Origin: a virus
Length of the DNA stretch: 41,500 bases
Strand: one strand, 5' to 3'
Virus record (IMG/VR): IMGVR_UViG_3300048584_000027
Span: 1-41,500 of that record
In this document: one piece after another, positions 1 to 41,500 of the stretch
Numbering within the stretch: position 1 is the first letter of the stretch
How the letters are laid out: every line of letters begins with the position of its first letter
Program-made: the position numbers and the translations under genes
Notes under the pieces: generated by a model
The model's input: the letters and a program-made list of their open reading frames with translations, nothing else
What the model was told of the DNA's origin: nothing
The model's database searches: none

Positions 1-103
1 CGTTAACCCATCGCGTAACTTGCTGTGGCATTTTTCCGAGATGGCGCGCAAAAGCGGCTTTGCAGCCGCCGAAGTTTTTGTTGATATATTCTTCAATTAG
101 CAT
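1..103 (-). CDS. Partial second copy of the HTH protein gene (5' part only)
   Basis: The first 34 codons of the small HTH protein whose complete copy lies at 41297-41476. The start is the ATG complementary to 101-103, preceded by GGAGG 8 nt upstream, within the last codons of the 104-295 gene. It is cut by the window edge. It is the same gene seen twice because of the junction repeat and should be counted once. Confidence 0.85.
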   Translation of the reverse strand, partial: MLIEEYINKNFGGCKAAFARHLGKMPQQVTRWVN

Positions 104-127
104 CTATCGATCCTCCAATTTTTCAAC
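1..127. repeat. Left copy of the 127-bp terminal repeat (circle junction)
   Basis: These bases are identical to 41374-41500. A repeat of exactly 127 bp at contig ends matches the largest k-mer commonly used by short-read assemblers. It is best read as closure of a circular (or circularly permuted) genome rather than a biological terminal repeat. It splits one gene across the ends and repeats part of it. A real direct terminal repeat of this length cannot be excluded from sequence alone. Confidence 0.9.
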
Positions 128-295
128 TTGATCGGCTGTCACACAGATTTTACTACCGCATTCCGATTGTATGATGTACGTCCCAAATTCAGACACAAAA
201 ATAACAACACAAATTAATTTAAGTTCTCCAAGAACGTTTCCGCATCTTATAAGCGGCACAACGGCCAAAACTTTGTCACCTTTTTTAAATTTCAT
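104..295 (-). CDS. Small SH3-like barrel protein (63 aa), first of the HTH/STAS operon
   Basis: The protein opens MKFKKGDKV and alternates short hydrophobic strands (VLAVVPLI, LKLICVVIFV, YIIQ). This is the look of small YodC/KOW-like beta barrels, a fold that seems to recur in this phage (26103, 33998, 39969 and the end of 25301). It has two cysteines late on. The start is supported by AGGTG upstream. Its stop codon directly abuts the ATG of the HTH gene at the circle junction, so the two are probably cotranscribed and coupled. No function is known; the barrel assignment is by pattern only. Confidence 0.6.
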   Translation of the reverse strand: MKFKKGDKVLAVVPLIRCGNVLGELKLICVVIFVSEFGTYIIQSECGSKICVTADQVEKLEDR

Positions 296-332
296 GTGTC
301 ACCTCGCTGCAATTTTTTAAAGTTAAATTATT

Positions 333-350
333 GGCGGCGTTTTTGCCGCC
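333..350 (-). terminator. GC hairpin between two early genes (weak terminator or attenuator)
   Basis: GGCGGC and GCCGCC are separated by six bases just below the stop of the 359-586 gene. The leftward transcript then reads AATAATTTAACTTT, only moderately U-rich. It could trim or attenuate transcription into the HTH/STAS genes. Confidence 0.35.
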
Positions 351-358
351 CGGTAAAG

Positions 359-586
359 TTACAGCTCGATGGCAGAAAGTGGCTGCTCTATCATGTAAAA
401 CAGGTCATTTGATCCATTTCCGTTGTCTCGGAAGTTAATTGCGCAATCAACTATTTTTTTAGCTACCTCTACGCTGATAAACTTATCAAATGCGCCGCTT
501 GCATATGCGACAACGTAATCAGTTGTAAACTCAATAAAATCACAGTATGAATCAAATGCGGATTGGTAAAGTGTGAATGCGTTCAT
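359..586 (-). CDS. Hypothetical early protein (75 aa)
   Basis: I do not recognise this protein. It is acidic and aromatic-rich (YCDFIEF, DYVVAYASGAFDKF) with no transmembrane segment or cysteine cluster. The ATG follows GGAG by a normal distance, and the gene is first behind the strong early promoter at 637-665. It heads a leftward operon that continues through 104-295 and, across the circle junction, into the HTH, STAS-like and membrane protein genes. Confidence 0.6.
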   Translation of the reverse strand: MNAFTLYQSAFDSYCDFIEFTTDYVVAYASGAFDKFISVEVAKKIVDCAINFRDNGNGSNDLFYMIEQPLSAIEL

Positions 587-636
587 AGTTTAAATCTCCA
601 ATTTTGCGTTAAGTTGTATCGTGTCTTGATGTAGTA

Positions 637-665
637 ATTATAATTAAAGTTTGCTTATACGTCAA
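637..665 (-). promoter_or_regulatory. Early sigma70 promoter, TTGACG N17 TATAAT
   Basis: On the minus strand TTGACG (660-665) is 17 bp from TATAAT (637-642). The spacer begins TATAAGCAAA and the sequence after the -10 reads TTACTACATCAAGAC. Both belong to the extended early-promoter pattern shared by at least nine sites here. It drives 359-586 and onward. The -35 lies inside the 3' end of the 655-840 gene. Confidence 0.8.
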
Positions 666-840
666 GCTTTTTTTCTATGTTTATTTGCTCTTTTAATGAT
701 GAAATTTCTTCATTCAGTAAATCTAAGCGGGCGTGAATAAATGCAGATCCGCGACCGAATGCGGGGCTGTGGATGAGATAGGTTAATTCTGTTTGTTTTT
801 TACAAAGTAAATTTTCAAGGTTTTCAAGTTGATTTTTCAT
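655..840 (-). CDS. Small coiled-coil protein (61 aa)
   Basis: The protein is short, charged and leucine-rich, with heptad-like spacing (LENLENLLCKKQTELTYL; LDLLNEEISSLKEQINIEKK), consistent with a helical hairpin. The middle carries SPAFGRGSAFIHARLD, a motif type common in small phage proteins. The start has GGGG upstream. It lies directly downstream of the GNAT gene and likely shares the 1208-1236 promoter. Function unknown. Confidence 0.6.
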   Translation of the reverse strand: MKNQLENLENLLCKKQTELTYLIHSPAFGRGSAFIHARLDLLNEEISSLKEQINIEKKLDV

Positions 841-853
841 TTTACAACCCCAT

Positions 854-1177
854 TTAATTCAAAATCATCTCAGCGCCGTTGCCAGTTGCTTCAAAACCCA
901 TGGATTCGTAAAAAGCAGCAAGTTTTTCGTTGCAAGTTTCAGCGTCTTGCGCCTCTGTCCAGAGCTTGATCTCTAAATCGCGGCGTTGCGCTTTCATGTC
1001 TGCTATAGCGTCGGTAAGCATCTGACGCGCTTTACCCTGGCCGCGCTCAGCAACGGGTACGAAAACTAGATTAATAAGCCAGTATTCAGTAGAAACTTCG
1101 TGCTCGTCGCCCTCGCTGTCAATTGTAAATTCAATTTCTTCTTCGATTGAGTAAGTAACGAATGCTTGAGTTGTCAT
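854..1177 (-). CDS. GNAT-family acetyltransferase (107 aa)
   Basis: This looks like a minimal GCN5-related N-acetyltransferase. A strand (YWLINLVFVPVAE) runs into the acetyl-CoA pyrophosphate loop RGQGKA (residues 45-50), followed by a helix (QMLTDAIADMKA). The C-terminal motif B reads KLAAFYESMGFEATG. GNAT enzymes move an acetyl group from acetyl-CoA to an amine. The substrate cannot be read here; in phages, host proteins, small molecules or DNA are all possible. At 107 aa it is short for the family (usually 140 or more), lacking much of the N-terminal region. It is the first gene behind the 1208-1236 early promoter. Confidence 0.75.
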   Translation of the reverse strand: MTTQAFVTYSIEEEIEFTIDSEGDEHEVSTEYWLINLVFVPVAERGQGKARQMLTDAIADMKAQRRDLEIKLWTEAQDAETCNEKLAAFYESMGFEATGNGAEMILN

Positions 1178-1207
1178 TTTATTGCCTCCATCTGTTTCGA
1201 TAGAGTA

Positions 1208-1236
1208 ATAATAGTCAAAATGTGCTTATAAGTCAA
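1208..1236 (-). promoter_or_regulatory. Early promoter, TTGACT N17 TATTAT
   Basis: TTGACT (1231-1236) and TATTAT (1208-1213) are 17 bp apart on the minus strand. The spacer begins TATAAGCACA and the leader contains ATCGAAAC, matching the shared early pattern. It drives the GNAT gene and overlaps the stop of the gene upstream. Confidence 0.8.
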
Positions 1237-1733
1237 GCCATTTTTTGATTATGCTTTATTTTTTTCATCTCTGCATTCAGGGCGTTATAAACATCGCGGA
1301 AAATAGCAAACTCTTCTTTTGACACCGCGTTTAGATATCTGTGCGCAAGTTGGCCGCTTTTTTCATCAATCGAGAACCTGGCTTTTTCTACGCCAACGAC
1401 AAAAAAGAATCGCGGAAATTTTCGCCATTGCGTTATTAACCCTTGATCTATGGCGTTTTTTATACATTCCGGAAGCTCTACGGCGTTAACTGCGGCTATT
1501 TTTGACTCCTCTCGCTCAATCGCGGCCTTGGTTTTTTCAATGCTGGCATCAATATTGCGTAGCGTTTCGTTTTGCCTATCCCATTTTTGCAGCGTTTTAT
1601 ATCCGCCGCGCTTGTCGTTGAGTGGCTGCCCGTTTGCTAGTGCCACGGTGTCAAAGTGATGCTGCAAAGTAGCGTCGAATTTTTCTTGCTTTTTGATTAG
1701 TGAGGCCTTGAGGATTTCTAGACGTTTTGACAT
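1233..1733 (-). CDS. Conserved phage protein with coiled coil (166 aa)
   Basis: The N-terminal two thirds are helical and charged (RLEILKASLIKKQEKF, then NIDASIEKTKAAIEREESKI). They contain LANGQPLNDKRGG, which I recall from unannotated proteins of other tailed phages. The rest looks globular (RFFFVVGVEKARFSID, AVSKEEFAIFRDVYNALN). No catalytic motif is evident. It lies between the tandem paralogue pair and the GNAT gene. It was probably cotranscribed from farther upstream, since no strong promoter directly precedes it. Confidence 0.65.
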   Translation of the reverse strand: MSKRLEILKASLIKKQEKFDATLQHHFDTVALANGQPLNDKRGGYKTLQKWDRQNETLRNIDASIEKTKAAIEREESKIAAVNAVELPECIKNAIDQGLITQWRKFPRFFFVVGVEKARFSIDEKSGQLAHRYLNAVSKEEFAIFRDVYNALNAEMKKIKHNQKMA

Positions 1734-1790
1734 TTTATTACTCTCTGCGTTTTTGTTATGCCGCTGATTTTTATGTCAGAAGCGATTATT

Positions 1791-2261
1791 TTAGTTGCCG
1801 AAAGATTCAATAATTCGAGTTAAATCATCCTCTTGCCACGCAAGTACATCGAGAATGTAATCATTACTCGCGTTTATACAAAGTAATCTCGTTTTAATAG
1901 CGCTTGTGGCGCCGTGGCGTGTCGTCATTGTGTCAAAAGTGGCGCGGGTATAATCAAAGCGCCAAGGCTTATATTTAGCATGCAATCCAACCCAATCCGA
2001 CCAGTCCGCATGTTTGAACTTAAATATCTCTTCAATATCGTCAAGAATCTTTTTACTCTCGTCGTCTTGAATGCGGCGCGCACACGCAAGCGCGAATCGT
2101 GCCGGAATTTTAAGACTGTTATAACATTCGTCTGCGATTATTAGCGTTTTGTCAATGCCCAACGAGTCAACTAGCGCGGACAAATTTATGTCATTGCAAC
2201 AGATATCGAGGCCTGGAAATTCAGCTTCGACTTGCACTCTTGTTACTCTCAAGTTTCCCAT
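1791..2261 (-). CDS. Tandem paralogue B, LDICC family (156 aa)
   Basis: This shares its N-terminal half with the gene at 2274-2759. Common motifs are NLRVTR-QVEA, GLDICC-DINL-ALV, GID-TL and SLKIPARFALACARR. The C-terminal halves have diverged; this copy has DWVGLHAKYKPWRFDY. The start has AAGGGA upstream and lies 13 bp below the stop of its paralogue. The paired cysteines and the basic helix are conserved. The family is unknown to me; the tandem arrangement indicates local duplication followed by divergence. Confidence 0.7.
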   Translation of the reverse strand: MGNLRVTRVQVEAEFPGLDICCNDINLSALVDSLGIDKTLIIADECYNSLKIPARFALACARRIQDDESKKILDDIEEIFKFKHADWSDWVGLHAKYKPWRFDYTRATFDTMTTRHGATSAIKTRLLCINASNDYILDVLAWQEDDLTRIIESFGN

Positions 2262-2273
2262 CTTCGTCCCTTA

Positions 2274-2759
2274 TTAGTTTCCGGCTGATTCAATAATTTG
2301 GATTAAAATAAACTCCTGCCGTCCTATCTCCGCCCATGTCTTTTCTTCGCTTACCAGCGCGGCACAAAAACCCTGCGCGTGATACGCATGGATAGCATCG
2401 CTAGTGTAAGAAATTGCTGAGTAGAGCGCGTGGTAAATCGCGTTGTACTCGAGTTCATTTTCACGCGATAGATCCTCCGCCTCTTTTACAAGATCTTCGC
2501 TTGTAACAGACTGCGAGATAAGGAAATTTTCCAGATCATCAAGAACTTTTTTAGTCTCTTCGTTTTGCACTCTACGCGCACATGCAAGCGCAAATCGTGC
2601 CGGAATTTTTAAGCTGTGGTAGTACTTGCTCGCTAGTGTTAGCGTGTTATCAATCCCAATTAGCTGCACTAACGCAGCTAGATTTATGTCGTCGCAACAT
2701 ATATCGAGGCCAAGAACTGCAGCTTCGACTTGCTCTCTAGTTACTCTCAAATTGCTCAT
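2274..2759 (-). CDS. Tandem paralogue A, LDICC family (161 aa)
   Basis: I start this at MSNLRVTR (ATG complementary to 2757-2759), because AAAGGA sits just upstream and the start then aligns with the paralogue at 1791-2261. A longer reading frame would overlap the next gene completely. It carries the same GLDICC-DINL and SLKIPARFALACARR blocks. Its own C-terminal half is helical (LVKEAEDLSRENELEYNAIY). Function unknown. Confidence 0.7.
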   Translation of the reverse strand: MSNLRVTREQVEAAVLGLDICCDDINLAALVQLIGIDNTLTLASKYYHSLKIPARFALACARRVQNEETKKVLDDLENFLISQSVTSEDLVKEAEDLSRENELEYNAIYHALYSAISYTSDAIHAYHAQGFCAALVSEEKTWAEIGRQEFILIQIIESAGN

Positions 2760-2787
2760 CTTTAAATCCTTTGTTAGATAGTTAATA

Positions 2788-3015
2788 TTATTTTTCGCCA
2801 TACCAATACGGATCAAATTGCGCCCCATTAGGCCCCCAAAATCCACAACATCCGTCAGAGTCACGGCACCACCTGATGCAGTAGCGCGTAGAATTTTTTC
2901 TTGCGGTAGCGCAGGCAATGGCTTCGACCGTATCAAAATCAGCGTCCGAACTTAAAAAATAGTGGTCACCATATTGCTGGTCGAGTTCGTCATAAATCAC
3001 TGCGGTAATAGTCAT
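2788..3015 (-). CDS. Hypothetical early protein (75 aa), aromatic and Cys-containing
   Basis: A compact protein opening MTITAVIYDELDQQYGDHYF and ending in a Gly/Trp/Cys-rich tail (DSDGCCGFWGPNG). It is the first gene after the early promoter at 3058-3086. The tail could bind a metal or form a small beta sheet, but no family is recognised. Confidence 0.6.
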   Translation of the reverse strand: MTITAVIYDELDQQYGDHYFLSSDADFDTVEAIACATARKNSTRYCIRWCRDSDGCCGFWGPNGAQFDPYWYGEK

Positions 3016-3057
3016 CTTTAAATCCTCATGTGTGTGTTTTGTTTCGATGTGATAATA

Positions 3058-3086
3058 ATAATAAGCAAAAGTTGATTATATGTCAA
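3058..3086 (-). promoter_or_regulatory. Early promoter, TTGACA N17 TATTAT
   Basis: A perfect TTGACA (3081-3086) is 17 bp from TATTAT (3058-3063) on the minus strand. The leader contains CATCGAAAC as in the other early promoters, with an extra TTATTA insertion between the -10 and that box. It drives 2788-3015 and the paralogue pair. Confidence 0.8.
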
Positions 3087-3098
3087 ATCATTTTTTGA

Positions 3099-3296
3099 TT
3101 ACTTGCTTAAAATTTCCTCGCAATTTTCATCATATCCAGCCAAGCCGCCTGTTGATCCAAAGGCCGGGCTATAAGTGATGCCAAAAACATCGGAATTCAT
3201 AAAATCAGCGAGCGCGGTTTCGCAGTCCTCGTTTGTTTCCCCGCTAGCTGTTGCTACTATCAGCAGTGTATCTGTGTTATATGCGTAAGCCCTCAT
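3099..3296 (-). CDS. Hypothetical early protein (65 aa)
   Basis: A small acidic protein (MRAYAYNTDTLLIVATASGE, then CETALADFMNS and GSTGGLAGYDENCEEIL). Its ATG overlaps the stop of the 3293-3571 gene, so the two are probably translationally coupled. No family is recognised. Confidence 0.55.
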   Translation of the reverse strand: MRAYAYNTDTLLIVATASGETNEDCETALADFMNSDVFGITYSPAFGSTGGLAGYDENCEEILSK

Positions 3297-3571
3297 GATG
3301 CGTCCTCGTTTTGACTGTGATTAACCAAAGCTTGCTTTAAGAGAGCTAGTACAGGGCTCCTTTTTGCCTCCTCCAGATTAATAACCTGTATAGCTGTTAT
3401 TTTATCAAGACCATTCATCAACTTACCCATTGCAAAAATTAAATTTTCTTTATGCCAATCCACGTGAGCAGTATCGATCGCATTTTGCAGTTGAGCAATC
3501 CAGCCAGATGCTATTTTATTTGCCCATGTGTTTTGTTTTTCGCTTCCGCCGATGATTTGATGAGTTGCCAT
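3293..3571 (-). CDS. Conserved small phage protein with GSEKQ-WA motif (92 aa)
   Basis: It starts MATHQIIGGSEKQNTWANKI. The GSEKQ..WA..I pattern occurs in small proteins of many tailed phages and conjugative elements, generally without known function. The rest is mostly helical. It is the first gene behind the 3605-3633 promoter and diverges from the terminase operon across a 148-bp region. Confidence 0.6.
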   Translation of the reverse strand: MATHQIIGGSEKQNTWANKIASGWIAQLQNAIDTAHVDWHKENLIFAMGKLMNGLDKITAIQVINLEEAKRSPVLALLKQALVNHSQNEDAS

Positions 3572-3604
3572 TTTTAATCTCTCAAAGTTCGTTTCGATGG
3601 AGTA

Positions 3605-3633
3605 ACTATACTGTATACATATAATATAGTCAA
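3605..3633 (-). promoter_or_regulatory. Early promoter, TTGACT N17 TATAGT
   Basis: TTGACT (3628-3633) and TATAGT (3605-3610) are 17 bp apart on the minus strand, followed by TACTCCATCGAAAC. It drives 3293-3571 and lies in the divergent region between early and late genes. Confidence 0.8.
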
Positions 3634-3655
3634 ACTTTTATTACATCATTTTATC

Positions 3656-3684
3656 TGTTTTTTTATTCTTTTTTGATGTAAAAT
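3656..3684 (+). promoter_or_regulatory. Candidate late promoter before the terminase operon
   Basis: The plus strand has CTGTTTTTTTATT at 3655 and TGTAAAAT at 3677. A nearly identical arrangement (CTGTTTTTTAT, TGTAAAAA, one base more spacing) precedes the lysis operon at 37596-37626. Read as sigma70 boxes this is TGTTTT N17 TAAAAT, with a poor -35, as expected if a phage activator is needed. Assignment rests on this two-site match only. Confidence 0.35.
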
Positions 3685-3719
3685 AACTTGAAATGTTTTT
3701 ATTTGTGTGCTGGTGAGGT

Positions 3720-4199
3720 ATGGAAAAGAAAAAAAACTACAAGCTTACGCCAAAGCAAGAAAAATTTGCTATGAAATACATTGAGTTAGGTAACGCCACG
3801 GATGCGTATAGAGAGGCTTATGATGCGTATCATTTAAAAATAGAGTCAGCGAATAGAAACGCATACAAACTTTTGGCAAATGTCAAGATTATGTCATTAA
3901 TAAATAAAATCAAGGCGGATCATATGACCAGACACGCGATCACAGTAGATAGTCTGATAGAGGAGTTAGAGGAGGCTAGACAAGTGGCACTCAGTGCTGA
4001 AACTCCACAATCCAGTGCGGCAGTAAGCGCGACAATGGGAAAAGCCAAGTTGTGCGGACTGGATAAAAGGATCATTGAGCTATCTGGAACGATCCAGACG
4101 CGCGATATAAGCGATGAAGTTTTGTCTGAGAAACTAGCAGCGCTTGGGCTTGGCCGTTTTGTGAACCAACTTTCTGAAAAAATCGACGATGACGAATAA
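3720..4199 (+). CDS. terS: Terminase small subunit (159 aa)
   Basis: The small terminase recognises phage DNA and hands it to the packaging motor. The N-terminus LTPKQEKFAMKYIELGNATD-AYREAY is the helix-turn-helix signature of the Terminase_2 family (PF03592). A central helical oligomerisation region follows (SLIEELEEARQVALSAETPQ) and then an acidic tail. Length is normal. The ATG follows GGTGAGG closely. It overlaps the large subunit by 11 bases and is the first gene of the late operon. Confidence 0.9.
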   Translation: MEKKKNYKLTPKQEKFAMKYIELGNATDAYREAYDAYHLKIESANRNAYKLLANVKIMSLINKIKADHMTRHAITVDSLIEELEEARQVALSAETPQSSAAVSATMGKAKLCGLDKRIIELSGTIQTRDISDEVLSEKLAALGLGRFVNQLSEKIDDDE

Positions 4200-5691
4200 A
4201 GAGATTTTCGAGGCTATCAAAAAACGACTTTCTAAAAAAGCGTCAAAACGCCTCATTGATTTCATTATTTACACAAAAATGGACTATCAGAGCGGCTGGT
4301 TTAATGAGCTATTATGCGAGGAATTAGATCAGTTTTTGCAGGATGTGGAGGACGGTAAAAATCCAAGGCTCATGATCATGTCGCCGCCAAGGGCTGGGAA
4401 AAGTGAAATAGGATCAAGGCGTTTCCCTGCTTTCGCATTGGGAAAACATCCAGATTGGCATGTTATTTCATGCTCATACTCTGCATCGCTCGCTGAGCGC
4501 ATGAGCAGAGATACACAACGCATTATAGACGATCCTTTATATAGTGACGTGTTTCCGAATACGCGCATTTCTGGAAAGAACAGCAAAGGCGCGTCAGCTG
4601 GTGGAATACGCACGGCAGAGCTTTGGGAAACTGTTTCAGAAAGCGGAGAGCTGCACGGTGGTTCGTATCGCGCGGCAGGCGTAGGCGGTGGTATCACTGG
4701 GCAGGGTATGCACATCGGGATTATTGACGATCCAGCAAAAGATTATAAAACGGCGTCTTCAAAAGCATATCAAGAAAGCGTGATCGATTGGTACGACACC
4801 ACATTTTTTACACGCCGCGATCCGAAAATTAACGGAATAATCATAATCTTAACGCGCTGGCACAAGAACGACCTAGCCGGGCAGTTGCTGGCTAGAGCAG
4901 AAAAAGGCGGCGAAGCCTGGCGCGTGGTAAGTTTTCCAATGGAGTGGGAAGATGAAAATCCTGAGATCCACCGGATCAACGGGAAAAAATATAAACTTCG
5001 TCAAAAAGGCGAATTGCTTTTTCCTGAGCGCATGCCGCGCGATTTTGTAGAGGCGTGTAAATTATCGGGATCGTTAACGTGGAATGCCCTTTATCAACAA
5101 CGACCTACAGAGCGCGGAGGCGGACTAATCAAATCAGATTGGTTTGGCGAATACGATCAAATTCCTAATCTAAAATGGACTTGCGTCATCGGCGATACAG
5201 CACAAAAAACCGCAGAACGTAATGATTTCAGTGTTTTCGAGCACTGGGGCCTAGGGTTTGATGGTAACCTGTATTTGCTAGATATGATCCGGGGTAAATG
5301 GGAGGCGGACGAACTGAAACGCCGCGCCGTTGCGTTTTGGAAAAAATGCGCGTCACTTAGCGGCTCAAAGTGCCGCTATATGGGTATAGAAGACAAATCT
5401 TCTGGTACCGGATTGATTCAGCAGATAAAAAACTACGATGGCGCAAGCATACCCATCAAGGCAATACAAAGATCCCGCGACAAATTGAGTAGATTTATGG
5501 ATGTACAAGGCTATATTCAGTCTGGCTACATCAAGATCCCAAATGATCGTGACTGGGTAAACGATTTTCTAGCGGAATGTGAGAGTATCACCTCAGATTT
5601 TAAAACGCACGATGACCAAGTAGATCCGATGATCGATGCGATTGAGTTAATGCTTGGTAATCATACAGTTAACTACGCAAGGCTATTATGA
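4189..5691 (+). CDS. terL: Terminase large subunit (500 aa)
   Basis: This is the ATP-driven packaging motor and nuclease. Visible motifs are Walker A SPPRAGKSE (about residues 65-73) and Walker B GIIDDP (177-182). A coupling-region helix follows, then an RNase H-like nuclease with GDTAQKT near 335, GIEDKSSGT near 400 and HDDQVD near 474. Length and motif order are typical. Its stop overlaps the portal ATG. Whether it cuts headful or at a fixed site cannot be read here. Confidence 0.95.
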   Translation: MTNKEIFEAIKKRLSKKASKRLIDFIIYTKMDYQSGWFNELLCEELDQFLQDVEDGKNPRLMIMSPPRAGKSEIGSRRFPAFALGKHPDWHVISCSYSASLAERMSRDTQRIIDDPLYSDVFPNTRISGKNSKGASAGGIRTAELWETVSESGELHGGSYRAAGVGGGITGQGMHIGIIDDPAKDYKTASSKAYQESVIDWYDTTFFTRRDPKINGIIIILTRWHKNDLAGQLLARAEKGGEAWRVVSFPMEWEDENPEIHRINGKKYKLRQKGELLFPERMPRDFVEACKLSGSLTWNALYQQRPTERGGGLIKSDWFGEYDQIPNLKWTCVIGDTAQKTAERNDFSVFEHWGLGFDGNLYLLDMIRGKWEADELKRRAVAFWKKCASLSGSKCRYMGIEDKSSGTGLIQQIKNYDGASIPIKAIQRSRDKLSRFMDVQGYIQSGYIKIPNDRDWVNDFLAECESITSDFKTHDDQVDPMIDAIELMLGNHTVNYARLL

Positions 5692-6881
5692 TGAATTTTT
5701 ACGATGGAATTATAAATTTTAGAAACAGGCTCGCGAACATTCGATCCGGCACGTCATCAAACCGCATAGTTTCCGAAAAAATAGACAATTCGGAAATTAA
5801 AGGGCTACTTGTTAGCGGCATCGGTTCGCGTATTGTGCGGCTAAAGGCTGGCTATGCACTAAATGACACGCTCGATTTTGTGTCTAAAGATCAGGAGCTT
5901 AAGTACAAAAAGCATTTGGCTAGGTCGGTAAAAGAAGCGGCTGAGGCGTGCATAGGATACGGCAGGGGAATGATCCTACTCAACCAGCGTGGTGCTGATT
6001 TCTCTCGGCCACGGCGTGGAAACATTGATTTATCAATAACTAAGCCCGTCGTTTTCTCCGGTGATTTGTGTACTCCGCTCAATGTTGACAGCGATCTACG
6101 TAGTTGGCGATACGGAAAGCCAGAGGGTTTTCGAATTTCTCAAACTGATTTTCATCATAGTTGGCTAATCGATTTTACATATTTTAAGCCTGCCGCCGAT
6201 GATGCGAATTTGTACGATTACGGCGGAATTTCTGAATTTCAATTAATCAGAAACCAGATTATAAACGACCTCATTATTGAGCGCGCCAGTAGTACGATTA
6301 TTGAGAAAAATTCCACCGTTTACCACAAAGTTGAGGGGTTCAAAACGCACTGCGAGAACCATCAAGAAGCTGATTTGCTTAAGTATTTCTCTGCAATTGC
6401 AGATGTTCGATCTATTTACGGCGATGGCATTATCGACAAAGAAGATGACGTGATATCAGTTTCTCAAACGCTCTCAAACCTGGCTGACGTTAACGCGATC
6501 TCATTGCGAAGGCTGTCAATGGTGTCCGGTATCCCGCTTTCATTTTTGGGCGATAGTGTAAGCGGAATGAATGCTACAGGCGAATCTGATCGAATGATCT
6601 TTCAAGACACAATCGAGAATTTCCAAGATACGTGCTTGATCGAGCCGATCAACGAACTTTTTGCAGCGTGCGGATTGCCGGAAGTCGCATTCAAAGAAAA
6701 CCAAGGCGGATCGCCACTTGATCGGATTAAATACGATGCAATAGCAATTGAAAACGCTAAGAAGCTGTTTGAAATTGCTGGCGATCATTCAAAATATTTG
6801 ATTGAGGCAGGTGTTACCAAGCCAAAGGAATTTGACATTTTCAAGCTGGATGATGATAAGGATGACAATGACAATTACTAA
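5688..6881 (+). CDS. Portal protein, DUF1073 type (397 aa)
   Basis: This forms the dodecameric portal through which DNA enters the head. Family hallmarks are the early DFVSKDQELKYKK region, ACIGYGRGMIL, the LSNLADVNAISLRRLSMVSGIP block and FLGDSVSGMNATGESD. Position directly after terL agrees. It is somewhat shorter than many relatives, with a compact acidic C-terminus (DIFKLDDDKDDNDNY). Databases sometimes label this family anti-CBASS Acb1-like because of shared naming; nothing here supports that activity. Confidence 0.85.
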   Translation: MMNFYDGIINFRNRLANIRSGTSSNRIVSEKIDNSEIKGLLVSGIGSRIVRLKAGYALNDTLDFVSKDQELKYKKHLARSVKEAAEACIGYGRGMILLNQRGADFSRPRRGNIDLSITKPVVFSGDLCTPLNVDSDLRSWRYGKPEGFRISQTDFHHSWLIDFTYFKPAADDANLYDYGGISEFQLIRNQIINDLIIERASSTIIEKNSTVYHKVEGFKTHCENHQEADLLKYFSAIADVRSIYGDGIIDKEDDVISVSQTLSNLADVNAISLRRLSMVSGIPLSFLGDSVSGMNATGESDRMIFQDTIENFQDTCLIEPINELFAACGLPEVAFKENQGGSPLDRIKYDAIAIENAKKLFEIAGDHSKYLIEAGVTKPKEFDIFKLDDDKDDNDNY

Positions 6882-7665
6882 AGCCAAGCAGCCGCCTGCA
6901 TCGCTGGCATACGAGCGTGAGCTTTCTGAATTGTTTCTATTTATGACCGATCAGATAGCAAAGCGCTTTAAAAACAATGTTTTACTAGCAATGAACGTCT
7001 CGACTATTGAGAAATTCGCGGACGCTCAGACGGGAAACTATGCGCGTGTAATGCTAACGCTGTCTGAGCAAGTCAAGCGAAAAATATTCCGGCAGTTCTC
7101 AAACGATAAGATTTTTTACCAAGTTTCAAAAATTTTGATGAATGCAGATCGCAGTTCATCGGTTAGGCTATATAAAGCGCTTGAGAATAAAATAGGGATC
7201 AGCACCGAGCGATTACTTGCTCGCGATGGCATGACAACAGAAATTAATGCGCTAGTTTTAGAAACTACTCAATGGGCTAAAAAACTACGTGATGAATCAC
7301 TAGAGACGTTCACAAATAACACGCTTCACGCGATGACCGACGGCCAGAGCTTGGAGGATTTGCTTAGTAAATTCAATGGTTTAGTAGAAAAAAGAAAGAA
7401 TCACGCGAAGTTTTTAGCTAGCAACCAGATTCAGAATTTTAACTCAATCAGCGCCAACTTACGCGCTAAAAGACTCGGTATTAAGAAAGCGATTTGGGTA
7501 ACAGCTGATGACGATAGTGTTAGGCCATCACATGCTGATCGTGACGGGGTAGAGTTCGATCTTGCAGAAGGATGTTACAGCAGTGTAGACGGATTGTACT
7601 TGCAGCAGGGCGTAGATTTCAATTGTCGGTGTACCGTCCAGTACGTGCTTGATGAAATAATTTGA
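6868..7665 (+). CDS. Minor head protein, Mu gpF-like (265 aa)
   Basis: A head morphogenesis protein, present in few copies near the portal. The C-terminus carries the family pattern: NHAKFLASNQIQNFNS, TADDDSVRPSHADRDG, then GVDFNCRCTVQYVL. I start at the ATG at 6868 because AAGGA lies just upstream. Starts further 5' would overlap much of the portal gene. A short overlap with the end of the portal gene remains. The N-terminal part is helical and variable. Confidence 0.85.
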   Translation: MTITKAKQPPASLAYERELSELFLFMTDQIAKRFKNNVLLAMNVSTIEKFADAQTGNYARVMLTLSEQVKRKIFRQFSNDKIFYQVSKILMNADRSSSVRLYKALENKIGISTERLLARDGMTTEINALVLETTQWAKKLRDESLETFTNNTLHAMTDGQSLEDLLSKFNGLVEKRKNHAKFLASNQIQNFNSISANLRAKRLGIKKAIWVTADDDSVRPSHADRDGVEFDLAEGCYSSVDGLYLQQGVDFNCRCTVQYVLDEII

Positions 7666-7719
7666 TTGATGCAATAACACAATGTTATCATCTTGTAAAC
7701 TATGTTATAGGTTTTATTT

Positions 7720-8793
7720 ATGAGCCAAGAAAAACAAACATTTAAAGACGCGATCTCTTGGAATGGCTCGGAAAAAACAGCTATTTCAGTGCGTGACGGG
7801 GTGCTTGAGTACTACGGCTATGAGATTGGGAAAGATCCAGCATCAAAATTATTCAAGGTGTACCGCTCGCCTGCGACGATTGCAAATATAAATAATCGTA
7901 TGTCTGGGCTGCCTGTCACTAGCGGACATGTAGATACAGATAGCGATGTGAAGGACAAGTCAGGATCTATTACTGAATCCAACATTGTTGATTTTGTTGA
8001 TGAAGGATCGGACGCCAGGCTTGCTATAAAAAACAGAATTGATCTATCGGATTCGGCTATTGATCTGCTTGCGGGTGGTACTCGTGAGCTATCACTAGGG
8101 TATACTGGCAATCTCGTTAAGCACAGTATATATGACTACGAGCAGATTAATATAAATCCGCATCATCTTGCTATCGTTGAAGCTGGAAGATGTGGGCCAA
8201 GAGTCGCTTTTATTGATCAAAAAAAGGGCATTAAAGATATGAAAAAGAACGTTTTTCTAGATGAAGACGGGAAACCAAGCTTACAGCAAATCGGGGAGAT
8301 TATCGCCGCTTTGCCAGACGCTTTGAAAGTAATCCCCGCCGATGATTTACAGAATATTATTCCGAAACTGCAAGAGGTAATTACTATGGCAGGCGGATCG
8401 ACCAAGCCAGAGGAAACTAAAAAAGAGGATTCAAAGGAAGAAAAAGAGCCAGCAAAACCAGAAGATCCGGCCCCAGCTCCAGCTCCTGAACCAGCTGTTG
8501 AGCTTAAAGACAGCGCTGAATTCAAGGACGCGATTTCTAAAGTGATCGCTGAACATTCCGCCGCCATCGATAAAGCAACGCAATTTCTTGATTCTAATTA
8601 TGTTTTTTCAGGTAAAACAACTCAACAAATCATGCGCGACGCTCTAAAAACTGAGCACGGCGAGCAGAAGTTCAGCGATTCTGAGCTACCGATTGCGTTT
8701 AAATTGTTAAAAAAATCAGCGTCAGATCTAAAAACGTTTGGCGATAATATTAGCTCGGGCAAGTTTTCAGCTCTCAAAGATAAGGATCTTTAA
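7720..8793 (+). CDS. DUF2213 prohead protease/scaffold-like protein (357 aa)
   Basis: The N-terminal half matches DUF2213: YYGYEIG, NRMSGLPVTSGHVDT, RELSLGYTGN and NPHHLAIVEAGRCGPR. These proteins lie where a capsid maturation protease normally is; conserved His and Ser (SGHVD, ELSLGY, HHLAIV) make a protease likely. After residue 220 a Pro/Ala/Glu/Lys-rich linker leads to a helical C-terminal domain resembling scaffolds (TTQQIMRDALKTEHG). A methionine at codon 174 (8239, MKKNVFLDEDG) could give a separate scaffold product. A small inverted repeat (ATAACA/TGTTAT) lies upstream at about 7675. Confidence 0.75.
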   Translation: MSQEKQTFKDAISWNGSEKTAISVRDGVLEYYGYEIGKDPASKLFKVYRSPATIANINNRMSGLPVTSGHVDTDSDVKDKSGSITESNIVDFVDEGSDARLAIKNRIDLSDSAIDLLAGGTRELSLGYTGNLVKHSIYDYEQININPHHLAIVEAGRCGPRVAFIDQKKGIKDMKKNVFLDEDGKPSLQQIGEIIAALPDALKVIPADDLQNIIPKLQEVITMAGGSTKPEETKKEDSKEEKEPAKPEDPAPAPAPEPAVELKDSAEFKDAISKVIAEHSAAIDKATQFLDSNYVFSGKTTQQIMRDALKTEHGEQKFSDSELPIAFKLLKKSASDLKTFGDNISSGKFSALKDKDL

Positions 8794-8795
8794 TC

Positions 8796-9233
8796 ATGGC
8801 ATTCACAGGCGGTTTAACTAACGATTTCGGCCCAATCGGTGCGGGTGAGCGTTATGGCGATGTTAACATTATTTTAACATCTGATGATTTTCAAGATGGT
8901 CTTCGTGTTGGTCGTTTTGCTCAACTAGATAACGGTAAGTTACTGAACACTAACGGGTTCGCTGGCCCTCTTCTGGCTGGTGTTGTGTTGCGTAATGTTG
9001 CGGCACCAATTGAAGACGGCGGAATTGTTGACGGATCGTTATATCGTCAAGTTGAGTATATGCGACAAGGTCTAGTTACAGTTGATGTGAAAGTTGGCGA
9101 AAAACCGGAAAAGTTCGGGGCTGTTTTTGTTGATGACAACACGGGTGAGGCGCTTTCCGCTGGCGGTACGCAAGCGCGCGCTGAATTTATTGAGAAAGTC
9201 GGCCAAGATGTTTGGTTGATCCGTTTATACTAA
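8796..9233 (+). CDS. Capsid cement/decoration protein, DUF2190-like (145 aa)
   Basis: A beta-rich protein with GLTNDFGPIGAGERYGDV, VRNVAAPIEDGG-like repeats and a C-terminus ending VWLIRLY. Size and place, directly before the major capsid gene, fit the cement proteins that stabilise mature heads in this phage group. It probably sits on the outer capsid surface. The assignment is by context and pattern. Confidence 0.7.
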   Translation: MAFTGGLTNDFGPIGAGERYGDVNIILTSDDFQDGLRVGRFAQLDNGKLLNTNGFAGPLLAGVVLRNVAAPIEDGGIVDGSLYRQVEYMRQGLVTVDVKVGEKPEKFGAVFVDDNTGEALSAGGTQARAEFIEKVGQDVWLIRLY

Positions 9234-9247
9234 AAGGCAGAAAAATT

Positions 9248-10198
9248 ATGAAGTTAGGTCAATTATACAATCTTGATTCTTTGGAATCCTTGGTTTCTCA
9301 AAAAACGCAATTTAAAGATTCAGTGGCTGGTGCAGTGCTGGCGCGTAATCTTACACATGTAGATCCTAAGATCCTTGAGAAAAAATACCCCGAGCTTGTC
9401 TTAGTAAACTCAGGAATTGAAGTCGATAATTCAGGCGGTTACTCTCGCAAGATCCAATCGTTGCGCCTGCGCGATATCGGTGGCTTTACAACTGCTGGCG
9501 ATGTTTCCGGCAATCGCGGTAAGATCAGCTTGGCGGCAGAGGACAGCTATCTAACTGTTATTGAACGCGAATCGCATTCTAACTGGAGCGACAGCGAAGT
9601 AAATGAAGCTGGAATCCAGGGGATCAATCTGCCACAAAATTACATTGCAGCGCATAATAAGTCGTATTTGCGCGAAGTTGATCAAATTGGTTTGGTTGGT
9701 CTAAATGCTGCTGGCGGTGGACTGTTAAATAACAATTATTTTACATCTACTACAGCATCTGGAACGATCTTGTCAATGACTGGAAAACAGGCTTATGACG
9801 AATTCGCGGAGTTGATTACATCGCAGTGGAACAGCGTTAACAACACGCCGGAATATAAAGCCATGCGCGTAATCACCACGGTTGAAACATTAAACTCATT
9901 GCAAACCAAGATCTTAGGTACTACTGCTGAAAGTGGTCGATCTGTTTTAGCAGCGTTACAACTTAATTTTCCTGGCGTCACTTTTGCCGCATCTTTCCGC
10001 GCAACTCAAGACGGTCAAGCGAGTTACACGGCTGTTTACAGCGATAGCGCTGACGTTATGAAAATGCGCATACCATTAGCGTTACGTTTTAGCAACATTT
10101 ATGAAGCAGGATTTTCGTTTACAATCGATTCAAAATACCGGATCGCTGGGCTTGATATTCTTGAGCCTGCTGGTGGTCGAATTTTGCGCGGTTTGTAA
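9248..10198 (+). CDS. Major capsid protein, DUF2184 type (316 aa)
   Basis: The main head subunit. Start at MKLGQLYNLD (9248) is chosen because AAAGG precedes it; an upstream start would overlap the cement gene. Family-like blocks are SRKIQSLRLRDIGGF, LPQNYIAAHNKSYLREVDQIG and the C-terminal DSADVMKMRIPLALRF with YRIAGLDILEPAGGRI. Length is typical for DUF2184 HK97-fold capsids. Highest-copy virion protein by inference. Confidence 0.85.
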   Translation: MKLGQLYNLDSLESLVSQKTQFKDSVAGAVLARNLTHVDPKILEKKYPELVLVNSGIEVDNSGGYSRKIQSLRLRDIGGFTTAGDVSGNRGKISLAAEDSYLTVIERESHSNWSDSEVNEAGIQGINLPQNYIAAHNKSYLREVDQIGLVGLNAAGGGLLNNNYFTSTTASGTILSMTGKQAYDEFAELITSQWNSVNNTPEYKAMRVITTVETLNSLQTKILGTTAESGRSVLAALQLNFPGVTFAASFRATQDGQASYTAVYSDSADVMKMRIPLALRFSNIYEAGFSFTIDSKYRIAGLDILEPAGGRILRGL

Positions 10199-10236
10199 TA
10201 AATTCTGTGGGCAAGGACGCCAAAAACGGGGGATCT

Positions 10237-10509
10237 ATGGCTAAAAGTCGGTACGTTGAAGAGCGAAAAAGAGAAATTCGAGAGCAAAATGATCATCATG
10301 TTAATCCACTTGCTGTTGTCGGAAAAGAATTTATTGATTCTGTTCGTTTGAGAGGAAAATACAAAAATGTAACATCTGGCAAGCTATCTATAGGCCACAA
10401 AGTCATTGATTGCAATGAAGTTTTTGATTTGTCAGAGATGGACGTTACAGAAACGTTAAAATTGCGCATTGATAGAGCAATTGAATTCGGCATGTTGGAG
10501 GCTGTTTAA
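10237..10509 (+). CDS. Small head-region protein (90 aa)
   Basis: Begins MAKSRYVEERKREIREQND after a GGGGG ribosome site; a GTG at 10207 is an alternative start. The N-terminus is very basic and helical, the rest acidic. It lies between the capsid and the DUF4054 connector and overlaps the latter by one base (TAATG). Related phages have a small unassigned gene at this position. Role unknown, possibly capsid-associated. Confidence 0.6.
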   Translation: MAKSRYVEERKREIREQNDHHVNPLAVVGKEFIDSVRLRGKYKNVTSGKLSIGHKVIDCNEVFDLSEMDVTETLKLRIDRAIEFGMLEAV

Positions 10510-10856
10510 TGTCTATACTTGATGATCTGCTGATCAGATTCCCTGAGTTAGATCCTGAAAAATCAGCCGATTCGTGGACGCGCTTAGAAAATGCTTGGCA
10601 ATGTTACTACGGCGGAAGTTATAACGGGTGCGGAAAAGAGATCATTTTGAACCTGATCGCCCACTTAATGACAGTAGATAATTCTGGCGGTGGCGCATCT
10701 GTTAGACCGTCGGTTAGTCAGTCGGTTGGCTCTGTTTCTGAATCCTACGAAGCACGCTCTAAAAATAACTGGCGATCTGATTTTTTTGGTTCTACAAAAT
10801 ACGGTGAAACTTTTATTTTCCTTACATCTCAACGATTTGGAGCGCTGTTTGTATGA
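10509..10856 (+). CDS. Head-tail connector, DUF4054 type (115 aa)
   Basis: Connector/adaptor docking beneath the portal. Pattern: LLIRFPELDPEKSADSW, a helix with NAWQCYYGGSYNGCGKEI, then ILNLIAHLMTVD and SQSVGSVSESYEAR, ending in SQRFGALFV. The order RFPE - WY - KE - AHL - SVGSVS is the DUF4054 layout. It overlaps the next gene by four bases. Confidence 0.8.
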   Translation: MSILDDLLIRFPELDPEKSADSWTRLENAWQCYYGGSYNGCGKEIILNLIAHLMTVDNSGGGASVRPSVSQSVGSVSESYEARSKNNWRSDFFGSTKYGETFIFLTSQRFGALFV

Positions 10857-11332
10857 CACCTGACGCCGTTTTAAGGTCTATGACAGAGTATCTAAAGGAG
10901 CTTGAAGAGGCGAAACGGCTAGAAGTAAAAGTTGGGCTTCCGGCTGATAAAGTGGGCGGCCAGATTTACGGACAAGGGCAGACGATAGTTTCAGTTGGCG
11001 CAGCCCATGAGTTTGGCGCGGGTGGGATGCCAGCAAGATCATTTTTGCGCATGCCGCATGAAATGAAAAAAGAAGATATAAAACATGCACTTGATTCGCA
11101 GTTTGAAAAGATCTTTTTGGCGCAAACGTCTGCAAGTGTTGCGCTCGGTCGCATTGGCGTTATGGCTGTCAATATCAGCCGCGAAGCATTTAAAACGCAG
11201 GGATTCGGACAGTGGCCTGCGCTAGCGGAGTCAACTAAAGAAATAAAGCAGAATGCAGGAAAGCAGAACATGCTAATTTGGTCGGGATTATTAAGAAACT
11301 CAATCACTTGGAGCGTAGGCGATGCTTCCTAA
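10853..11332 (+). CDS. Neck/tail completion protein, virion morphogenesis type (159 aa)
   Basis: Contains VKVGLPADK, GAAHEFGAGGMPARSFLRMP and SGLLRNSITWSV. This layout (VG...; hEFG..iPaRpFlR; G.Lr.sI) is that of tail completion or neck proteins such as the P2 gpS-like family. It probably joins head and tail. It overlaps the following gene by 11 bases. Confidence 0.7.
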   Translation: MTPDAVLRSMTEYLKELEEAKRLEVKVGLPADKVGGQIYGQGQTIVSVGAAHEFGAGGMPARSFLRMPHEMKKEDIKHALDSQFEKIFLAQTSASVALGRIGVMAVNISREAFKTQGFGQWPALAESTKEIKQNAGKQNMLIWSGLLRNSITWSVGDAS

Positions 11333-11654
11333 TCTTGCTAAAGCTGTAAAAAAATGGCAACAGCCGATAATCATCAAGACAGTAAAAAAAACCTTTTCCA
11401 ACTTTGTGACAAAAGATGTTGTCACGCGCGAAGACTACAACGCGACAGTTCAACCAACTAAAAAAACGATCATTAACAAAGATTCTCTTGATTGGTCGCA
11501 GAAAAATTATACTTTTCATCTGCTTAAAATGATAAACCTCGGTGATTTTGTTGAGTATAAGGGCCAAGATTTCAAGATAGTCGAGGTGATGGATTGCATG
11601 GATTACGGTTTTTGCGAGGCAGTAGGGCAGGCAACGAATAAGGATCTGTTATGA
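11322..11654 (+). CDS. Putative head-closure or neck protein (110 aa)
   Basis: A small beta-rich protein (VVTREDYNATVQPTKK, then FVEYKGQDFKIVEVMDC). The YKG.DFKI.EV element resembles the SH3/OB-type barrels of head-closure proteins. Position, between a completion protein and the tail terminator, supports a neck role. Evidence is mainly contextual. Confidence 0.55.
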   Translation: MLPNLAKAVKKWQQPIIIKTVKKTFSNFVTKDVVTREDYNATVQPTKKTIINKDSLDWSQKNYTFHLLKMINLGDFVEYKGQDFKIVEVMDCMDYGFCEAVGQATNKDLL

Positions 11655-12130
11655 ACCAACTTATTGCATTAGCGAGACTAATCAGAGACCTGCTAGGGCA
11701 CGATGAGCAACTAATTAAGATCGGCAGAACTGAGGAAGAACGCATTGATTTTGCTGAGGATTATATTGTTATCGACAGTCTAGCGCCTGCAACAGCAACC
11801 AGCACGAGCGAAAAATATAACGATGTGGCGGAGGAGTTAACATATACAGCGCAGATGCGGCAGATTGTAACAGTAGAGTTTTTCGGAAACAACGCCAGTG
11901 CTAACGCTGTGAAATTTATGTTAATGCTCAAGTCAGATTTGGCGTGTGATTTACAAGTTGAGAACCAAATTACTGTACATCACGTTACACAAACCATTGA
12001 TTTAAAGGCGCTTACTGGGCAGCAATACGGCAATCGCGTACAATCGGAATTGGTGATATTCTATACACAATCGTTAACAATGCCTGTGCTGCGGATAGAC
12101 GAAGCACAATTCACTTTCTTAAAAGACTAA
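11651..12130 (+). CDS. Tail terminator-like neck protein (159 aa)
   Basis: Alpha/beta protein with MRQIVTVEFFGNNASANAVKFMLMLK and QSELVIFYTQSL. This is the layout of tail-terminator/neck proteins annotated LIC_12616-like in myophages. It sits directly before the sheath gene. It likely caps the finished tail and fixes its joining to the head. Confidence 0.65.
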   Translation: MNQLIALARLIRDLLGHDEQLIKIGRTEEERIDFAEDYIVIDSLAPATATSTSEKYNDVAEELTYTAQMRQIVTVEFFGNNASANAVKFMLMLKSDLACDLQVENQITVHHVTQTIDLKALTGQQYGNRVQSELVIFYTQSLTMPVLRIDEAQFTFLKD

Positions 12131-12140
12131 GGGTTACAAG

Positions 12141-13634
12141 ATGGCAAGCATTACAAATGTGATCAACGTCGCACTACTTCCAGAGGGGCAGGCGGCAGCT
12201 CGCGACAATATGAATGTTGTTGCAATTTTCACTAGTGAGCAGGGAGTACTAACATCGGCGGATCGTTACAGATCCTACCGCGATGCCTCGGCAGTTGAGG
12301 CCGATTGGGGCACATCCAGCGCGGTTACTAGCTACGCAAATATTTTTTTTGGCACTCAACCAAACCCCGTAAATTTTGGCGGCGCGCTCATTATTGGCTA
12401 CCATCGCGGTGCTACAGAAACAACCGCCGCTACTGCTGGTGTACTAAAAGGCTCGCAAATTCAAGAGGCTGCGGCACTCTCGGCGTTACAGTTAGGCGCT
12501 GATTGGTCATTTTCTATCACTGTTGACGGGCTGCTTGAAAATGTGGTTGGGCTTGATTTGCGTGTTGCAACATCGTTACAAGATGTTGTGGCGCTGATCG
12601 GTCAGCAACTGAAGACGTCAAAAATCAAGCTTGAAAATTCGCGGATCATTATTACAAGCGAGATCACAGGAGCAACTTCTAGCGTCAGCCTTGCTTCACC
12701 CGCTGAATCCGGCACTTTTATAGGTAACATTTTAGGGATCTCCGCCGGATCTGGCGCATTGTCAACCAACGGCGTTGAATCTGCTACGTTGCCGCCAGAG
12801 ACCAAACTAGAGGCTCTTTCTGTAGTAAAATCAAAGGTTAACTTCAAGGGTTTTTGCTTCATTGACCAGATCATTGATAGCGAAGTTGACGGGATCGCGG
12901 CGTGGTGTAAAGCCGTGCAGACAATTGGCTATGCTGTTTTTTCGGGTGCTGAATATTTAGAAATTGCAGTCGATAATCCTGTTTGGAAAGTTCGTTTAGC
13001 TGGTCAAACTTCTTTCCGTTGTCTTTACAGTGGTTTAGGTAACCGTCAATTCGCGGCTAGCTATATGTCTAGAACTCATACCGTCAATTTCAGCGCTGAA
13101 AATTCGGCAATGACTATGCACCTGAAAACGCTGTCAATTCCTGCGGAAACATATTCACAAACCGAGATCGACAAGGCCAAGCGGGTAGGGTTGGACATTT
13201 ACACATCAATTAAAGATGTGCCCGTCGTGCTAACTAGCCATGTTAATGATTTTGTTGACAATGTTTATAACTTGGCTGCGTACGTTGACGCTGTTCAGAC
13301 TGACATGTTCAATCTATTAAAAGGCACAGCAACCAAGATCCCGCAAACCGTGAGCGGAGTAAAACGACTTATAGATCAAGGGGAAAAAACATCGCGCGGC
13401 TTTGCTCGTGCGGGTGTGATCGGTGCTGGAACGTGGTCTTCACCTGATTCATTCGGCGATCTAGATACGTTTAACCGCAATATTGAAGCAAGCGGTTTTT
13501 ACTGGCTAGCTGGATCGTTATCTGATCAACCGCAATCTGAGCGGCAAGAGCGTAAATCGCCAGTACTGCAAAACGCAATTAAAAACGCTGGCGCAATTCA
13601 TAGCGTCGATGTGATCATTAATTTTAACTACTAA
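12141..13634 (+). CDS. Contractile tail sheath protein, DUF3383 type (497 aa)
   Basis: The sheath contracts to drive the tube into the cell. Early blocks ITNVINVALLPEGQAAARDN, NVVAIFTSEQGVL, YRSYRDASAVEADWG and PVNFGGALIIGYHRG are those of DUF3383 sheaths. The C-terminal core (GFARAGVIGAGTW, FYWLAGSLSDQPQSERQERKSP) is also typical. It is followed by the tube gene, the standard order. It shows that this is a myovirus. Confidence 0.9.
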   Translation: MASITNVINVALLPEGQAAARDNMNVVAIFTSEQGVLTSADRYRSYRDASAVEADWGTSSAVTSYANIFFGTQPNPVNFGGALIIGYHRGATETTAATAGVLKGSQIQEAAALSALQLGADWSFSITVDGLLENVVGLDLRVATSLQDVVALIGQQLKTSKIKLENSRIIITSEITGATSSVSLASPAESGTFIGNILGISAGSGALSTNGVESATLPPETKLEALSVVKSKVNFKGFCFIDQIIDSEVDGIAAWCKAVQTIGYAVFSGAEYLEIAVDNPVWKVRLAGQTSFRCLYSGLGNRQFAASYMSRTHTVNFSAENSAMTMHLKTLSIPAETYSQTEIDKAKRVGLDIYTSIKDVPVVLTSHVNDFVDNVYNLAAYVDAVQTDMFNLLKGTATKIPQTVSGVKRLIDQGEKTSRGFARAGVIGAGTWSSPDSFGDLDTFNRNIEASGFYWLAGSLSDQPQSERQERKSPVLQNAIKNAGAIHSVDVIINFNY

Positions 13635-13679
13635 TTAACAAGCCGCTGGTGATGCTGGCGGCAATACAGAGGGCTTAAA

Positions 13680-14111
13680 ATGTCTACTATCGTCTATCCA
13701 GCTGATTCTACAACACTAATATTGAATGGTTACGCTGTAACAAACTTTTCAGAGGGCGATTACATTACTCTGACTCCTGCAAATCCGTTAACATCTCGCG
13801 TAAATTCCGCATCCGGTGGCGTGAGTATCGCCGGAACTGTTAACGGTGGAGTGCATGATCTAGTGTTTCGTGTGCAATTAAATTCGCCTTGTGACGTTTA
13901 TTTTAATGCAAAAATTAATTCAGAATTGCCCGTTGTGTTTGAAGGATCGATCAAGAGATCATTCTTTCGCGATGGCGTTGCCTTTGTTGACTCGCGCGCG
14001 CTGGAGGGAGGCAGTATTACAACTCAACCCACTGATACAATTAACAACACGGACGGCAACGCGATTCGTGAATACACGATCCAGTTCAGAAATGCAGTGC
14101 GGAGCGTTTAA
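13680..14111 (+). CDS. Tail tube protein, DUF3277 type (143 aa)
   Basis: Inner tube subunit. Pattern: LILNGYAVTNFSEGDYITL, TVNGGVHDLVFRVQLNSP, KRSFFRDGVAFVDSR, ending REYTIQFRNAVRSV. Length and place behind the sheath gene are typical. Confidence 0.85.
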   Translation: MSTIVYPADSTTLILNGYAVTNFSEGDYITLTPANPLTSRVNSASGGVSIAGTVNGGVHDLVFRVQLNSPCDVYFNAKINSELPVVFEGSIKRSFFRDGVAFVDSRALEGGSITTQPTDTINNTDGNAIREYTIQFRNAVRSV

Positions 14112-14113
14112 TT

Positions 14114-14521
14114 ATGAACGAAAAAGATCAAGCATTAGAGCAAGTTAGACAGGTTTTTGAAGATGGCGTTGCTACTATTAATGGCCGCGATTACTGCTTT
14201 CTAAAGATGCGTCATGAGCAGCGTTTGAAGGTTTTTGCATTTTACTCATCAATCGCTAACCAGCTGCAAACCGGATCGTTTGAGTTTTTAGATAGTGATA
14301 AATTCCGCGACGTGTCTAAAGTTATTTTCAATTCAATTACTTACGATGGTTGCTTGCTTTCTAAATTGCCGGAGCACTGGGAAGATTACGGCGAAGATTA
14401 TGTAACGCTAGTTGCAACCGCCTTGGGGGTGATCAGCTACCCTTTTTTTCGAGGGCAGATTACAAGCTCACAATCCCAAAGCGGGGAAAATCTGAGCAAT
14501 ACATTGCGGAAACCAATGTAA
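14114..14521 (+). CDS. Tail assembly chaperone, short (G-like) product (135 aa)
   Basis: Located between tube and tape measure, where chaperones of tape-measure assembly are always found. Contains INGRDYCFLKMRHEQRLKVFAFYSSI and a long helical middle. The coding sequence passes a run of seven T at 14443-14449, where a -1 shift would join it to an open downstream frame (see the fusion entry). The last 23 residues of the unshifted product are low in complexity (SSQSQSGENLSN). Confidence 0.75.
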   Translation: MNEKDQALEQVRQVFEDGVATINGRDYCFLKMRHEQRLKVFAFYSSIANQLQTGSFEFLDSDKFRDVSKVIFNSITYDGCLLSKLPEHWEDYGEDYVTLVATALGVISYPFFRGQITSSQSQSGENLSNTLRKPM

Positions 14522-14682
14522 ACGATTTTATGTTTATTTGTTGCGCGCTTGTTAAAGCTGGATATGGCACATTGTCAGACATTCGGGAGTTAGATACTCC
14601 CGATTTTTTAGATATCATTGAGTTTGAAAGCATTTCCAGTGACGTGATGGCGTGGGAGAGTTCGAAACATGGCAATAGTTAA
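14114..14682 (+). CDS. Tail assembly chaperone, frameshifted (GT-like) product (about 189 aa)
   Basis: After 112 codons in the first frame, slipping back one base at T_TTT_TTT (14443-14449) continues at TCG (14449). It adds about 77 residues beginning SRADYKLTIPKRGKSEQ, up to TAA at 14680-14682. The extension is protein-like (NDFMFICCALVKAGYGTLSD) and has no good start of its own. It ends within the first codons of the tape measure gene. This is the classic G/GT arrangement of long-tailed phages. The shift efficiency is unknown. Confidence 0.7.
14443..14449 (+). other. Slippery heptamer TTTTTTT for programmed -1 frameshift
   Basis: Seven T in the frame T_TTT_TTT, so both tRNA positions can re-pair after slipping one base back. 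It lies in the tail chaperone gene, at the end of which the -1 frame stays open for 77 codons. Confidence 0.7.
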
Positions 14683-16318
14683 TGAAATTGTAACAAAGTT
14701 TAGTTTTCTCGGATCGCTAACGCCGCAAAGAACATTTAATGAAAATTTAACATCATCAATAAAATTAATGTCTGGCATGGTGGCAGGTCTTGGCGCTGCT
14801 GGGGCCGCTATGTTCGGATGGGCTCATTCTGTTTTTGCTGGGATCGATCCTCTTGTGCAGCTCTCGCGTGAAACTGGCGTCGCAGTTCAGGCGATGAGCG
14901 AGCTCGGATATGTTGCATCTGTAAATGGATCGAACTTGGACGCTGTGAAGTCATCGATGATCGAGCTGACAAAAAGGATGGGCGAATTTGAAAACACTGG
15001 CACAGGAAGAGCTGCCGAATCGATCAAATTGCTCGGCTTAAATTTCCGTGATGCTAGCGGGAAAATGAAAACTGCGGACATGGTAATGCTTGATCTGCAA
15101 GACAAAATGAGGGGGCTTTCTAACGCTGAAAAAATAAGTTTCATGAATAAGCTTGGCATAGATCGATCACTTTTGCAGATGATGAACTTAACTGGCGAGC
15201 AGATTGATAAGCTTAGAGAAAGAGCTAGAAAGTTCGGCACGGTAACGCAGGATCAGGGTAACAATGTTGCAGACTACAACGACGCATTAACAACATTGCG
15301 TTACGGGCTGAGTGCAGTACAAAAAACGGTAGCGGTTGGATTTGCTCCAGCGATGACTAGACTAGTCGAATCTTTTACAGATCTGCTGGCTGCCAATAAA
15401 GACTGGATCGTTAACGGATTGATTCGACTAGGAAAAGTAACGGCTGGCGTTATCGATATGTTGCGCAGGATGTGGCCAGTTATTACTGCCGTTGGCGTTG
15501 CATTCGGAATATCTAAAATTGCAGCGTTTGGATTCATCAAAGCGCTGGGGATTATTTTTTCTCCAGTTGTTTTGATAACTGCCGCAATTGCTGCCGTCAT
15601 TTTGATCGTTGATGATCTGATTGTTGCGTTTCGCGGCGGTCAGTCTGTGATAAAAGATTTTTTTGATAGTTTTGGAATCGACATAGTGGGCATACTACGC
15701 CCCGTAGTAAATGCAATATCAACCGCATTTGATGACATGATTTTAATATTCAGCCCACTGATTGATTCTATTAAGTCTTTGTTTTCTGCGGTAATTTCCG
15801 CATTCACGGGCGATTGGGGAGGCGCGTTAGATCATCTCTCTGATGCGTTCAGTTCGTGGATCGAATTTGTGCGAGGGCTGTTTAGTTCGCTACTCGGCGG
15901 GATCAGCGCGATGTGGACTGACGTTTTAGGCAGCATCAAGAAAATGGCGCTTGACTTACTGCCTGATTGGGCTATCAAGTTGATTTCAAAGGTTTCAACT
16001 GGCGCGCAATCTGCGTATTCAGCGGCTAGCGGTGCAGTGAAATATGTCGCCGGATCTGTTGCAGATAATTATAGAAATGTTGTCGGCCCAATAGCCGGAT
16101 CGGTGGCAGATAATTACAGCAATGTTGCTGGAATGTTAACGAGAGATCAGGCGGTTTCTAATAATTCCGTTTCTAATCAACAGTCTACAAATATAAATCA
16201 GAATACAAATATTAACATTTCTACAACAGATCCGGTTAGGGCTGGCGAGGCTGTTACAGACTCACTACAACGCCAGCTATATGATGCACGAATCCAGAGC
16301 GCGCGGGGTGGCAGATGA
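14669..16318 (+). CDS. Tape measure protein (549 aa)
   Basis: Sets tail length and fills the tube. It is mostly helical, with hydrophobic stretches (MVAGLGAAGAAMFGWAHSVF, VVLITAAIAAVILIVDDLIV) and an N-terminal KFSFLGSLTPQRTFNENL. Two copies of AGSVADNY-NV lie near residues 463-490. The C-terminus is Asn/Ser/Thr-rich (INQNTNINIST). At 549 aa it predicts a short contractile tail, taking the usual rule of about 1.5 angstrom per residue as general knowledge. It overlaps the chaperone fusion end by 14 bases. Confidence 0.9.
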   Translation: MAIVNEIVTKFSFLGSLTPQRTFNENLTSSIKLMSGMVAGLGAAGAAMFGWAHSVFAGIDPLVQLSRETGVAVQAMSELGYVASVNGSNLDAVKSSMIELTKRMGEFENTGTGRAAESIKLLGLNFRDASGKMKTADMVMLDLQDKMRGLSNAEKISFMNKLGIDRSLLQMMNLTGEQIDKLRERARKFGTVTQDQGNNVADYNDALTTLRYGLSAVQKTVAVGFAPAMTRLVESFTDLLAANKDWIVNGLIRLGKVTAGVIDMLRRMWPVITAVGVAFGISKIAAFGFIKALGIIFSPVVLITAAIAAVILIVDDLIVAFRGGQSVIKDFFDSFGIDIVGILRPVVNAISTAFDDMILIFSPLIDSIKSLFSAVISAFTGDWGGALDHLSDAFSSWIEFVRGLFSSLLGGISAMWTDVLGSIKKMALDLLPDWAIKLISKVSTGAQSAYSAASGAVKYVAGSVADNYRNVVGPIAGSVADNYSNVAGMLTRDQAVSNNSVSNQQSTNINQNTNINISTTDPVRAGEAVTDSLQRQLYDARIQSARGGR

Positions 16319-17085
16319 TCAGCAATTTTATAGTAGGGCGCGCTAGATCTCTGCTAGAACCTGAACAGATTCAAGAGGTTGGAATTGGCGGATTTTCGTT
16401 ATTTGCTCGGGTATCTGACTCAAGTAAATACACCGCTCAAGTTCCTGTAAACGTACTCGAAGACGGCTCTGTTGCCTCTGATAACATTTCTAATCAACCA
16501 GTTACGTTGTCAATCTCTGGCGAGATCAGCGATATTTTCATTAAGCCACAGAATGCAGATCTTTTTTCGCCGCCGCAATTAACTAAAGCGGGTGAAGTGA
16601 TCGCATTCTTGCCGTCACGTACGCAATCGCAAATAAGCAGAATTAGAGCCATCGGGCAGGATGTAGCGGATCGTTTACGCCAGATCGACGACTATCTAAG
16701 TGCTGGCGGTAAGGCGCTGGATGCACTAAGTCCGAATGAAAAAAATAAAATGCTGCGTGAACAATTTGTAGATTTTATCGAGTCTGTATACTACGGCAAG
16801 CAACTGATTTCTATTGATATGCCATACCGTACGCATGAAAATATGGCACTAACACAGATAACTATAGAGCGCAACAACGAGGCAAAATCTTTACGTTTCG
16901 AAGTGACAGCACAGAAAGTAACTTTTGCAGAAATGCGCTATACTGACATACAGAAATTATATAGAAACGCCTCAAGCGCGGCGTCTGGCAAAGTTTCAAG
17001 CGCTGCAAATAAAGGTGCGCAGGATCTAAATGACGTAGTAGGCAAAAAAGAAAAATCATTGCTCTCGATACTATCAGGCGGATAA
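16315..17085 (+). CDS. Baseplate/distal tail protein, Dit-like (256 aa)
   Basis: Follows the tape measure. N-terminal beta domain (GGFSLFARVSDSSKYTAQVP, QPVTLSISGEI). Central helix (ISRIRAIGQDVADRLRQIDD). Then MALTQITIERNNEAKSLRFE-TAQKVTFAE, the pattern seen in Dit-like and related baseplate proteins. The C-terminus is Ala/Ser/Lys-rich. It probably forms the ring at the tail tip around the hub. Confidence 0.7.
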   Translation: MISNFIVGRARSLLEPEQIQEVGIGGFSLFARVSDSSKYTAQVPVNVLEDGSVASDNISNQPVTLSISGEISDIFIKPQNADLFSPPQLTKAGEVIAFLPSRTQSQISRIRAIGQDVADRLRQIDDYLSAGGKALDALSPNEKNKMLREQFVDFIESVYYGKQLISIDMPYRTHENMALTQITIERNNEAKSLRFEVTAQKVTFAEMRYTDIQKLYRNASSAASGKVSSAANKGAQDLNDVVGKKEKSLLSILSGG

Positions 17086-17427
17086 ATGGCAACGCAAATC
17101 ACAAATATAACAAACGAGCCGCATCAAATTCACACAGTTTTAACAGACGACGGCGCAGTTACGCTTACTCTTCGGTTCCTGCCAGCTGTTGAGATCTGGA
17201 TATTAAACGTTGATTATAAAGGTATTTTAGCTAATGGAATTAAACTTAGCGCTGGCGTGTCTCATTTACGCTCATTTAATTACCCTTTTGATGTTGCTAT
17301 TGTGTTAACAGATCATTCAGGAATTGATCCGTTTAAAGCCGATGATTTTTCTTCCGGTCGCTGTGAATTGTACTTCGCTGGACGTGCAGAAATGTTCAAA
17401 ATTCGCGGCATTGAGGTGCCAATCTGA
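17086..17427 (+). CDS. Baseplate plug protein, Pam3 gp18-like (113 aa)
   Basis: Beta-rich protein with LTLRFLPAVEIWILNVDYKG and FNYPFDVAIVLTDHSGIDPF, then RCELYFAG. This matches the small plug proteins that close the tube at the baseplate in simple myophages. Its ATG follows the preceding stop by one base, and its end overlaps the hub gene. Confidence 0.7.
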   Translation: MATQITNITNEPHQIHTVLTDDGAVTLTLRFLPAVEIWILNVDYKGILANGIKLSAGVSHLRSFNYPFDVAIVLTDHSGIDPFKADDFSSGRCELYFAGRAEMFKIRGIEVPI

Positions 17428-18254
17428 TGACCAGATTTTTAAGAGATTTTGAGTTGATTATTGGGTTGGGAAATGAGGCGGTAACAGTTACGCCGCCAAT
17501 TCGAATATCTTTTAGTGCAGAAAAAACTACAAAAATATCACTAAATAAACTCGATGTTAAAATATACAACTTGAAAGAATCAACTCGTTTACAGCTAATT
17601 AAAGATGAGGAAGATAAAAAATACATTCCAATAAAGTTGCTGGCTGGTTATTTAGATCGCAAAGAATTGATTTTTAAAGGCAATGTACACGTAGGCGAGC
17701 ACTCGCGCGAAGGTGCCGAATTTGTTTCTACTTTGCAAGCACTGGATGGCGGGGTTGATTTTTTGCAGTCGTTTACCAGCGCGACAGTGACCACAAAAGC
17801 GGCGGCGATTGATGCAGCGCTTGGCACGATGGGCAATACTGCAAGAGGATCTATTACACAGATAAATGATCTAATTCGGCCAAAAGTTTTAGTGGGAAAT
17901 TCTGCTAGATTGATAACTGACATGCTAGCCGAGGATGAAGCATTTTTCATCGACAACGAGCAAGCGAATATTCTTAAAAATGATGAGGTTAGAACTGGAT
18001 TGACGCCAGTTGTCAGCGCATCCACGGGGCTAATCAATACCCCATCGTCACAAAAGGGGATCGTGACGCTGCAAACGATGTTGAACCCTGACATAAAAAT
18101 AGCTGGGCTGATATCGCTGGAGAGCGTGACATCGCCAGATCTTGACGGCATATATCGCGTTGAAACCATTACATATTCCGGCGATTATGCTGGCAATGAG
18201 TGGGCGCAAACAGTCACAGCTAAACGAGCAGGATCTTATAAGGTGGTAAGATGA
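17427..18254 (+). CDS. Baseplate hub protein (275 aa)
   Basis: Begins with strands typical of hub proteins (FELIIGLGNEAVTVTPPIRI, ISLNKLDVKIYNLKES). A GYLDRKELIFKGNV block follows, and the end reads YRVETITYSGDYAGNEWAQTV. It lies between the plug and spike genes, matching the gp27-like hub position. It overlaps the spike gene by four bases. Confidence 0.75.
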   Translation: MTRFLRDFELIIGLGNEAVTVTPPIRISFSAEKTTKISLNKLDVKIYNLKESTRLQLIKDEEDKKYIPIKLLAGYLDRKELIFKGNVHVGEHSREGAEFVSTLQALDGGVDFLQSFTSATVTTKAAAIDAALGTMGNTARGSITQINDLIRPKVLVGNSARLITDMLAEDEAFFIDNEQANILKNDEVRTGLTPVVSASTGLINTPSSQKGIVTLQTMLNPDIKIAGLISLESVTSPDLDGIYRVETITYSGDYAGNEWAQTVTAKRAGSYKVVR

Positions 18255-18901
18255 AAGAGGATCTTTATTCGGTACTTGATCAAAAAATCATTGAGGCGCT
18301 GTCTAATATTCACACCGTTACAGTGGCAAAAATAACAGAGGTGACAGGCGCTACAATCAGTTGCCAGCCAGTCATTAATAGGGTTGTAGACGGCAAATCG
18401 ATACAATTACCTGTATTTATTGAAGTTCCTGTTATTTTATTGCAAGGTGGTACTAGTTACACAGTTCACCCAATCGCGGCAGGCGATTACTGTTTGTTAT
18501 TTTTTAGTGAGCGCTGCTTCGACCGTTGGTATGCGGGTGATGATTTTCAAGATCCTTTGGAAATGCGCACGCATGATTATTCTGACGCTTTCGCAATAGT
18601 TGGCGTGCAGCCGAAAAGTGGAGAGATTACAATACCTTCCACAACTACGCACAACGGGGATCGCATTAATGACGGCGTGTATACTAACAATGGCGACGTT
18701 AATTTTAACGGCGTTCAGACGCAAAACGGGGATGTGTTTGTAACTGGAGACATGACAATTAACGGAAATTTAACAGTTACGGGTAATATCACATGCGGCG
18801 GAATGATGACAGTTCCGGCCATCGTTGTTAATGGAATTCCTTTTGCAACTCATACACATAGAGTTACTAGCCTGAACGAAAACACCACGGGGGCGCAATA
18901 A
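18251..18901 (+). CDS. Central spike, Gp138-type (216 aa)
   Basis: The membrane-piercing spike. N-terminal OB-like domain (HTVTVAKITEVTGATISCQP, VFIEVPVILLQ, HPIAAGDYCLLFFSERCFDR). Then a repetitive triple beta-helix (NGDVNFNGVQTQNGDVF, INGNLTVTGNITCGG). The tip has HTH (PFATHTHRV), the usual iron-binding HxH apex. Length is typical. Confidence 0.85.
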   Translation: MKEDLYSVLDQKIIEALSNIHTVTVAKITEVTGATISCQPVINRVVDGKSIQLPVFIEVPVILLQGGTSYTVHPIAAGDYCLLFFSERCFDRWYAGDDFQDPLEMRTHDYSDAFAIVGVQPKSGEITIPSTTTHNGDRINDGVYTNNGDVNFNGVQTQNGDVFVTGDMTINGNLTVTGNITCGGMMTVPAIVVNGIPFATHTHRVTSLNENTTGAQ

Positions 18902-19254
18902 TGAGAGTCGCTGGGCTAGATAAAAATAATGATTTCCGTTTCGGGCGTGGTCTGGCATCGTATTTATCAGCTGATCAGGCGATCCGGCAAAATGTCGCTA
19001 CTCGAATAAAATCGTTCCGCCGTGACTGGGTTTTGAATACGGATGCTAATATTGACTGGATCGATCTGCTTGGCCGCAAAAACTCACGGGATAAAATACT
19101 ACGAGAAATTGAGCGGGTGGTACTATCAACTACTGGCGTGTTGAGAATAATCACGCTAGATGCTAGTCAAAAGGATCGAAGTATGACCATCTCTTTAACA
19201 TTCGAAACGGTCTACGGCAGCAATATAACTGATAAAATAGGCGTGGCGATATGA
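18901..19254 (+). CDS. Baseplate wedge protein, gp25/W-like (117 aa)
   Basis: Opens VAGLDKNNDFRFGRGLASYL. It has VATRIKSFRRDWVLNTDANIDWIDLLGRK and a helix (ILREIERVVLSTTGVLRI). This is the gp25-like fold pattern, and position before the J-like wedge gene agrees. It joins the sheath to the baseplate. Confidence 0.8.
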   Translation: MRVAGLDKNNDFRFGRGLASYLSADQAIRQNVATRIKSFRRDWVLNTDANIDWIDLLGRKNSRDKILREIERVVLSTTGVLRIITLDASQKDRSMTISLTFETVYGSNITDKIGVAI

Positions 19255-20426
19255 GCGCAAGAATTGACGAAACAGGCATTACAATACAGTCGTTTGATGA
19301 GATTTATCAAGAACTTGTAGACGCTTACAAAGCGATCTACGGGCAGGATATCAACATAGATCAGGAGTCGCCAGACGGGCAGCGAATCGGGATCGAGGCG
19401 CTCGCTAGAAACGATATGCAAGCGCTCGCGGCAGCTATCCATAATGGTTTTGATCCAGATCTTGCGCAGGGTATCGCGCTTTTTAAAATAGCGAAAATTT
19501 GCGGAATATCTCCACGCGCGGCCACTAGATCGCAGTGGGATCTAGTCGTTTCATCTGATAGGCCACTGATTTTAAACGCTGGTTACACAGTTGAAGACGA
19601 TCTCGGCCAGCGTTGGGCGCTCAACTCAGATGTAAATTTATTTGTTGGTGACACAGTTGTTACATTTAGAGCTGATGAATTTGGCGAAAAATTCGGATCA
19701 ATCGGCGCAGAAATTACAGCCGTTACAGTCGTACGTGGTGTTACTGGAATACGCGCAGACGTGCCCGCGGTTGCAGGAAAAGAGGAAGAGACAAACGAAG
19801 AATTTAGAATAAGGCGCAATAAAAGCCTTGAAAATCCAGCATTTAGCACTATCGGATCTTTGTTCGCAAAACTGGCAAATTTGCCCGGGGTTACAGCTCT
19901 AGCGACGCACGAAAATTGCACTGATGCATATGATCAAATTAGAGACATACCGCCGCGCACAGTTTGGGCGATTGTAGAAAATGGCGCTGTTGCTGACATT
20001 GTCAGAACTATGGTCAAGCAAAGAACGGCAGGGTCTAACACAAAAGGCGATTATTCAGGCACGTTTGTAGAAAGTTTGTTAAATCCTGATGGAACAATTT
20101 TTTACATAACGCACAAAATGAATTTTGACCGCCCAACTTACGTAGATATCTATGTAAATCTGACAGTTACCAGAAAAATCTACAACGAGCCAGTTGATCT
20201 AGATTTGATCAAATTGCAAATTGCATCACGAAAATTTGGGATCGGTGAGCCTCTACAGGCGGGGCAGTTGTATTGCTTGGCGTACGGCGCAGGCACGGAT
20301 TACGTTGTTACAGACATGGCGATCAGCACCGATAATATCAATTTCACGGAGGCATTGATCACGCCAAAACTTGATGAGAAATTTATAATAGATGCGGCGA
20401 ACATACTGATTAATGAGGTATTTTAA
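19251..20426 (+). CDS. Baseplate J-like wedge protein (391 aa)
   Basis: Typical features: YQELVDAYKAIYGQDINID, SPDGQRIGIEALA, DLVVSSDRPLILNAGYTVED, then GKEEETNEEFRIRRNKSLEN and SLFAKLANLPGVTALATHEN. The EETNEEFRIRR block is the family hallmark. It forms the baseplate wedge with the gp25-like and DUF2612 proteins around it. Confidence 0.9.
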   Translation: MSARIDETGITIQSFDEIYQELVDAYKAIYGQDINIDQESPDGQRIGIEALARNDMQALAAAIHNGFDPDLAQGIALFKIAKICGISPRAATRSQWDLVVSSDRPLILNAGYTVEDDLGQRWALNSDVNLFVGDTVVTFRADEFGEKFGSIGAEITAVTVVRGVTGIRADVPAVAGKEEETNEEFRIRRNKSLENPAFSTIGSLFAKLANLPGVTALATHENCTDAYDQIRDIPPRTVWAIVENGAVADIVRTMVKQRTAGSNTKGDYSGTFVESLLNPDGTIFYITHKMNFDRPTYVDIYVNLTVTRKIYNEPVDLDLIKLQIASRKFGIGEPLQAGQLYCLAYGAGTDYVVTDMAISTDNINFTEALITPKLDEKFIIDAANILINEVF

Positions 20427-21145
20427 TGCGCGATGTGATTGATCAATATACATTAATGCTCATAAAACAGTACTGGGAAAAACCACGCGCACGGGCTGAA
20501 ATTGAGGCGATGGTCAGCGGCTGGCAGACCGCTGCGGATCTACTGAGATCGCTTGATCGTGCGTTTGATCTGGATTTTGCTGTCGGCAAACAACTCGATA
20601 TAATCGGGCGAATTGTAGGCGTTCCGCGCAACGTTCCAGCAATTTTGCAGCGCGTTAGATTCGGTTTCTCAGTAAATCCGGTTTGTGTTGGATTCGCAGA
20701 TCGCTTTGATTTTACTAGAGAGTCAGCGCCATTTTTTAACCGATTTGACAGAGCGTTAACATCTCAGCAGTTAGATGATGAGAAATATCGGCGCGTGATT
20801 CGTGTTAAAGTTGCGAAAAATTCTTGCGCGGCGGTTATGTCTTCAGATGATCGAAACAGCTTGCAAGATGTTATTCGTCTGGCATTCGACAATAGAGCGT
20901 ATATTGTTGATAATCAAGACATGACTATCACGCTGTATATTTCGCCGTCTGTGTCAACTGAAGAGATCAGGCTATTGCAGCGTCTTGATCTGTTGCCACG
21001 GCCACAGACAGTAAATTACAAGCTCGTGATAATTGCAGAGCCTACTAAAACTTTTGGATTTTCTCTAAATCCAAATTCTCTTGGTTTTTCAGATCGTTTC
21101 AATGCCGCACGAGTTGGCGGAAATCTAGCGAGGAAATTTATATAA
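20426..21145 (+). CDS. Baseplate protein, DUF2612 type (239 aa)
   Basis: Family features: the helical N-terminus, then LDLDFAVGKQLDIIGRIVGVPR and QLDDEKYRRVIRVKVAKNS. The LDIIGRIVG..R and D.YRR..r.kv..N blocks are typical of DUF2612 wedge proteins. Two copies of the motif GFS-NP---GF-DRF occur near residues 85-95 and 211-226. They link the wedge core to the fibre side. Confidence 0.8.
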   Translation: MRDVIDQYTLMLIKQYWEKPRARAEIEAMVSGWQTAADLLRSLDRAFDLDFAVGKQLDIIGRIVGVPRNVPAILQRVRFGFSVNPVCVGFADRFDFTRESAPFFNRFDRALTSQQLDDEKYRRVIRVKVAKNSCAAVMSSDDRNSLQDVIRLAFDNRAYIVDNQDMTITLYISPSVSTEEIRLLQRLDLLPRPQTVNYKLVIIAEPTKTFGFSLNPNSLGFSDRFNAARVGGNLARKFI

Positions 21146-22156
21146 ATGGCTAAAATTACTAGAATTAAAGGCAAACCGATTGCGTTTGCTAGTGGGGCGT
21201 CACTGAATGATCGCACTACGTTTGGCACTAAAGATCATTCTGACAAACTGAGCGATCAGATCACGAGCGATTATATCAATGGGTGGGGTTTCGTCGGCCC
21301 ATCTGACGCGCCAACTTTGCAAGATTTCAATGCTTTAGGCTACACATCGACGCAATTAATAGCATATTTGCATCAAGCCGGAATCCCAGAATATGACGCA
21401 ACTCAAGAATATTTTGTTGGATCTGTCGTGCAATACAATGGTGAAATCTACACGGCAAAGGTTGATAATGTCGGGATCATACCGGGATCTGCATCTTCGT
21501 GGTTAAGCAATTCGCTTGGGCGGTTGATAAATGTCAAAAAGTTCTTATCATCAGGCACTTACACGCCAAGTTTAGGGGTTAAAAAAATCATTGTAGAGGT
21601 TCAAGCGGCTGGCGGTGGATCGCGCACGCCAGAACTAACAAACGCACCGGATGAGATTGCAATTTCATCAGGTTCGGGCGCTGGCGCTTACGCTAGATGT
21701 TTGATTTTGAACCCCGTTCAAACTGTTGTAACTGTTGGTGCTAGCTCACCCGCTGTAGTTGGAGGATCGTCAAAATTCGGTAATTTGATCACATGCGCGG
21801 GAGGTTTAGCCGCTCAATCGACTTCACCATCAACTTACCCATTTGTGGTTAGCTCGACAGGAAATACAGCAGATCCTGTTATAGATCCGTCAGTTACAGT
21901 TATTAATGCGTGTGCTGGAGAAGGTTCTAGCGTTGGTTTTTCTTTAGCTGCTGGCGCATACGGCAGAACCGGAGCAGGCGGAGGATCTTCAAAACTCGGC
22001 ACTGGCGGACATCCTCCAACATCGGCTGGTAATTTCCGCCTGCCGTCAGGTTATGGCGGTGGAGTTAGCGGCGTAGTTTACGACTATCCGCCGCCAGCAA
22101 TCCCACCAAATGTTGCGGGTGGAAATGGAATAGTTATCGTTTGGGAGTACTCATAA
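21146..22156 (+). CDS. Tail fibre with glycine-rich tip (336 aa)
   Basis: Likely receptor-binding fibre. The N-terminal 120 residues look like a baseplate attachment domain, with a carbohydrate-binding-like segment (YDATQEYFVGSVVQYNGEIY). After residue 155 a Gly-rich domain follows (VEVQAAGGGS, GSGAGAYARC, GRTGAGGGSSKLG, GGGVSGVVYDYPPP, GGNGIVIVWEYS). This pattern is seen in fibres whose polyglycine loops make the receptor surface. It is expected to be the fastest-evolving virion gene. Confidence 0.8.
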   Translation: MAKITRIKGKPIAFASGASLNDRTTFGTKDHSDKLSDQITSDYINGWGFVGPSDAPTLQDFNALGYTSTQLIAYLHQAGIPEYDATQEYFVGSVVQYNGEIYTAKVDNVGIIPGSASSWLSNSLGRLINVKKFLSSGTYTPSLGVKKIIVEVQAAGGGSRTPELTNAPDEIAISSGSGAGAYARCLILNPVQTVVTVGASSPAVVGGSSKFGNLITCAGGLAAQSTSPSTYPFVVSSTGNTADPVIDPSVTVINACAGEGSSVGFSLAAGAYGRTGAGGGSSKLGTGGHPPTSAGNFRLPSGYGGGVSGVVYDYPPPAIPPNVAGGNGIVIVWEYS

Positions 22157-22542
22157 TGCTAAGATATTGTATTGTATGTAATAATGTTGTTGAAAATGTG
22201 ATTTTGTGGGACGGAATGCAGGAGTTTATAGGGCCTGAAAATTGCCAGCTCATTCAGCATGATCAAGCGGGGATCGGCTGGTTGTATGTTAACGGCGAAT
22301 TCAAAGAGCCACCACCTGAAGAAGTTAAAAAAGAAGATCTAATCAAGCAAGCAATCATGAAAAAACAAGCACTTCTTCAAGTTGCATCTAAAAAAATCGA
22401 TCCTTTAGCTGATTCTGTCGAGCTAGGCATAGCGACAGATAAAGAGACAGCTGAACTCCGCGCGTGGAAAATGTATAGAGTAATGTTAACGCGCATAGAT
22501 CCTGAAAAGGCGCCTGATATTACATGGCCGCCAGCACCATAA
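22156..22542 (+). CDS. Tail fibre assembly chaperone (128 aa)
   Basis: Starts MLRYCIVCNNVVENVILWDG; the ATG overlaps the fibre stop by one base and follows GGGAG. It ends in TWPPAP after a helical stretch (IKQAIMKKQALLQVASKKID). The W.P.P ending and place after a fibre gene are typical of Caudo_TAP-like chaperones. Confidence 0.75.
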   Translation: MLRYCIVCNNVVENVILWDGMQEFIGPENCQLIQHDQAGIGWLYVNGEFKEPPPEEVKKEDLIKQAIMKKQALLQVASKKIDPLADSVELGIATDKETAELRAWKMYRVMLTRIDPEKAPDITWPPAP

Positions 22543-22570
22543 CTTTTGCGCGCAAGTAAAATATAATATT

Positions 22571-22600
22571 AATGTAACGCTTCGGCGTTACATTTTTATC
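22571..22600. terminator. Bidirectional terminator with UUCG loop
   Basis: A ten-base stem (AATGTAACGC / GCGTTACATT) around TTCG at 571-594, followed by TTTTT on the plus strand. The minus-strand copy is also preceded by T-rich sequence. It ends the virion operon and, from the other side, the convergent zinc-ribbon gene. Confidence 0.85.
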
Positions 22601-22760
22601 CTGCCTTATTCTCCACTTCCTTCTTTAATCGCCGCGATCTTCTTGTCCTGCACCTTGGTTTACATAAGACATGCTTATTATTTACTGGTGAAAAATATTC
22701 ACCGCATTCTTCACATTTTGTTAACAATGTACCGCAAGCTGCGCAGTAACGCCTACCCAT
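22596..22760 (-). CDS. Zinc-ribbon protein on the strand opposite to late genes (54 aa)
   Basis: Four CxxC-type pairs are visible: YCAACG, KCEECG, then VLCKPRCRTRRSRRLKKE. The spacing C-x2-C-x12-C-x3-C with a basic tail resembles small DNA-binding zinc fingers of phages. I start at MGRRYC because AGGGG lies 9 nt upstream; a longer form starting at 22796 (MRKCWIYQG) lacks a clear ribosome site. Convergent to the virion operon and separated from it by the terminator, it looks like a late insertion (moron). Confidence 0.6.
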   Translation of the reverse strand: MGRRYCAACGTLLTKCEECGEYFSPVNNKHVLCKPRCRTRRSRRLKKEVENKAG

Positions 22761-22813
22761 AACATTAAGCCCCTGATATATCCAACACTTACGCATTGTA
22801 GCATCATAATGCA

Positions 22814-22830
22814 GCGCGTTTGTATCGCGC
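22814..22830 (+). other. GC-rich hairpin in the leader of the 22899 gene
   Basis: GCGCG and CGCGC surround a short loop in the 138-bp gap between the divergent zinc-ribbon gene and 22899-23300. There is no T-run, so it is not an obvious terminator. It may lie in the leader of the downstream transcript. Confidence 0.3.
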
Positions 22831-22898
22831 GGCCTTTGAGGTTCAAAAAAATGTTACATGAAAATTCATTAGTTGCAATTGATAAAGAGGGTTTAAAT

Positions 22899-23300
22899 AT
22901 GTCAGAACATGCTCACTACGAATACAACCACGGCGTTAACGCGTGGGGTATTGTTGCGTTTATTGCATTTCTAGTTGTAATTTGGGCGGTGTGGACTAAC
23001 CACAACCGTTGCAGCGATCAACACTTGAGTTCAGTGCGCGCAATGGATCAAGTCGGTTACCAAGCTGGTTACACTCAGAAACAACTTAACGATGTTCAAT
23101 ACAGTTTGAACAACTTAGTAAATCGCGAAGAATCACGCTTCGAATATGCACTTGCTCAAGGCTTCCAGGCTCGCACTTGTGCAACTCCGATCGAAGCTTG
23201 CCGCCGTGGCGGATATGGCTACGGTCACGGCAGCGTGATCAACGGTTCGCCGATTAACGAATCTCATACGTTTGCCTCGGAAAATTCAGCTTTTGGTTAA
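22899..23300 (+). CDS. Single-pass membrane protein (133 aa)
   Basis: Start at MSEHAHYEYN is set by GAGGG before it. One strong transmembrane helix (AWGIVAFIAFLVVIWAVW, about residues 14-31) is followed by a polar domain. That domain has YQAGYTQKQLNDVQYSLNNL, a Cys pair (RTCATPIEACRRG) and a Gly/His-rich part (GYGYGHG). Codon use (frequent CGT/CGC, GCT) looks like the highly expressed capsid genes. Function unknown; could be late membrane or virion protein. Confidence 0.65.
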   Translation: MSEHAHYEYNHGVNAWGIVAFIAFLVVIWAVWTNHNRCSDQHLSSVRAMDQVGYQAGYTQKQLNDVQYSLNNLVNREESRFEYALAQGFQARTCATPIEACRRGGYGYGHGSVINGSPINESHTFASENSAFG

Positions 23301-23341
23301 TAGATCTTTATCTGTAATTAACTGATAATTAAGGCTAATAT

Positions 23342-23557
23342 ATGAGCATTGAAATCAAAGAAGAAGTAAAAGTTGACGCTTGCGGAAATGAGATCTTGAC
23401 TAACACGATCTCAATGAAGAGCGACAAATGTTGCAAAAAGGGCGGCTCTAGTGATTCGGATAATAAGGATGATACTAAAGGTAATCCTAAAGATCCTGAG
23501 GATACTAAAGAAAGTGTAGTCGAGCCAGCGCCGAAAGATGCGGCTGCGAAAAAGTAA
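23342..23557 (+). CDS. Small acidic lysine/aspartate-rich protein (71 aa)
   Basis: MSIEIKEEVKVDACGNEIL, a Cys-Cys motif (KCCKKGG), then a disordered tail (DSDNKDDTKGNPKDPEDTKE, ending APKDAAAKK). It follows 22899-23300 closely and is ended by a strong terminator. Function unknown. Confidence 0.6.
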   Translation: MSIEIKEEVKVDACGNEILTNTISMKSDKCCKKGGSSDSDNKDDTKGNPKDPEDTKESVVEPAPKDAAAKK

Positions 23558-23564
23558 GACCAAG

Positions 23565-23589
23565 CGGGGGTATTTTGCCCCCGTTTTTT
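23565..23589 (+). terminator. Rho-independent terminator
   Basis: CGGGGG and CCCCCG form a stem around TATTTTG (23565-23583), followed by TTTTTT. It ends the 22899-23557 transcript. Confidence 0.9.
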
Positions 23590-23651
23590 ATGATTCAATT
23601 GTATGTTTAAACATTATTTTTAATATTATTAATTTTATTGAGGTTTCTAAA

Positions 23652-24215
23652 ATGATCACATTAAATTTAGCCGAGCTGGCAAAAGCGTTGCGGTACATCC
23701 AAGAAAACATGGGCAAGCTGAAAACTTACCCGCACCCACCGAAAAAAGGCCTTATCGTTTTGCCTGCCGGAATGTCTCAAGTTGATGAATATCATATGTT
23801 TTTGGCGCAAAACCTATCGCCAAATTTCACGGCTCATATTGCAAACGGTGATGTAACATCGCTGTCGATCAATGGCCAGATCATGCTAGGCATTTTGTCA
23901 GATGAAAAATATTTAGAGAAATGCAAAAAAGATTTGCAGAAACTTGGCTACAGTGAGCCAACTGACGCGATGATATACGACTTTATCACTCAAAAACTTG
24001 GCAAGTATTCATCTGTAGAAACAAACCCGCTGGTGTCTTTGTTCGCACTGCAAAATAATCAAGAGCGCGATATTACGCCGCTAGATCTGCCTCTGCCGGA
24101 TCTTAGTGCTGCTAATGATGATCAATATGATTCTCTTGATCATCTCTTACCGCAAGAGACACAAGAAGAGCCAAAAGCCGTAGAGGTCAAGCCGTCAAAA
24201 AATAAAAAGGGGTGA
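23652..24215 (+). CDS. Hypothetical late protein (187 aa)
   Basis: Start MITLNLAELAKALRYIQ follows GAGG. The core has KKGLIVLPAGMSQVDEYHMF and alternating strands (IANGDVTSLSINGQIMLGIL). The last 60 residues are acidic and likely disordered (DLPLPDLSAANDDQYDS). It begins a three-gene plus-strand block after the terminator at 23565. I do not recognise it; a late structural or host-interaction role is possible. Confidence 0.6.
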   Translation: MITLNLAELAKALRYIQENMGKLKTYPHPPKKGLIVLPAGMSQVDEYHMFLAQNLSPNFTAHIANGDVTSLSINGQIMLGILSDEKYLEKCKKDLQKLGYSEPTDAMIYDFITQKLGKYSSVETNPLVSLFALQNNQERDITPLDLPLPDLSAANDDQYDSLDHLLPQETQEEPKAVEVKPSKNKKG

Positions 24216-24218
24216 TTT

Positions 24219-24638
24219 ATGCTTGGTTCCAAACAAATCAATTTCCTCAAAAAAGCCGCCCTTGATGGGGTGGCTTTACCGTTTGATCCGTGGGAGAAAA
24301 ATAAAGGCGTTATCGAATTGCGCAAAATTCACGCCTCAACAAAACGAGGTGATCCGGCTAGACTAGATGCGGCCAGAATGCAAATGCCATACATTAGCGA
24401 TCTGTGGAAACAATTAAGCGGCGGGGTAACTGGCATGGTGATACCTAAGCCAATGAAAATGTTCATGAATGGGATGTTTGACAGGATAAAACGCGATCGA
24501 GCATATGCGCGTGATGTTTATGACATTTTTCCACTTATTGCAGATCGCTATGGTGCTGGCACTCAAGCGAATGGCGAGCCGCGCAAAAGTTTTGTTGAAA
24601 TGAACAGAGATTCCGATTGTGCAAGGTTACGCCGATGA
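24219..24638 (+). CDS. Hypothetical late protein (139 aa), basic
   Basis: MLGSKQINFLKKAALDG, FDPWEKNKGVIELRKIHAS, then a basic helical part (MFDRIKRDRAYARDVYDIF). The high Lys/Arg content fits nucleic-acid or capsid contact, but no family is recognised. Three bases separate it from the upstream gene; it overlaps the next by ATGA. Confidence 0.6.
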   Translation: MLGSKQINFLKKAALDGVALPFDPWEKNKGVIELRKIHASTKRGDPARLDAARMQMPYISDLWKQLSGGVTGMVIPKPMKMFMNGMFDRIKRDRAYARDVYDIFPLIADRYGAGTQANGEPRKSFVEMNRDSDCARLRR

Positions 24639-24850
24639 ATATACCTGGTGACATTCCTAAAATTTTAGCAAGCGAAGAAGTTAAAATACTCAAGGGGATT
24701 TTTAACGACTACGTAGGGCCGTATTTGCAACGCAAGTTTTTTGGACAGATGGAACCAACGCAGATGACAGAAGAGGAGGCTGCACAAAAGGCTGAAGAAG
24801 ATTTTCCACCAGCGAGCGGTGACGATTACGATTACGAGCAATTTAAATAA
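24635..24850 (+). CDS. Hypothetical late protein (71 aa), acidic
   Basis: Start MNIPGDIPKIL at 24635, overlapping the upstream stop as ATGA; a TTG at 24617 is a weaker alternative. A helical part (SEEVKILKGIFNDYVGPYLQ) leads into an acidic tail (TEEEAAQKAEEDFPP, DDYDYEQF). Charge is complementary to its basic neighbour, so the two might bind each other. Last plus-strand gene before the convergent early region. Confidence 0.6.
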   Translation: MNIPGDIPKILASEEVKILKGIFNDYVGPYLQRKFFGQMEPTQMTEEEAAQKAEEDFPPASGDDYDYEQFK

Positions 24851-24925
24851 TAAAAGGGGCCAAGGCCCCTATCTTAAAAAGTAAATTAGCGGTTTACTTT
24901 TATTTACTTGCTTGTGCATCGTTGC
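24848..24925 (-). ncRNA. Candidate small RNA, about 78 nt, two hairpins
   Basis: A TTGACA N16 TATAAT promoter (24932-24959, minus strand) points into a stretch with no reading frame of any length. It meets a stem AAAAGTAAA/TTTACTTTT (24877-24901) and then a terminator GGGGC-CUUG-GCCCC (24856-24869) followed by TTTTATTATTT. The unit is promoter, hairpin, terminator with nothing translated, the form of a phage small RNA. It could also merely be the common end of the convergent operons. Transcription is not shown by sequence. Confidence 0.45.
24851..24869 (-). terminator. Terminator between convergent late and early operons
   Basis: GGGGCC AA GGCCCC at 24856-24869. The U-rich tail lies on the minus-strand side (TTTTATTATTT), so it acts mainly on leftward transcripts. 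The plus-strand tail (TATCTT) is weak but may also serve. Confidence 0.75.
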
Positions 24926-24931
24926 ATATTC

Positions 24932-24959
24932 ATTATATATATTCAGTATAATTTGTCAA
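24932..24959 (-). promoter_or_regulatory. Strong promoter, TTGACA N16 TATAAT, without a gene behind it
   Basis: Both boxes are perfect (TTGACA 24954-24959; TATAAT 24932-24937), spacing 16. It points left, away from the early genes and toward the terminator about 65 bp on. It lacks the CATCGAAAC leader of the other early promoters. Confidence 0.6.
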
Positions 24960-24978
24960 TTATTAAAACCAATCATAT

Positions 24979-25311
24979 TCATCGCACATTATCAAACTCA
25001 TCAATCTGTTTTTTTACCCACGCTATGCGTTTTTTGTTTTTGTGAAATGATTTGTCTTTAAGTTCTGAATAATAACAACTATCACTGCAATTAAACGGAT
25101 GAAGATGATGCAGTCCATCCCTAGAAATTCTATGCTCCAGCGTTAGACGCATCGGCTTAAAATAAACGCCAATCCTTTTACAGAATCTTTCTAGATTTCC
25201 ACATAGATCATAACGGGCAGAGAATTCATTAGTGAGCTTATCAGCCGTAGCCCAAGCGTAATAAGCTATATAAAATTTCTGCAAAACTTCATCGCATGAG
25301 TTATTTTTCAT
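24979..25311 (-). CDS. Stand-alone copy of the YIAYY-WATA domain (110 aa)
   Basis: Contains LQKFYIAYYAWATADKLTNE, FCKRIGVY and a C-terminal HKNKKRIAWVKKQIDEF. The same blocks form the C-terminal two thirds of the 33998-34480 protein (LQSFYIAYYKWATAEELTGE; HKNPERLAWVKQQIEAI). There they follow an SH3-like domain; here the SH3-like domain ends the gene just upstream (25301-26050), and the two genes overlap. Function unknown. It is the last gene of the leftward early region. Confidence 0.7.
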   Translation of the reverse strand: MKNNSCDEVLQKFYIAYYAWATADKLTNEFSARYDLCGNLERFCKRIGVYFKPMRLTLEHRISRDGLHHLHPFNCSDSCYYSELKDKSFHKNKKRIAWVKKQIDEFDNVR

Positions 25312-26050
25312 TTGTCACCTCAATATCAGTAGAGCATAATTCTGACTCAAATAGTTCTAATTTTAAATTTCCTTTTTCATTGTTTATATTCGGGTACGCC
25401 GCAAGAACTTGGTAAATAAACTCACTATTATAGTAGTTCCGTTTAACCTCCCACACTGTTGCATAAGTATTAGTATTTTTTATTTTTACCGTCTGCTTAA
25501 CGCTAAATTTGGGAATATCAATTCCGCTTTTTAAGTTATTCACTTGTAGCATTAATTGATTAATTTCTGATTGAAGATCTTCATTTTTAGATTTTATATC
25601 TTCTTTTTCTTGTATTAATTTTTCTTGTCCATCGCAAATAGCTTTTAATACAACCTGCAAGCGTTCTCTTTCTCTGCGGCTTCTTTCGATTTCCTCTTTC
25701 AAGTCATTATTAAGTTTACGTACCTCGGATTCAGAATTGGTTACTGTGTAAATTAATTCATCGACATTACCCGCGAGATCTATGCACAGATCTGTTTTCG
25801 GAAAACTGTCAGCCCATTCATGGTTAGATAATAAAGTATTGATAACGTCAACTTCTTTTTTGAATTGCGAAAGCTCGGCAATTTTATTATTTAATCCAGC
25901 CACGCTATTGATTAAATTAGTTCCAACAAGCGTAGCTCCCTCATTATCAAACGATAGATTAATGTGCTTACGTTCATTATCATTCATGATGCAAATCTTA
26001 AAAATTATCTTCAGATCATCAAGTAAATCAGAAAAATATTTGCTATCCAT
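25301..26050 (-). CDS. Coiled-coil protein with C-terminal SH3-like domain (249 aa)
   Basis: Residues about 40-190 form a long coiled coil (LNNKIAELSQFKKEVDVINT; KLNNDLKEEIERSRRERERL; KNEDLQSEINQLMLQVNNLK). The C-terminal 60 residues (FSVKQTVKIKNTNTYATVWE, FIYQVLAAYP) look like the small barrels found elsewhere in this phage. Start follows AGGCGGTG. It is AT-rich like 24979-25311. A scaffold or inhibitor role is imaginable, but nothing shows it. Confidence 0.65.
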   Translation of the reverse strand: MDSKYFSDLLDDLKIIFKICIMNDNERKHINLSFDNEGATLVGTNLINSVAGLNNKIAELSQFKKEVDVINTLLSNHEWADSFPKTDLCIDLAGNVDELIYTVTNSESEVRKLNNDLKEEIERSRRERERLQVVLKAICDGQEKLIQEKEDIKSKNEDLQSEINQLMLQVNNLKSGIDIPKFSVKQTVKIKNTNTYATVWEVKRNYYNSEFIYQVLAAYPNINNEKGNLKLELFESELCSTDIEVTNEK

Positions 26051-26102
26051 ATCACCGCCTTTTTTGTTGAAGTAAAATTAACTTAATAGTCATTATTGTT
26101 TT

Positions 26103-26321
26103 TTAAATTTCTTTATATGTAGCAAAATCGGGACATTTAGCAAGTTGATTTAATAGCGACTCGCTGAACCATTCTTTTTCGATATTGCCTCCTGTATGCT
26201 CAATCAAAATTAAATAGCTAGGCTCACGATCATCAAATTCGGCGCGACCGAAGACACGTCCGATATTTGGATAACATTTAGATAAAATTACAACTTGTTG
26301 ACCTATATGGAATTTAAACAT
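26103..26321 (-). CDS. SH3-like small protein (72 aa)
   Basis: MFKFHIGQQVVILSKCYPNI, then SYLILIEHTGG and a helical end. The opening is close to that of the 33998-34480 protein (MFKFELDQHVKVRS) and to 104-295 (MKFKKGDKVLAV). These look like one barrel family present in several copies. The gene follows 26324-26596 by two bases. Confidence 0.65.
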   Translation of the reverse strand: MFKFHIGQQVVILSKCYPNIGRVFGRAEFDDREPSYLILIEHTGGNIEKEWFSESLLNQLAKCPDFATYKEI

Positions 26322-26323
26322 TT

Positions 26324-26596
26324 TTACAATCCTATTGTGTTGTGATTTTCAGAATCAGATAAATATCTCAAAATAAAATCCAATCGCTTCTCTTCATACT
26401 CAATAATTGTGTTTTGCAGATTCGCCATAAATGCATCAATTAGCCTAACATTTGCCCACTCGCCAATTTGCACACGCTCGGCGCGCCTAAACTTCATCAC
26501 CTCTATGACATTTTTCCATTTATCAAGATTATCGTTGTAAAATTTCATCCATCTATCACAATCAGCCTTGCTCATTTCTCCACAATCACTAGTCAT
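26324..26596 (-). CDS. Hypothetical early protein (90 aa), helical
   Basis: CGEMSKADCDRWMKFYNDNL then KWKNVIEVMKFRRAERVQIG and a helix (LQNTIIEYEEKRLDFILRYL). GGGGG precedes the ATG. It is the first gene after a structured leader of about 240 nt (26597-26834), so its expression may be regulated at RNA level. No family recognised. Confidence 0.6.
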   Translation of the reverse strand: MTSDCGEMSKADCDRWMKFYNDNLDKWKNVIEVMKFRRAERVQIGEWANVRLIDAFMANLQNTIIEYEEKRLDFILRYLSDSENHNTIGL

Positions 26597-26834
26597 AAAT
26601 CCCCCGTTTTGTTGTTTTTAAATTGCCCGTCTCTTCCGAGCTGTCAAACCTGATCGGCGCAGCGGTTAACTAGCGTAGCTGATGCCTACATCATTTTGCG
26701 ATTATCGCCGCGCTTCTTGAGCTTGGAGGCCATCAATTTGATTGATATTTAAGACAAATGAGCTACACCTCACAAAAATATCAATCAACGCTAACGGCGG
26801 CGCATTTCGTAGATGATGCACCTACGTTTTAATG
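26597..26834 (-). ncRNA. Structured 5' leader with long stem-loop (cis-regulatory candidate)
   Basis: Transcription from the 26840-26868 promoter would give a 240-nt leader before 26324-26596. It holds a perfect 13-bp stem with arms TTGATTGATATTT (26738-26750) and its complement (26776-26788) around a 25-nt loop. Several smaller hairpins flank it (CGTAG..CTACG, TGATG..CATCA), and GC blocks that could pair lie on both sides (CGCCG near 26706, CGGCG near 26795). A 15-codon frame starting MASKLKKRGDN lies just after the long stem and ends TAG. No known riboswitch class is recognised. Confidence 0.4.
26738..26788. repeat. Perfect 13-bp inverted repeat, 25-nt loop
   Basis: Arms TTGATTGATATTT and AAATATCAATCAA. 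Too long and with too large a loop for an ordinary terminator and not followed by T on either strand. It is the core of the leader described in the surrounding entry. Confidence 0.85.
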
Positions 26835-26839
26835 TAATA

Positions 26840-26868
26840 ACTATAATACAGTTGTAGATATATGTCAA
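26840..26868 (-). promoter_or_regulatory. Early promoter, TTGACA N17 TATAGT
   Basis: TTGACA (26863-26868) and TATAGT (26840-26845) on the minus strand, followed by TATTACATT, the shared early leader type. It starts just below the ssb stop codon and drives the leader and 26596-24979 genes. Confidence 0.8.
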
Positions 26869-26879
26869 ATAAAAATATG

Positions 26880-27353
26880 TCAGAATGGTATATCGTCGTA
26901 GAAATCCATAGGCGCTTCGTTGTTGGCGACTGGCTCTACATTTTTAGCCTGCGCTTTTTTCGATCCGCTGAATTTTTGCTCCTCTTTTTTGTCATCGCCG
27001 CTAGTTTTTCCGCCCAACATTTGCAGCGTACCACCAACATTTACAACAACTTCCGTGGTGTATTTCTCTGTTCCGTCCCGATCTGTCCATTTGCGGGTTT
27101 GTAGCGCGCCTTCAATGTAGACCTGCGAACCTTTTCGCAAGTACTCGCCTGCGATTTCAGCCAGTTTTCCGAAAATCACAACACGGTGCCATTCTGTTTT
27201 TTCTTTCTGCTCGCCTGTCACCTTGTCACGCCAGCTTTCCGATGTTGCTAGCGCTAGGTTTGCTATCGCCGATCCGTCCGCCGTGTAATGCACATCGGGA
27301 TCGCGCCCCAAATTTCCGACAAGAATTACTTTGTTAACGCCTTTTTTTGCCAT
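26880..27353 (-). CDS. ssb: Single-stranded DNA-binding protein (157 aa)
   Basis: Coats ssDNA in replication and recombination. The OB-fold is clear: [70 protein letters not shown] low-complexity linker leads to the acidic tip MDFYDDIPF, which recruits host replication partners in bacterial SSBs. Length is normal. It lies downstream of the exonuclease module, so it probably serves phage recombination and replication together. Confidence 0.95.
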
Positions 27354-27365
27354 GTCATCCGCCGT

Positions 27366-27533
27366 TTAATATTTTATTTTCAGAAACTCAATTTCATTAT
27401 TTTTTATTGCAGTCATTAATTTTATTGCATCTGCCGGATTTAACCCGCCGATTTCAACGAGATCACACACAACAACAACCTCAATTACTTTTTTATGACA
27501 AATCTCATCTAAATCCTTATCATTAGATATCAT
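27366..27533 (-). CDS. Small early protein (55 aa)
   Basis: MISNDKDLDEICHKKVIEVV, then a hydrophobic stretch VVVCDLVEIGG and a helix (PADAIKLMTAIKN). The ATG is two bases after the stop of 27535-28131, so coupling is likely, and a weak GGTG precedes it. It fills the gap between that gene and ssb. Function unknown. Confidence 0.55.
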   Translation of the reverse strand: MISNDKDLDEICHKKVIEVVVVCDLVEIGGLNPADAIKLMTAIKNNEIEFLKIKY

Positions 27534-27534
27534 A

Positions 27535-28131
27535 TCATTCACCATTTTTGTTATTTAGCTCATCGATGCGAATTTTTGCTACATCGTCCGCGATAGTCGA
27601 ATCACCTGCGCTCATGGATTTTTTAGCCGCTTGCAGTTTCTGAAAAATTTGATCAGGATTTTCTTCTTTCGATGCCCACTCAGTAAACGCTTGTAAAATA
27701 TCAGCCGATGAGCGCTTAGGTTTTTCTACTTGCTTTTTAATCTCAAGCTTATCAATGCGATACTCTGATCGTTTTCCTCTTGACGTTGCCAACATTAACG
27801 AAAATGGAGAATCGATATCACTCAGTGCGACTACTCTAATGCCACCGATTGCGACGCCACCAAACCGAATTGACGGATCGCCTTTTATGCAGATCGTCTT
27901 ACCGATCCAGTCATCTGCACGATCACCCCAACCTGCGATTATTAGCCTCCGCATTGTTTTCGATGGTTTGTATGGTCTGCCATCGAATCCCGCTAAATGT
28001 ACGTTAACTGGCTGCTCTTTTGATCCTGAGGTTACAGCGGTAACAACTGCTGTAATATCAGTACTTTGCACGTCCTCGTAATTAAGTTGGTCAGATTTTG
28101 GAACTACTGACGCTCTTAGATCTACGCTCAT
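27535..28131 (-). CDS. Recombination-module protein of unknown role (198 aa)
   Basis: Residues about 1-125 are beta-rich with basic patches (YKPSKTMRRLIIAGWGD, KTICIKGDPSIRFGGVAIGG, LMLATSRGKRSEYRIDKL). The rest is helical (ILQAFTEWASKEENPDQIFQ). It lies between the RecE-like exonuclease (overlap of four bases) and ssb. Phages usually place a strand-annealing protein here, and the SSB-like beta part would fit DNA binding. I do not recognise a Bet, RecT or ERF signature, so annealing is inference only. Confidence 0.6.
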   Translation of the reverse strand: MSVDLRASVVPKSDQLNYEDVQSTDITAVVTAVTSGSKEQPVNVHLAGFDGRPYKPSKTMRRLIIAGWGDRADDWIGKTICIKGDPSIRFGGVAIGGIRVVALSDIDSPFSLMLATSRGKRSEYRIDKLEIKKQVEKPKRSSADILQAFTEWASKEENPDQIFQKLQAAKKSMSAGDSTIADDVAKIRIDELNNKNGE

Positions 28132-28973
28132 GAGAATGCTACCTCGTCGTTAAATTCATCATCAAATACGTATGACGGCAGCCCGATTGAGTCATTTGGT
28201 AGGACAATGCCGGAATATTTCAGCTCCTCATGTTCCTGGCATAAAACTAGCAAATCCAGCGCTTTAAACATTTCAGCGCGTCCAAGCTCAAGCGAATCTT
28301 CGTCTATAAAATACATACAGTTACGGTAAGGCGCTGAATTTTCTATCGCAAAAAAGCAAAATTGGTTTAACTTTCGACCAGTTGCCAACTCCAAAACGTA
28401 TAAATAAAAAGCCGCTTGAATGTGATAACCGTATTGTAAAAACGCTTGACTAAATCCACGTGGTGAAATATCGCGGCAGGTTTTTATGTCTAGCGGATAC
28501 GGGTGTTGATCTGAATATCGATCAAATCTACACTTCAACTGCAACCCTGTTCTCGGGCATGTTGCGAACATCGACAGCTCAGACTCCCCGGGTGACATCA
28601 TGTAATAGACAAATTCGTTATTAAGCATGGCAAAGTCACACATTTTTTTTACTATGTGCCCCTCACCTTTTATTAGTATTTTGTCTTCATCGTAGGATTC
28701 CGCTAACTCTTTGAATAGTTTACTTGATCGAGTCTGAATATCTGGCATTATCAGGTATTCACGATCAAAAACATCCGGCTCCAGTAGTTTGCAGTGAACC
28801 GCACTTCCAATGTGCGCGGATTTGCTGCCACTAAATTTGTTAAAATAAAAATTTGCGGGGCTTTTGCTGATTGATTTGATCGTAGTAGATCCGATTGCTT
28901 TGTTGGCGTGATAATCCTCTGCACTCATGCCAGAGATCACGCCGTGCAAGATTATTTCGTTGATATTTCTCAT
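28128..28973 (-). CDS. RecE/exonuclease VIII-like nuclease, PD-(D/E)XK (281 aa)
   Basis: Degrades one DNA strand for phage recombination. Pattern of the DUF3799/RecE C-terminal domain: GMSAEDYHANKAIGSTTIKS, FKIG-like AHIGSAVHCKLLEPD (residues 54-68), then RFDRYSD (D151) and LDIKTCRD (161-168; the D-x-K catalytic pair), and FLQYGYHIQAAFYL. All expected active-site elements are present. Neighbours (unknown DNA-binding candidate, ssb) form a recombination operon. Confidence 0.85.
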   Translation of the reverse strand: MRNINEIILHGVISGMSAEDYHANKAIGSTTIKSISKSPANFYFNKFSGSKSAHIGSAVHCKLLEPDVFDREYLIMPDIQTRSSKLFKELAESYDEDKILIKGEGHIVKKMCDFAMLNNEFVYYMMSPGESELSMFATCPRTGLQLKCRFDRYSDQHPYPLDIKTCRDISPRGFSQAFLQYGYHIQAAFYLYVLELATGRKLNQFCFFAIENSAPYRNCMYFIDEDSLELGRAEMFKALDLLVLCQEHEELKYSGIVLPNDSIGLPSYVFDDEFNDEVAFS

Positions 28974-29302
28974 TATACACAGTCCTGCATTGCGTAGTAT
29001 TCATCGGCACCGCGATTTGAGTTATATGCCATTCTTTCATGCACATATTCAGAAATAGCGATTTTGTGCGCCATCTCAAAAGCAGCATTTTCTAGCGTTT
29101 CTTGAAGACGCAAATCAAGGAAGGCATAATCTATAACAGATTGATTTAAATTGTTTGATAGCCCAATCTCTGCAAGCATTGTCTGAAAATGATGTAGCAT
29201 TATTTTTTGTTCATACATCAACGCGAATTGATAAATTCTTTCCATGTCTTCGACGGTTAGCGCCGCTTCTAGCGCTTCAAGCTCCTTAATTGTGTTACTC
29301 AT
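28973..29302 (-). CDS. Hypothetical early protein (109 aa)
   Basis: Start MSNTIKELEALEAAL is chosen by GAGG 9 nt before it. Helical throughout (VEDMERIYQFALMYEQKIML; AEIGLSNNLNQSVIDYAFLD). It is first behind the 29334-29361 promoter and overlaps the exonuclease start by one base, so it leads the recombination operon. No family recognised. Confidence 0.6.
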   Translation of the reverse strand: MSNTIKELEALEAALTVEDMERIYQFALMYEQKIMLHHFQTMLAEIGLSNNLNQSVIDYAFLDLRLQETLENAAFEMAHKIAISEYVHERMAYNSNRGADEYYAMQDCV

Positions 29303-29333
29303 AATCATTACCTCATGTGTTTGTGTGATAGTA

Positions 29334-29361
29334 ATTATATCATGTGCAGATATTCCAGCAA
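29334..29361 (-). promoter_or_regulatory. Promoter of the recombination operon, TTGCTG N16 TATAAT
   Basis: TATAAT (29334-29339) with TTGCTG (29356-29361) on the minus strand. A 13-bp inverted repeat (29342-29376) covers the spacer and -35, so a repressor bound there would block it. Its -35 region (TTTGTTGCT) is the same as at 34538. Confidence 0.55.
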
Positions 29362-29376
29362 CAAATATCTGCACAT
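29342..29376. promoter_or_regulatory. Operator-like 13-bp inverted repeat
   Basis: ATGTGCAGATATT and AATATCTGCACAT around nine bases. It overlaps the promoter of the recombination operon. The leftward transcript has no T-run after it, so a terminator for 29383-29685 is unlikely. The plus strand does have T-rich sequence after it, but no plus-strand gene precedes it. Confidence 0.55.
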
Positions 29377-29382
29377 TTTTAT

Positions 29383-29685
29383 TTATTTTTTAAGCTTTTT
29401 TAAATCGCTGTTGATTGAGTGATACATGATTCCAATCATGACAAAAGATGTGGTAACAAAGATTTTTGCGTCGATCTGCGTGCCCGTTAGAGCGACAAAA
29501 AGCAGCGCCCCAGCGAGTGCGGTTAGTGCAGATTTTATTTTAAAACCAGCTAGATAGCCGTGCAAACATCCTCCAAAAATCGCACCGCATGTAAACAGCC
29601 AGCCAAGACTATCTGTATGAATAATAGCCAAGCCAGCCGACGCTCCAACACTGAACAACGCACCATATTTTTTCAAGTCGATCAT
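29383..29685 (-). CDS. Small membrane protein, three hydrophobic segments (100 aa)
   Basis: Hydrophobic segments at about 9-24 (ALFSVGASAGLAIIHT), 28-47 (GWLFTCGAIFGGCLHGYLAG) and 53-68/75-88, ending DLKKLKK. CAGGAG precedes the ATG. Size and topology resemble phage holins or small inner-membrane exclusion proteins. It is in the early region, away from the lysis cassette, which speaks against holin. Confidence 0.55.
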   Translation of the reverse strand: MIDLKKYGALFSVGASAGLAIIHTDSLGWLFTCGAIFGGCLHGYLAGFKIKSALTALAGALLFVALTGTQIDAKIFVTTSFVMIGIMYHSINSDLKKLKK

Positions 29686-29726
29686 TTGTAAACTCCTGTA
29701 ATTTCACCATTGTTGTGTAAATGCCA

Positions 29727-30101
29727 TCACTCCAGTACTCTGATTTTTAAGATAATTTCACCTCCTTTTACTATTTTTCCACGTTCAACAGACAGCCGAT
29801 CAACTTGCTCATCATCAACGATAAAATTTGCATGTATAAGCGAATCGAGCGTACTTTTTAAGACGTTATCAATGTCTCTTTTTCGTCTATCTGGAGCGTT
29901 TGCGACAATCCGCACACTAACGCGATCTTTGATCTTTAAATCAAGACCAAGGATTTTTATCTGAGCGATAACAGACTTTCGAAAACTCTTGCCTTTTTTG
30001 CTGATATATGTATGCCCGTTAGCGTGTCGCCAATATGAATTGATTGACGGCGGCCACGGCAGAGTAAAATTAAATTCATTCAATTTAAAAATCCCATTCA
30101 T
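29727..30101 (-). CDS. rusA: RusA-type Holliday junction resolvase (124 aa)
   Basis: Cleaves four-way DNA junctions in recombination and before packaging. Family motifs: LPWPPSINSYWRH (14-26), the acidic core APDRRKRDIDNVLKSTLDSL (D71, D76, D78, K82) and FIVDDEQVDRLSVERG (93-108). Full length. Overlaps the DUF6378-like gene upstream. Confidence 0.92.
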   Translation of the reverse strand: MNGIFKLNEFNFTLPWPPSINSYWRHANGHTYISKKGKSFRKSVIAQIKILGLDLKIKDRVSVRIVANAPDRRKRDIDNVLKSTLDSLIHANFIVDDEQVDRLSVERGKIVKGGEIILKIRVLE

Positions 30102-30366
30102 TTGCCGATTCGGCTCGCTCTAACGCATCAACAACGAGCTGGGCATAACCTGCGATATCCGCCCAACTATCTATATAATCCGGATCGCCGTTCAGGATTC
30201 GCCCTATTTTGTGACAAATCATTTCAAGCGCTTCAATCTGATACGGCTTGTAGCCAGCCGATCTGCTGTGAATGATGTTTTTTAACGCCTGCATAATGTG
30301 TGCGCTGGACTCAAAATTTCCATAAACCGCGCCGCGCTGCGTGAGAATATTTTTTATTTCAGTCAT
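30085..30366 (-). CDS. Conserved phage protein, DUF6378-like (93 aa)
   Basis: Has ILTQRGAVYGNFESSAHIMQ, then LEMICHKIGRILNGDPDYID-SWADIAGYA. The RG..YG.f........i and ei.HKi.RI..G....DsW.DiaGYa blocks are typical of a widespread phage family of unknown role, sometimes compared to MazG-like folds. It sits beside rusA. Confidence 0.75.
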   Translation of the reverse strand: MTEIKNILTQRGAVYGNFESSAHIMQALKNIIHSRSAGYKPYQIEALEMICHKIGRILNGDPDYIDSWADIAGYAQLVVDALERAESANEWDF

Positions 30367-30562
30367 TTACTTTGCTCCCATGCACATCACGTTGCGCAAG
30401 CATTGCGTCAGCATATTCGTATGCAGTTTCCACATGGCAGATCATCAACTCAGCGCCGCTGTTATATAACCCGCAATCACTCCAATAAACGTCCATTAAT
30501 GCTGCCATTGCTTTAGCTGCAAAATAATCACGCAATGAAATTTTGTCTGTTAATTCAGTCAT
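30359..30562 (-). CDS. Conserved small phage protein, LRDYFAAKAM type (67 aa)
   Basis: Start MTELTDKISLRDYFAAKAMA, with GGAG before the ATG. The iSLRDYFAAKAM block occurs in small proteins of many enterobacterial and related phages, without known role. The start overlaps the stop of 30559-30885 as ATGA. Confidence 0.7.
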   Translation of the reverse strand: MTELTDKISLRDYFAAKAMAALMDVYWSDCGLYNSGAELMICHVETAYEYADAMLAQRDVHGSKVND

Positions 30563-30885
30563 TTTATTACTCCAAAATCCAAATCCACCCCGCTCAACGT
30601 GGAATTTCCGCCAACTCTGCAATTTCCGCCTATTTCACTGTAATTTTTTATTTTTGCATTTCCCGTTATTCGCGAATTTCCAAACCCATAACTGCCATCA
30701 TAGATCCAGCAATTCCCGCTATGACTAAGATTTTTTTCTGACTCAATAAATCCGCCGAGATCGCCTTTTTTTACATCTCCAAAGTCACGTAAGGCTCTGA
30801 TTCTATACATTGTATACGACTTACAAGTGCCATCTTCTAACTCCACCAAAAATGATTCTTCCTTAACTAACTCATATTTAATCAT
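30559..30885 (-). CDS. Hexapeptide-repeat phage protein (108 aa)
   Basis: Start MIKYELVKEE follows AAGGAG. TMYRIRALRDFGDVKKGDLG-GFIESEKNLSHSGNCWIYDG is the usual opening of a lambdoid family. Left-handed beta-helix-like repeats follow (SYGFGNSRITGNAKIKNYSE, NCRVGGNSTLSG). This copy is short, with about five coils; longer relatives exist. Role unknown. Confidence 0.7.
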   Translation of the reverse strand: MIKYELVKEESFLVELEDGTCKSYTMYRIRALRDFGDVKKGDLGGFIESEKNLSHSGNCWIYDGSYGFGNSRITGNAKIKNYSEIGGNCRVGGNSTLSGVDLDFGVIK

Positions 30886-30938
30886 TTCAGCATCTCCTTT
30901 ATAAACTCTTCCCATGTGTCAAGCTCTTTTTCGATCAT
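30882..30938 (-). CDS. 18-aa leader peptide coupled to 30559-30885
   Basis: ATG (complement of 30936-30938) lies 8 nt after AGGTG and encodes MIEKELDTWEEFIKEMLK. Its stop overlaps the start of the next gene as ATGA. The next gene's ribosome site lies inside it. It is the first frame after the 30966-30994 promoter. It may be a true microprotein or a translational coupler. Confidence 0.45.
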   Translation of the reverse strand: MIEKELDTWEEFIKEMLK

Positions 30939-30965
30939 CTAAATCACCTCGCTTGCGATGTAGTA

Positions 30966-30994
30966 ACTATAGTTAATATTTGCTTATATGTCAA
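30966..30994 (-). promoter_or_regulatory. Early promoter, TTGACA N17 TATAGT
   Basis: TTGACA (30989-30994), TATAGT (30966-30971), spacer TATAAGCAAATATTAAC, leader TACTACATCG. A full match to the shared early pattern; drives 30938 leftward. Confidence 0.85.
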
Positions 30995-31004
30995 CTGTTA
31001 TTCC

Positions 31005-31496
31005 TTATTTAATCAATTCATCGTATGAAATAAATGTAACCACCCCGCCGCTGCATGTATCGATTGTCGCCGCAAATTCAACCGCTTCAATTGCCGATTT
31101 CCCGAGTTTCATGGCCGCCAAGGCAAAATAACACCCAGATCCGATGGCGAAAGACTGATCGCCGCTTGATATTATATTAAGCTTACACTCCTCTGATTCG
31201 TCCATCTTAGTAAAATTAAATATTTTTTTGTTATCAGTTAATAGCACAGCTCCCTGATATCCTGATTTTGAAAATTTATTTCCATACCGCAATCCAGACT
31301 CAAGAGCGCGGATGATTTCATAATAAAAACCAGGATTCCCAGCGTTAGCAAATGCAATTATTTTATGCCCCTCAATCCGCCAATCCGCGCCATCACAAAC
31401 GTGAATTTTTTTTTCATTATCGGACACTATATCGCCACCAGCCGTAACGCGCCCGTCTGCCGCCAATGTTTCACCATCCCATGCAATCGTTGTCAT
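31005..31496 (-). CDS. Proteasome-like (HslV-type) Ntn hydrolase (163 aa)
   Basis: The opening MTTIAWDGETLAADGRVT is that of phage proteins related to proteasome beta/HslV subunits; after removal of Met, Thr2 would be the nucleophile. Further signs are NEKKIHV (the lysine region), KIIAFANAGNPG, and FAIGSGCYFALAAMKLGKSA-IEAVEFAATIDTCSGG, the glycine-rich end typical of the fold. Substrate is unknown and no HslU/unfoldase is encoded here. Two operator-like palindromes (31527-31571) lie just upstream. Confidence 0.8.
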   Translation of the reverse strand: MTTIAWDGETLAADGRVTAGGDIVSDNEKKIHVCDGADWRIEGHKIIAFANAGNPGFYYEIIRALESGLRYGNKFSKSGYQGAVLLTDNKKIFNFTKMDESEECKLNIISSGDQSFAIGSGCYFALAAMKLGKSAIEAVEFAATIDTCSGGVVTFISYDELIK

Positions 31497-31526
31497 TGTA
31501 TTTCCTAATTATTTTTAGTTTTAAGT

Positions 31527-31571
31527 TGTTTCCAAAATGGAATAGCCGAACTGTTTCCATTTTGGAAACAG
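31527..31571. promoter_or_regulatory. Paired palindromes upstream of the proteasome-like gene
   Basis: Two related sites: GTTTCC-AAAAT-GGAA at 31528-31542 and the perfect 8-bp-arm palindrome CTGTTTCC-ATTTT-GGAAACAG at 31551-31571. Together they also make a 16-bp inverted repeat (31527-31542 with 31555-31570). Two like palindromes 30-70 bp before a start codon are typical of repressor operators, but an RNA stem is equally possible. No T-run follows. Confidence 0.55.
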
Positions 31572-31588
31572 CTGCACTACTTTATATG

Positions 31589-31792
31589 TTAATCGTCTCG
31601 ATCATTAAGCGCGTCTTCGACATCCGAGCCACGTATAAAATCGTAGGCGGCGCATGACATTTTCCAAAATCGTTGCGTTATTGAATTGTCATGCTCGTAA
31701 AATTTGAAATCAGGCGGATATTCATATCCGTGCATTGATGCGAAAATCCTTGCAAGCTCATTGGCCTGGCGAATTAATTCACTGTTTTTCAT
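31589..31792 (-). CDS. Small conserved early protein (67 aa)
   Basis: MKNSELIRQANELARIFASMHG-YEYPPDFKFYEHDNS, then RFWKMSCAAYDFIRGSDVED. ATG chosen with GAGAG before it; a GTG three codons earlier is possible. The pattern of Arg/Asn N-terminal helix and YDF...D end is common among small phage proteins. Role unknown. Confidence 0.6.
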   Translation of the reverse strand: MKNSELIRQANELARIFASMHGYEYPPDFKFYEHDNSITQRFWKMSCAAYDFIRGSDVEDALNDRDD

Positions 31793-31814
31793 TGTTTGCA
31801 CTCTCTAAAAATCC

Positions 31815-32063
31815 TTATTCATTGCATTTCTCTACATCAAAATCTGACATTTTATAATTCCGACATAGCAGCCACTTTGAAAAACATGTGGCGCACGTTA
31901 CTGGGCCACTAGTAACCTCATGTTGATTCTCATCACCAGATAACCCGCACAGGGTTACATAATCCGATGCGTTTGAGCTGTTTGGTAGATGCACCATCTC
32001 ACTATAAAAACTATCATCATCATCAACACGAATAAATTCATTATTAATAATGCGTTTTTTCAT
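31815..32063 (-). CDS. Small protein with possible zinc site (82 aa)
   Basis: MKKRIINNEFIRVDDDDSFY, then VTLCGLSGD, H (NQHEVTSG) and VTCATCFSKWLLC. The C...H...CxxC spacing suggests metal binding. It lies just below a terminator (32078-32100), with AGGAG before its start. No promoter of the shared type is seen directly upstream. Confidence 0.6.
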   Translation of the reverse strand: MKKRIINNEFIRVDDDDSFYSEMVHLPNSSNASDYVTLCGLSGDENQHEVTSGPVTCATCFSKWLLCRNYKMSDFDVEKCNE

Positions 32064-32077
32064 TGCTTTACTCTCCT

Positions 32078-32100
32078 AAAAAGCCCCCAGTTTCGGGGGC
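32078..32100 (-). terminator. Rho-independent terminator
   Basis: On the minus strand GCCCCCGAAACTGGGGGC followed by TTTTT. It lies below 32120-32335, so it should end or reduce transcription from that gene. The stem overlaps nothing coding. Confidence 0.85.
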
Positions 32101-32119
32101 TTGAATTAATTACAGCTTA

Positions 32120-32335
32120 TTACACATGGTGGTGATCGGGTTCGTAATCCTCGGCATCCGGTTGCGTCTCCGCTAAATCAACTTCGGGATCGCAAAACGT
32201 GTGAACCCGCATTCCCGTATCGATTAGATAAACCGTTGGTTTTCCTGGCTCTTCAAAAACGTTTTTGACAACGCCAGCAATAACCACATGATCCCCCACG
32301 TCGATTGGCGATTTTTTGATTTTAAAAATACTCAT
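32120..32335 (-). CDS. Small OB/SH3-like protein with His tail (71 aa)
   Basis: Start MSIFKIKKSPID after AGGAG. A barrel-like part (VGDHVVIAGVVKNVFE, PTVYLIDTGMRVHTF) leads to an acidic end closing in HHHV. An upstream frame to 32374 would read through a repeat element and is not preferred. Role unknown; similar fold style to the other small barrels here. Confidence 0.6.
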   Translation of the reverse strand: MSIFKIKKSPIDVGDHVVIAGVVKNVFEEPGKPTVYLIDTGMRVHTFCDPEVDLAETQPDAEDYEPDHHHV

Positions 32336-32365
32336 TAAAAACACTCCTTTTAAGTTAAGTTTAAG

Positions 32366-32392
32366 TTTAGGCATTTTAGAGAGTGCCCAGCT
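32366..32392. repeat. 27-bp intergenic repeat, copy 1
   Basis: TTTAGGCATTTTAGAGAGTG plus CCCAGCT, identical to 32848-32874; both are followed by ATTTTTATT after two (here CT) or zero extra bases. It lies between 32399-32815 and the next gene. GGCA and TGCC could pair. Its role could be mRNA processing or weak termination on the plus strand. Confidence 0.8.
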
Positions 32393-32398
32393 CTATTT

Positions 32399-32815
32399 TT
32401 ATTCGATGGTGCCCATATCGGCAGTACTAAGCCCCTGGCTTTTTCTTACATAAAACTGCGCCGATCTCGCGTATATTTTTGCAGATGATTCAAGCCCATC
32501 ATTGCGCATACCTTTACCTAGCAGCACGGCGGCAGACGCGGCTATCAGCGCGCAATCTCTTGACGCCTGTGCTGCGGCTTGCTCGTACAGTCCGATTAAT
32601 TCAGCATCGCACTCACAAATGGCGATTTTATGATATTTTTCGGAATATTCTTCGACTTTTTTCACTAAGTCATACCAAGACGCCCCCGCACGCCAGTCGT
32701 GATAATCTCGGATATAATCATCAACGACTTTTAGCAGATCACTTGTTTCTGAAGTTTCTACAGACCGCGCAAACATCAGCGCGGTGTTAGCGATAGATTG
32801 GCTTGTTCTTTGCAT
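32399..32815 (-). CDS. Hypothetical early protein (138 aa), helical
   Basis: Helical, alanine-rich: MQRTSQSIANTALMFARSVE, DYHDWRAGASWYDLVKKVEE, CDAELIGLYEQAAAQASRDC, ALIAASAAVLLGKGM. No motif recognised. It is flanked on both sides by the 27-bp intergenic repeat. Confidence 0.6.
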   Translation of the reverse strand: MQRTSQSIANTALMFARSVETSETSDLLKVVDDYIRDYHDWRAGASWYDLVKKVEEYSEKYHKIAICECDAELIGLYEQAAAQASRDCALIAASAAVLLGKGMRNDGLESSAKIYARSAQFYVRKSQGLSTADMGTIE

Positions 32816-32847
32816 TTCATTAATCCTATTAGTTAATGATATTGTTG

Positions 32848-32874
32848 TTTAGGCATTTTAGAGAGTGCCCAGCT
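32848..32874. repeat. 27-bp intergenic repeat, copy 2
   Basis: Identical to 32366-32392. It lies in the gap between 32889-33329 and 32399-32815, the same place relative to the flanking stop and start as copy 1. Confidence 0.8.
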
Positions 32875-32888
32875 ATTTTTATTGACAA

Positions 32889-33329
32889 TTACTCAACGCT
32901 TTTATCAAAAAACAGCGTGCCTGGCTTGTTTTTATAGGCGTTTAAATACGCTTTTAATTCAGATAACTTTTTTCTTGCATTAACATTTGTGTCAAATTTC
33001 AACAGCCTAACAACATCATAGGCCATAATGCAGCACATTAACGATGTAGCCATTTTTTCGTCAATTGCACGCAGCCTGACTTGATCTAAGTGTCTATCGG
33101 CTTCTGGTGTGTGTGTTATGTGATGGTCATAAAGTTGATGCTGGACAAGTGGATAATTCATCTTTATTTCGCGATTAATAAAATTAAACATATCATCAGA
33201 TTCCGCGCCGGAAATGTATCCGCGCAATATGTTTAGAGAAAATTCATTGAAGGTTGTAGCTATTGATTCAACTAAATCCAGCGCTTTAAATGCAATCTCT
33301 TCTTTTACTGCGTTTTTGATAGCTGCCAT
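32889..33329 (-). CDS. Hypothetical early protein (146 aa)
   Basis: Helical: AIKNAVKEEIAFKALDLVES, FSLNILRGYISGAESDDMFN, then a His-rich part (QHQLYDHHITHTPEADRHLD) and ARKKLSELKAYLNAY. The His cluster might bind metal. First gene behind the 33385-33413 promoter. No family recognised. Confidence 0.6.
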   Translation of the reverse strand: MAAIKNAVKEEIAFKALDLVESIATTFNEFSLNILRGYISGAESDDMFNFINREIKMNYPLVQHQLYDHHITHTPEADRHLDQVRLRAIDEKMATSLMCCIMAYDVVRLLKFDTNVNARKKLSELKAYLNAYKNKPGTLFFDKSVE

Positions 33330-33384
33330 TTTTTAAATCTCCAAAAGTTAAAAGTCTAGTTGATTGCTGCGTCTTGATGTAATA

Positions 33385-33413
33385 ACTATAACCAAACTTT
33401 AATTACAATGCAA
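33385..33413 (-). promoter_or_regulatory. Early promoter, TTGCAT N17 TATAGT
   Basis: TTGCAT (33408-33413) and TATAGT (33385-33390), leader TATTACATCAAGAC, as in the shared early pattern but with a weaker -35. Confidence 0.7.
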
Positions 33414-33459
33414 GTACTTTATAATTATTTTTTGTTTATTTTATTCATCGGCACCACTA

Positions 33460-33951
33460 TCATTTATGCACCCCTCTCAACCCACGCGCGCCAGTAAGTC
33501 CAGAACAATCTATACAGTCATCGCAGTCTGTGCAGTCTGTGCAGTCTGTGCAGTCTGTACAATTCTTGCAGTCGGTGCAATTCTTACATCTGAATCCACG
33601 ATCACAGTTGTGGCAATTATCACAAAGCATAGATTGCGTGCAATTTTCGCACTTATCACAGCGCTTGCATCCTCGGCAGTCAACACATTCGTTGCAGCTT
33701 TTACAGTGCTCACAGCGCTTACAGAGCACGCACCCCTCGCAGCTTTTGCAGTCATCGCAGAGTAGGCAGCCTGCACACCATTCGTTGTTCTTACCGAACA
33801 TGCCTACTTGACAATTCCAACATCCAATATGTGTGGCGCTCATCTCCTCCCAATCAGGAAGATCCTCAGCTAAATCAAGACTAAACCCATTAACCGCCTT
33901 GTCCTCTCGCTCCAGAAATTCAGCGTAAGAGGTAAAGATTTGTGTTGTCAT
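33460..33951 (-). CDS. Cysteine tripeptide-repeat protein (163 aa, 31 Cys)
   Basis: The first 42 residues are ordinary (FTSYAEFLEREDKAVNGFSL). From residue 43 nearly every third residue is Cys: CWNC, CAGCLLCDDCKSCEGC, CKRCEHCKSCNECVDC, ending CTDCTDCTDCTDCDDC. I count 31 Cys. A three-residue period suggests a stacked helix or coil with one Cys row, possibly binding metal or forming disulphides. Similar (xxC)n proteins are known as uncharacterised phage or bacterial proteins. The DNA has a matching 9-bp tandem repeat at 33524-33559, so length may vary between isolates. No signal peptide is seen. Confidence 0.7.
   Translation of the reverse strand: MTTQIFTSYAEFLEREDKAVNGFSLDLAEDLPDWEEMSATHIGCWNCQVGMFGKNNEWCAGCLLCDDCKSCEGCVLCKRCEHCKSCNECVDCRGCKRCDKCENCTQSMLCDNCHNCDRGFRCKNCTDCKNCTDCTDCTDCTDCDDCIDCSGLTGARGLRGVHK
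33524..33559. repeat. Tandem 9-bp repeat, four copies
   Basis: CAGTCTGTG repeated three times and a fourth copy with one change. Encodes Thr-Asp-Cys repeats on the minus strand, in the Cys-rich gene. Confidence 0.85.
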
Positions 33952-33997
33952 TGATATGCTCCGGTTGCGATTTTAAAAAATACGATTTTTTAAAACG

Positions 33998-34480
33998 TTA
34001 GTCATTATAAATGGCCTCAATCTGCTGTTTTACCCACGCCAGGCGCTCGGGGTTTTTGTGGCATGCGTTTTTGTCAGTCTCGATTTTATAACAACCTATC
34101 AAGCCAGAGTTGAAGGGATATACTAACCGGCATCCTGCGGCGGCTAGGCTCCGGCTTAGTTGTTGCCATGGGCCCTCAACCCCAACGCCGATGCTGTCAC
34201 AAAAACGGTCTAAATTTTCGTGCAACCCCTCACTCGTATCAAACTCGCCAGTTAATTCCTCCGCTGTCGCCCACTTATAATAAGCGATATAAAAAGACTG
34301 CAAGATTGTTAGCGGCGTGATATCGCCCTCTGCGTGCCAGCCGCTAAAACCGTCATCGTCATTTATGACTTGATATTCAATACCGCGCTCTGACTCCATG
34401 CGCCTGCTGATTTTTCCGGATACAATCCCGCCGTGATGTGACCTCACCTTAACGTGTTGATCTAGCTCGAATTTAAACAT
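33998..34480 (-). CDS. SH3-like domain fused to the YIAYY-WATA domain (160 aa)
   Basis: Start MFKFELDQHVKVRSHHGGIV (ATG complementary to 34478-34480) after AGGGG. Residues 1-55 are a small barrel like 26103-26321. After LTI follows LQSFYIAYYKWATAEELTGE, LDRFCDSIGVG and HKNPERLAWVKQQIEAI, the domain also found alone at 24979-25311. Promoter 34515-34543 lies directly upstream. Function unknown; the fused form suggests that the two domains work together. Confidence 0.7.
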   Translation of the reverse strand: MFKFELDQHVKVRSHHGGIVSGKISRRMESERGIEYQVINDDDGFSGWHAEGDITPLTILQSFYIAYYKWATAEELTGEFDTSEGLHENLDRFCDSIGVGVEGPWQQLSRSLAAAGCRLVYPFNSGLIGCYKIETDKNACHKNPERLAWVKQQIEAIYND

Positions 34481-34514
34481 TTTGATTCCCCTGCGTTTCG
34501 TTTCGATGAATAGA

Positions 34515-34543
34515 ATTATATGCAAATCAAATAACATTAGCAA
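34515..34543 (-). promoter_or_regulatory. Promoter, TTGCTA N17 TATAAT
   Basis: TTGCTA (34538-34543), TATAAT (34515-34520), leader CATCGAAACGAAAC as at other early promoters. Drives 33998-34480. Confidence 0.7.
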
Positions 34544-34544
34544 C

Positions 34545-34581
34545 AAAAATATGCACAAAACAGATAATTAATTTTGTGCAT
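34545..34581 (-). terminator. Terminator below the dam gene
   Basis: Inverted repeat ATGCACAAAA / TTTTGTGCAT (34551-34581, loop 11) followed on the minus strand by ATTTTTG. It would end the cro-O-P-dam transcript just before a fresh promoter. Confidence 0.6.
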
Positions 34582-34603
34582 GGTTATTTTGTTTTGAAAT
34601 CAT

Positions 34604-35119
34604 TTATTTAGTGAAGTATTCATCGCGATTTATTAGCAGTATATCGGCGTTTTTCCGCGCAAATCCTGCGCCTGCACTCATCTCTACTATACATGACCCG
34701 CGCGGGTTTGATGCTCCGCGCCCAGTATCTTGATGTATAAAAGCGATCCGTTTTTCTATCAGCATGATTCTAGACGCTTTTTTGTACGCTAGCGCAAACC
34801 ATGAGGTTTCCGTAATTGCTGGCAGTAGCAAAATTGTGTTAACGCCTAGCTCCGCCTCATCTATCGATTTTTGTAGAAAACTCATAATTTTAGAGTACGG
34901 CGGATTGCACCACACCCAACCGCCCTCACCGACTAGCTCGCACCAGCTAGATGATAATGCGTCTTGCTCCTCAGTCAGATAACACTCACACAAAAAATTT
35001 TCATCACTGGCCGCTGCATCGAGTCCAAAATTGTAATGAGAATCAAGCGCATTAAAAACGTGTTTAGGCGTCTGCCACAGATCCTTTTTTGATCTGTCCC
35101 CGTGTGTTATGTCACTCAT
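34604..35119 (-). CDS. dam: Phage DNA N6-adenine methyltransferase, Dam type (171 aa)
   Basis: Transfers methyl from S-adenosylmethionine to adenine. Family PF05869 layout: DLWQTPKHVFNALDSHYNF-GLDAAAS (SAM-binding start), then the catalytic NPPY box in VWCNPPYSKIM (residues 71-76), TILLLPAITETSWFALA and IAFIHQDTGRGASNPRGSC. Length is normal. Members such as T1 Dam methylate GATC; this would protect phage DNA from host enzymes. GATC is unusually frequent in the virion genes here, which fits. It overlaps the two-HTH regulator gene by four bases. Confidence 0.88.
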   Translation of the reverse strand: MSDITHGDRSKKDLWQTPKHVFNALDSHYNFGLDAAASDENFLCECYLTEEQDALSSSWCELVGEGGWVWCNPPYSKIMSFLQKSIDEAELGVNTILLLPAITETSWFALAYKKASRIMLIEKRIAFIHQDTGRGASNPRGSCIVEMSAGAGFARKNADILLINRDEYFTK

Positions 35120-35538
35120 TGAGCCACCCGCTTAAAATCTCTCAAACTGATACCGGCTTTTGATAGCCAGTGTCTTATAGTCGATTGTTTCATATCCATC
35201 AACTGCGCAACCTCGCTCATAGAATTTCTTTCTAACATCTTGAGAATCTTAGATAATTTCTCTTTTTTTTCCTTGTTTGGCAGAATGACAGGCTTGAATT
35301 TTACATTTAACTTTTTACCAGCTCGGCGCACTTGGTTTACATCAAGATCTAGCTCTTTTGCTATCAAGTAAGCGGTTTTTGATTCTGCATTTTCTTTAAT
35401 AAAATCAATCATGTGATTCGGTAATCTAATCTCAAGATCGCGTGATCGCTGCTTCTCCTCGTCTTTGACATTTGCGCGATCAATGCGCGCCTGTGCTACT
35501 TGTTTCAGTAAAAAAATTAAGTTGGATTTTTTCATCAT
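35116..35538 (-). CDS. Two-HTH regulatory protein (140 aa)
   Basis: Two helix-turn-helix segments: KTAYLIAKELDLDVNQVRRA (about 54-73) and NSMSEVAQLMDMKQSTIRHW (about 105-124). The first resembles sequence-recognition HTHs paired with KKLNVKF. A long basic linker lies between (LPNKEKKEKLSKILKML). It is cotranscribed with P and dam. It is a good candidate for the activator of late transcription, since no other regulator than Cro and the small junction HTH is seen, but this is inference. Confidence 0.65.
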   Translation of the reverse strand: MMKKSNLIFLLKQVAQARIDRANVKDEEKQRSRDLEIRLPNHMIDFIKENAESKTAYLIAKELDLDVNQVRRAGKKLNVKFKPVILPNKEKKEKLSKILKMLERNSMSEVAQLMDMKQSTIRHWLSKAGISLRDFKRVAQ

Positions 35539-36242
35539 ACACCCCTTGTTTTTTCAATGGTTTTCTTGATTTTCGCTATTGCATCAAGTGCGATCTTTGG
35601 ATCACACGGAATAATTTTGTCTTCGATAAGTTTCGTTTCAATCTGCGGGATCTCTCCGCCGTCTTGCAAGATCCGCGCAATCAGTTTTATAACCCGCTCG
35701 CACTCGATTAGCGTAGAACGGTCTGTAAGCGATTCTGAGCGCATCTTAGAGTAAACCCTACCCACCGCATAGGCATGTATGTGATCGCGCCACGGATACC
35801 CCGTAGATTCGCAATAATTGGCTTTTGTGTTGGTGTAGGTCATCACATCTTCAAAAAGTTGCTCTGAAGTCATTAAGCCAAGGTTTTGCAGTTCAGCAGT
35901 TTTGCACCAGTCGATAAACTGGCCAACGGCGGGGAAAAAAGGGTTTGCGCTAGCTCGTGCGCCCTTTAGCCCCGCCCTAAGCTGCTCGCTTGAGTGTATT
36001 TTTTCATCACGAAACGCAATGATCCACTGTCGCTTAGTTAGCTCCTCATGTGTTAAGTCTTTGAAAACTGTATTAATACTCGCCGGAAAAATCAGTTTTA
36101 GGCGGTCAAATAGCCAGTTAACGATCTCTTCGGCGCGGTCATCGATCCGCTCTTGCTTTGCAGCGTGTCCAGCTTTTCCCGCCATCTTAGCCAGTGCTGA
36201 GGAGTCTTTGGATTGTATGATTTTCAACAGGTTAGAAGCCAT
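35535..36242 (-). CDS. Replication protein P-like helicase loader (235 aa)
   Basis: Lambda P recruits host DnaB to the origin. Matching features: IVNWLFDRLKLIFPAS (lambda has a comparable LLATFPAS), KRQWIIAFRDEKIHSSEQLR-AGLKGARASANPFFPAVGQF-IDWCKTAE; the RQW..aFRe...t.eQ...G...ar.....F.Ps.GqF..WC block is diagnostic. Start at MASNLLKII follows AGGTG and overlaps the O gene by 11 bases. Confidence 0.85.
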   Translation of the reverse strand: MASNLLKIIQSKDSSALAKMAGKAGHAAKQERIDDRAEEIVNWLFDRLKLIFPASINTVFKDLTHEELTKRQWIIAFRDEKIHSSEQLRAGLKGARASANPFFPAVGQFIDWCKTAELQNLGLMTSEQLFEDVMTYTNTKANYCESTGYPWRDHIHAYAVGRVYSKMRSESLTDRSTLIECERVIKLIARILQDGGEIPQIETKLIEDKIIPCDPKIALDAIAKIKKTIEKTRGV

Positions 36243-37089
36243 ACGAATCACCTACTACGCGCTCGATTCGCTCATTCCCAAAATTTGGGATCTCTTCAGT
36301 AGCCCAAGCGGCGTCTGTGTTCCAAGCAGATCTTGAACGCTCCTGTAGCGCCTGTTTCGCCTGTATCGTGTTGTTTTTTAGAGGAAATAGTCCTTGCCAG
36401 CCGTTTGAGATCGATTGATCAATTATTGATTGTGCTGTGTAGCCGATCTTGGCTTGTTCAGCCAGCAGCTTGATCTGTTTGCTAGCCGTTGCGATTGATT
36501 TGATTGGCTTGCCAATGTCCTTGCGGTACTTAACCCATTCTAGCCAAGCAGCAGGATCGACGGATTCAGGTAGATCAACTCGATCAGCCGAAAACTTTTT
36601 GCTTTTAGACGATTTCCCCCCGTGGGGGGTTAGGGGGGTTATGTTTATATCTGTGTTTATATCTGTGTTTATATCTGTAACATTGCTCATTTTTGAGCAA
36701 TCTACATCGCTCAATTCCGAGCAATGCCATTGCTCAATTATGAGCGATCCAACTTCTAATTTTTGGACTTCAGAAGCGCCAAATTCCGGCATACTGTACC
36801 AGTTGGATCTATCGAAAGGATCATTACTGTAATGCCCTGACAGTAGCGCCCCATCAACGACTAATTCGCGTAAAAGCCGCATGATTTTTTTTGACGAAAA
36901 ATAAGGAAATAGTTTTTCAAATGCGGTTGAGCTGTTGAATGTCCAGTAATGCCCATCGTAAAAATGCTTTCCATTTGCTTTATTTTTCAAAAGCCAAAAA
37001 TGGATGTTGTACAAAAGAATTGCTTTGTCAACTCCATATTTTATTGCATCTTCACACTTGAAACTGTGGACTAATTGTGTATCATACAT
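36232..37089 (-). CDS. Replication initiator, lambda O-like position (285 aa)
   Basis: N-terminal part is a winged-HTH replication domain (VDKAILLYNIHFWLLKNKAN, HYWTFNSSTAFEKLFPYFSS, KIMRLLRELVVDGALLSGHY). The middle holds DINTDINTDINIT and PLTPHGGKSSKSKKF, a low-complexity part frequent in phage initiators. The C-terminal part (PAAWLEWVKYRKDIGKPIKS) is DnaT/DnaD-like. ATG with AGGAG 7 nt upstream; a GTG three bases earlier is possible. The origin candidate (36642-36748) lies inside the gene, as in lambda O. Confidence 0.8.
   Translation of the reverse strand: MYDTQLVHSFKCEDAIKYGVDKAILLYNIHFWLLKNKANGKHFYDGHYWTFNSSTAFEKLFPYFSSKKIMRLLRELVVDGALLSGHYSNDPFDRSNWYSMPEFGASEVQKLEVGSLIIEQWHCSELSDVDCSKMSNVTDINTDINTDINITPLTPHGGKSSKSKKFSADRVDLPESVDPAAWLEWVKYRKDIGKPIKSIATASKQIKLLAEQAKIGYTAQSIIDQSISNGWQGLFPLKNNTIQAKQALQERSRSAWNTDAAWATEEIPNFGNERIERVVGDSYGF
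36616..36629. other. GC hairpin CCCCCC-GT-GGGGGG beside the origin
   Basis: A six-base GC stem next to a further GGGGGG run at 36633-36638. It lies directly beside the AT-rich 12-mers and encodes the PHGG part of O. Could be part of origin structure or just codon bias of that motif. Confidence 0.4.
36642..36677. repeat. Three tandem AT-rich 12-mers (unwinding element candidate)
   Basis: TGTTTATATCTG is repeated three times without a mismatch. Placed directly beside the three iterons, these resemble the AT-rich direct repeats where bacterial and phage origins melt. They encode the Asp-Ile-Asn-Thr repeats of the O-like protein. Confidence 0.75.
36682..36748. other. ori: Origin candidate: three 20-bp palindromic iterons
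   Basis: Three sites of the form AT-T/C-GCTCA-N4-T/C-GAGC-A/G-AT at 36682-36701, 36706-36725 and 36729-36748, spaced 24 and 23 bp. The first has perfect 8-bp arms. Lambda O binds four palindromic iterons of similar size inside its own gene, next to an AT-rich region; here the same layout is seen. Replication activity is inferred. Confidence 0.75.
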
Positions 37090-37113
37090 CACGTTACTCC
37101 TGTTGAATGGTTC

Positions 37114-37130
37114 GTCAGCCCATTACTGAC
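37114..37130. promoter_or_regulatory. Inverted repeat GTCAG-N7-CTGAC at the O transcript start
   Basis: It lies just downstream of the -10 at 37139-37144 and before the O ribosome site, so a protein bound here would block O transcription. The short stem could also act on RNA level. Confidence 0.4.
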
Positions 37131-37138
37131 ATACCGAG

Positions 37139-37147
37139 ATTATAGCA
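37139..37147 (-). promoter_or_regulatory. Extended -10 promoter (TGCTATAAT) before the O gene
   Basis: TG-C-TATAAT on the minus strand is a perfect extended -10; a TTGCAA lies 21 bp further upstream, too far to be ideal. It would start transcription near 37132 and drive O, P, the HTH regulator and dam separately from cro. Confidence 0.5.
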
Positions 37148-37199
37148 ATTCTGGAAAAATAAATCTTGCAATACCGTTTTTCCGTGTTAATATAATCAC
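37140..37199 (-). CDS. Possible 19-aa leader peptide between cro and O
   Basis: A GTG (complement of 37197-37199) lies 7 nt after AGGAGG, the best ribosome site in this window, and reads MIILTRKNGIARFIFPELL to TAA. An ATG nearer to the site stops after two codons. It occupies the place of cII in lambda. It could be a leader peptide or a decoy. Confidence 0.3.
   Translation of the reverse strand: MIILTRKNGIARFIFPELL
37166..37196 (+). promoter_or_regulatory. Rightward promoter opposite to cro-O transcription
   Basis: TTGCAA (37166-37171) and a perfect TATAAT (37191-37196), 19 bp apart, on the plus strand. It would start near 37203, about 70 bases before the terminator at 37249-37275. Confidence 0.45.
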
Positions 37200-37202
37200 T
37201 GC

Positions 37203-37275
37203 ATCACCTCCTAAGTTAAGTTGATTTGTTACTCCATGTGTTGTGTTTGCCCCCATTTTTTGGGGGCTTTTTTTT
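37203..37275 (+). ncRNA. oop-like antisense RNA candidate (about 73 nt)
   Basis: Between cro and O, on the strand opposite to them, a promoter (37166-37196) and a strong terminator enclose 73 bases. The RNA would be antisense to the AGGAGG leader region and end in the cro stop codon. Lambda oop RNA (77 nt) has the same place relative to O and the same opposite direction. No plus-strand gene exists that otherwise needs this terminator. Confidence 0.5.
37249..37275 (+). terminator. Rho-independent terminator, plus strand
   Basis: GCCCCC - ATTTTTT - GGGGGC followed by eight T. The T-run overlaps the cro stop codon. On the minus strand no T-run follows, so it serves rightward transcripts. Confidence 0.85.
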
Positions 37276-37504
37276 ACTTATTTCTCGGGTACGGCTTGAT
37301 CTCTATGGAACGCTCAACTTTTCCGTAACCGTCAGTAAAAACAACGATCTTGCGACCGCGAGAAATAGCAACGCTGATGTTGCCCTGCTCTATACCCAGC
37401 TCTTTAGCTGCCGGATCTTGCCCCCCTTTTTGCTTTACAAAATCCTGCAAAATGCAAACTCTATCACCATAGAGCTTTTTTAAATCATCAATAAATTGCT
37501 GCAT
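37274..37504 (-). CDS. cro: Cro-family repressor (76 aa)
   Basis: Close in layout to lambda Cro: QDPAAKELGIEQGNISVAIS is the helix-turn-helix, followed by RGRKIVVFTDGYGKVERSIE and IKPYPRNK (lambda ends V-K-P-F-P-S-N-K). It should bind palindromic operators as a dimer and shut down early promoters. AGG precedes the ATG at 10 nt. No CI partner gene is seen on the other side. Confidence 0.88.
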   Translation of the reverse strand: MQQFIDDLKKLYGDRVCILQDFVKQKGGQDPAAKELGIEQGNISVAISRGRKIVVFTDGYGKVERSIEIKPYPRNK

Positions 37505-37522
37505 AAATTCGATACCTACATA

Positions 37523-37564
37523 ATAGAAATAATATATATTCTATCAGCATATTTATTTATATGC
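37523..37564. promoter_or_regulatory. Two palindromic operators over the cro promoter
   Basis: ATAGAA-N10-TTCTAT at 37523-37544 covers the -10 and start. GCATAT-N6-ATATGC at 37547-37564 lies between the -35 and -10. Placement fits Cro autoregulation. The two differ in sequence, so they may bind different proteins. Confidence 0.55.
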
Positions 37565-37566
37565 AA
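37538..37566 (-). promoter_or_regulatory. cro promoter, TTGCAT N17 TAGAAT
   Basis: TTGCAT (37561-37566) and TAGAAT (37538-37543), spacing 17, on the minus strand, giving a leader of about 27 nt. Overlapped by the two palindromes. Confidence 0.65.
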
Positions 37567-37596
37567 TGCGAATATCTAAAAACGATTATATCATTC

Positions 37597-37626
37597 TGTT
37601 TTTTATGTGTTAATATTCTGTAAAAA
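37597..37626 (+). promoter_or_regulatory. Candidate late promoter before the lysis operon
   Basis: CTGTTTTTTAT at 37596 and TGTAAAAA at 37619, near identical to the sequence 35 bp before the small terminase gene (3655-3684). Read as TGTTTT N18 TAAAAA. Weak boxes suggest activator dependence. Confidence 0.35.
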
Positions 37627-37644
37627 TTTTGTGGACATTTTAAA

Positions 37645-38262
37645 ATGGCAGACAACGCAGACGACAAAAAAAGTTCAATTGCTAATGAAGCGATTGAATT
37701 TATTGAATATTTTGATACATGGAAAAAGCTTGCAATTGCGATAGTAACCGTTATTTTTTGCTTGATTTTCTATTTTATGTGGGAGTCAAGAGTTCAGATT
37801 TCACGATATTTAATGCTAGAATTTGGTATGCCAGCTATAAACGAGGCTGTAATTGATCGCGAAGTAACTGAATTAATGCGAGATATTAACGCGAAAAGCG
37901 TTGCTGTGTGGGAACTGGATCTACAGAGCAACAAGCGCACGGCTCTATATGTTCGAGTTTCTGAAAAACGCTATGATCAGCTAGAAGGCACAACAGATCT
38001 AGCGATGAGGCCATACAGCGAATATACTGCAAACCTAATAAAAGCAATAACTTATAAAACATATTGCTCTAAGTTGGTTTCGAATAGCTCAATTTCTGAT
38101 GAGATGCGTAAAAGCGGAGTTACATACGTGTGTTATGCTGCAATTCCACCGGCGCACGGGATCGTGATCGGGCTACTCGTGGCGGGGTTTACTGCTGAAC
38201 CCGCAGCTGAAGATTTTGTAAAAATTCGAATGCTTGACGCCGCACAAGATATTATAAGGTAA
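37645..38262 (+). CDS. Putative holin, T4 T-like topology (205 aa)
   Basis: One transmembrane helix (KLAIAIVTVIFCLIFYFMW, about 28-46) after a charged N-terminus, then a soluble domain of about 155 residues (VAVWELDLQSNKRTALYVRV; SGVTYVCYAAIPPAHGIVIG) outside the membrane. T4 holin has the same size, single N-terminal helix and periplasmic domain. It stands first in the lysis cassette, directly before the endolysin. Sequence similarity to T is not obvious, so this is by place and topology. Confidence 0.6.
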   Translation: MADNADDKKSSIANEAIEFIEYFDTWKKLAIAIVTVIFCLIFYFMWESRVQISRYLMLEFGMPAINEAVIDREVTELMRDINAKSVAVWELDLQSNKRTALYVRVSEKRYDQLEGTTDLAMRPYSEYTANLIKAITYKTYCSKLVSNSSISDEMRKSGVTYVCYAAIPPAHGIVIGLLVAGFTAEPAAEDFVKIRMLDAAQDIIR

Positions 38263-38268
38263 TGAAAA

Positions 38269-38679
38269 ATGAGCAAATTTTCATTTAGCAAAAAAAGTTT
38301 AGAGAAATTACAGGGAGTTGATGAGAGGCTTGTAAAAGTTATCCACAGGGCGCTAGAGTTATCAACAGTTGATTTTGGCGTGCGTGAGGGTGTGAGAACG
38401 CAGGAGCAGCAAGATCATTATGTTTCAATTGGAGTATCAAAAACTAGAAATTCTCGCCACATAACTGGCCATGCAGTTGATTTGTATCCATCTGTTTTAC
38501 CTGAAAATTGGGGTAAAAATCCAGGTTCATTTTTGCCGATGCTTCGCGCTGTAAAAAAAGCTGGTGATGAACTCGGCGTAAAATTACGATTCGGGATAAA
38601 CTGGAAAAGCGATCCTGACTCGAAAATTGAAACAAAATTCATTGACGCGCCACACGTTGAGATTCCAATAAATGATTAA
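38269..38679 (+). CDS. Endolysin, M15 L-Ala-D-Glu peptidase (136 aa)
   Basis: Cuts peptide bonds in the cell wall. Zinc-ligand pattern of VanY/T5 endolysins: SRHITGHAVDLYP (H64, D71) and APHVEI (H129 with E131). Substrate end FGVREGVRTQEQQDHYVSIG is also typical. Length is nearly that of T5 endolysin. No signal peptide, so it needs the holin. Overlaps Rz by eight bases. Confidence 0.92.
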   Translation: MSKFSFSKKSLEKLQGVDERLVKVIHRALELSTVDFGVREGVRTQEQQDHYVSIGVSKTRNSRHITGHAVDLYPSVLPENWGKNPGSFLPMLRAVKKAGDELGVKLRFGINWKSDPDSKIETKFIDAPHVEIPIND

Positions 38680-39115
38680 CCCGATAATTTACTACGCAAA
38701 AATAGCAGTTGTTTTGGCGCTCGCGGTTATGATTTGGCGCAACTCCGTTTTGTCAGAAAAAAACGAGGAGCTTAATACTAAAAATTATGAGTTATCCACA
38801 TTATTGCTAGATGCGCAACAATCACAAAATTTAATCAAAGAAATTGACGCTAAAAGGACAAAAGAACTTGAAGACGCAAAAAGTAAAATTGCTGATCTTG
38901 AGCGTGACGTTATTGACGGTACTAGGCGGTTGCAGCTCGCCGCAACTTGTACAAAAACAACAACTTCAACCGCCACCAGCGTGGATGATGCAGCCGCCGC
39001 CCGACTTACTGACGCCGCTCAACGGAATTATTTCATACTCAGAGATCGAATCGAAACAGCAGGAACACAAATAAAGGGGCTGCAAGATTACATTCGCGAT
39101 ATTTGCTTAAAATGA
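38672..39115 (+). CDS. Rz: Inner-membrane spanin Rz (147 aa)
   Basis: One N-terminal transmembrane anchor (IIYYAKIAVVLALAVMIW) followed by a long coiled periplasmic helix (EKNEELNTKNYELSTLLLDA; KRTKELEDAKSKIADLERDV), ending QIKGLQDYIRDIC. With Rz1 it fuses inner and outer membranes. Rz1 is nested in another frame inside it. Confidence 0.88.
   Translation: MINPIIYYAKIAVVLALAVMIWRNSVLSEKNEELNTKNYELSTLLLDAQQSQNLIKEIDAKRTKELEDAKSKIADLERDVIDGTRRLQLAATCTKTTTSTATSVDDAAAARLTDAAQRNYFILRDRIETAGTQIKGLQDYIRDICLK
38868..39074 (+). CDS. Rz1: Outer-membrane lipoprotein spanin Rz1, nested in Rz (68 aa)
   Basis: In the +1 frame within Rz. A TTG at 38868 has AAAGGA 9 nt upstream and gives MKTQKVKLLILSVTLLTVLGGC, a lipoprotein signal with lipobox LGGC; the mature part is proline-rich (QKQQLQPPPAWMMQPPPDLL). 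A TTG at 38844 would add eight residues. No ATG is available. Fully nested spanin genes are typical of lambdoid phages. Confidence 0.82.
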   Translation: MKTQKVKLLILSVTLLTVLGGCSSPQLVQKQQLQPPPAWMMQPPPDLLTPLNGIISYSEIESKQQEHK

Positions 39116-39148
39116 AAAAGCCGCTGATTAGTGCGGCTTTATTTTTTA
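39115..39148. terminator. Bidirectional terminator, copy 1
   Basis: AAAGCCGC - TGATTAGT - GCGGCTTT with A-run before and TTTTTT after, directly at the Rz stop. It serves both the lysis operon and the convergent 39156-39359 gene. The 34 bases are repeated exactly at 39481-39514. Confidence 0.88.
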
Positions 39149-39155
39149 TGAGAAA

Positions 39156-39359
39156 TTAATTTATTACATCTCCGGCATCGTCTTGATGCAAAACGGATTC
39201 TATAGTTCCAATTATTTTTATCTCCGATCCGTTATCATCCTCAAAAAAAGCCAAGTCATGCCAAGCCTCAATGGAAGATTCAACTGCATCAGCGTCATAA
39301 TGGTCACGAGAATCAACAGCATCATAAGCAGCTCGTAAGTCATTTGTTGTATTTTTCAT
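39156..39359 (-). CDS. Hypothetical early protein (67 aa), acidic
   Basis: MKNTTNDLRAAYDAVDSRDH, then DADAVESSIEAWHDLAFFED and IKIIGTIESVLHQDD. First and only gene between its promoter (39387-39415) and terminator copy 1. No family recognised. Confidence 0.55.
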   Translation of the reverse strand: MKNTTNDLRAAYDAVDSRDHYDADAVESSIEAWHDLAFFEDDNGSEIKIIGTIESVLHQDDAGDVIN

Positions 39360-39386
39360 TTTTAAGCCTCCGTGTTTGATATGATT

Positions 39387-39415
39387 ACTATAACTAAAAT
39401 TTAGTTATTAGTCAA
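39387..39415 (-). promoter_or_regulatory. Early promoter, TTGACT N17 TATAGT
   Basis: TTGACT (39410-39415), TATAGT (39387-39392), leader AATCATATCAAAC. The spacer holds AACTAAA-TTTTAGTT, an imperfect dyad. Confidence 0.8.
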
Positions 39416-39480
39416 GTCTATTTAATTTAAATTTTCCAACAAAAAAATCAATATCTTAGCTAAATGTAATTTTTAATAAT

Positions 39481-39514
39481 AAAAAGCCGCTGATTAGTGC
39501 GGCTTTATTTTTTA
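39481..39514. terminator. Bidirectional terminator, copy 2
   Basis: Exact 34-bp copy of 39115-39148, again just below a minus-strand gene (39542-39964). Following bases are also similar (GAAATTAATTTATT), so the duplication extends somewhat further. Confidence 0.85.
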
Positions 39515-39541
39515 CATGAAATTAATTTATTTTATTACATT

Positions 39542-39964
39542 TCATCGCTGATTCATACTAATCACATGCTTGACAGTTCCAGAAATTATTAGCTCAGCCT
39601 CATAATCTGCATGTATCCTGATTGTGATAGAATCCCCGTTTTTTGGTTTTTCTTCACGAATAAAATAATCAAGATTACAATCACAAAAAGAGTAATCACA
39701 AGAAATAGTATTATTTTCAGTCATTTGTGCTTCAAGGAGTTCTGGAATTTCACACCAGTGTGTTACATTAATTTCGAAATTCTCAAGACCAGTGTCATAG
39801 CAGTATTGGCCGTCATATCGATTAGTGTTTATGCAGTGCCAGCCGATACGAATACGAGAATTCAAAACAAAATCCCGATAACCAATAAAAAATAAGGCAC
39901 CATTCGTGCACAGAACCTCTTTAAGCGGATCTGGCAATTTATCATTTACATCTATCCAGTTCAT
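39542..39964 (-). CDS. DUF551 protein with extra C-terminal domain (140 aa)
   Basis: Start MNWIDVNDKLPDPLKEVLCT after GGAG. The W-I-x-V-x-D-x-LP opening and NVTHWCEIPELLEAQ are DUF551 hallmarks, a frequent phage family of unknown role. DUF551 proteins normally end here; this one adds about 60 residues with Cys (CDYSFCDCNLDYF) and a beta part (DSITIRIHADYEAELIISGT). Confidence 0.75.
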   Translation of the reverse strand: MNWIDVNDKLPDPLKEVLCTNGALFFIGYRDFVLNSRIRIGWHCINTNRYDGQYCYDTGLENFEINVTHWCEIPELLEAQMTENNTISCDYSFCDCNLDYFIREEKPKNGDSITIRIHADYEAELIISGTVKHVISMNQR

Positions 39965-39968
39965 TTTG

Positions 39969-40169
39969 TTACTCCTCACATTTAAAAATGAGTTCAGATC
40001 GTCGTAGTGCAATCACGCCAAAGCCAAGATCAATCGCACAAAATCCGTTCTGCGCTATCAAAATTATAGTTCCTGTGTGTTTTTCATATTTAACAAACTC
40101 ACCGTTGCGGTACGTTGGTTGATGAATATTTACACGTTCTCCAACTTTAAAATCATGAATATTTGACAT
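39969..40169 (-). CDS. SH3-like small protein (66 aa)
   Basis: DFKVGERVNIHQPTYRNGEF, KHTGTIILIAQNGFCAIDLG, then VIALRRSEL. The GERV-N and TGTIILIA strands resemble the other small barrels of this phage. GGGGTGA precedes the start. Behind promoter 40217-40245, ahead of the DUF551 gene. Confidence 0.65.
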   Translation of the reverse strand: MSNIHDFKVGERVNIHQPTYRNGEFVKYEKHTGTIILIAQNGFCAIDLGFGVIALRRSELIFKCEE

Positions 40170-40216
40170 TTTATCACCCCAAGATAATTAATTTAAATCC
40201 CTCCATTTGTTACATA

Positions 40217-40245
40217 ACTATAAGCAAACATTGCTTACATGTCAA
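40217..40245 (-). promoter_or_regulatory. Early promoter, TTGACA N17 TATAGT
   Basis: TTGACA (40240-40245), TATAGT (40217-40222), spacer TGTAAGCAATGTTTGCT, in which AAGCAA and TTGCTT form a dyad. Drives 40169-39542. Confidence 0.85.
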
Positions 40246-40251
40246 GTTAAT

Positions 40252-40458
40252 TTATATTAGATTCACAACAACATTTACGGAAAATGTTATTATGAGAATC
40301 ATCATTACCGCATAAATTAAAATCAGTTTAGCTAGATTTATTTTTCCAGATTCGTAGGAATCGAAAACAGTTTGCAGGACGTTAGAATATCCCGCATACA
40401 GAACAAAAAAACCAAAAAATAGTGAGAGTTTTGATATTATTTCAATTAATATGTCCAT
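40252..40458 (-). CDS. Two-segment membrane protein, end of STAS operon (68 aa)
   Basis: Start MDILIEIISKL (ATG complementary to 40456-40458) after AAAGG. Two hydrophobic helices: LSLFFGFFVLYAGYSNVL and ILIYAVMMILIITFSVNVVV. A short polar loop (FDSYESGKINLAK) joins them. It overlaps the upstream gene. Last gene of the cluster. Function unknown. Confidence 0.6.
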   Translation of the reverse strand: MDILIEIISKLSLFFGFFVLYAGYSNVLQTVFDSYESGKINLAKLILIYAVMMILIITFSVNVVVNLI

Positions 40459-40660
40459 GATTATACCTTTTTTGTTGAATTTGTTGTCCAATATCTATAG
40501 ATGATTTATTATACCTGTTTTTATAATTATTATTATCATATGAAATAATTTGTTTAGCTTGATTAAATGATTTTAATATTACTTCTTTTTTAATGTCATC
40601 ACATATCTCATTGGATTTAATAAAATTATCAAGCATTTTGCAAATCAATAAAATATGCAC
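40442..40660 (-). CDS. Small basic protein of the STAS operon (72 aa, GTG start)
   Basis: GTG at 40660 with AGGGG 7 nt before it gives MHILLICKMLDNFIKSNEIC; a later ATG (MLDNFIK) lacks a ribosome site. Helical middle (CDDIKKEVILKSFNQAKQII), then an Asn/Tyr/Lys-rich, probably disordered end (SYDNNNYKNRYNKSS). Overlaps both neighbours closely. Unknown. Confidence 0.55.
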   Translation of the reverse strand: MHILLICKMLDNFIKSNEICDDIKKEVILKSFNQAKQIISYDNNNYKNRYNKSSIDIGQQIQQKRYNHGHIN

Positions 40661-40661
40661 A

Positions 40662-41027
40662 TTATTCCCCTGCCGCTAATTTATATTTATGTATGATTAA
40701 TTCAACGCCTTCATTGCTAACATCGTCATAACTAGATATGTCAAAACTAATATAATCTCTAGAGTTGCCTGTTAAAATATCCACAATTATATTTTTTGCT
40801 GTTTTGTAACCGTTGAATATTGCGATAAGAAAAATAATCGGCATCAATAAAAATAGGTATAAAAAGACATAGAATTTATATATTGATATAATTGAGTAAA
40901 AATGCTCTCCATTAAAATAACTATCATTATAGTGTAAAAAGAAAGGTTTTTTTCTGTTAATTGATGTCACTAGTTTATTATATTCTTCGCGTGTGAAATT
41001 TAATTTAATGTATTTTTTATCGTTCAT
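40662..41027 (-). CDS. Two-segment membrane protein of the STAS operon (121 aa)
   Basis: Polar N-terminus (KKYIKLNFTREEYNKLVTSI), two hydrophobic helices around 47-75 (YSIISIYKFYVFLYLFLLMP, IIFLIAIFNGY), and a C-terminal domain (DYISFDISSYDDVSNEGVEL). The start overlaps the STAS-like gene's end. The two soluble ends probably face the cytoplasm, where they could meet the STAS-like protein. Not recognised. Confidence 0.6.
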   Translation of the reverse strand: MNDKKYIKLNFTREEYNKLVTSINRKKPFFLHYNDSYFNGEHFYSIISIYKFYVFLYLFLLMPIIFLIAIFNGYKTAKNIIVDILTGNSRDYISFDISSYDDVSNEGVELIIHKYKLAAGE

Positions 41028-41310
41028 TCATCTCATCCTGTCTGATCTTTATTGTGATGGAAATAACCCCTAAAATATTAGAATCTGCAATTATCATGAT
41101 ATGTTCATAAAATTTATTTAATCCAATTTTTACAACTAAAATGCTAAAGAGTTCATCAGCATAACCGCGAGTCATTGATTTTAAATGGCTTAAATCAATT
41201 AAAACCTTTTCCCCGCTAGAGATTAATTTTTCTATTTCTTTTCTGTGAGTCATGGCCGATGTGCGAGAGGCTAAATCGGTGCCATCTATTCTGTATTTAA
41301 CTGTTTCCAT
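41017..41310 (-). CDS. STAS-like domain protein, DUF4325-like (97 aa)
   Basis: METVKYRIDGTDLASRTSAM, then EKVLIDLSHLKSMTRGYADE-LFSILVVKIG. The pattern G..L.SR..A..-..v.iDl..l.s....yadElf..lv...G is that of the STAS-like family DUF4325, whose fold is that of anti-sigma antagonists. ATG lies inside the last codons of the HTH gene with AGGA before it. Such proteins often work with a histidine-kinase-like ATPase; none is encoded here. The recognisable serine of phosphorylated STAS proteins is not evident. Confidence 0.65.
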   Translation of the reverse strand: METVKYRIDGTDLASRTSAMTHRKEIEKLISSGEKVLIDLSHLKSMTRGYADELFSILVVKIGLNKFYEHIMIIADSNILGVISITIKIRQDEMNER

Positions 41311-41476
41311 TTTTTTTATCCTCAATTTTCCAGCGCTTGCTATATACGATCCCGTCTACAACAATCCACCCCTCGTTAACCCATCGCGTAACTTGCTGTG
41401 GCATTTTTCCGAGATGGCGCGCAAAAGCGGCTTTGCAGCCGCCGAAGTTTTTGTTGATATATTCTTCAATTAGCAT
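41297..41476 (-). CDS. Small HTH DNA-binding protein across the circle junction (59 aa)
   Basis: MLIEEYINKNFGGCKAAFAR-HLGKMPQQVTRWVNEGWIVV. The K-AAFAR-LGK-PQQVTRW segment is a Cro/YdaS-type helix-turn-helix, and IVVDGIVYSKRW is the usual beta end of such small phage regulators. GGAGG lies 8 nt upstream within the 104-295 gene on the other side of the junction. Overlaps the STAS-like gene by 14 bases, so it belongs to the operon and may regulate it. Confidence 0.8.
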   Translation of the reverse strand: MLIEEYINKNFGGCKAAFARHLGKMPQQVTRWVNEGWIVVDGIVYSKRWKIEDKKNGNS

Positions 41477-41500
41477 CTATCGATCCTCCAATTTTTCAAC
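41374..41500. repeat. Right copy of the 127-bp terminal repeat
   Basis: Identical to 1-127; see the left copy. The unique circle is therefore 41,373 bp. Confidence 0.9.

Follow-up and report, generated by a model that had tools for sequence, protein, structure and literature searches.

The window, by which we mean the whole stretch of 41,500 bases of viral DNA analysed here, carries on its minus strand (36232-37092) the gene for an O-like replication initiator of 286 amino acids with a GTG start. The protein matches PHROG 678, annotated as 'replication initiation O-like' (E 9e-33), and PHROG 11233 (E 1e-26). Adjoining it on the same strand is the gene for a P-like helicase loader (35535-36251), which matches Pfam Phage_lambda_P (E 9e-44) and PHROG 109 (E 4e-48) and, at 32% identity to lambda P, is a true lambda-P homologue. 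A Cro-like gene lies upstream (37274-37504, minus strand; Pfam Cro, E 4e-10). The record also contains a tail-sheath gene; the phage is therefore contractile-tailed, as had been predicted. No near-identical phages of the structural region were found. Read along the coding strand, the O-like gene contains an N-terminal DNA-binding domain (36760-37092), three palindromic sites, three tandem 12-mers, a GC-rich block and a C-terminal domain of the lambdoid type (36280-36640).

The palindromic sites, or iterons, are each 20 bp long and are spaced by 24 and 23 bp, in agreement with the original prediction. In coding-strand order, iteron 1 (36729-36748) reads ATCGCTCATAATTGAGCAAT (ATTGCTCAATTATGAGCGAT on the plus strand), with arms complementary at seven of eight positions; iteron 2 (36706-36725) reads ATTGCTCGGAATTGAGCGAT (plus strand ATCGCTCAATTCCGAGCAAT), with six of eight; and iteron 3 (36682-36701) reads ATTGCTCAAAAATGAGCAAT (plus strand ATTGCTCATTTTTGAGCAAT), with perfect arms, eight of eight, around an A-tract centre, ATTGCTCA-AAAA-TGAGCAAT on the coding strand. 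The description of the sites as palindromes holds for the two outer iterons, while the middle one is imperfect. The motif GCTCA-N5-GAGC is confined to these three places in the 41.5 kb, with five matches on both strands together against a mean of 0.30 in shuffled sequences, none of 100 shuffles reaching five. When three mismatches are allowed, ten sites are found against 6.2 expected and significance is gone; the signal therefore consists of near-exact sites. In single-stranded form, the DNA of the iteron region pairs strongly with itself (z −6.2 against shuffles).

On the 3′ side of the iterons, at 36642-36677 (minus strand), are the three 12-mers CAGATATAAACA (plus strand TGTTTATATCTG), which encode DINT repeats. 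They are perfect tandem copies, as predicted (TRF score 74, 100% matches), and their 36 bp are 75% AT and nearly the least stable of the O-like gene. The GC block follows at 36616-36639 (minus strand), reading ACCCCCCTAACCCCCCACGGGGGG (C6/C6/G6; plus strand CCCCCCGTGGGGGGTTAGGGGGG). It falls just outside the interval 36642-36748 first proposed for the origin, which is otherwise placed correctly. The block had been called a hairpin, which is not the term that suits it best: as single-stranded DNA, its stability is not above that of shuffles (z about −0.5).

No similarity to lambda O could be detected in the O-like protein (BLASTP E 0.45), which does not match Phage_rep_O (PF04492) at E <= 1, while the same model detects the O proteins of lambda, phiES15 and mEpX1, all at E 6e-36. 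A Pfam search of the protein gave no match, RepA_N (PF06970) included, and a list of 25 families for 36 members of the N-domain family does not contain RepA_N either. No relatives were found by sequence in the PDB, nor when viral contigs were searched with the full-length protein as a single query. Alignments place the N-domain in a family of phage initiators for which Pfam has no model. Its relatives are widespread, both in phage contigs and in the genomes of Proteobacteria, Bacteroidota, Bacillota, Spirochaetes, Patescibacteria and others. An AlphaFold2 model (pLDDT 87.5) predicts a winged helix for the N-domain. The best-matching solved folds are those of the RepA_N initiators 4pql, 4pt7 and 5kbj (E 4e-3, TM 0.60), which superimpose with Z 8.8 over 89 residues and an rmsd of 3.0. 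The model suggests that the N-domain likely shares descent with the RepA_N initiators, although unrelated winged helices come close, with Z up to 8.1. The C-domain was modelled with moderate confidence (pLDDT 72), and this model gave no fold match.

In sequence, the C-domain is 53% identical over 91 residues to that of the O protein of Cronobacter phage phiES15, and the similarity starts at the GC block. From the block onward the second half of the gene is phiES15-like, and the O-like gene is therefore a mosaic, in which the N-domain, iterons and 12-mers are of one type and the GC block and C-domain of the lambdoid type. Near-identical GC-block DNA (ACCCCCCTAACCCCCC...GGGGGG) is present in several phiES15-type O genes. 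The enterobacterial lambdoid O genes, which share this type of C-domain, differ from the window in their N-domain, which is Phage_rep_O in those checked (phiES15, lambda and mEpX1), and in having an AT-rich tract of the ACAAAAGACA type instead of the 12-mers (75 of 76 genes with the GC block). No CAGAT array was found at the origin in 80 lambdoid loci; six CAGAT-N7-CAGAT matches in such loci lie 1.2 kb away from it and were discarded as unrelated. The type of AT-rich element follows the type of N-domain. Another chimera was noted in Vibrio phage 1.247.A, where a gene at 1492-2379 couples an N-domain like that of the window to a C-domain which, on visual comparison, resembles that of lambda O.

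Iterons were surveyed in the 210 nt following the N-domain in 104 non-redundant relatives (below 75% N-domain identity). A three-copy array scoring at least 35 is present in 74% of them, against 2.3% of control stretches. The array consensuses are inverted repeats, mostly with 22-bp spacing, of the form ATT-N5-(about 4)-N5′-AAT, as in ATTGGTCAaaaaTGACCAAT and ATTCAGCCaaacGGCTGAAT, and 33% of them show a dyad of at least seven in eight positions, against 0.6% of shuffled consensuses. The outer ATT and AAT recur, while the inner pentamer differs between phages, as would be expected of binding sites of changing specificity. The iterons of the window belong to this family, which bears out the claim that their sequence is unlike that of lambda. 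Relatives of the N-domain were also seen in contigs of streptococci, eubacteria and related bacteria (L177-L204), with repeats in their linkers too; these loci are possibly mobile elements.

The 12-mers are conserved in relatives at the nucleotide level. Exact copies of the 22-mer CAGATATAAACACAGATATAAA were found in 24 IMG/VR contigs, in all 24 within initiator genes of this kind, in one frame and 3′ of the iteron-holding linker region; the same letters reversed gave no match in IMG/VR. In 97 relatives collected by protein similarity alone (517 kb), CAGAT-N7-CAGAT has 62 matches in the linkers of 42 genes, one elsewhere on the same strand and none on the other strand. Codon choice in these relatives was compared with expectations from each gene's own usage. 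The Ile of the PIP motif is encoded by ATA in 64 of 64 cases (23.3 expected) and its second Pro by CCA in 72 of 74 (28.3 expected); the first Asp is GAT in 41 of 43 (25.9 expected), and the first Thr or Pro is ACA or CCA in 42 of 43 (17.8 expected). Larger codon sets, which include loci found through the 22-mer itself, gave the same result as the loci found by protein alone. Where amino acids are substituted (INT, SKP, NKP), the DNA pattern of the array is preserved. Slippage may have homogenised the array and so account for some of its uniformity, but it cannot explain the fixation of the PIP codons, which lie outside the repeat. These codon patterns indicate that the array (CCTATACCAGATATAAACACAGATATAAAC) is constrained as nucleic acid across the N-domain family; they are equally compatible with a DNA role or an RNA role. 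A recognisable pair of 12-mers is retained by only a minority of the relatives, so the element is not universal, and, the relatives having been chosen by similarity to one domain, the counts describe that N-domain family only. In a scan with the exact and a degenerate pattern, 38 of 128 loci had no N-domain; we set these aside as mostly chance-like repeats in other genes, with a few fragments of initiators at contig ends.

The GC block is distributed differently. The 24-nt form ACCCCCCTAACCCCCCANGGGGGG occurs in nine IMG/VR contigs, within initiator-like genes whose N-terminal regions are of four kinds, and one of the loci (L389) reads the block in another frame, as NPPNPPRGE versus TPLTPQGG. 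A degenerate form gave at least 119 matches in at least 118 loci. Among the matches listed, the block is in the middle of the open reading frame in 59 of 65 non-redundant frames, with the three reading frames used 29, 20 and 10 times, and the tract directly before it is richer in AT (0.65 versus about 0.47) and in purines. Block carriers match several initiator and primosomal PHROG families, and their N-domains include the unrelated Pfam families DUF1376, HTH_36, Phage_rep_O, Lin1244_N and DUF6291. Of 20 hand-picked, and thus non-random, members with a mid-ORF block, 18 match an initiator or primosomal PHROG. In a small sample collected independently of the block, CCC encodes 19 of its 29 prolines, against 4.3 expected. 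The use of all three frames, together with the unrelated N-domains, identifies the block as a nucleotide element. It is present in about 9 of 104 members of the N-domain family; PHROG searches of 185 genomes gave too few initiator loci, and the proline motif was absent from those found. The block is therefore not universal. Many enterobacterial versions have no G-run (PPKSP type), so pairing is not its defining feature.

Taken together, we estimate at close to nine in ten the probability that the segment 36616-36748, within the linker-coding part of the O-like gene, is the replication origin of the phage, as judged from homology and layout. The call is well supported because both an initiator and a loader gene have been identified and the layout equals that published for ori-lambda: iterons in the middle of the gene, an AT-rich tract on their 3′ side and a P-like gene adjacent. 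The original proposal of an origin inside the O-like gene draws its support from the PHROG 678 match, the lambda-P homologue and this order of elements. A GC-skew check had also been suggested; there is no turn in skew at this site, and the measure is uninformative, skew following gene direction.

In ori-lambda, the iterons and AT tract also lie in the middle of O; three iterons suffice for growth, two iterons with the AT tract form the minimal unwinding unit, and lambda O binds AT-rich single strands (PMC7466680). The O-P lambdoid origins, those of Stx phages included, share with the window the position inside the initiator gene, inverted-repeat iterons at 20-24 bp, an AT-rich tract 3′ of them and an adjacent, homologous P gene. 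They differ in the initiator, in the sequences of iterons and AT tract, and in the GC block, which is not seen in lambda O. The term lambda-like, as first applied to this origin, is apt for its architecture and its P partner; descent from the lambda origin is not borne out by the initiator comparison, the missing Phage_rep_O match and the different iteron family.

Similar features are described for RepA_N replicons. In plasmids pSK41 and pPR9, the origin lies centrally within rep and the N- and C-domains are modular (PMC5703833), and RepA_N iterons are described as semi-palindromic around a poly-A centre (PMC7145576). The N-domain is described as swapping modularly together with the origin (PMC5703833, PMC7145576, PMC8263062). 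Central, intragenic inverted-repeat iterons around an A-tract, as in these descriptions (PMC5703833, PMC7145576), are found in the window. RepA_N initiators (pSK41, pTZ2162, Vibrio cholerae PLE) provide the nearest solved folds for the N-domain of the window protein, and RepA_N replicons resemble the window in having a central intragenic origin. The window differs in that its initiator does not match PF06970, has only moderate fold similarity and is paired with a phage P-like loader; the RepA_N descriptions, in the parts available, mention no AT-rich 12-mer array.

Short AT-rich repeats beside initiator sites, in the form of tandem 12- or 13-mer unwinding elements, are known from oriC and RK2. 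The array of the window differs from these in sequence, in lying in a coding frame and in travelling with a phage initiator domain. We define by alignment a family of initiators with a CAGATATAAACA array; the window combines its three features, an N-domain match, an iteron array and a 12-mer array 3′ of it.

The observed sequence elements and domain families, their order and the nucleotide-level conservation of the 12-mers and GC block in relatives suggest a possible mechanism. Dimers of the winged-helix N-domain would bind the three iterons, which are about two helical turns apart, and the resulting nucleoprotein complex would wrap or strain the DNA. The adjoining 12-mer array would then melt, with the initiator holding the open strand. 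An unwinding element is the simplest reading of the array, because its 36 bp come close to being the least stable of the gene and adjoin the iterons. The C-domain of the initiator would recruit the P-like protein, which would deliver the host helicase, and replication would start as in lambda. The GC block, beyond the array, lies where the melted tract would end, and the role we prefer for it is to bound the opening or to mark the loading site.

Other explanations should be weighed against this. Palindromic arrays can be operators, and the sites may serve the O-like protein or another regulator in repressing its own operon, the 12-mers and GC block being mere coding repeats of a flexible, low-complexity linker, in which slippage generates tandem repeats. 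We regard this as very unlikely: the sites are about 340 bp into the gene, not at a promoter, relatives hold arrays of different sequence at the same place, codon choice is fixed far beyond gene usage even for the unrepeated PIP codons, and a linker conserved as protein cannot explain a GC block used in all three frames. Only slightly less improbable is that the 12-mers and GC block act as an RNA signal in the O-like transcript, for pausing, antitermination, processing or translational control. Codon-level conservation fits an RNA equally, the C6 of the block can pair with its G6, and lambda-type origins need transcription through them; against this, the window has no Rfam match, the hairpin is no stronger than shuffles, many relatives of the block lack the G-run, and the tract beside the iterons has the low stability that an unwinding element should have.

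More serious, though still unlikely, is the view that the GC block is a recombination linker for swapping initiator halves, with no replication role. Lambdoid phages are classic examples of mosaics joined at shared sequences; in the window, the block is the point from which the O-like protein resembles phiES15 O, and the 24-nt form is common to initiators with unrelated N-domains. The use of all three frames argues that it is not simply passed on by in-frame exchange, and its position after an AT- and purine-rich tract in diverse initiators also speaks against this view. Least probable of all is replication from elsewhere, with 36616-36748 as an origin relic or secondary origin. A single record and an uninformative GC skew leave room for it, but O and P are intact neighbouring genes, the record has no further copy of the iteron motif and no other comparable array was seen.

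Returning to the origin reading, we lean somewhat towards a broader proposal, in which widely different initiator genes would share origin signals that are independent of the protein: a domain-tied CCTATACC-AGATATAAACAC-AGATATAAAC melting array found across phyla, and a frame-independent CCCCCCT-N(2-6)-CCCCCC-N(1-3)-GGGG block directly 3′ of an AT-rich tract, next to unrelated DNA-binding domains. If this is true, the GC block would represent a general element of origins that has not yet been described, acting as a boundary, strand-folding or helicase-loading signal. It is the array and the block that merit further work, the intragenic origin architecture itself being already known. The novelty of these two elements is provisional: searches of the open-access literature with strings of the 12-mer array or GC block returned no relevant paper, in a collection from which subscription journals are largely missing.

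To our knowledge, the origins of most phages are unmapped. The two signals recur almost letter for letter in initiator genes of phages that are unrelated, and can therefore be tested as general origin parts; if they are real origin parts, they would provide a sequence handle for origins inside the initiator genes of uncultured phages. Synonymous recoding could separate the nucleic-acid role of the array and block from their protein role. The O-like gene is a chimera made by nature: its RepA_N-like head, with the iterons and the melting array, meets at the GC block a lambdoid tail whose partner is P. It is suited to asking which half of the gene carries which origin function.

Several further features were noted around the origin. 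A promoter-like site on the minus strand at 37585-37613 (TTAACA-17-TATAAT, extended −10; an 11 of 12 consensus match only) is a candidate for a pR-like promoter that would transcribe through the origin, in a region where the promoter count is not above that of shuffles. On the plus strand, in the interval 37058-37275, another promoter-like site lies within the start of the O-like gene, the promoter count here also being not above chance, and a strong intrinsic terminator (GCCCCCATTTTTTGGGGGC-T8) lies between O and cro. Together they may give rise to an antisense transcript of about 170 nt, in the position that OOP has in lambda. Elsewhere on the minus strand, the gene at 33460-33951 encodes a protein of 163 amino acids that matches PHROG 15341 and has a great many CxxC-like cysteine pairs and a TDC repeat, and the early region contains, at 31005-31496, a gene for a predicted HslV-family peptidase (PHROG 1040, E 1e-31).

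Follow-up and report, generated by a model that had tools for sequence, protein, structure and literature searches.

The control of bacterial immunity by kinase–STAS switches has only recently been demonstrated. Chambers and colleagues (EMBO J 2026) reported that the kinase CapK phosphorylates CapS, upon which immune operons are derepressed, and that CapK is activated by ssDNA, with a similar activation proposed for the kinase VapK (PMC13373217). CBASS, Bub, and Thoeris operons are under the control of CapK/CapS, and CapS is a transcription repressor comprising a STAS domain with a helix-2 site and a C-terminal wHTH (PMC13373217). In the anti-phage VapKSC system, VapS acts as antitoxin to the VapC nuclease; the kinase phosphorylates a serine in the STAS protein and the toxin is freed, and the gene after the STAS gene encodes the protein bound by the STAS domain (PMC13373217). 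VapS carrying the S48E substitution neither binds nor counteracts the toxin, i.e., the toxin is released, and S48A abolishes protection against phage Bas42, which is also lost upon mutation of either the putative ssDNA site of VapK or the active site of VapC (PMC13373217).

Two further arrangements are relevant to the present locus. In kinase–STAS(DUF4325)–TM operons, found for example in Marinobacter phage AS1 (L204), in a Helicobacter prophage (L205), and in Francisella phage KIRK, where a published table lists Fhv_0046-0048 as kinase, STAS, and membrane-protein genes (PMC7924643), the STAS gene directly precedes a gene for a membrane protein. The membrane proteins of the AS1, Helicobacter, and sampled-genome operons consist of an N-terminal TM segment and a coiled-coil. 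An operon comprising a GHKL-type kinase, a FLEEAF-type DUF4325 STAS protein, and a TM/coiled-coil protein in the slot of the vapKSC toxin recurs (loci L150, L151, L153, L155, L156, L160, L166, L126, L132, L204, and L205) and is possibly an undescribed kinase–STAS immune system with a membrane effector. In two-gene pairs of Halomonas/Billgrantia, Leptospira, and prophages (loci L083, L092, L106-L111, L148, and L177-L179), a GHKL kinase always accompanies a DUF4325 protein. In Billgrantia (L107 and L108, 2986-5964), the gene behind the pair encodes a membrane-anchored nuclease (DUF4041 + T5orf172/MUG113), the architecture of which resembles that of the SNIPE anti-phage protein.

The locus described here belongs to IMGVR_UViG_3300048584_000027, a circular phage record of 41.37 kb, and the window is the whole stretch analysed, 41,500 nucleotides in length. 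Positions 1-127 are an exact repeat of 41374-41500, so that the record has identical ends and the HTH gene at 41297-41476 lies directly after the gene at 104-295, with no gap. Genes of the window include those for terminase, portal, sheath, baseplate, exonuclease VIII, endolysin, and spanin, together with lambda O-like and lambda P-like replication proteins; no match to the integrase family PF00589 was obtained in the window. The large terminase is approximately 67-70% identical to those of many prophage and phage sequences and of Pantoea phage PA-1. The genes at issue form one run of seven, given below in their reading order:

359..586, minus strand: putative early gene of 75 aa, first in the proposed operon running into the STAS block
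104..295, minus strand: putative early gene of 63 aa, directly upstream of the HTH gene across the circle junction
41297..41476, minus strand: 59-aa HTH protein of the phrog_10103 family (E 9e-12)
41017..41310, minus strand: orphan DUF4325 STAS protein of 97 aa (P0001), matching PF14213
40662..41027, minus strand: 121-aa membrane protein (P0003) with one predicted TM segment (about residues 52-70), soluble at both ends
40442..40660, minus strand: 72-aa Asn/Lys-rich protein (P0004) with a GTG start
40252..40458, minus strand: 68-aa protein (P0005) with two predicted TM helices

The initial annotation had proposed five minus-strand genes at 40252-41476 that continue from 104-586 over the circle junction; all five ORFs are present with precisely the ends proposed, and the terminal repeat accounts for the continuation. 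The HTH and STAS genes overlap by 14 nt, the STAS and 121-aa genes by 11 nt, and the 72-aa and 68-aa genes by 17 nt, the 121-aa and 72-aa genes being separated by a 1-nt gap, and a purine-rich Shine–Dalgarno-like stretch lies 5′ of each of the five starts. Among 500 order-1 Markov simulations of 40252-41027, none yielded a 121-aa ORF and none yielded as many as three ORFs of 68 aa or longer. The lowest-GC 1,059-bp segments of the genome fall in the block (26% vs. 41.6%). By gene, GC is 0.43 for HTH, 0.32 for STAS, 0.26 for the 121-aa, 0.21 for the 72-aa, and 0.29 for the 68-aa gene, with an abrupt drop directly after the HTH gene; hence, the description of the cluster as more AT-rich than its neighbours is correct for four genes, whereas the HTH gene is similar in GC to the genome.

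The HTH gene is a component of the phage early operon and is not specific to the STAS block. Its homologues occur in Yersinia, Erwinia, Providencia, Cronobacter, and Klebsiella phages, and in five neighbourhoods that were opened, no STAS or membrane partner lies beside the homologue and the genes right after it vary between phages. Therefore, the HTH gene appears to be resident and the STAS–membrane block to be cargo, and the earlier view that the cassette is self-contained and brings its own regulator is not supported. The best explanation of the AT-rich block, i.e., the four genes without HTH, is a horizontally acquired cargo inserted in the early operon behind the resident HTH gene.

By its sequence, P0001 is a STAS protein of the DUF4325 family and of the same kind as VapS and CapS. 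The DUF4325-like assignment made from the letters alone was confirmed by the PF14213 profile (E 2.3e-9, 37.2 bits, cut-off 23), and a profile of P0001 and its relatives yielded VapS (9z7o) as the sole match in the PDB (E 8.4e-5). The AF2 model (pLDDT 96.2, pTM 0.85) has the element order E-H-E-H-H-E-H of the STAS fold, with helix 2 at residues 48-62. Foldseek comparison of this model with the PDB yielded weak STAS matches, including the STAS domains of RsbS (E 0.019), TM1442, prestin, and YchM, none below E 0.001; among viral structure models, DUF4325 is named in four of the first nine matches, the best being short phage DUF4325 proteins. Annotated examples of such short proteins come from Bacillus jumbo phage PBS1, from uncultured marine phages, and from Myoviridae ctNQV2 (BFVD matches). 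Weak matching to DrmA was taken as chance, and a proposed homologue in Rhodococcus phage REQ2 was rejected owing to lack of sequence support.

The best relative of P0001 is 38% identical, and its subgroup, marked by [YF]ADELF, comprises proteins of Halomonas, Billgrantia, Leptospira, Muribaculaceae, other gammaproteobacteria, and prophages, including the aforementioned two-gene pairs (approximately 28-37% identity); L204 and L205 belong to a different, FLEEAF-type subgroup. No match was obtained with tblastn in phage records, in the viral contig scan, or, for DUF4325, in 50 TerL-related phage records, where an apparent match (L004) proved to be an HNH gene. A degenerate DNA scan for YADELF recovered two true relatives, the remainder being mostly unrelated proteins.

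In comparison with VapS (Escherichia sp. E4736, PDB 9z7o), P0001 is likewise a single DUF4325-type STAS domain of approximately 100 aa and shares the helix-2 site, although it lacks the C-terminal toxin-blocking extension. Unlike the vapKSC locus, the phage locus has no kinase gene next to the STAS gene and no VapC/PIN gene downstream of it, where small membrane or Asn-rich products without PIN matches are encoded instead. Unlike CapS, P0001 comprises the STAS domain only, with no DNA-binding domain, and the HTH gene upstream is of a different family from the wHTH of CapS and occurs without STAS. Unlike the AS1, Helicobacter, and KIRK operons, the window has no kinase gene, and the serine is present in those of the three whose sequence was read.

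The observation that no kinase partner is encoded held when a profile of the partner kinases was run against all six frames of the window (best E 1.6), and PF13581 had no match there. By contrast, nearly all of the STAS relatives in the subgroup are encoded immediately behind a gene whose product measures 304-344 aa, most of these proteins bearing the GHKL ATPase motifs (N-box ELHDNV, DxGxGF, and GxGL), and the profile built from the relatives' kinases recognises VapK at a vapKSC-type locus with a PIN toxin (L146; E 6e-15). Residues 47-55 of P0001 read T-R-G-Y-A-D-E-L-F, and in the model, helix 2 opens with R48 and G49, which take the place of the phosphoacceptor serine. VapS Ser48 (Ser66 of the chain, less an 18-residue tag) aligns with Arg48, and the position of Gly49 is occupied by Ser in each of the 12 stand-alone relatives whose genes immediately follow a motif-bearing kinase gene, several of which are closely related, including Halomonas proteins. 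Thus, P0001 has no Ser/Thr phosphoacceptor at 48-49, although Thr47, three residues before the helix-2 tyrosine (-3), is retained. The remaining STAS motif is kept in the alignment (YADELF, R16, R23, D39, and R90).

Two further DUF4325 proteins without a kinase are L180, encoded by phage IMGVR_UViG_3300037628_000643, the whole 104-kb record of which lacks the kinase, and L192, from a bacterial genome. All three orphans have Gly at the invariant Ser position. L180 and L192 keep a Ser at -2, aligned with VapS Ser48, and P0001 alone lacks both; L180 also differs from P0001 in lying among replication and recombination genes. In a tree of these approximately 100-residue proteins, which is weak, the three orphans, a small number, fall in separate parts, and L180 groups with L148 (support 0.90), which is kinase-paired and retains the serine; this placement suggests repeated loss of the serine among orphan lineages. 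The loss is not unique to orphans, since the serine is also missing from fused HTH–GHKL–STAS members of PF14213 (IGQAFADE); therefore, serine loss alone is no sign of a decoy. DUF4325 occurs in 54 of 369 sampled Gammaproteobacteria genomes, approximately 15-17 of which carry a stand-alone copy behind a kinase-sized gene, and the kinase-paired form is accordingly not rare in this sample.

Tentatively, P0001 is read here as a phosphorylation-proof STAS decoy that counters kinase–STAS immune switches. In bacteria, STAS proteins of the VapS/CapS type hold an effector or promoter off until they are phosphorylated; the acceptor is the serine that opens helix 2, and the enzyme is a GHKL kinase that ssDNA activates upon damage or infection. 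With no kinase and no Ser/Thr at Arg48/Gly49, P0001 would be locked in the unphosphorylated state, and that a non-phosphorylatable STAS protein would be inhibitory is implied by the published result for VapS S48A. We infer that P0001 is made early in infection and replaces the host STAS protein, whereupon it could either keep hold of the host effector once phosphorylation has released the host protein, or occupy the kinase; in both cases, the immune switch could not fire. The genes for the membrane proteins would then be accessory genes in their own right, or their products would bring the decoy to the membrane. Such action would resemble that of T4 Dmd, a phage antitoxin against RnlA and a precedent for phage antitoxin mimics, as outlined in PMC5308261. 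Against this reading stand the low identity of P0001 to its best relative (38%), which makes binding to any host kinase or effector uncertain, and the two membrane proteins, for which it does not account.

The broader proposition that phages carry phosphorylation-proof STAS proteins, as natural equivalents of VapS S48A that act as dominant locks on kinase–STAS switches and form a distinct counter-defence class, is doubtful at present. If true, it would provide a sequence rule for such phage locks: a kinase-less DUF4325 gene together with a lost helix-2 serine. A non-phosphorylatable phage STAS protein would be a predicted switch inhibitor, of a kind that was not found reported in the literature. 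An orphan STAS protein lacking both kinase and phosphosite is a new form within the recently described immune-switch family and a good candidate for counter-defence.

The main rival, which is somewhat unlikely, holds that the STAS and membrane proteins constitute one constitutive device in which P0001 holds or gates the 121-aa protein, the 68-aa protein, or both, for superinfection exclusion or membrane takeover. A constitutive complex would need no kinase, and the best support is positional: the genes overlap and have AT-richness in common, a STAS gene followed by a TM-protein gene recurs in the AS1, Helicobacter, and KIRK operons (PMC7924643), and the STAS-bound protein of VapKSC is encoded in that same position (PMC13373217). 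However, none of the other genomes searched yielded the complete five-gene set; the recurring element is the order of STAS and membrane-protein genes, which elsewhere stands behind a kinase gene and involves unrelated membrane proteins. Neither P0003 nor P0005 is homologous to the membrane proteins of the AS1, Helicobacter, or sampled-genome operons, and for P0003 such homology was rejected by BLASTP (best E 1.5-2.4) and hhalign (probability 0.2%). Moreover, the orphan phage copy L180 has no membrane-protein neighbour.

The neighbour proteins themselves are without assigned families, none of the three scoring above the cut-off of any family in the libraries. Two two-helix membrane proteins had been proposed initially; the 68-aa protein indeed has two segments, whereas the 121-aa protein has one strong hydrophobic segment (52-70) within a long helix (43-86) of a weak single-sequence model, a fold too weak for use. 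No relatives of P0003 were found by tblastn in phage records or in viral contigs and bacterial genomes, and none of P0005 by tblastn in phage records or in viral contigs. For P0003, weak matches to Csa5/Cas11a, taken as chance, and to LEM3 in the PDB, confined to the TM segment, were set aside. The 72-aa product, previously termed small and basic, is mildly basic (11 K+R vs. 7 D+E); its relatives were sought in family libraries only, where it scored 17 bits against HATPase_c_5, below the cut-off of 22. This match is probably compositional, and a GHKL remnant was rejected, the match being sub-threshold and the partner-kinase profile giving no support.

The proposal that the phage uses a host kinase is possible in principle; in its developed form, P0001 would be a substrate of a host GHKL kinase, through which the phage times its membrane proteins by a host signal such as ssDNA or damage. 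Nearly all close relatives act beside a GHKL kinase, and Thr47 lies three residues ahead of the helix-2 tyrosine. Nevertheless, a switchable substrate should keep its serine, whereas Gly49 replaces the invariant Ser and Arg48 the VapS Ser48; loss of the phosphoacceptor favours blocking or escaping a kinase over being switched by it, and this reading is improbable. Comparably improbable is an unrelated scaffold role that has nothing to do with immune switches, such as the binding of an acyl carrier protein or of a STAS client in the host: STAS folds are used in many contexts and the Foldseek neighbours are varied, but the sequence profiles link P0001 specifically to VapS and the kinase-paired DUF4325 proteins. 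Least probable is a functionless, decayed remnant of a kinase–STAS(–membrane protein) moron that lost its kinase and, under relaxed selection, its serine, as the low GC, the orphan genes, the two losses, and the frequent proximity of prophage relatives to CI repressors or integrases might indicate. Against such decay, no ORF is disrupted, the starts overlap and have ribosome-binding sites, the STAS motif is otherwise kept in a fold predicted with high confidence, and Gly appears to have arisen at the same site in separate orphan lineages.

Two promoter-like sites bracket the run of seven genes:

652..665, minus strand: promoter-like motif TTGACGTATAAGCA followed by a TATAAT-like sequence, one of five such sites
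40217..40245, minus strand: strong promoter-like site after the block, agreeing with 11/12 consensus positions

The former is the probable start of the seven-gene operon, and the latter, lying beyond the block, would instead serve 39969-40169 and the DUF551 gene. Near-identical sites, each with TTGACNTRTAAGCA and a -10-like hexamer, lie on the minus strand at 652, 1223, 3073, 30981, and 40232, and the five probably represent a shared early phage promoter or operator. Elsewhere in the window, two adjacent paralogous early genes at 1791-2936 are 75% identical in DNA across 234 bp, and the 163-aa protein encoded at 33460-33951 consists mostly of CxxC repeats (CKNCTDCTDC), similar to a cysteine-rich repeat phage protein. 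Furthermore, a 59-nt repeat occurs in 90% identical copies at 39107-39165 and 39473-39531, each with a bidirectional terminator-like hairpin, and the pair flanks a gene for a 67-aa protein (39156-39359) between the lysis genes and the accessory block.
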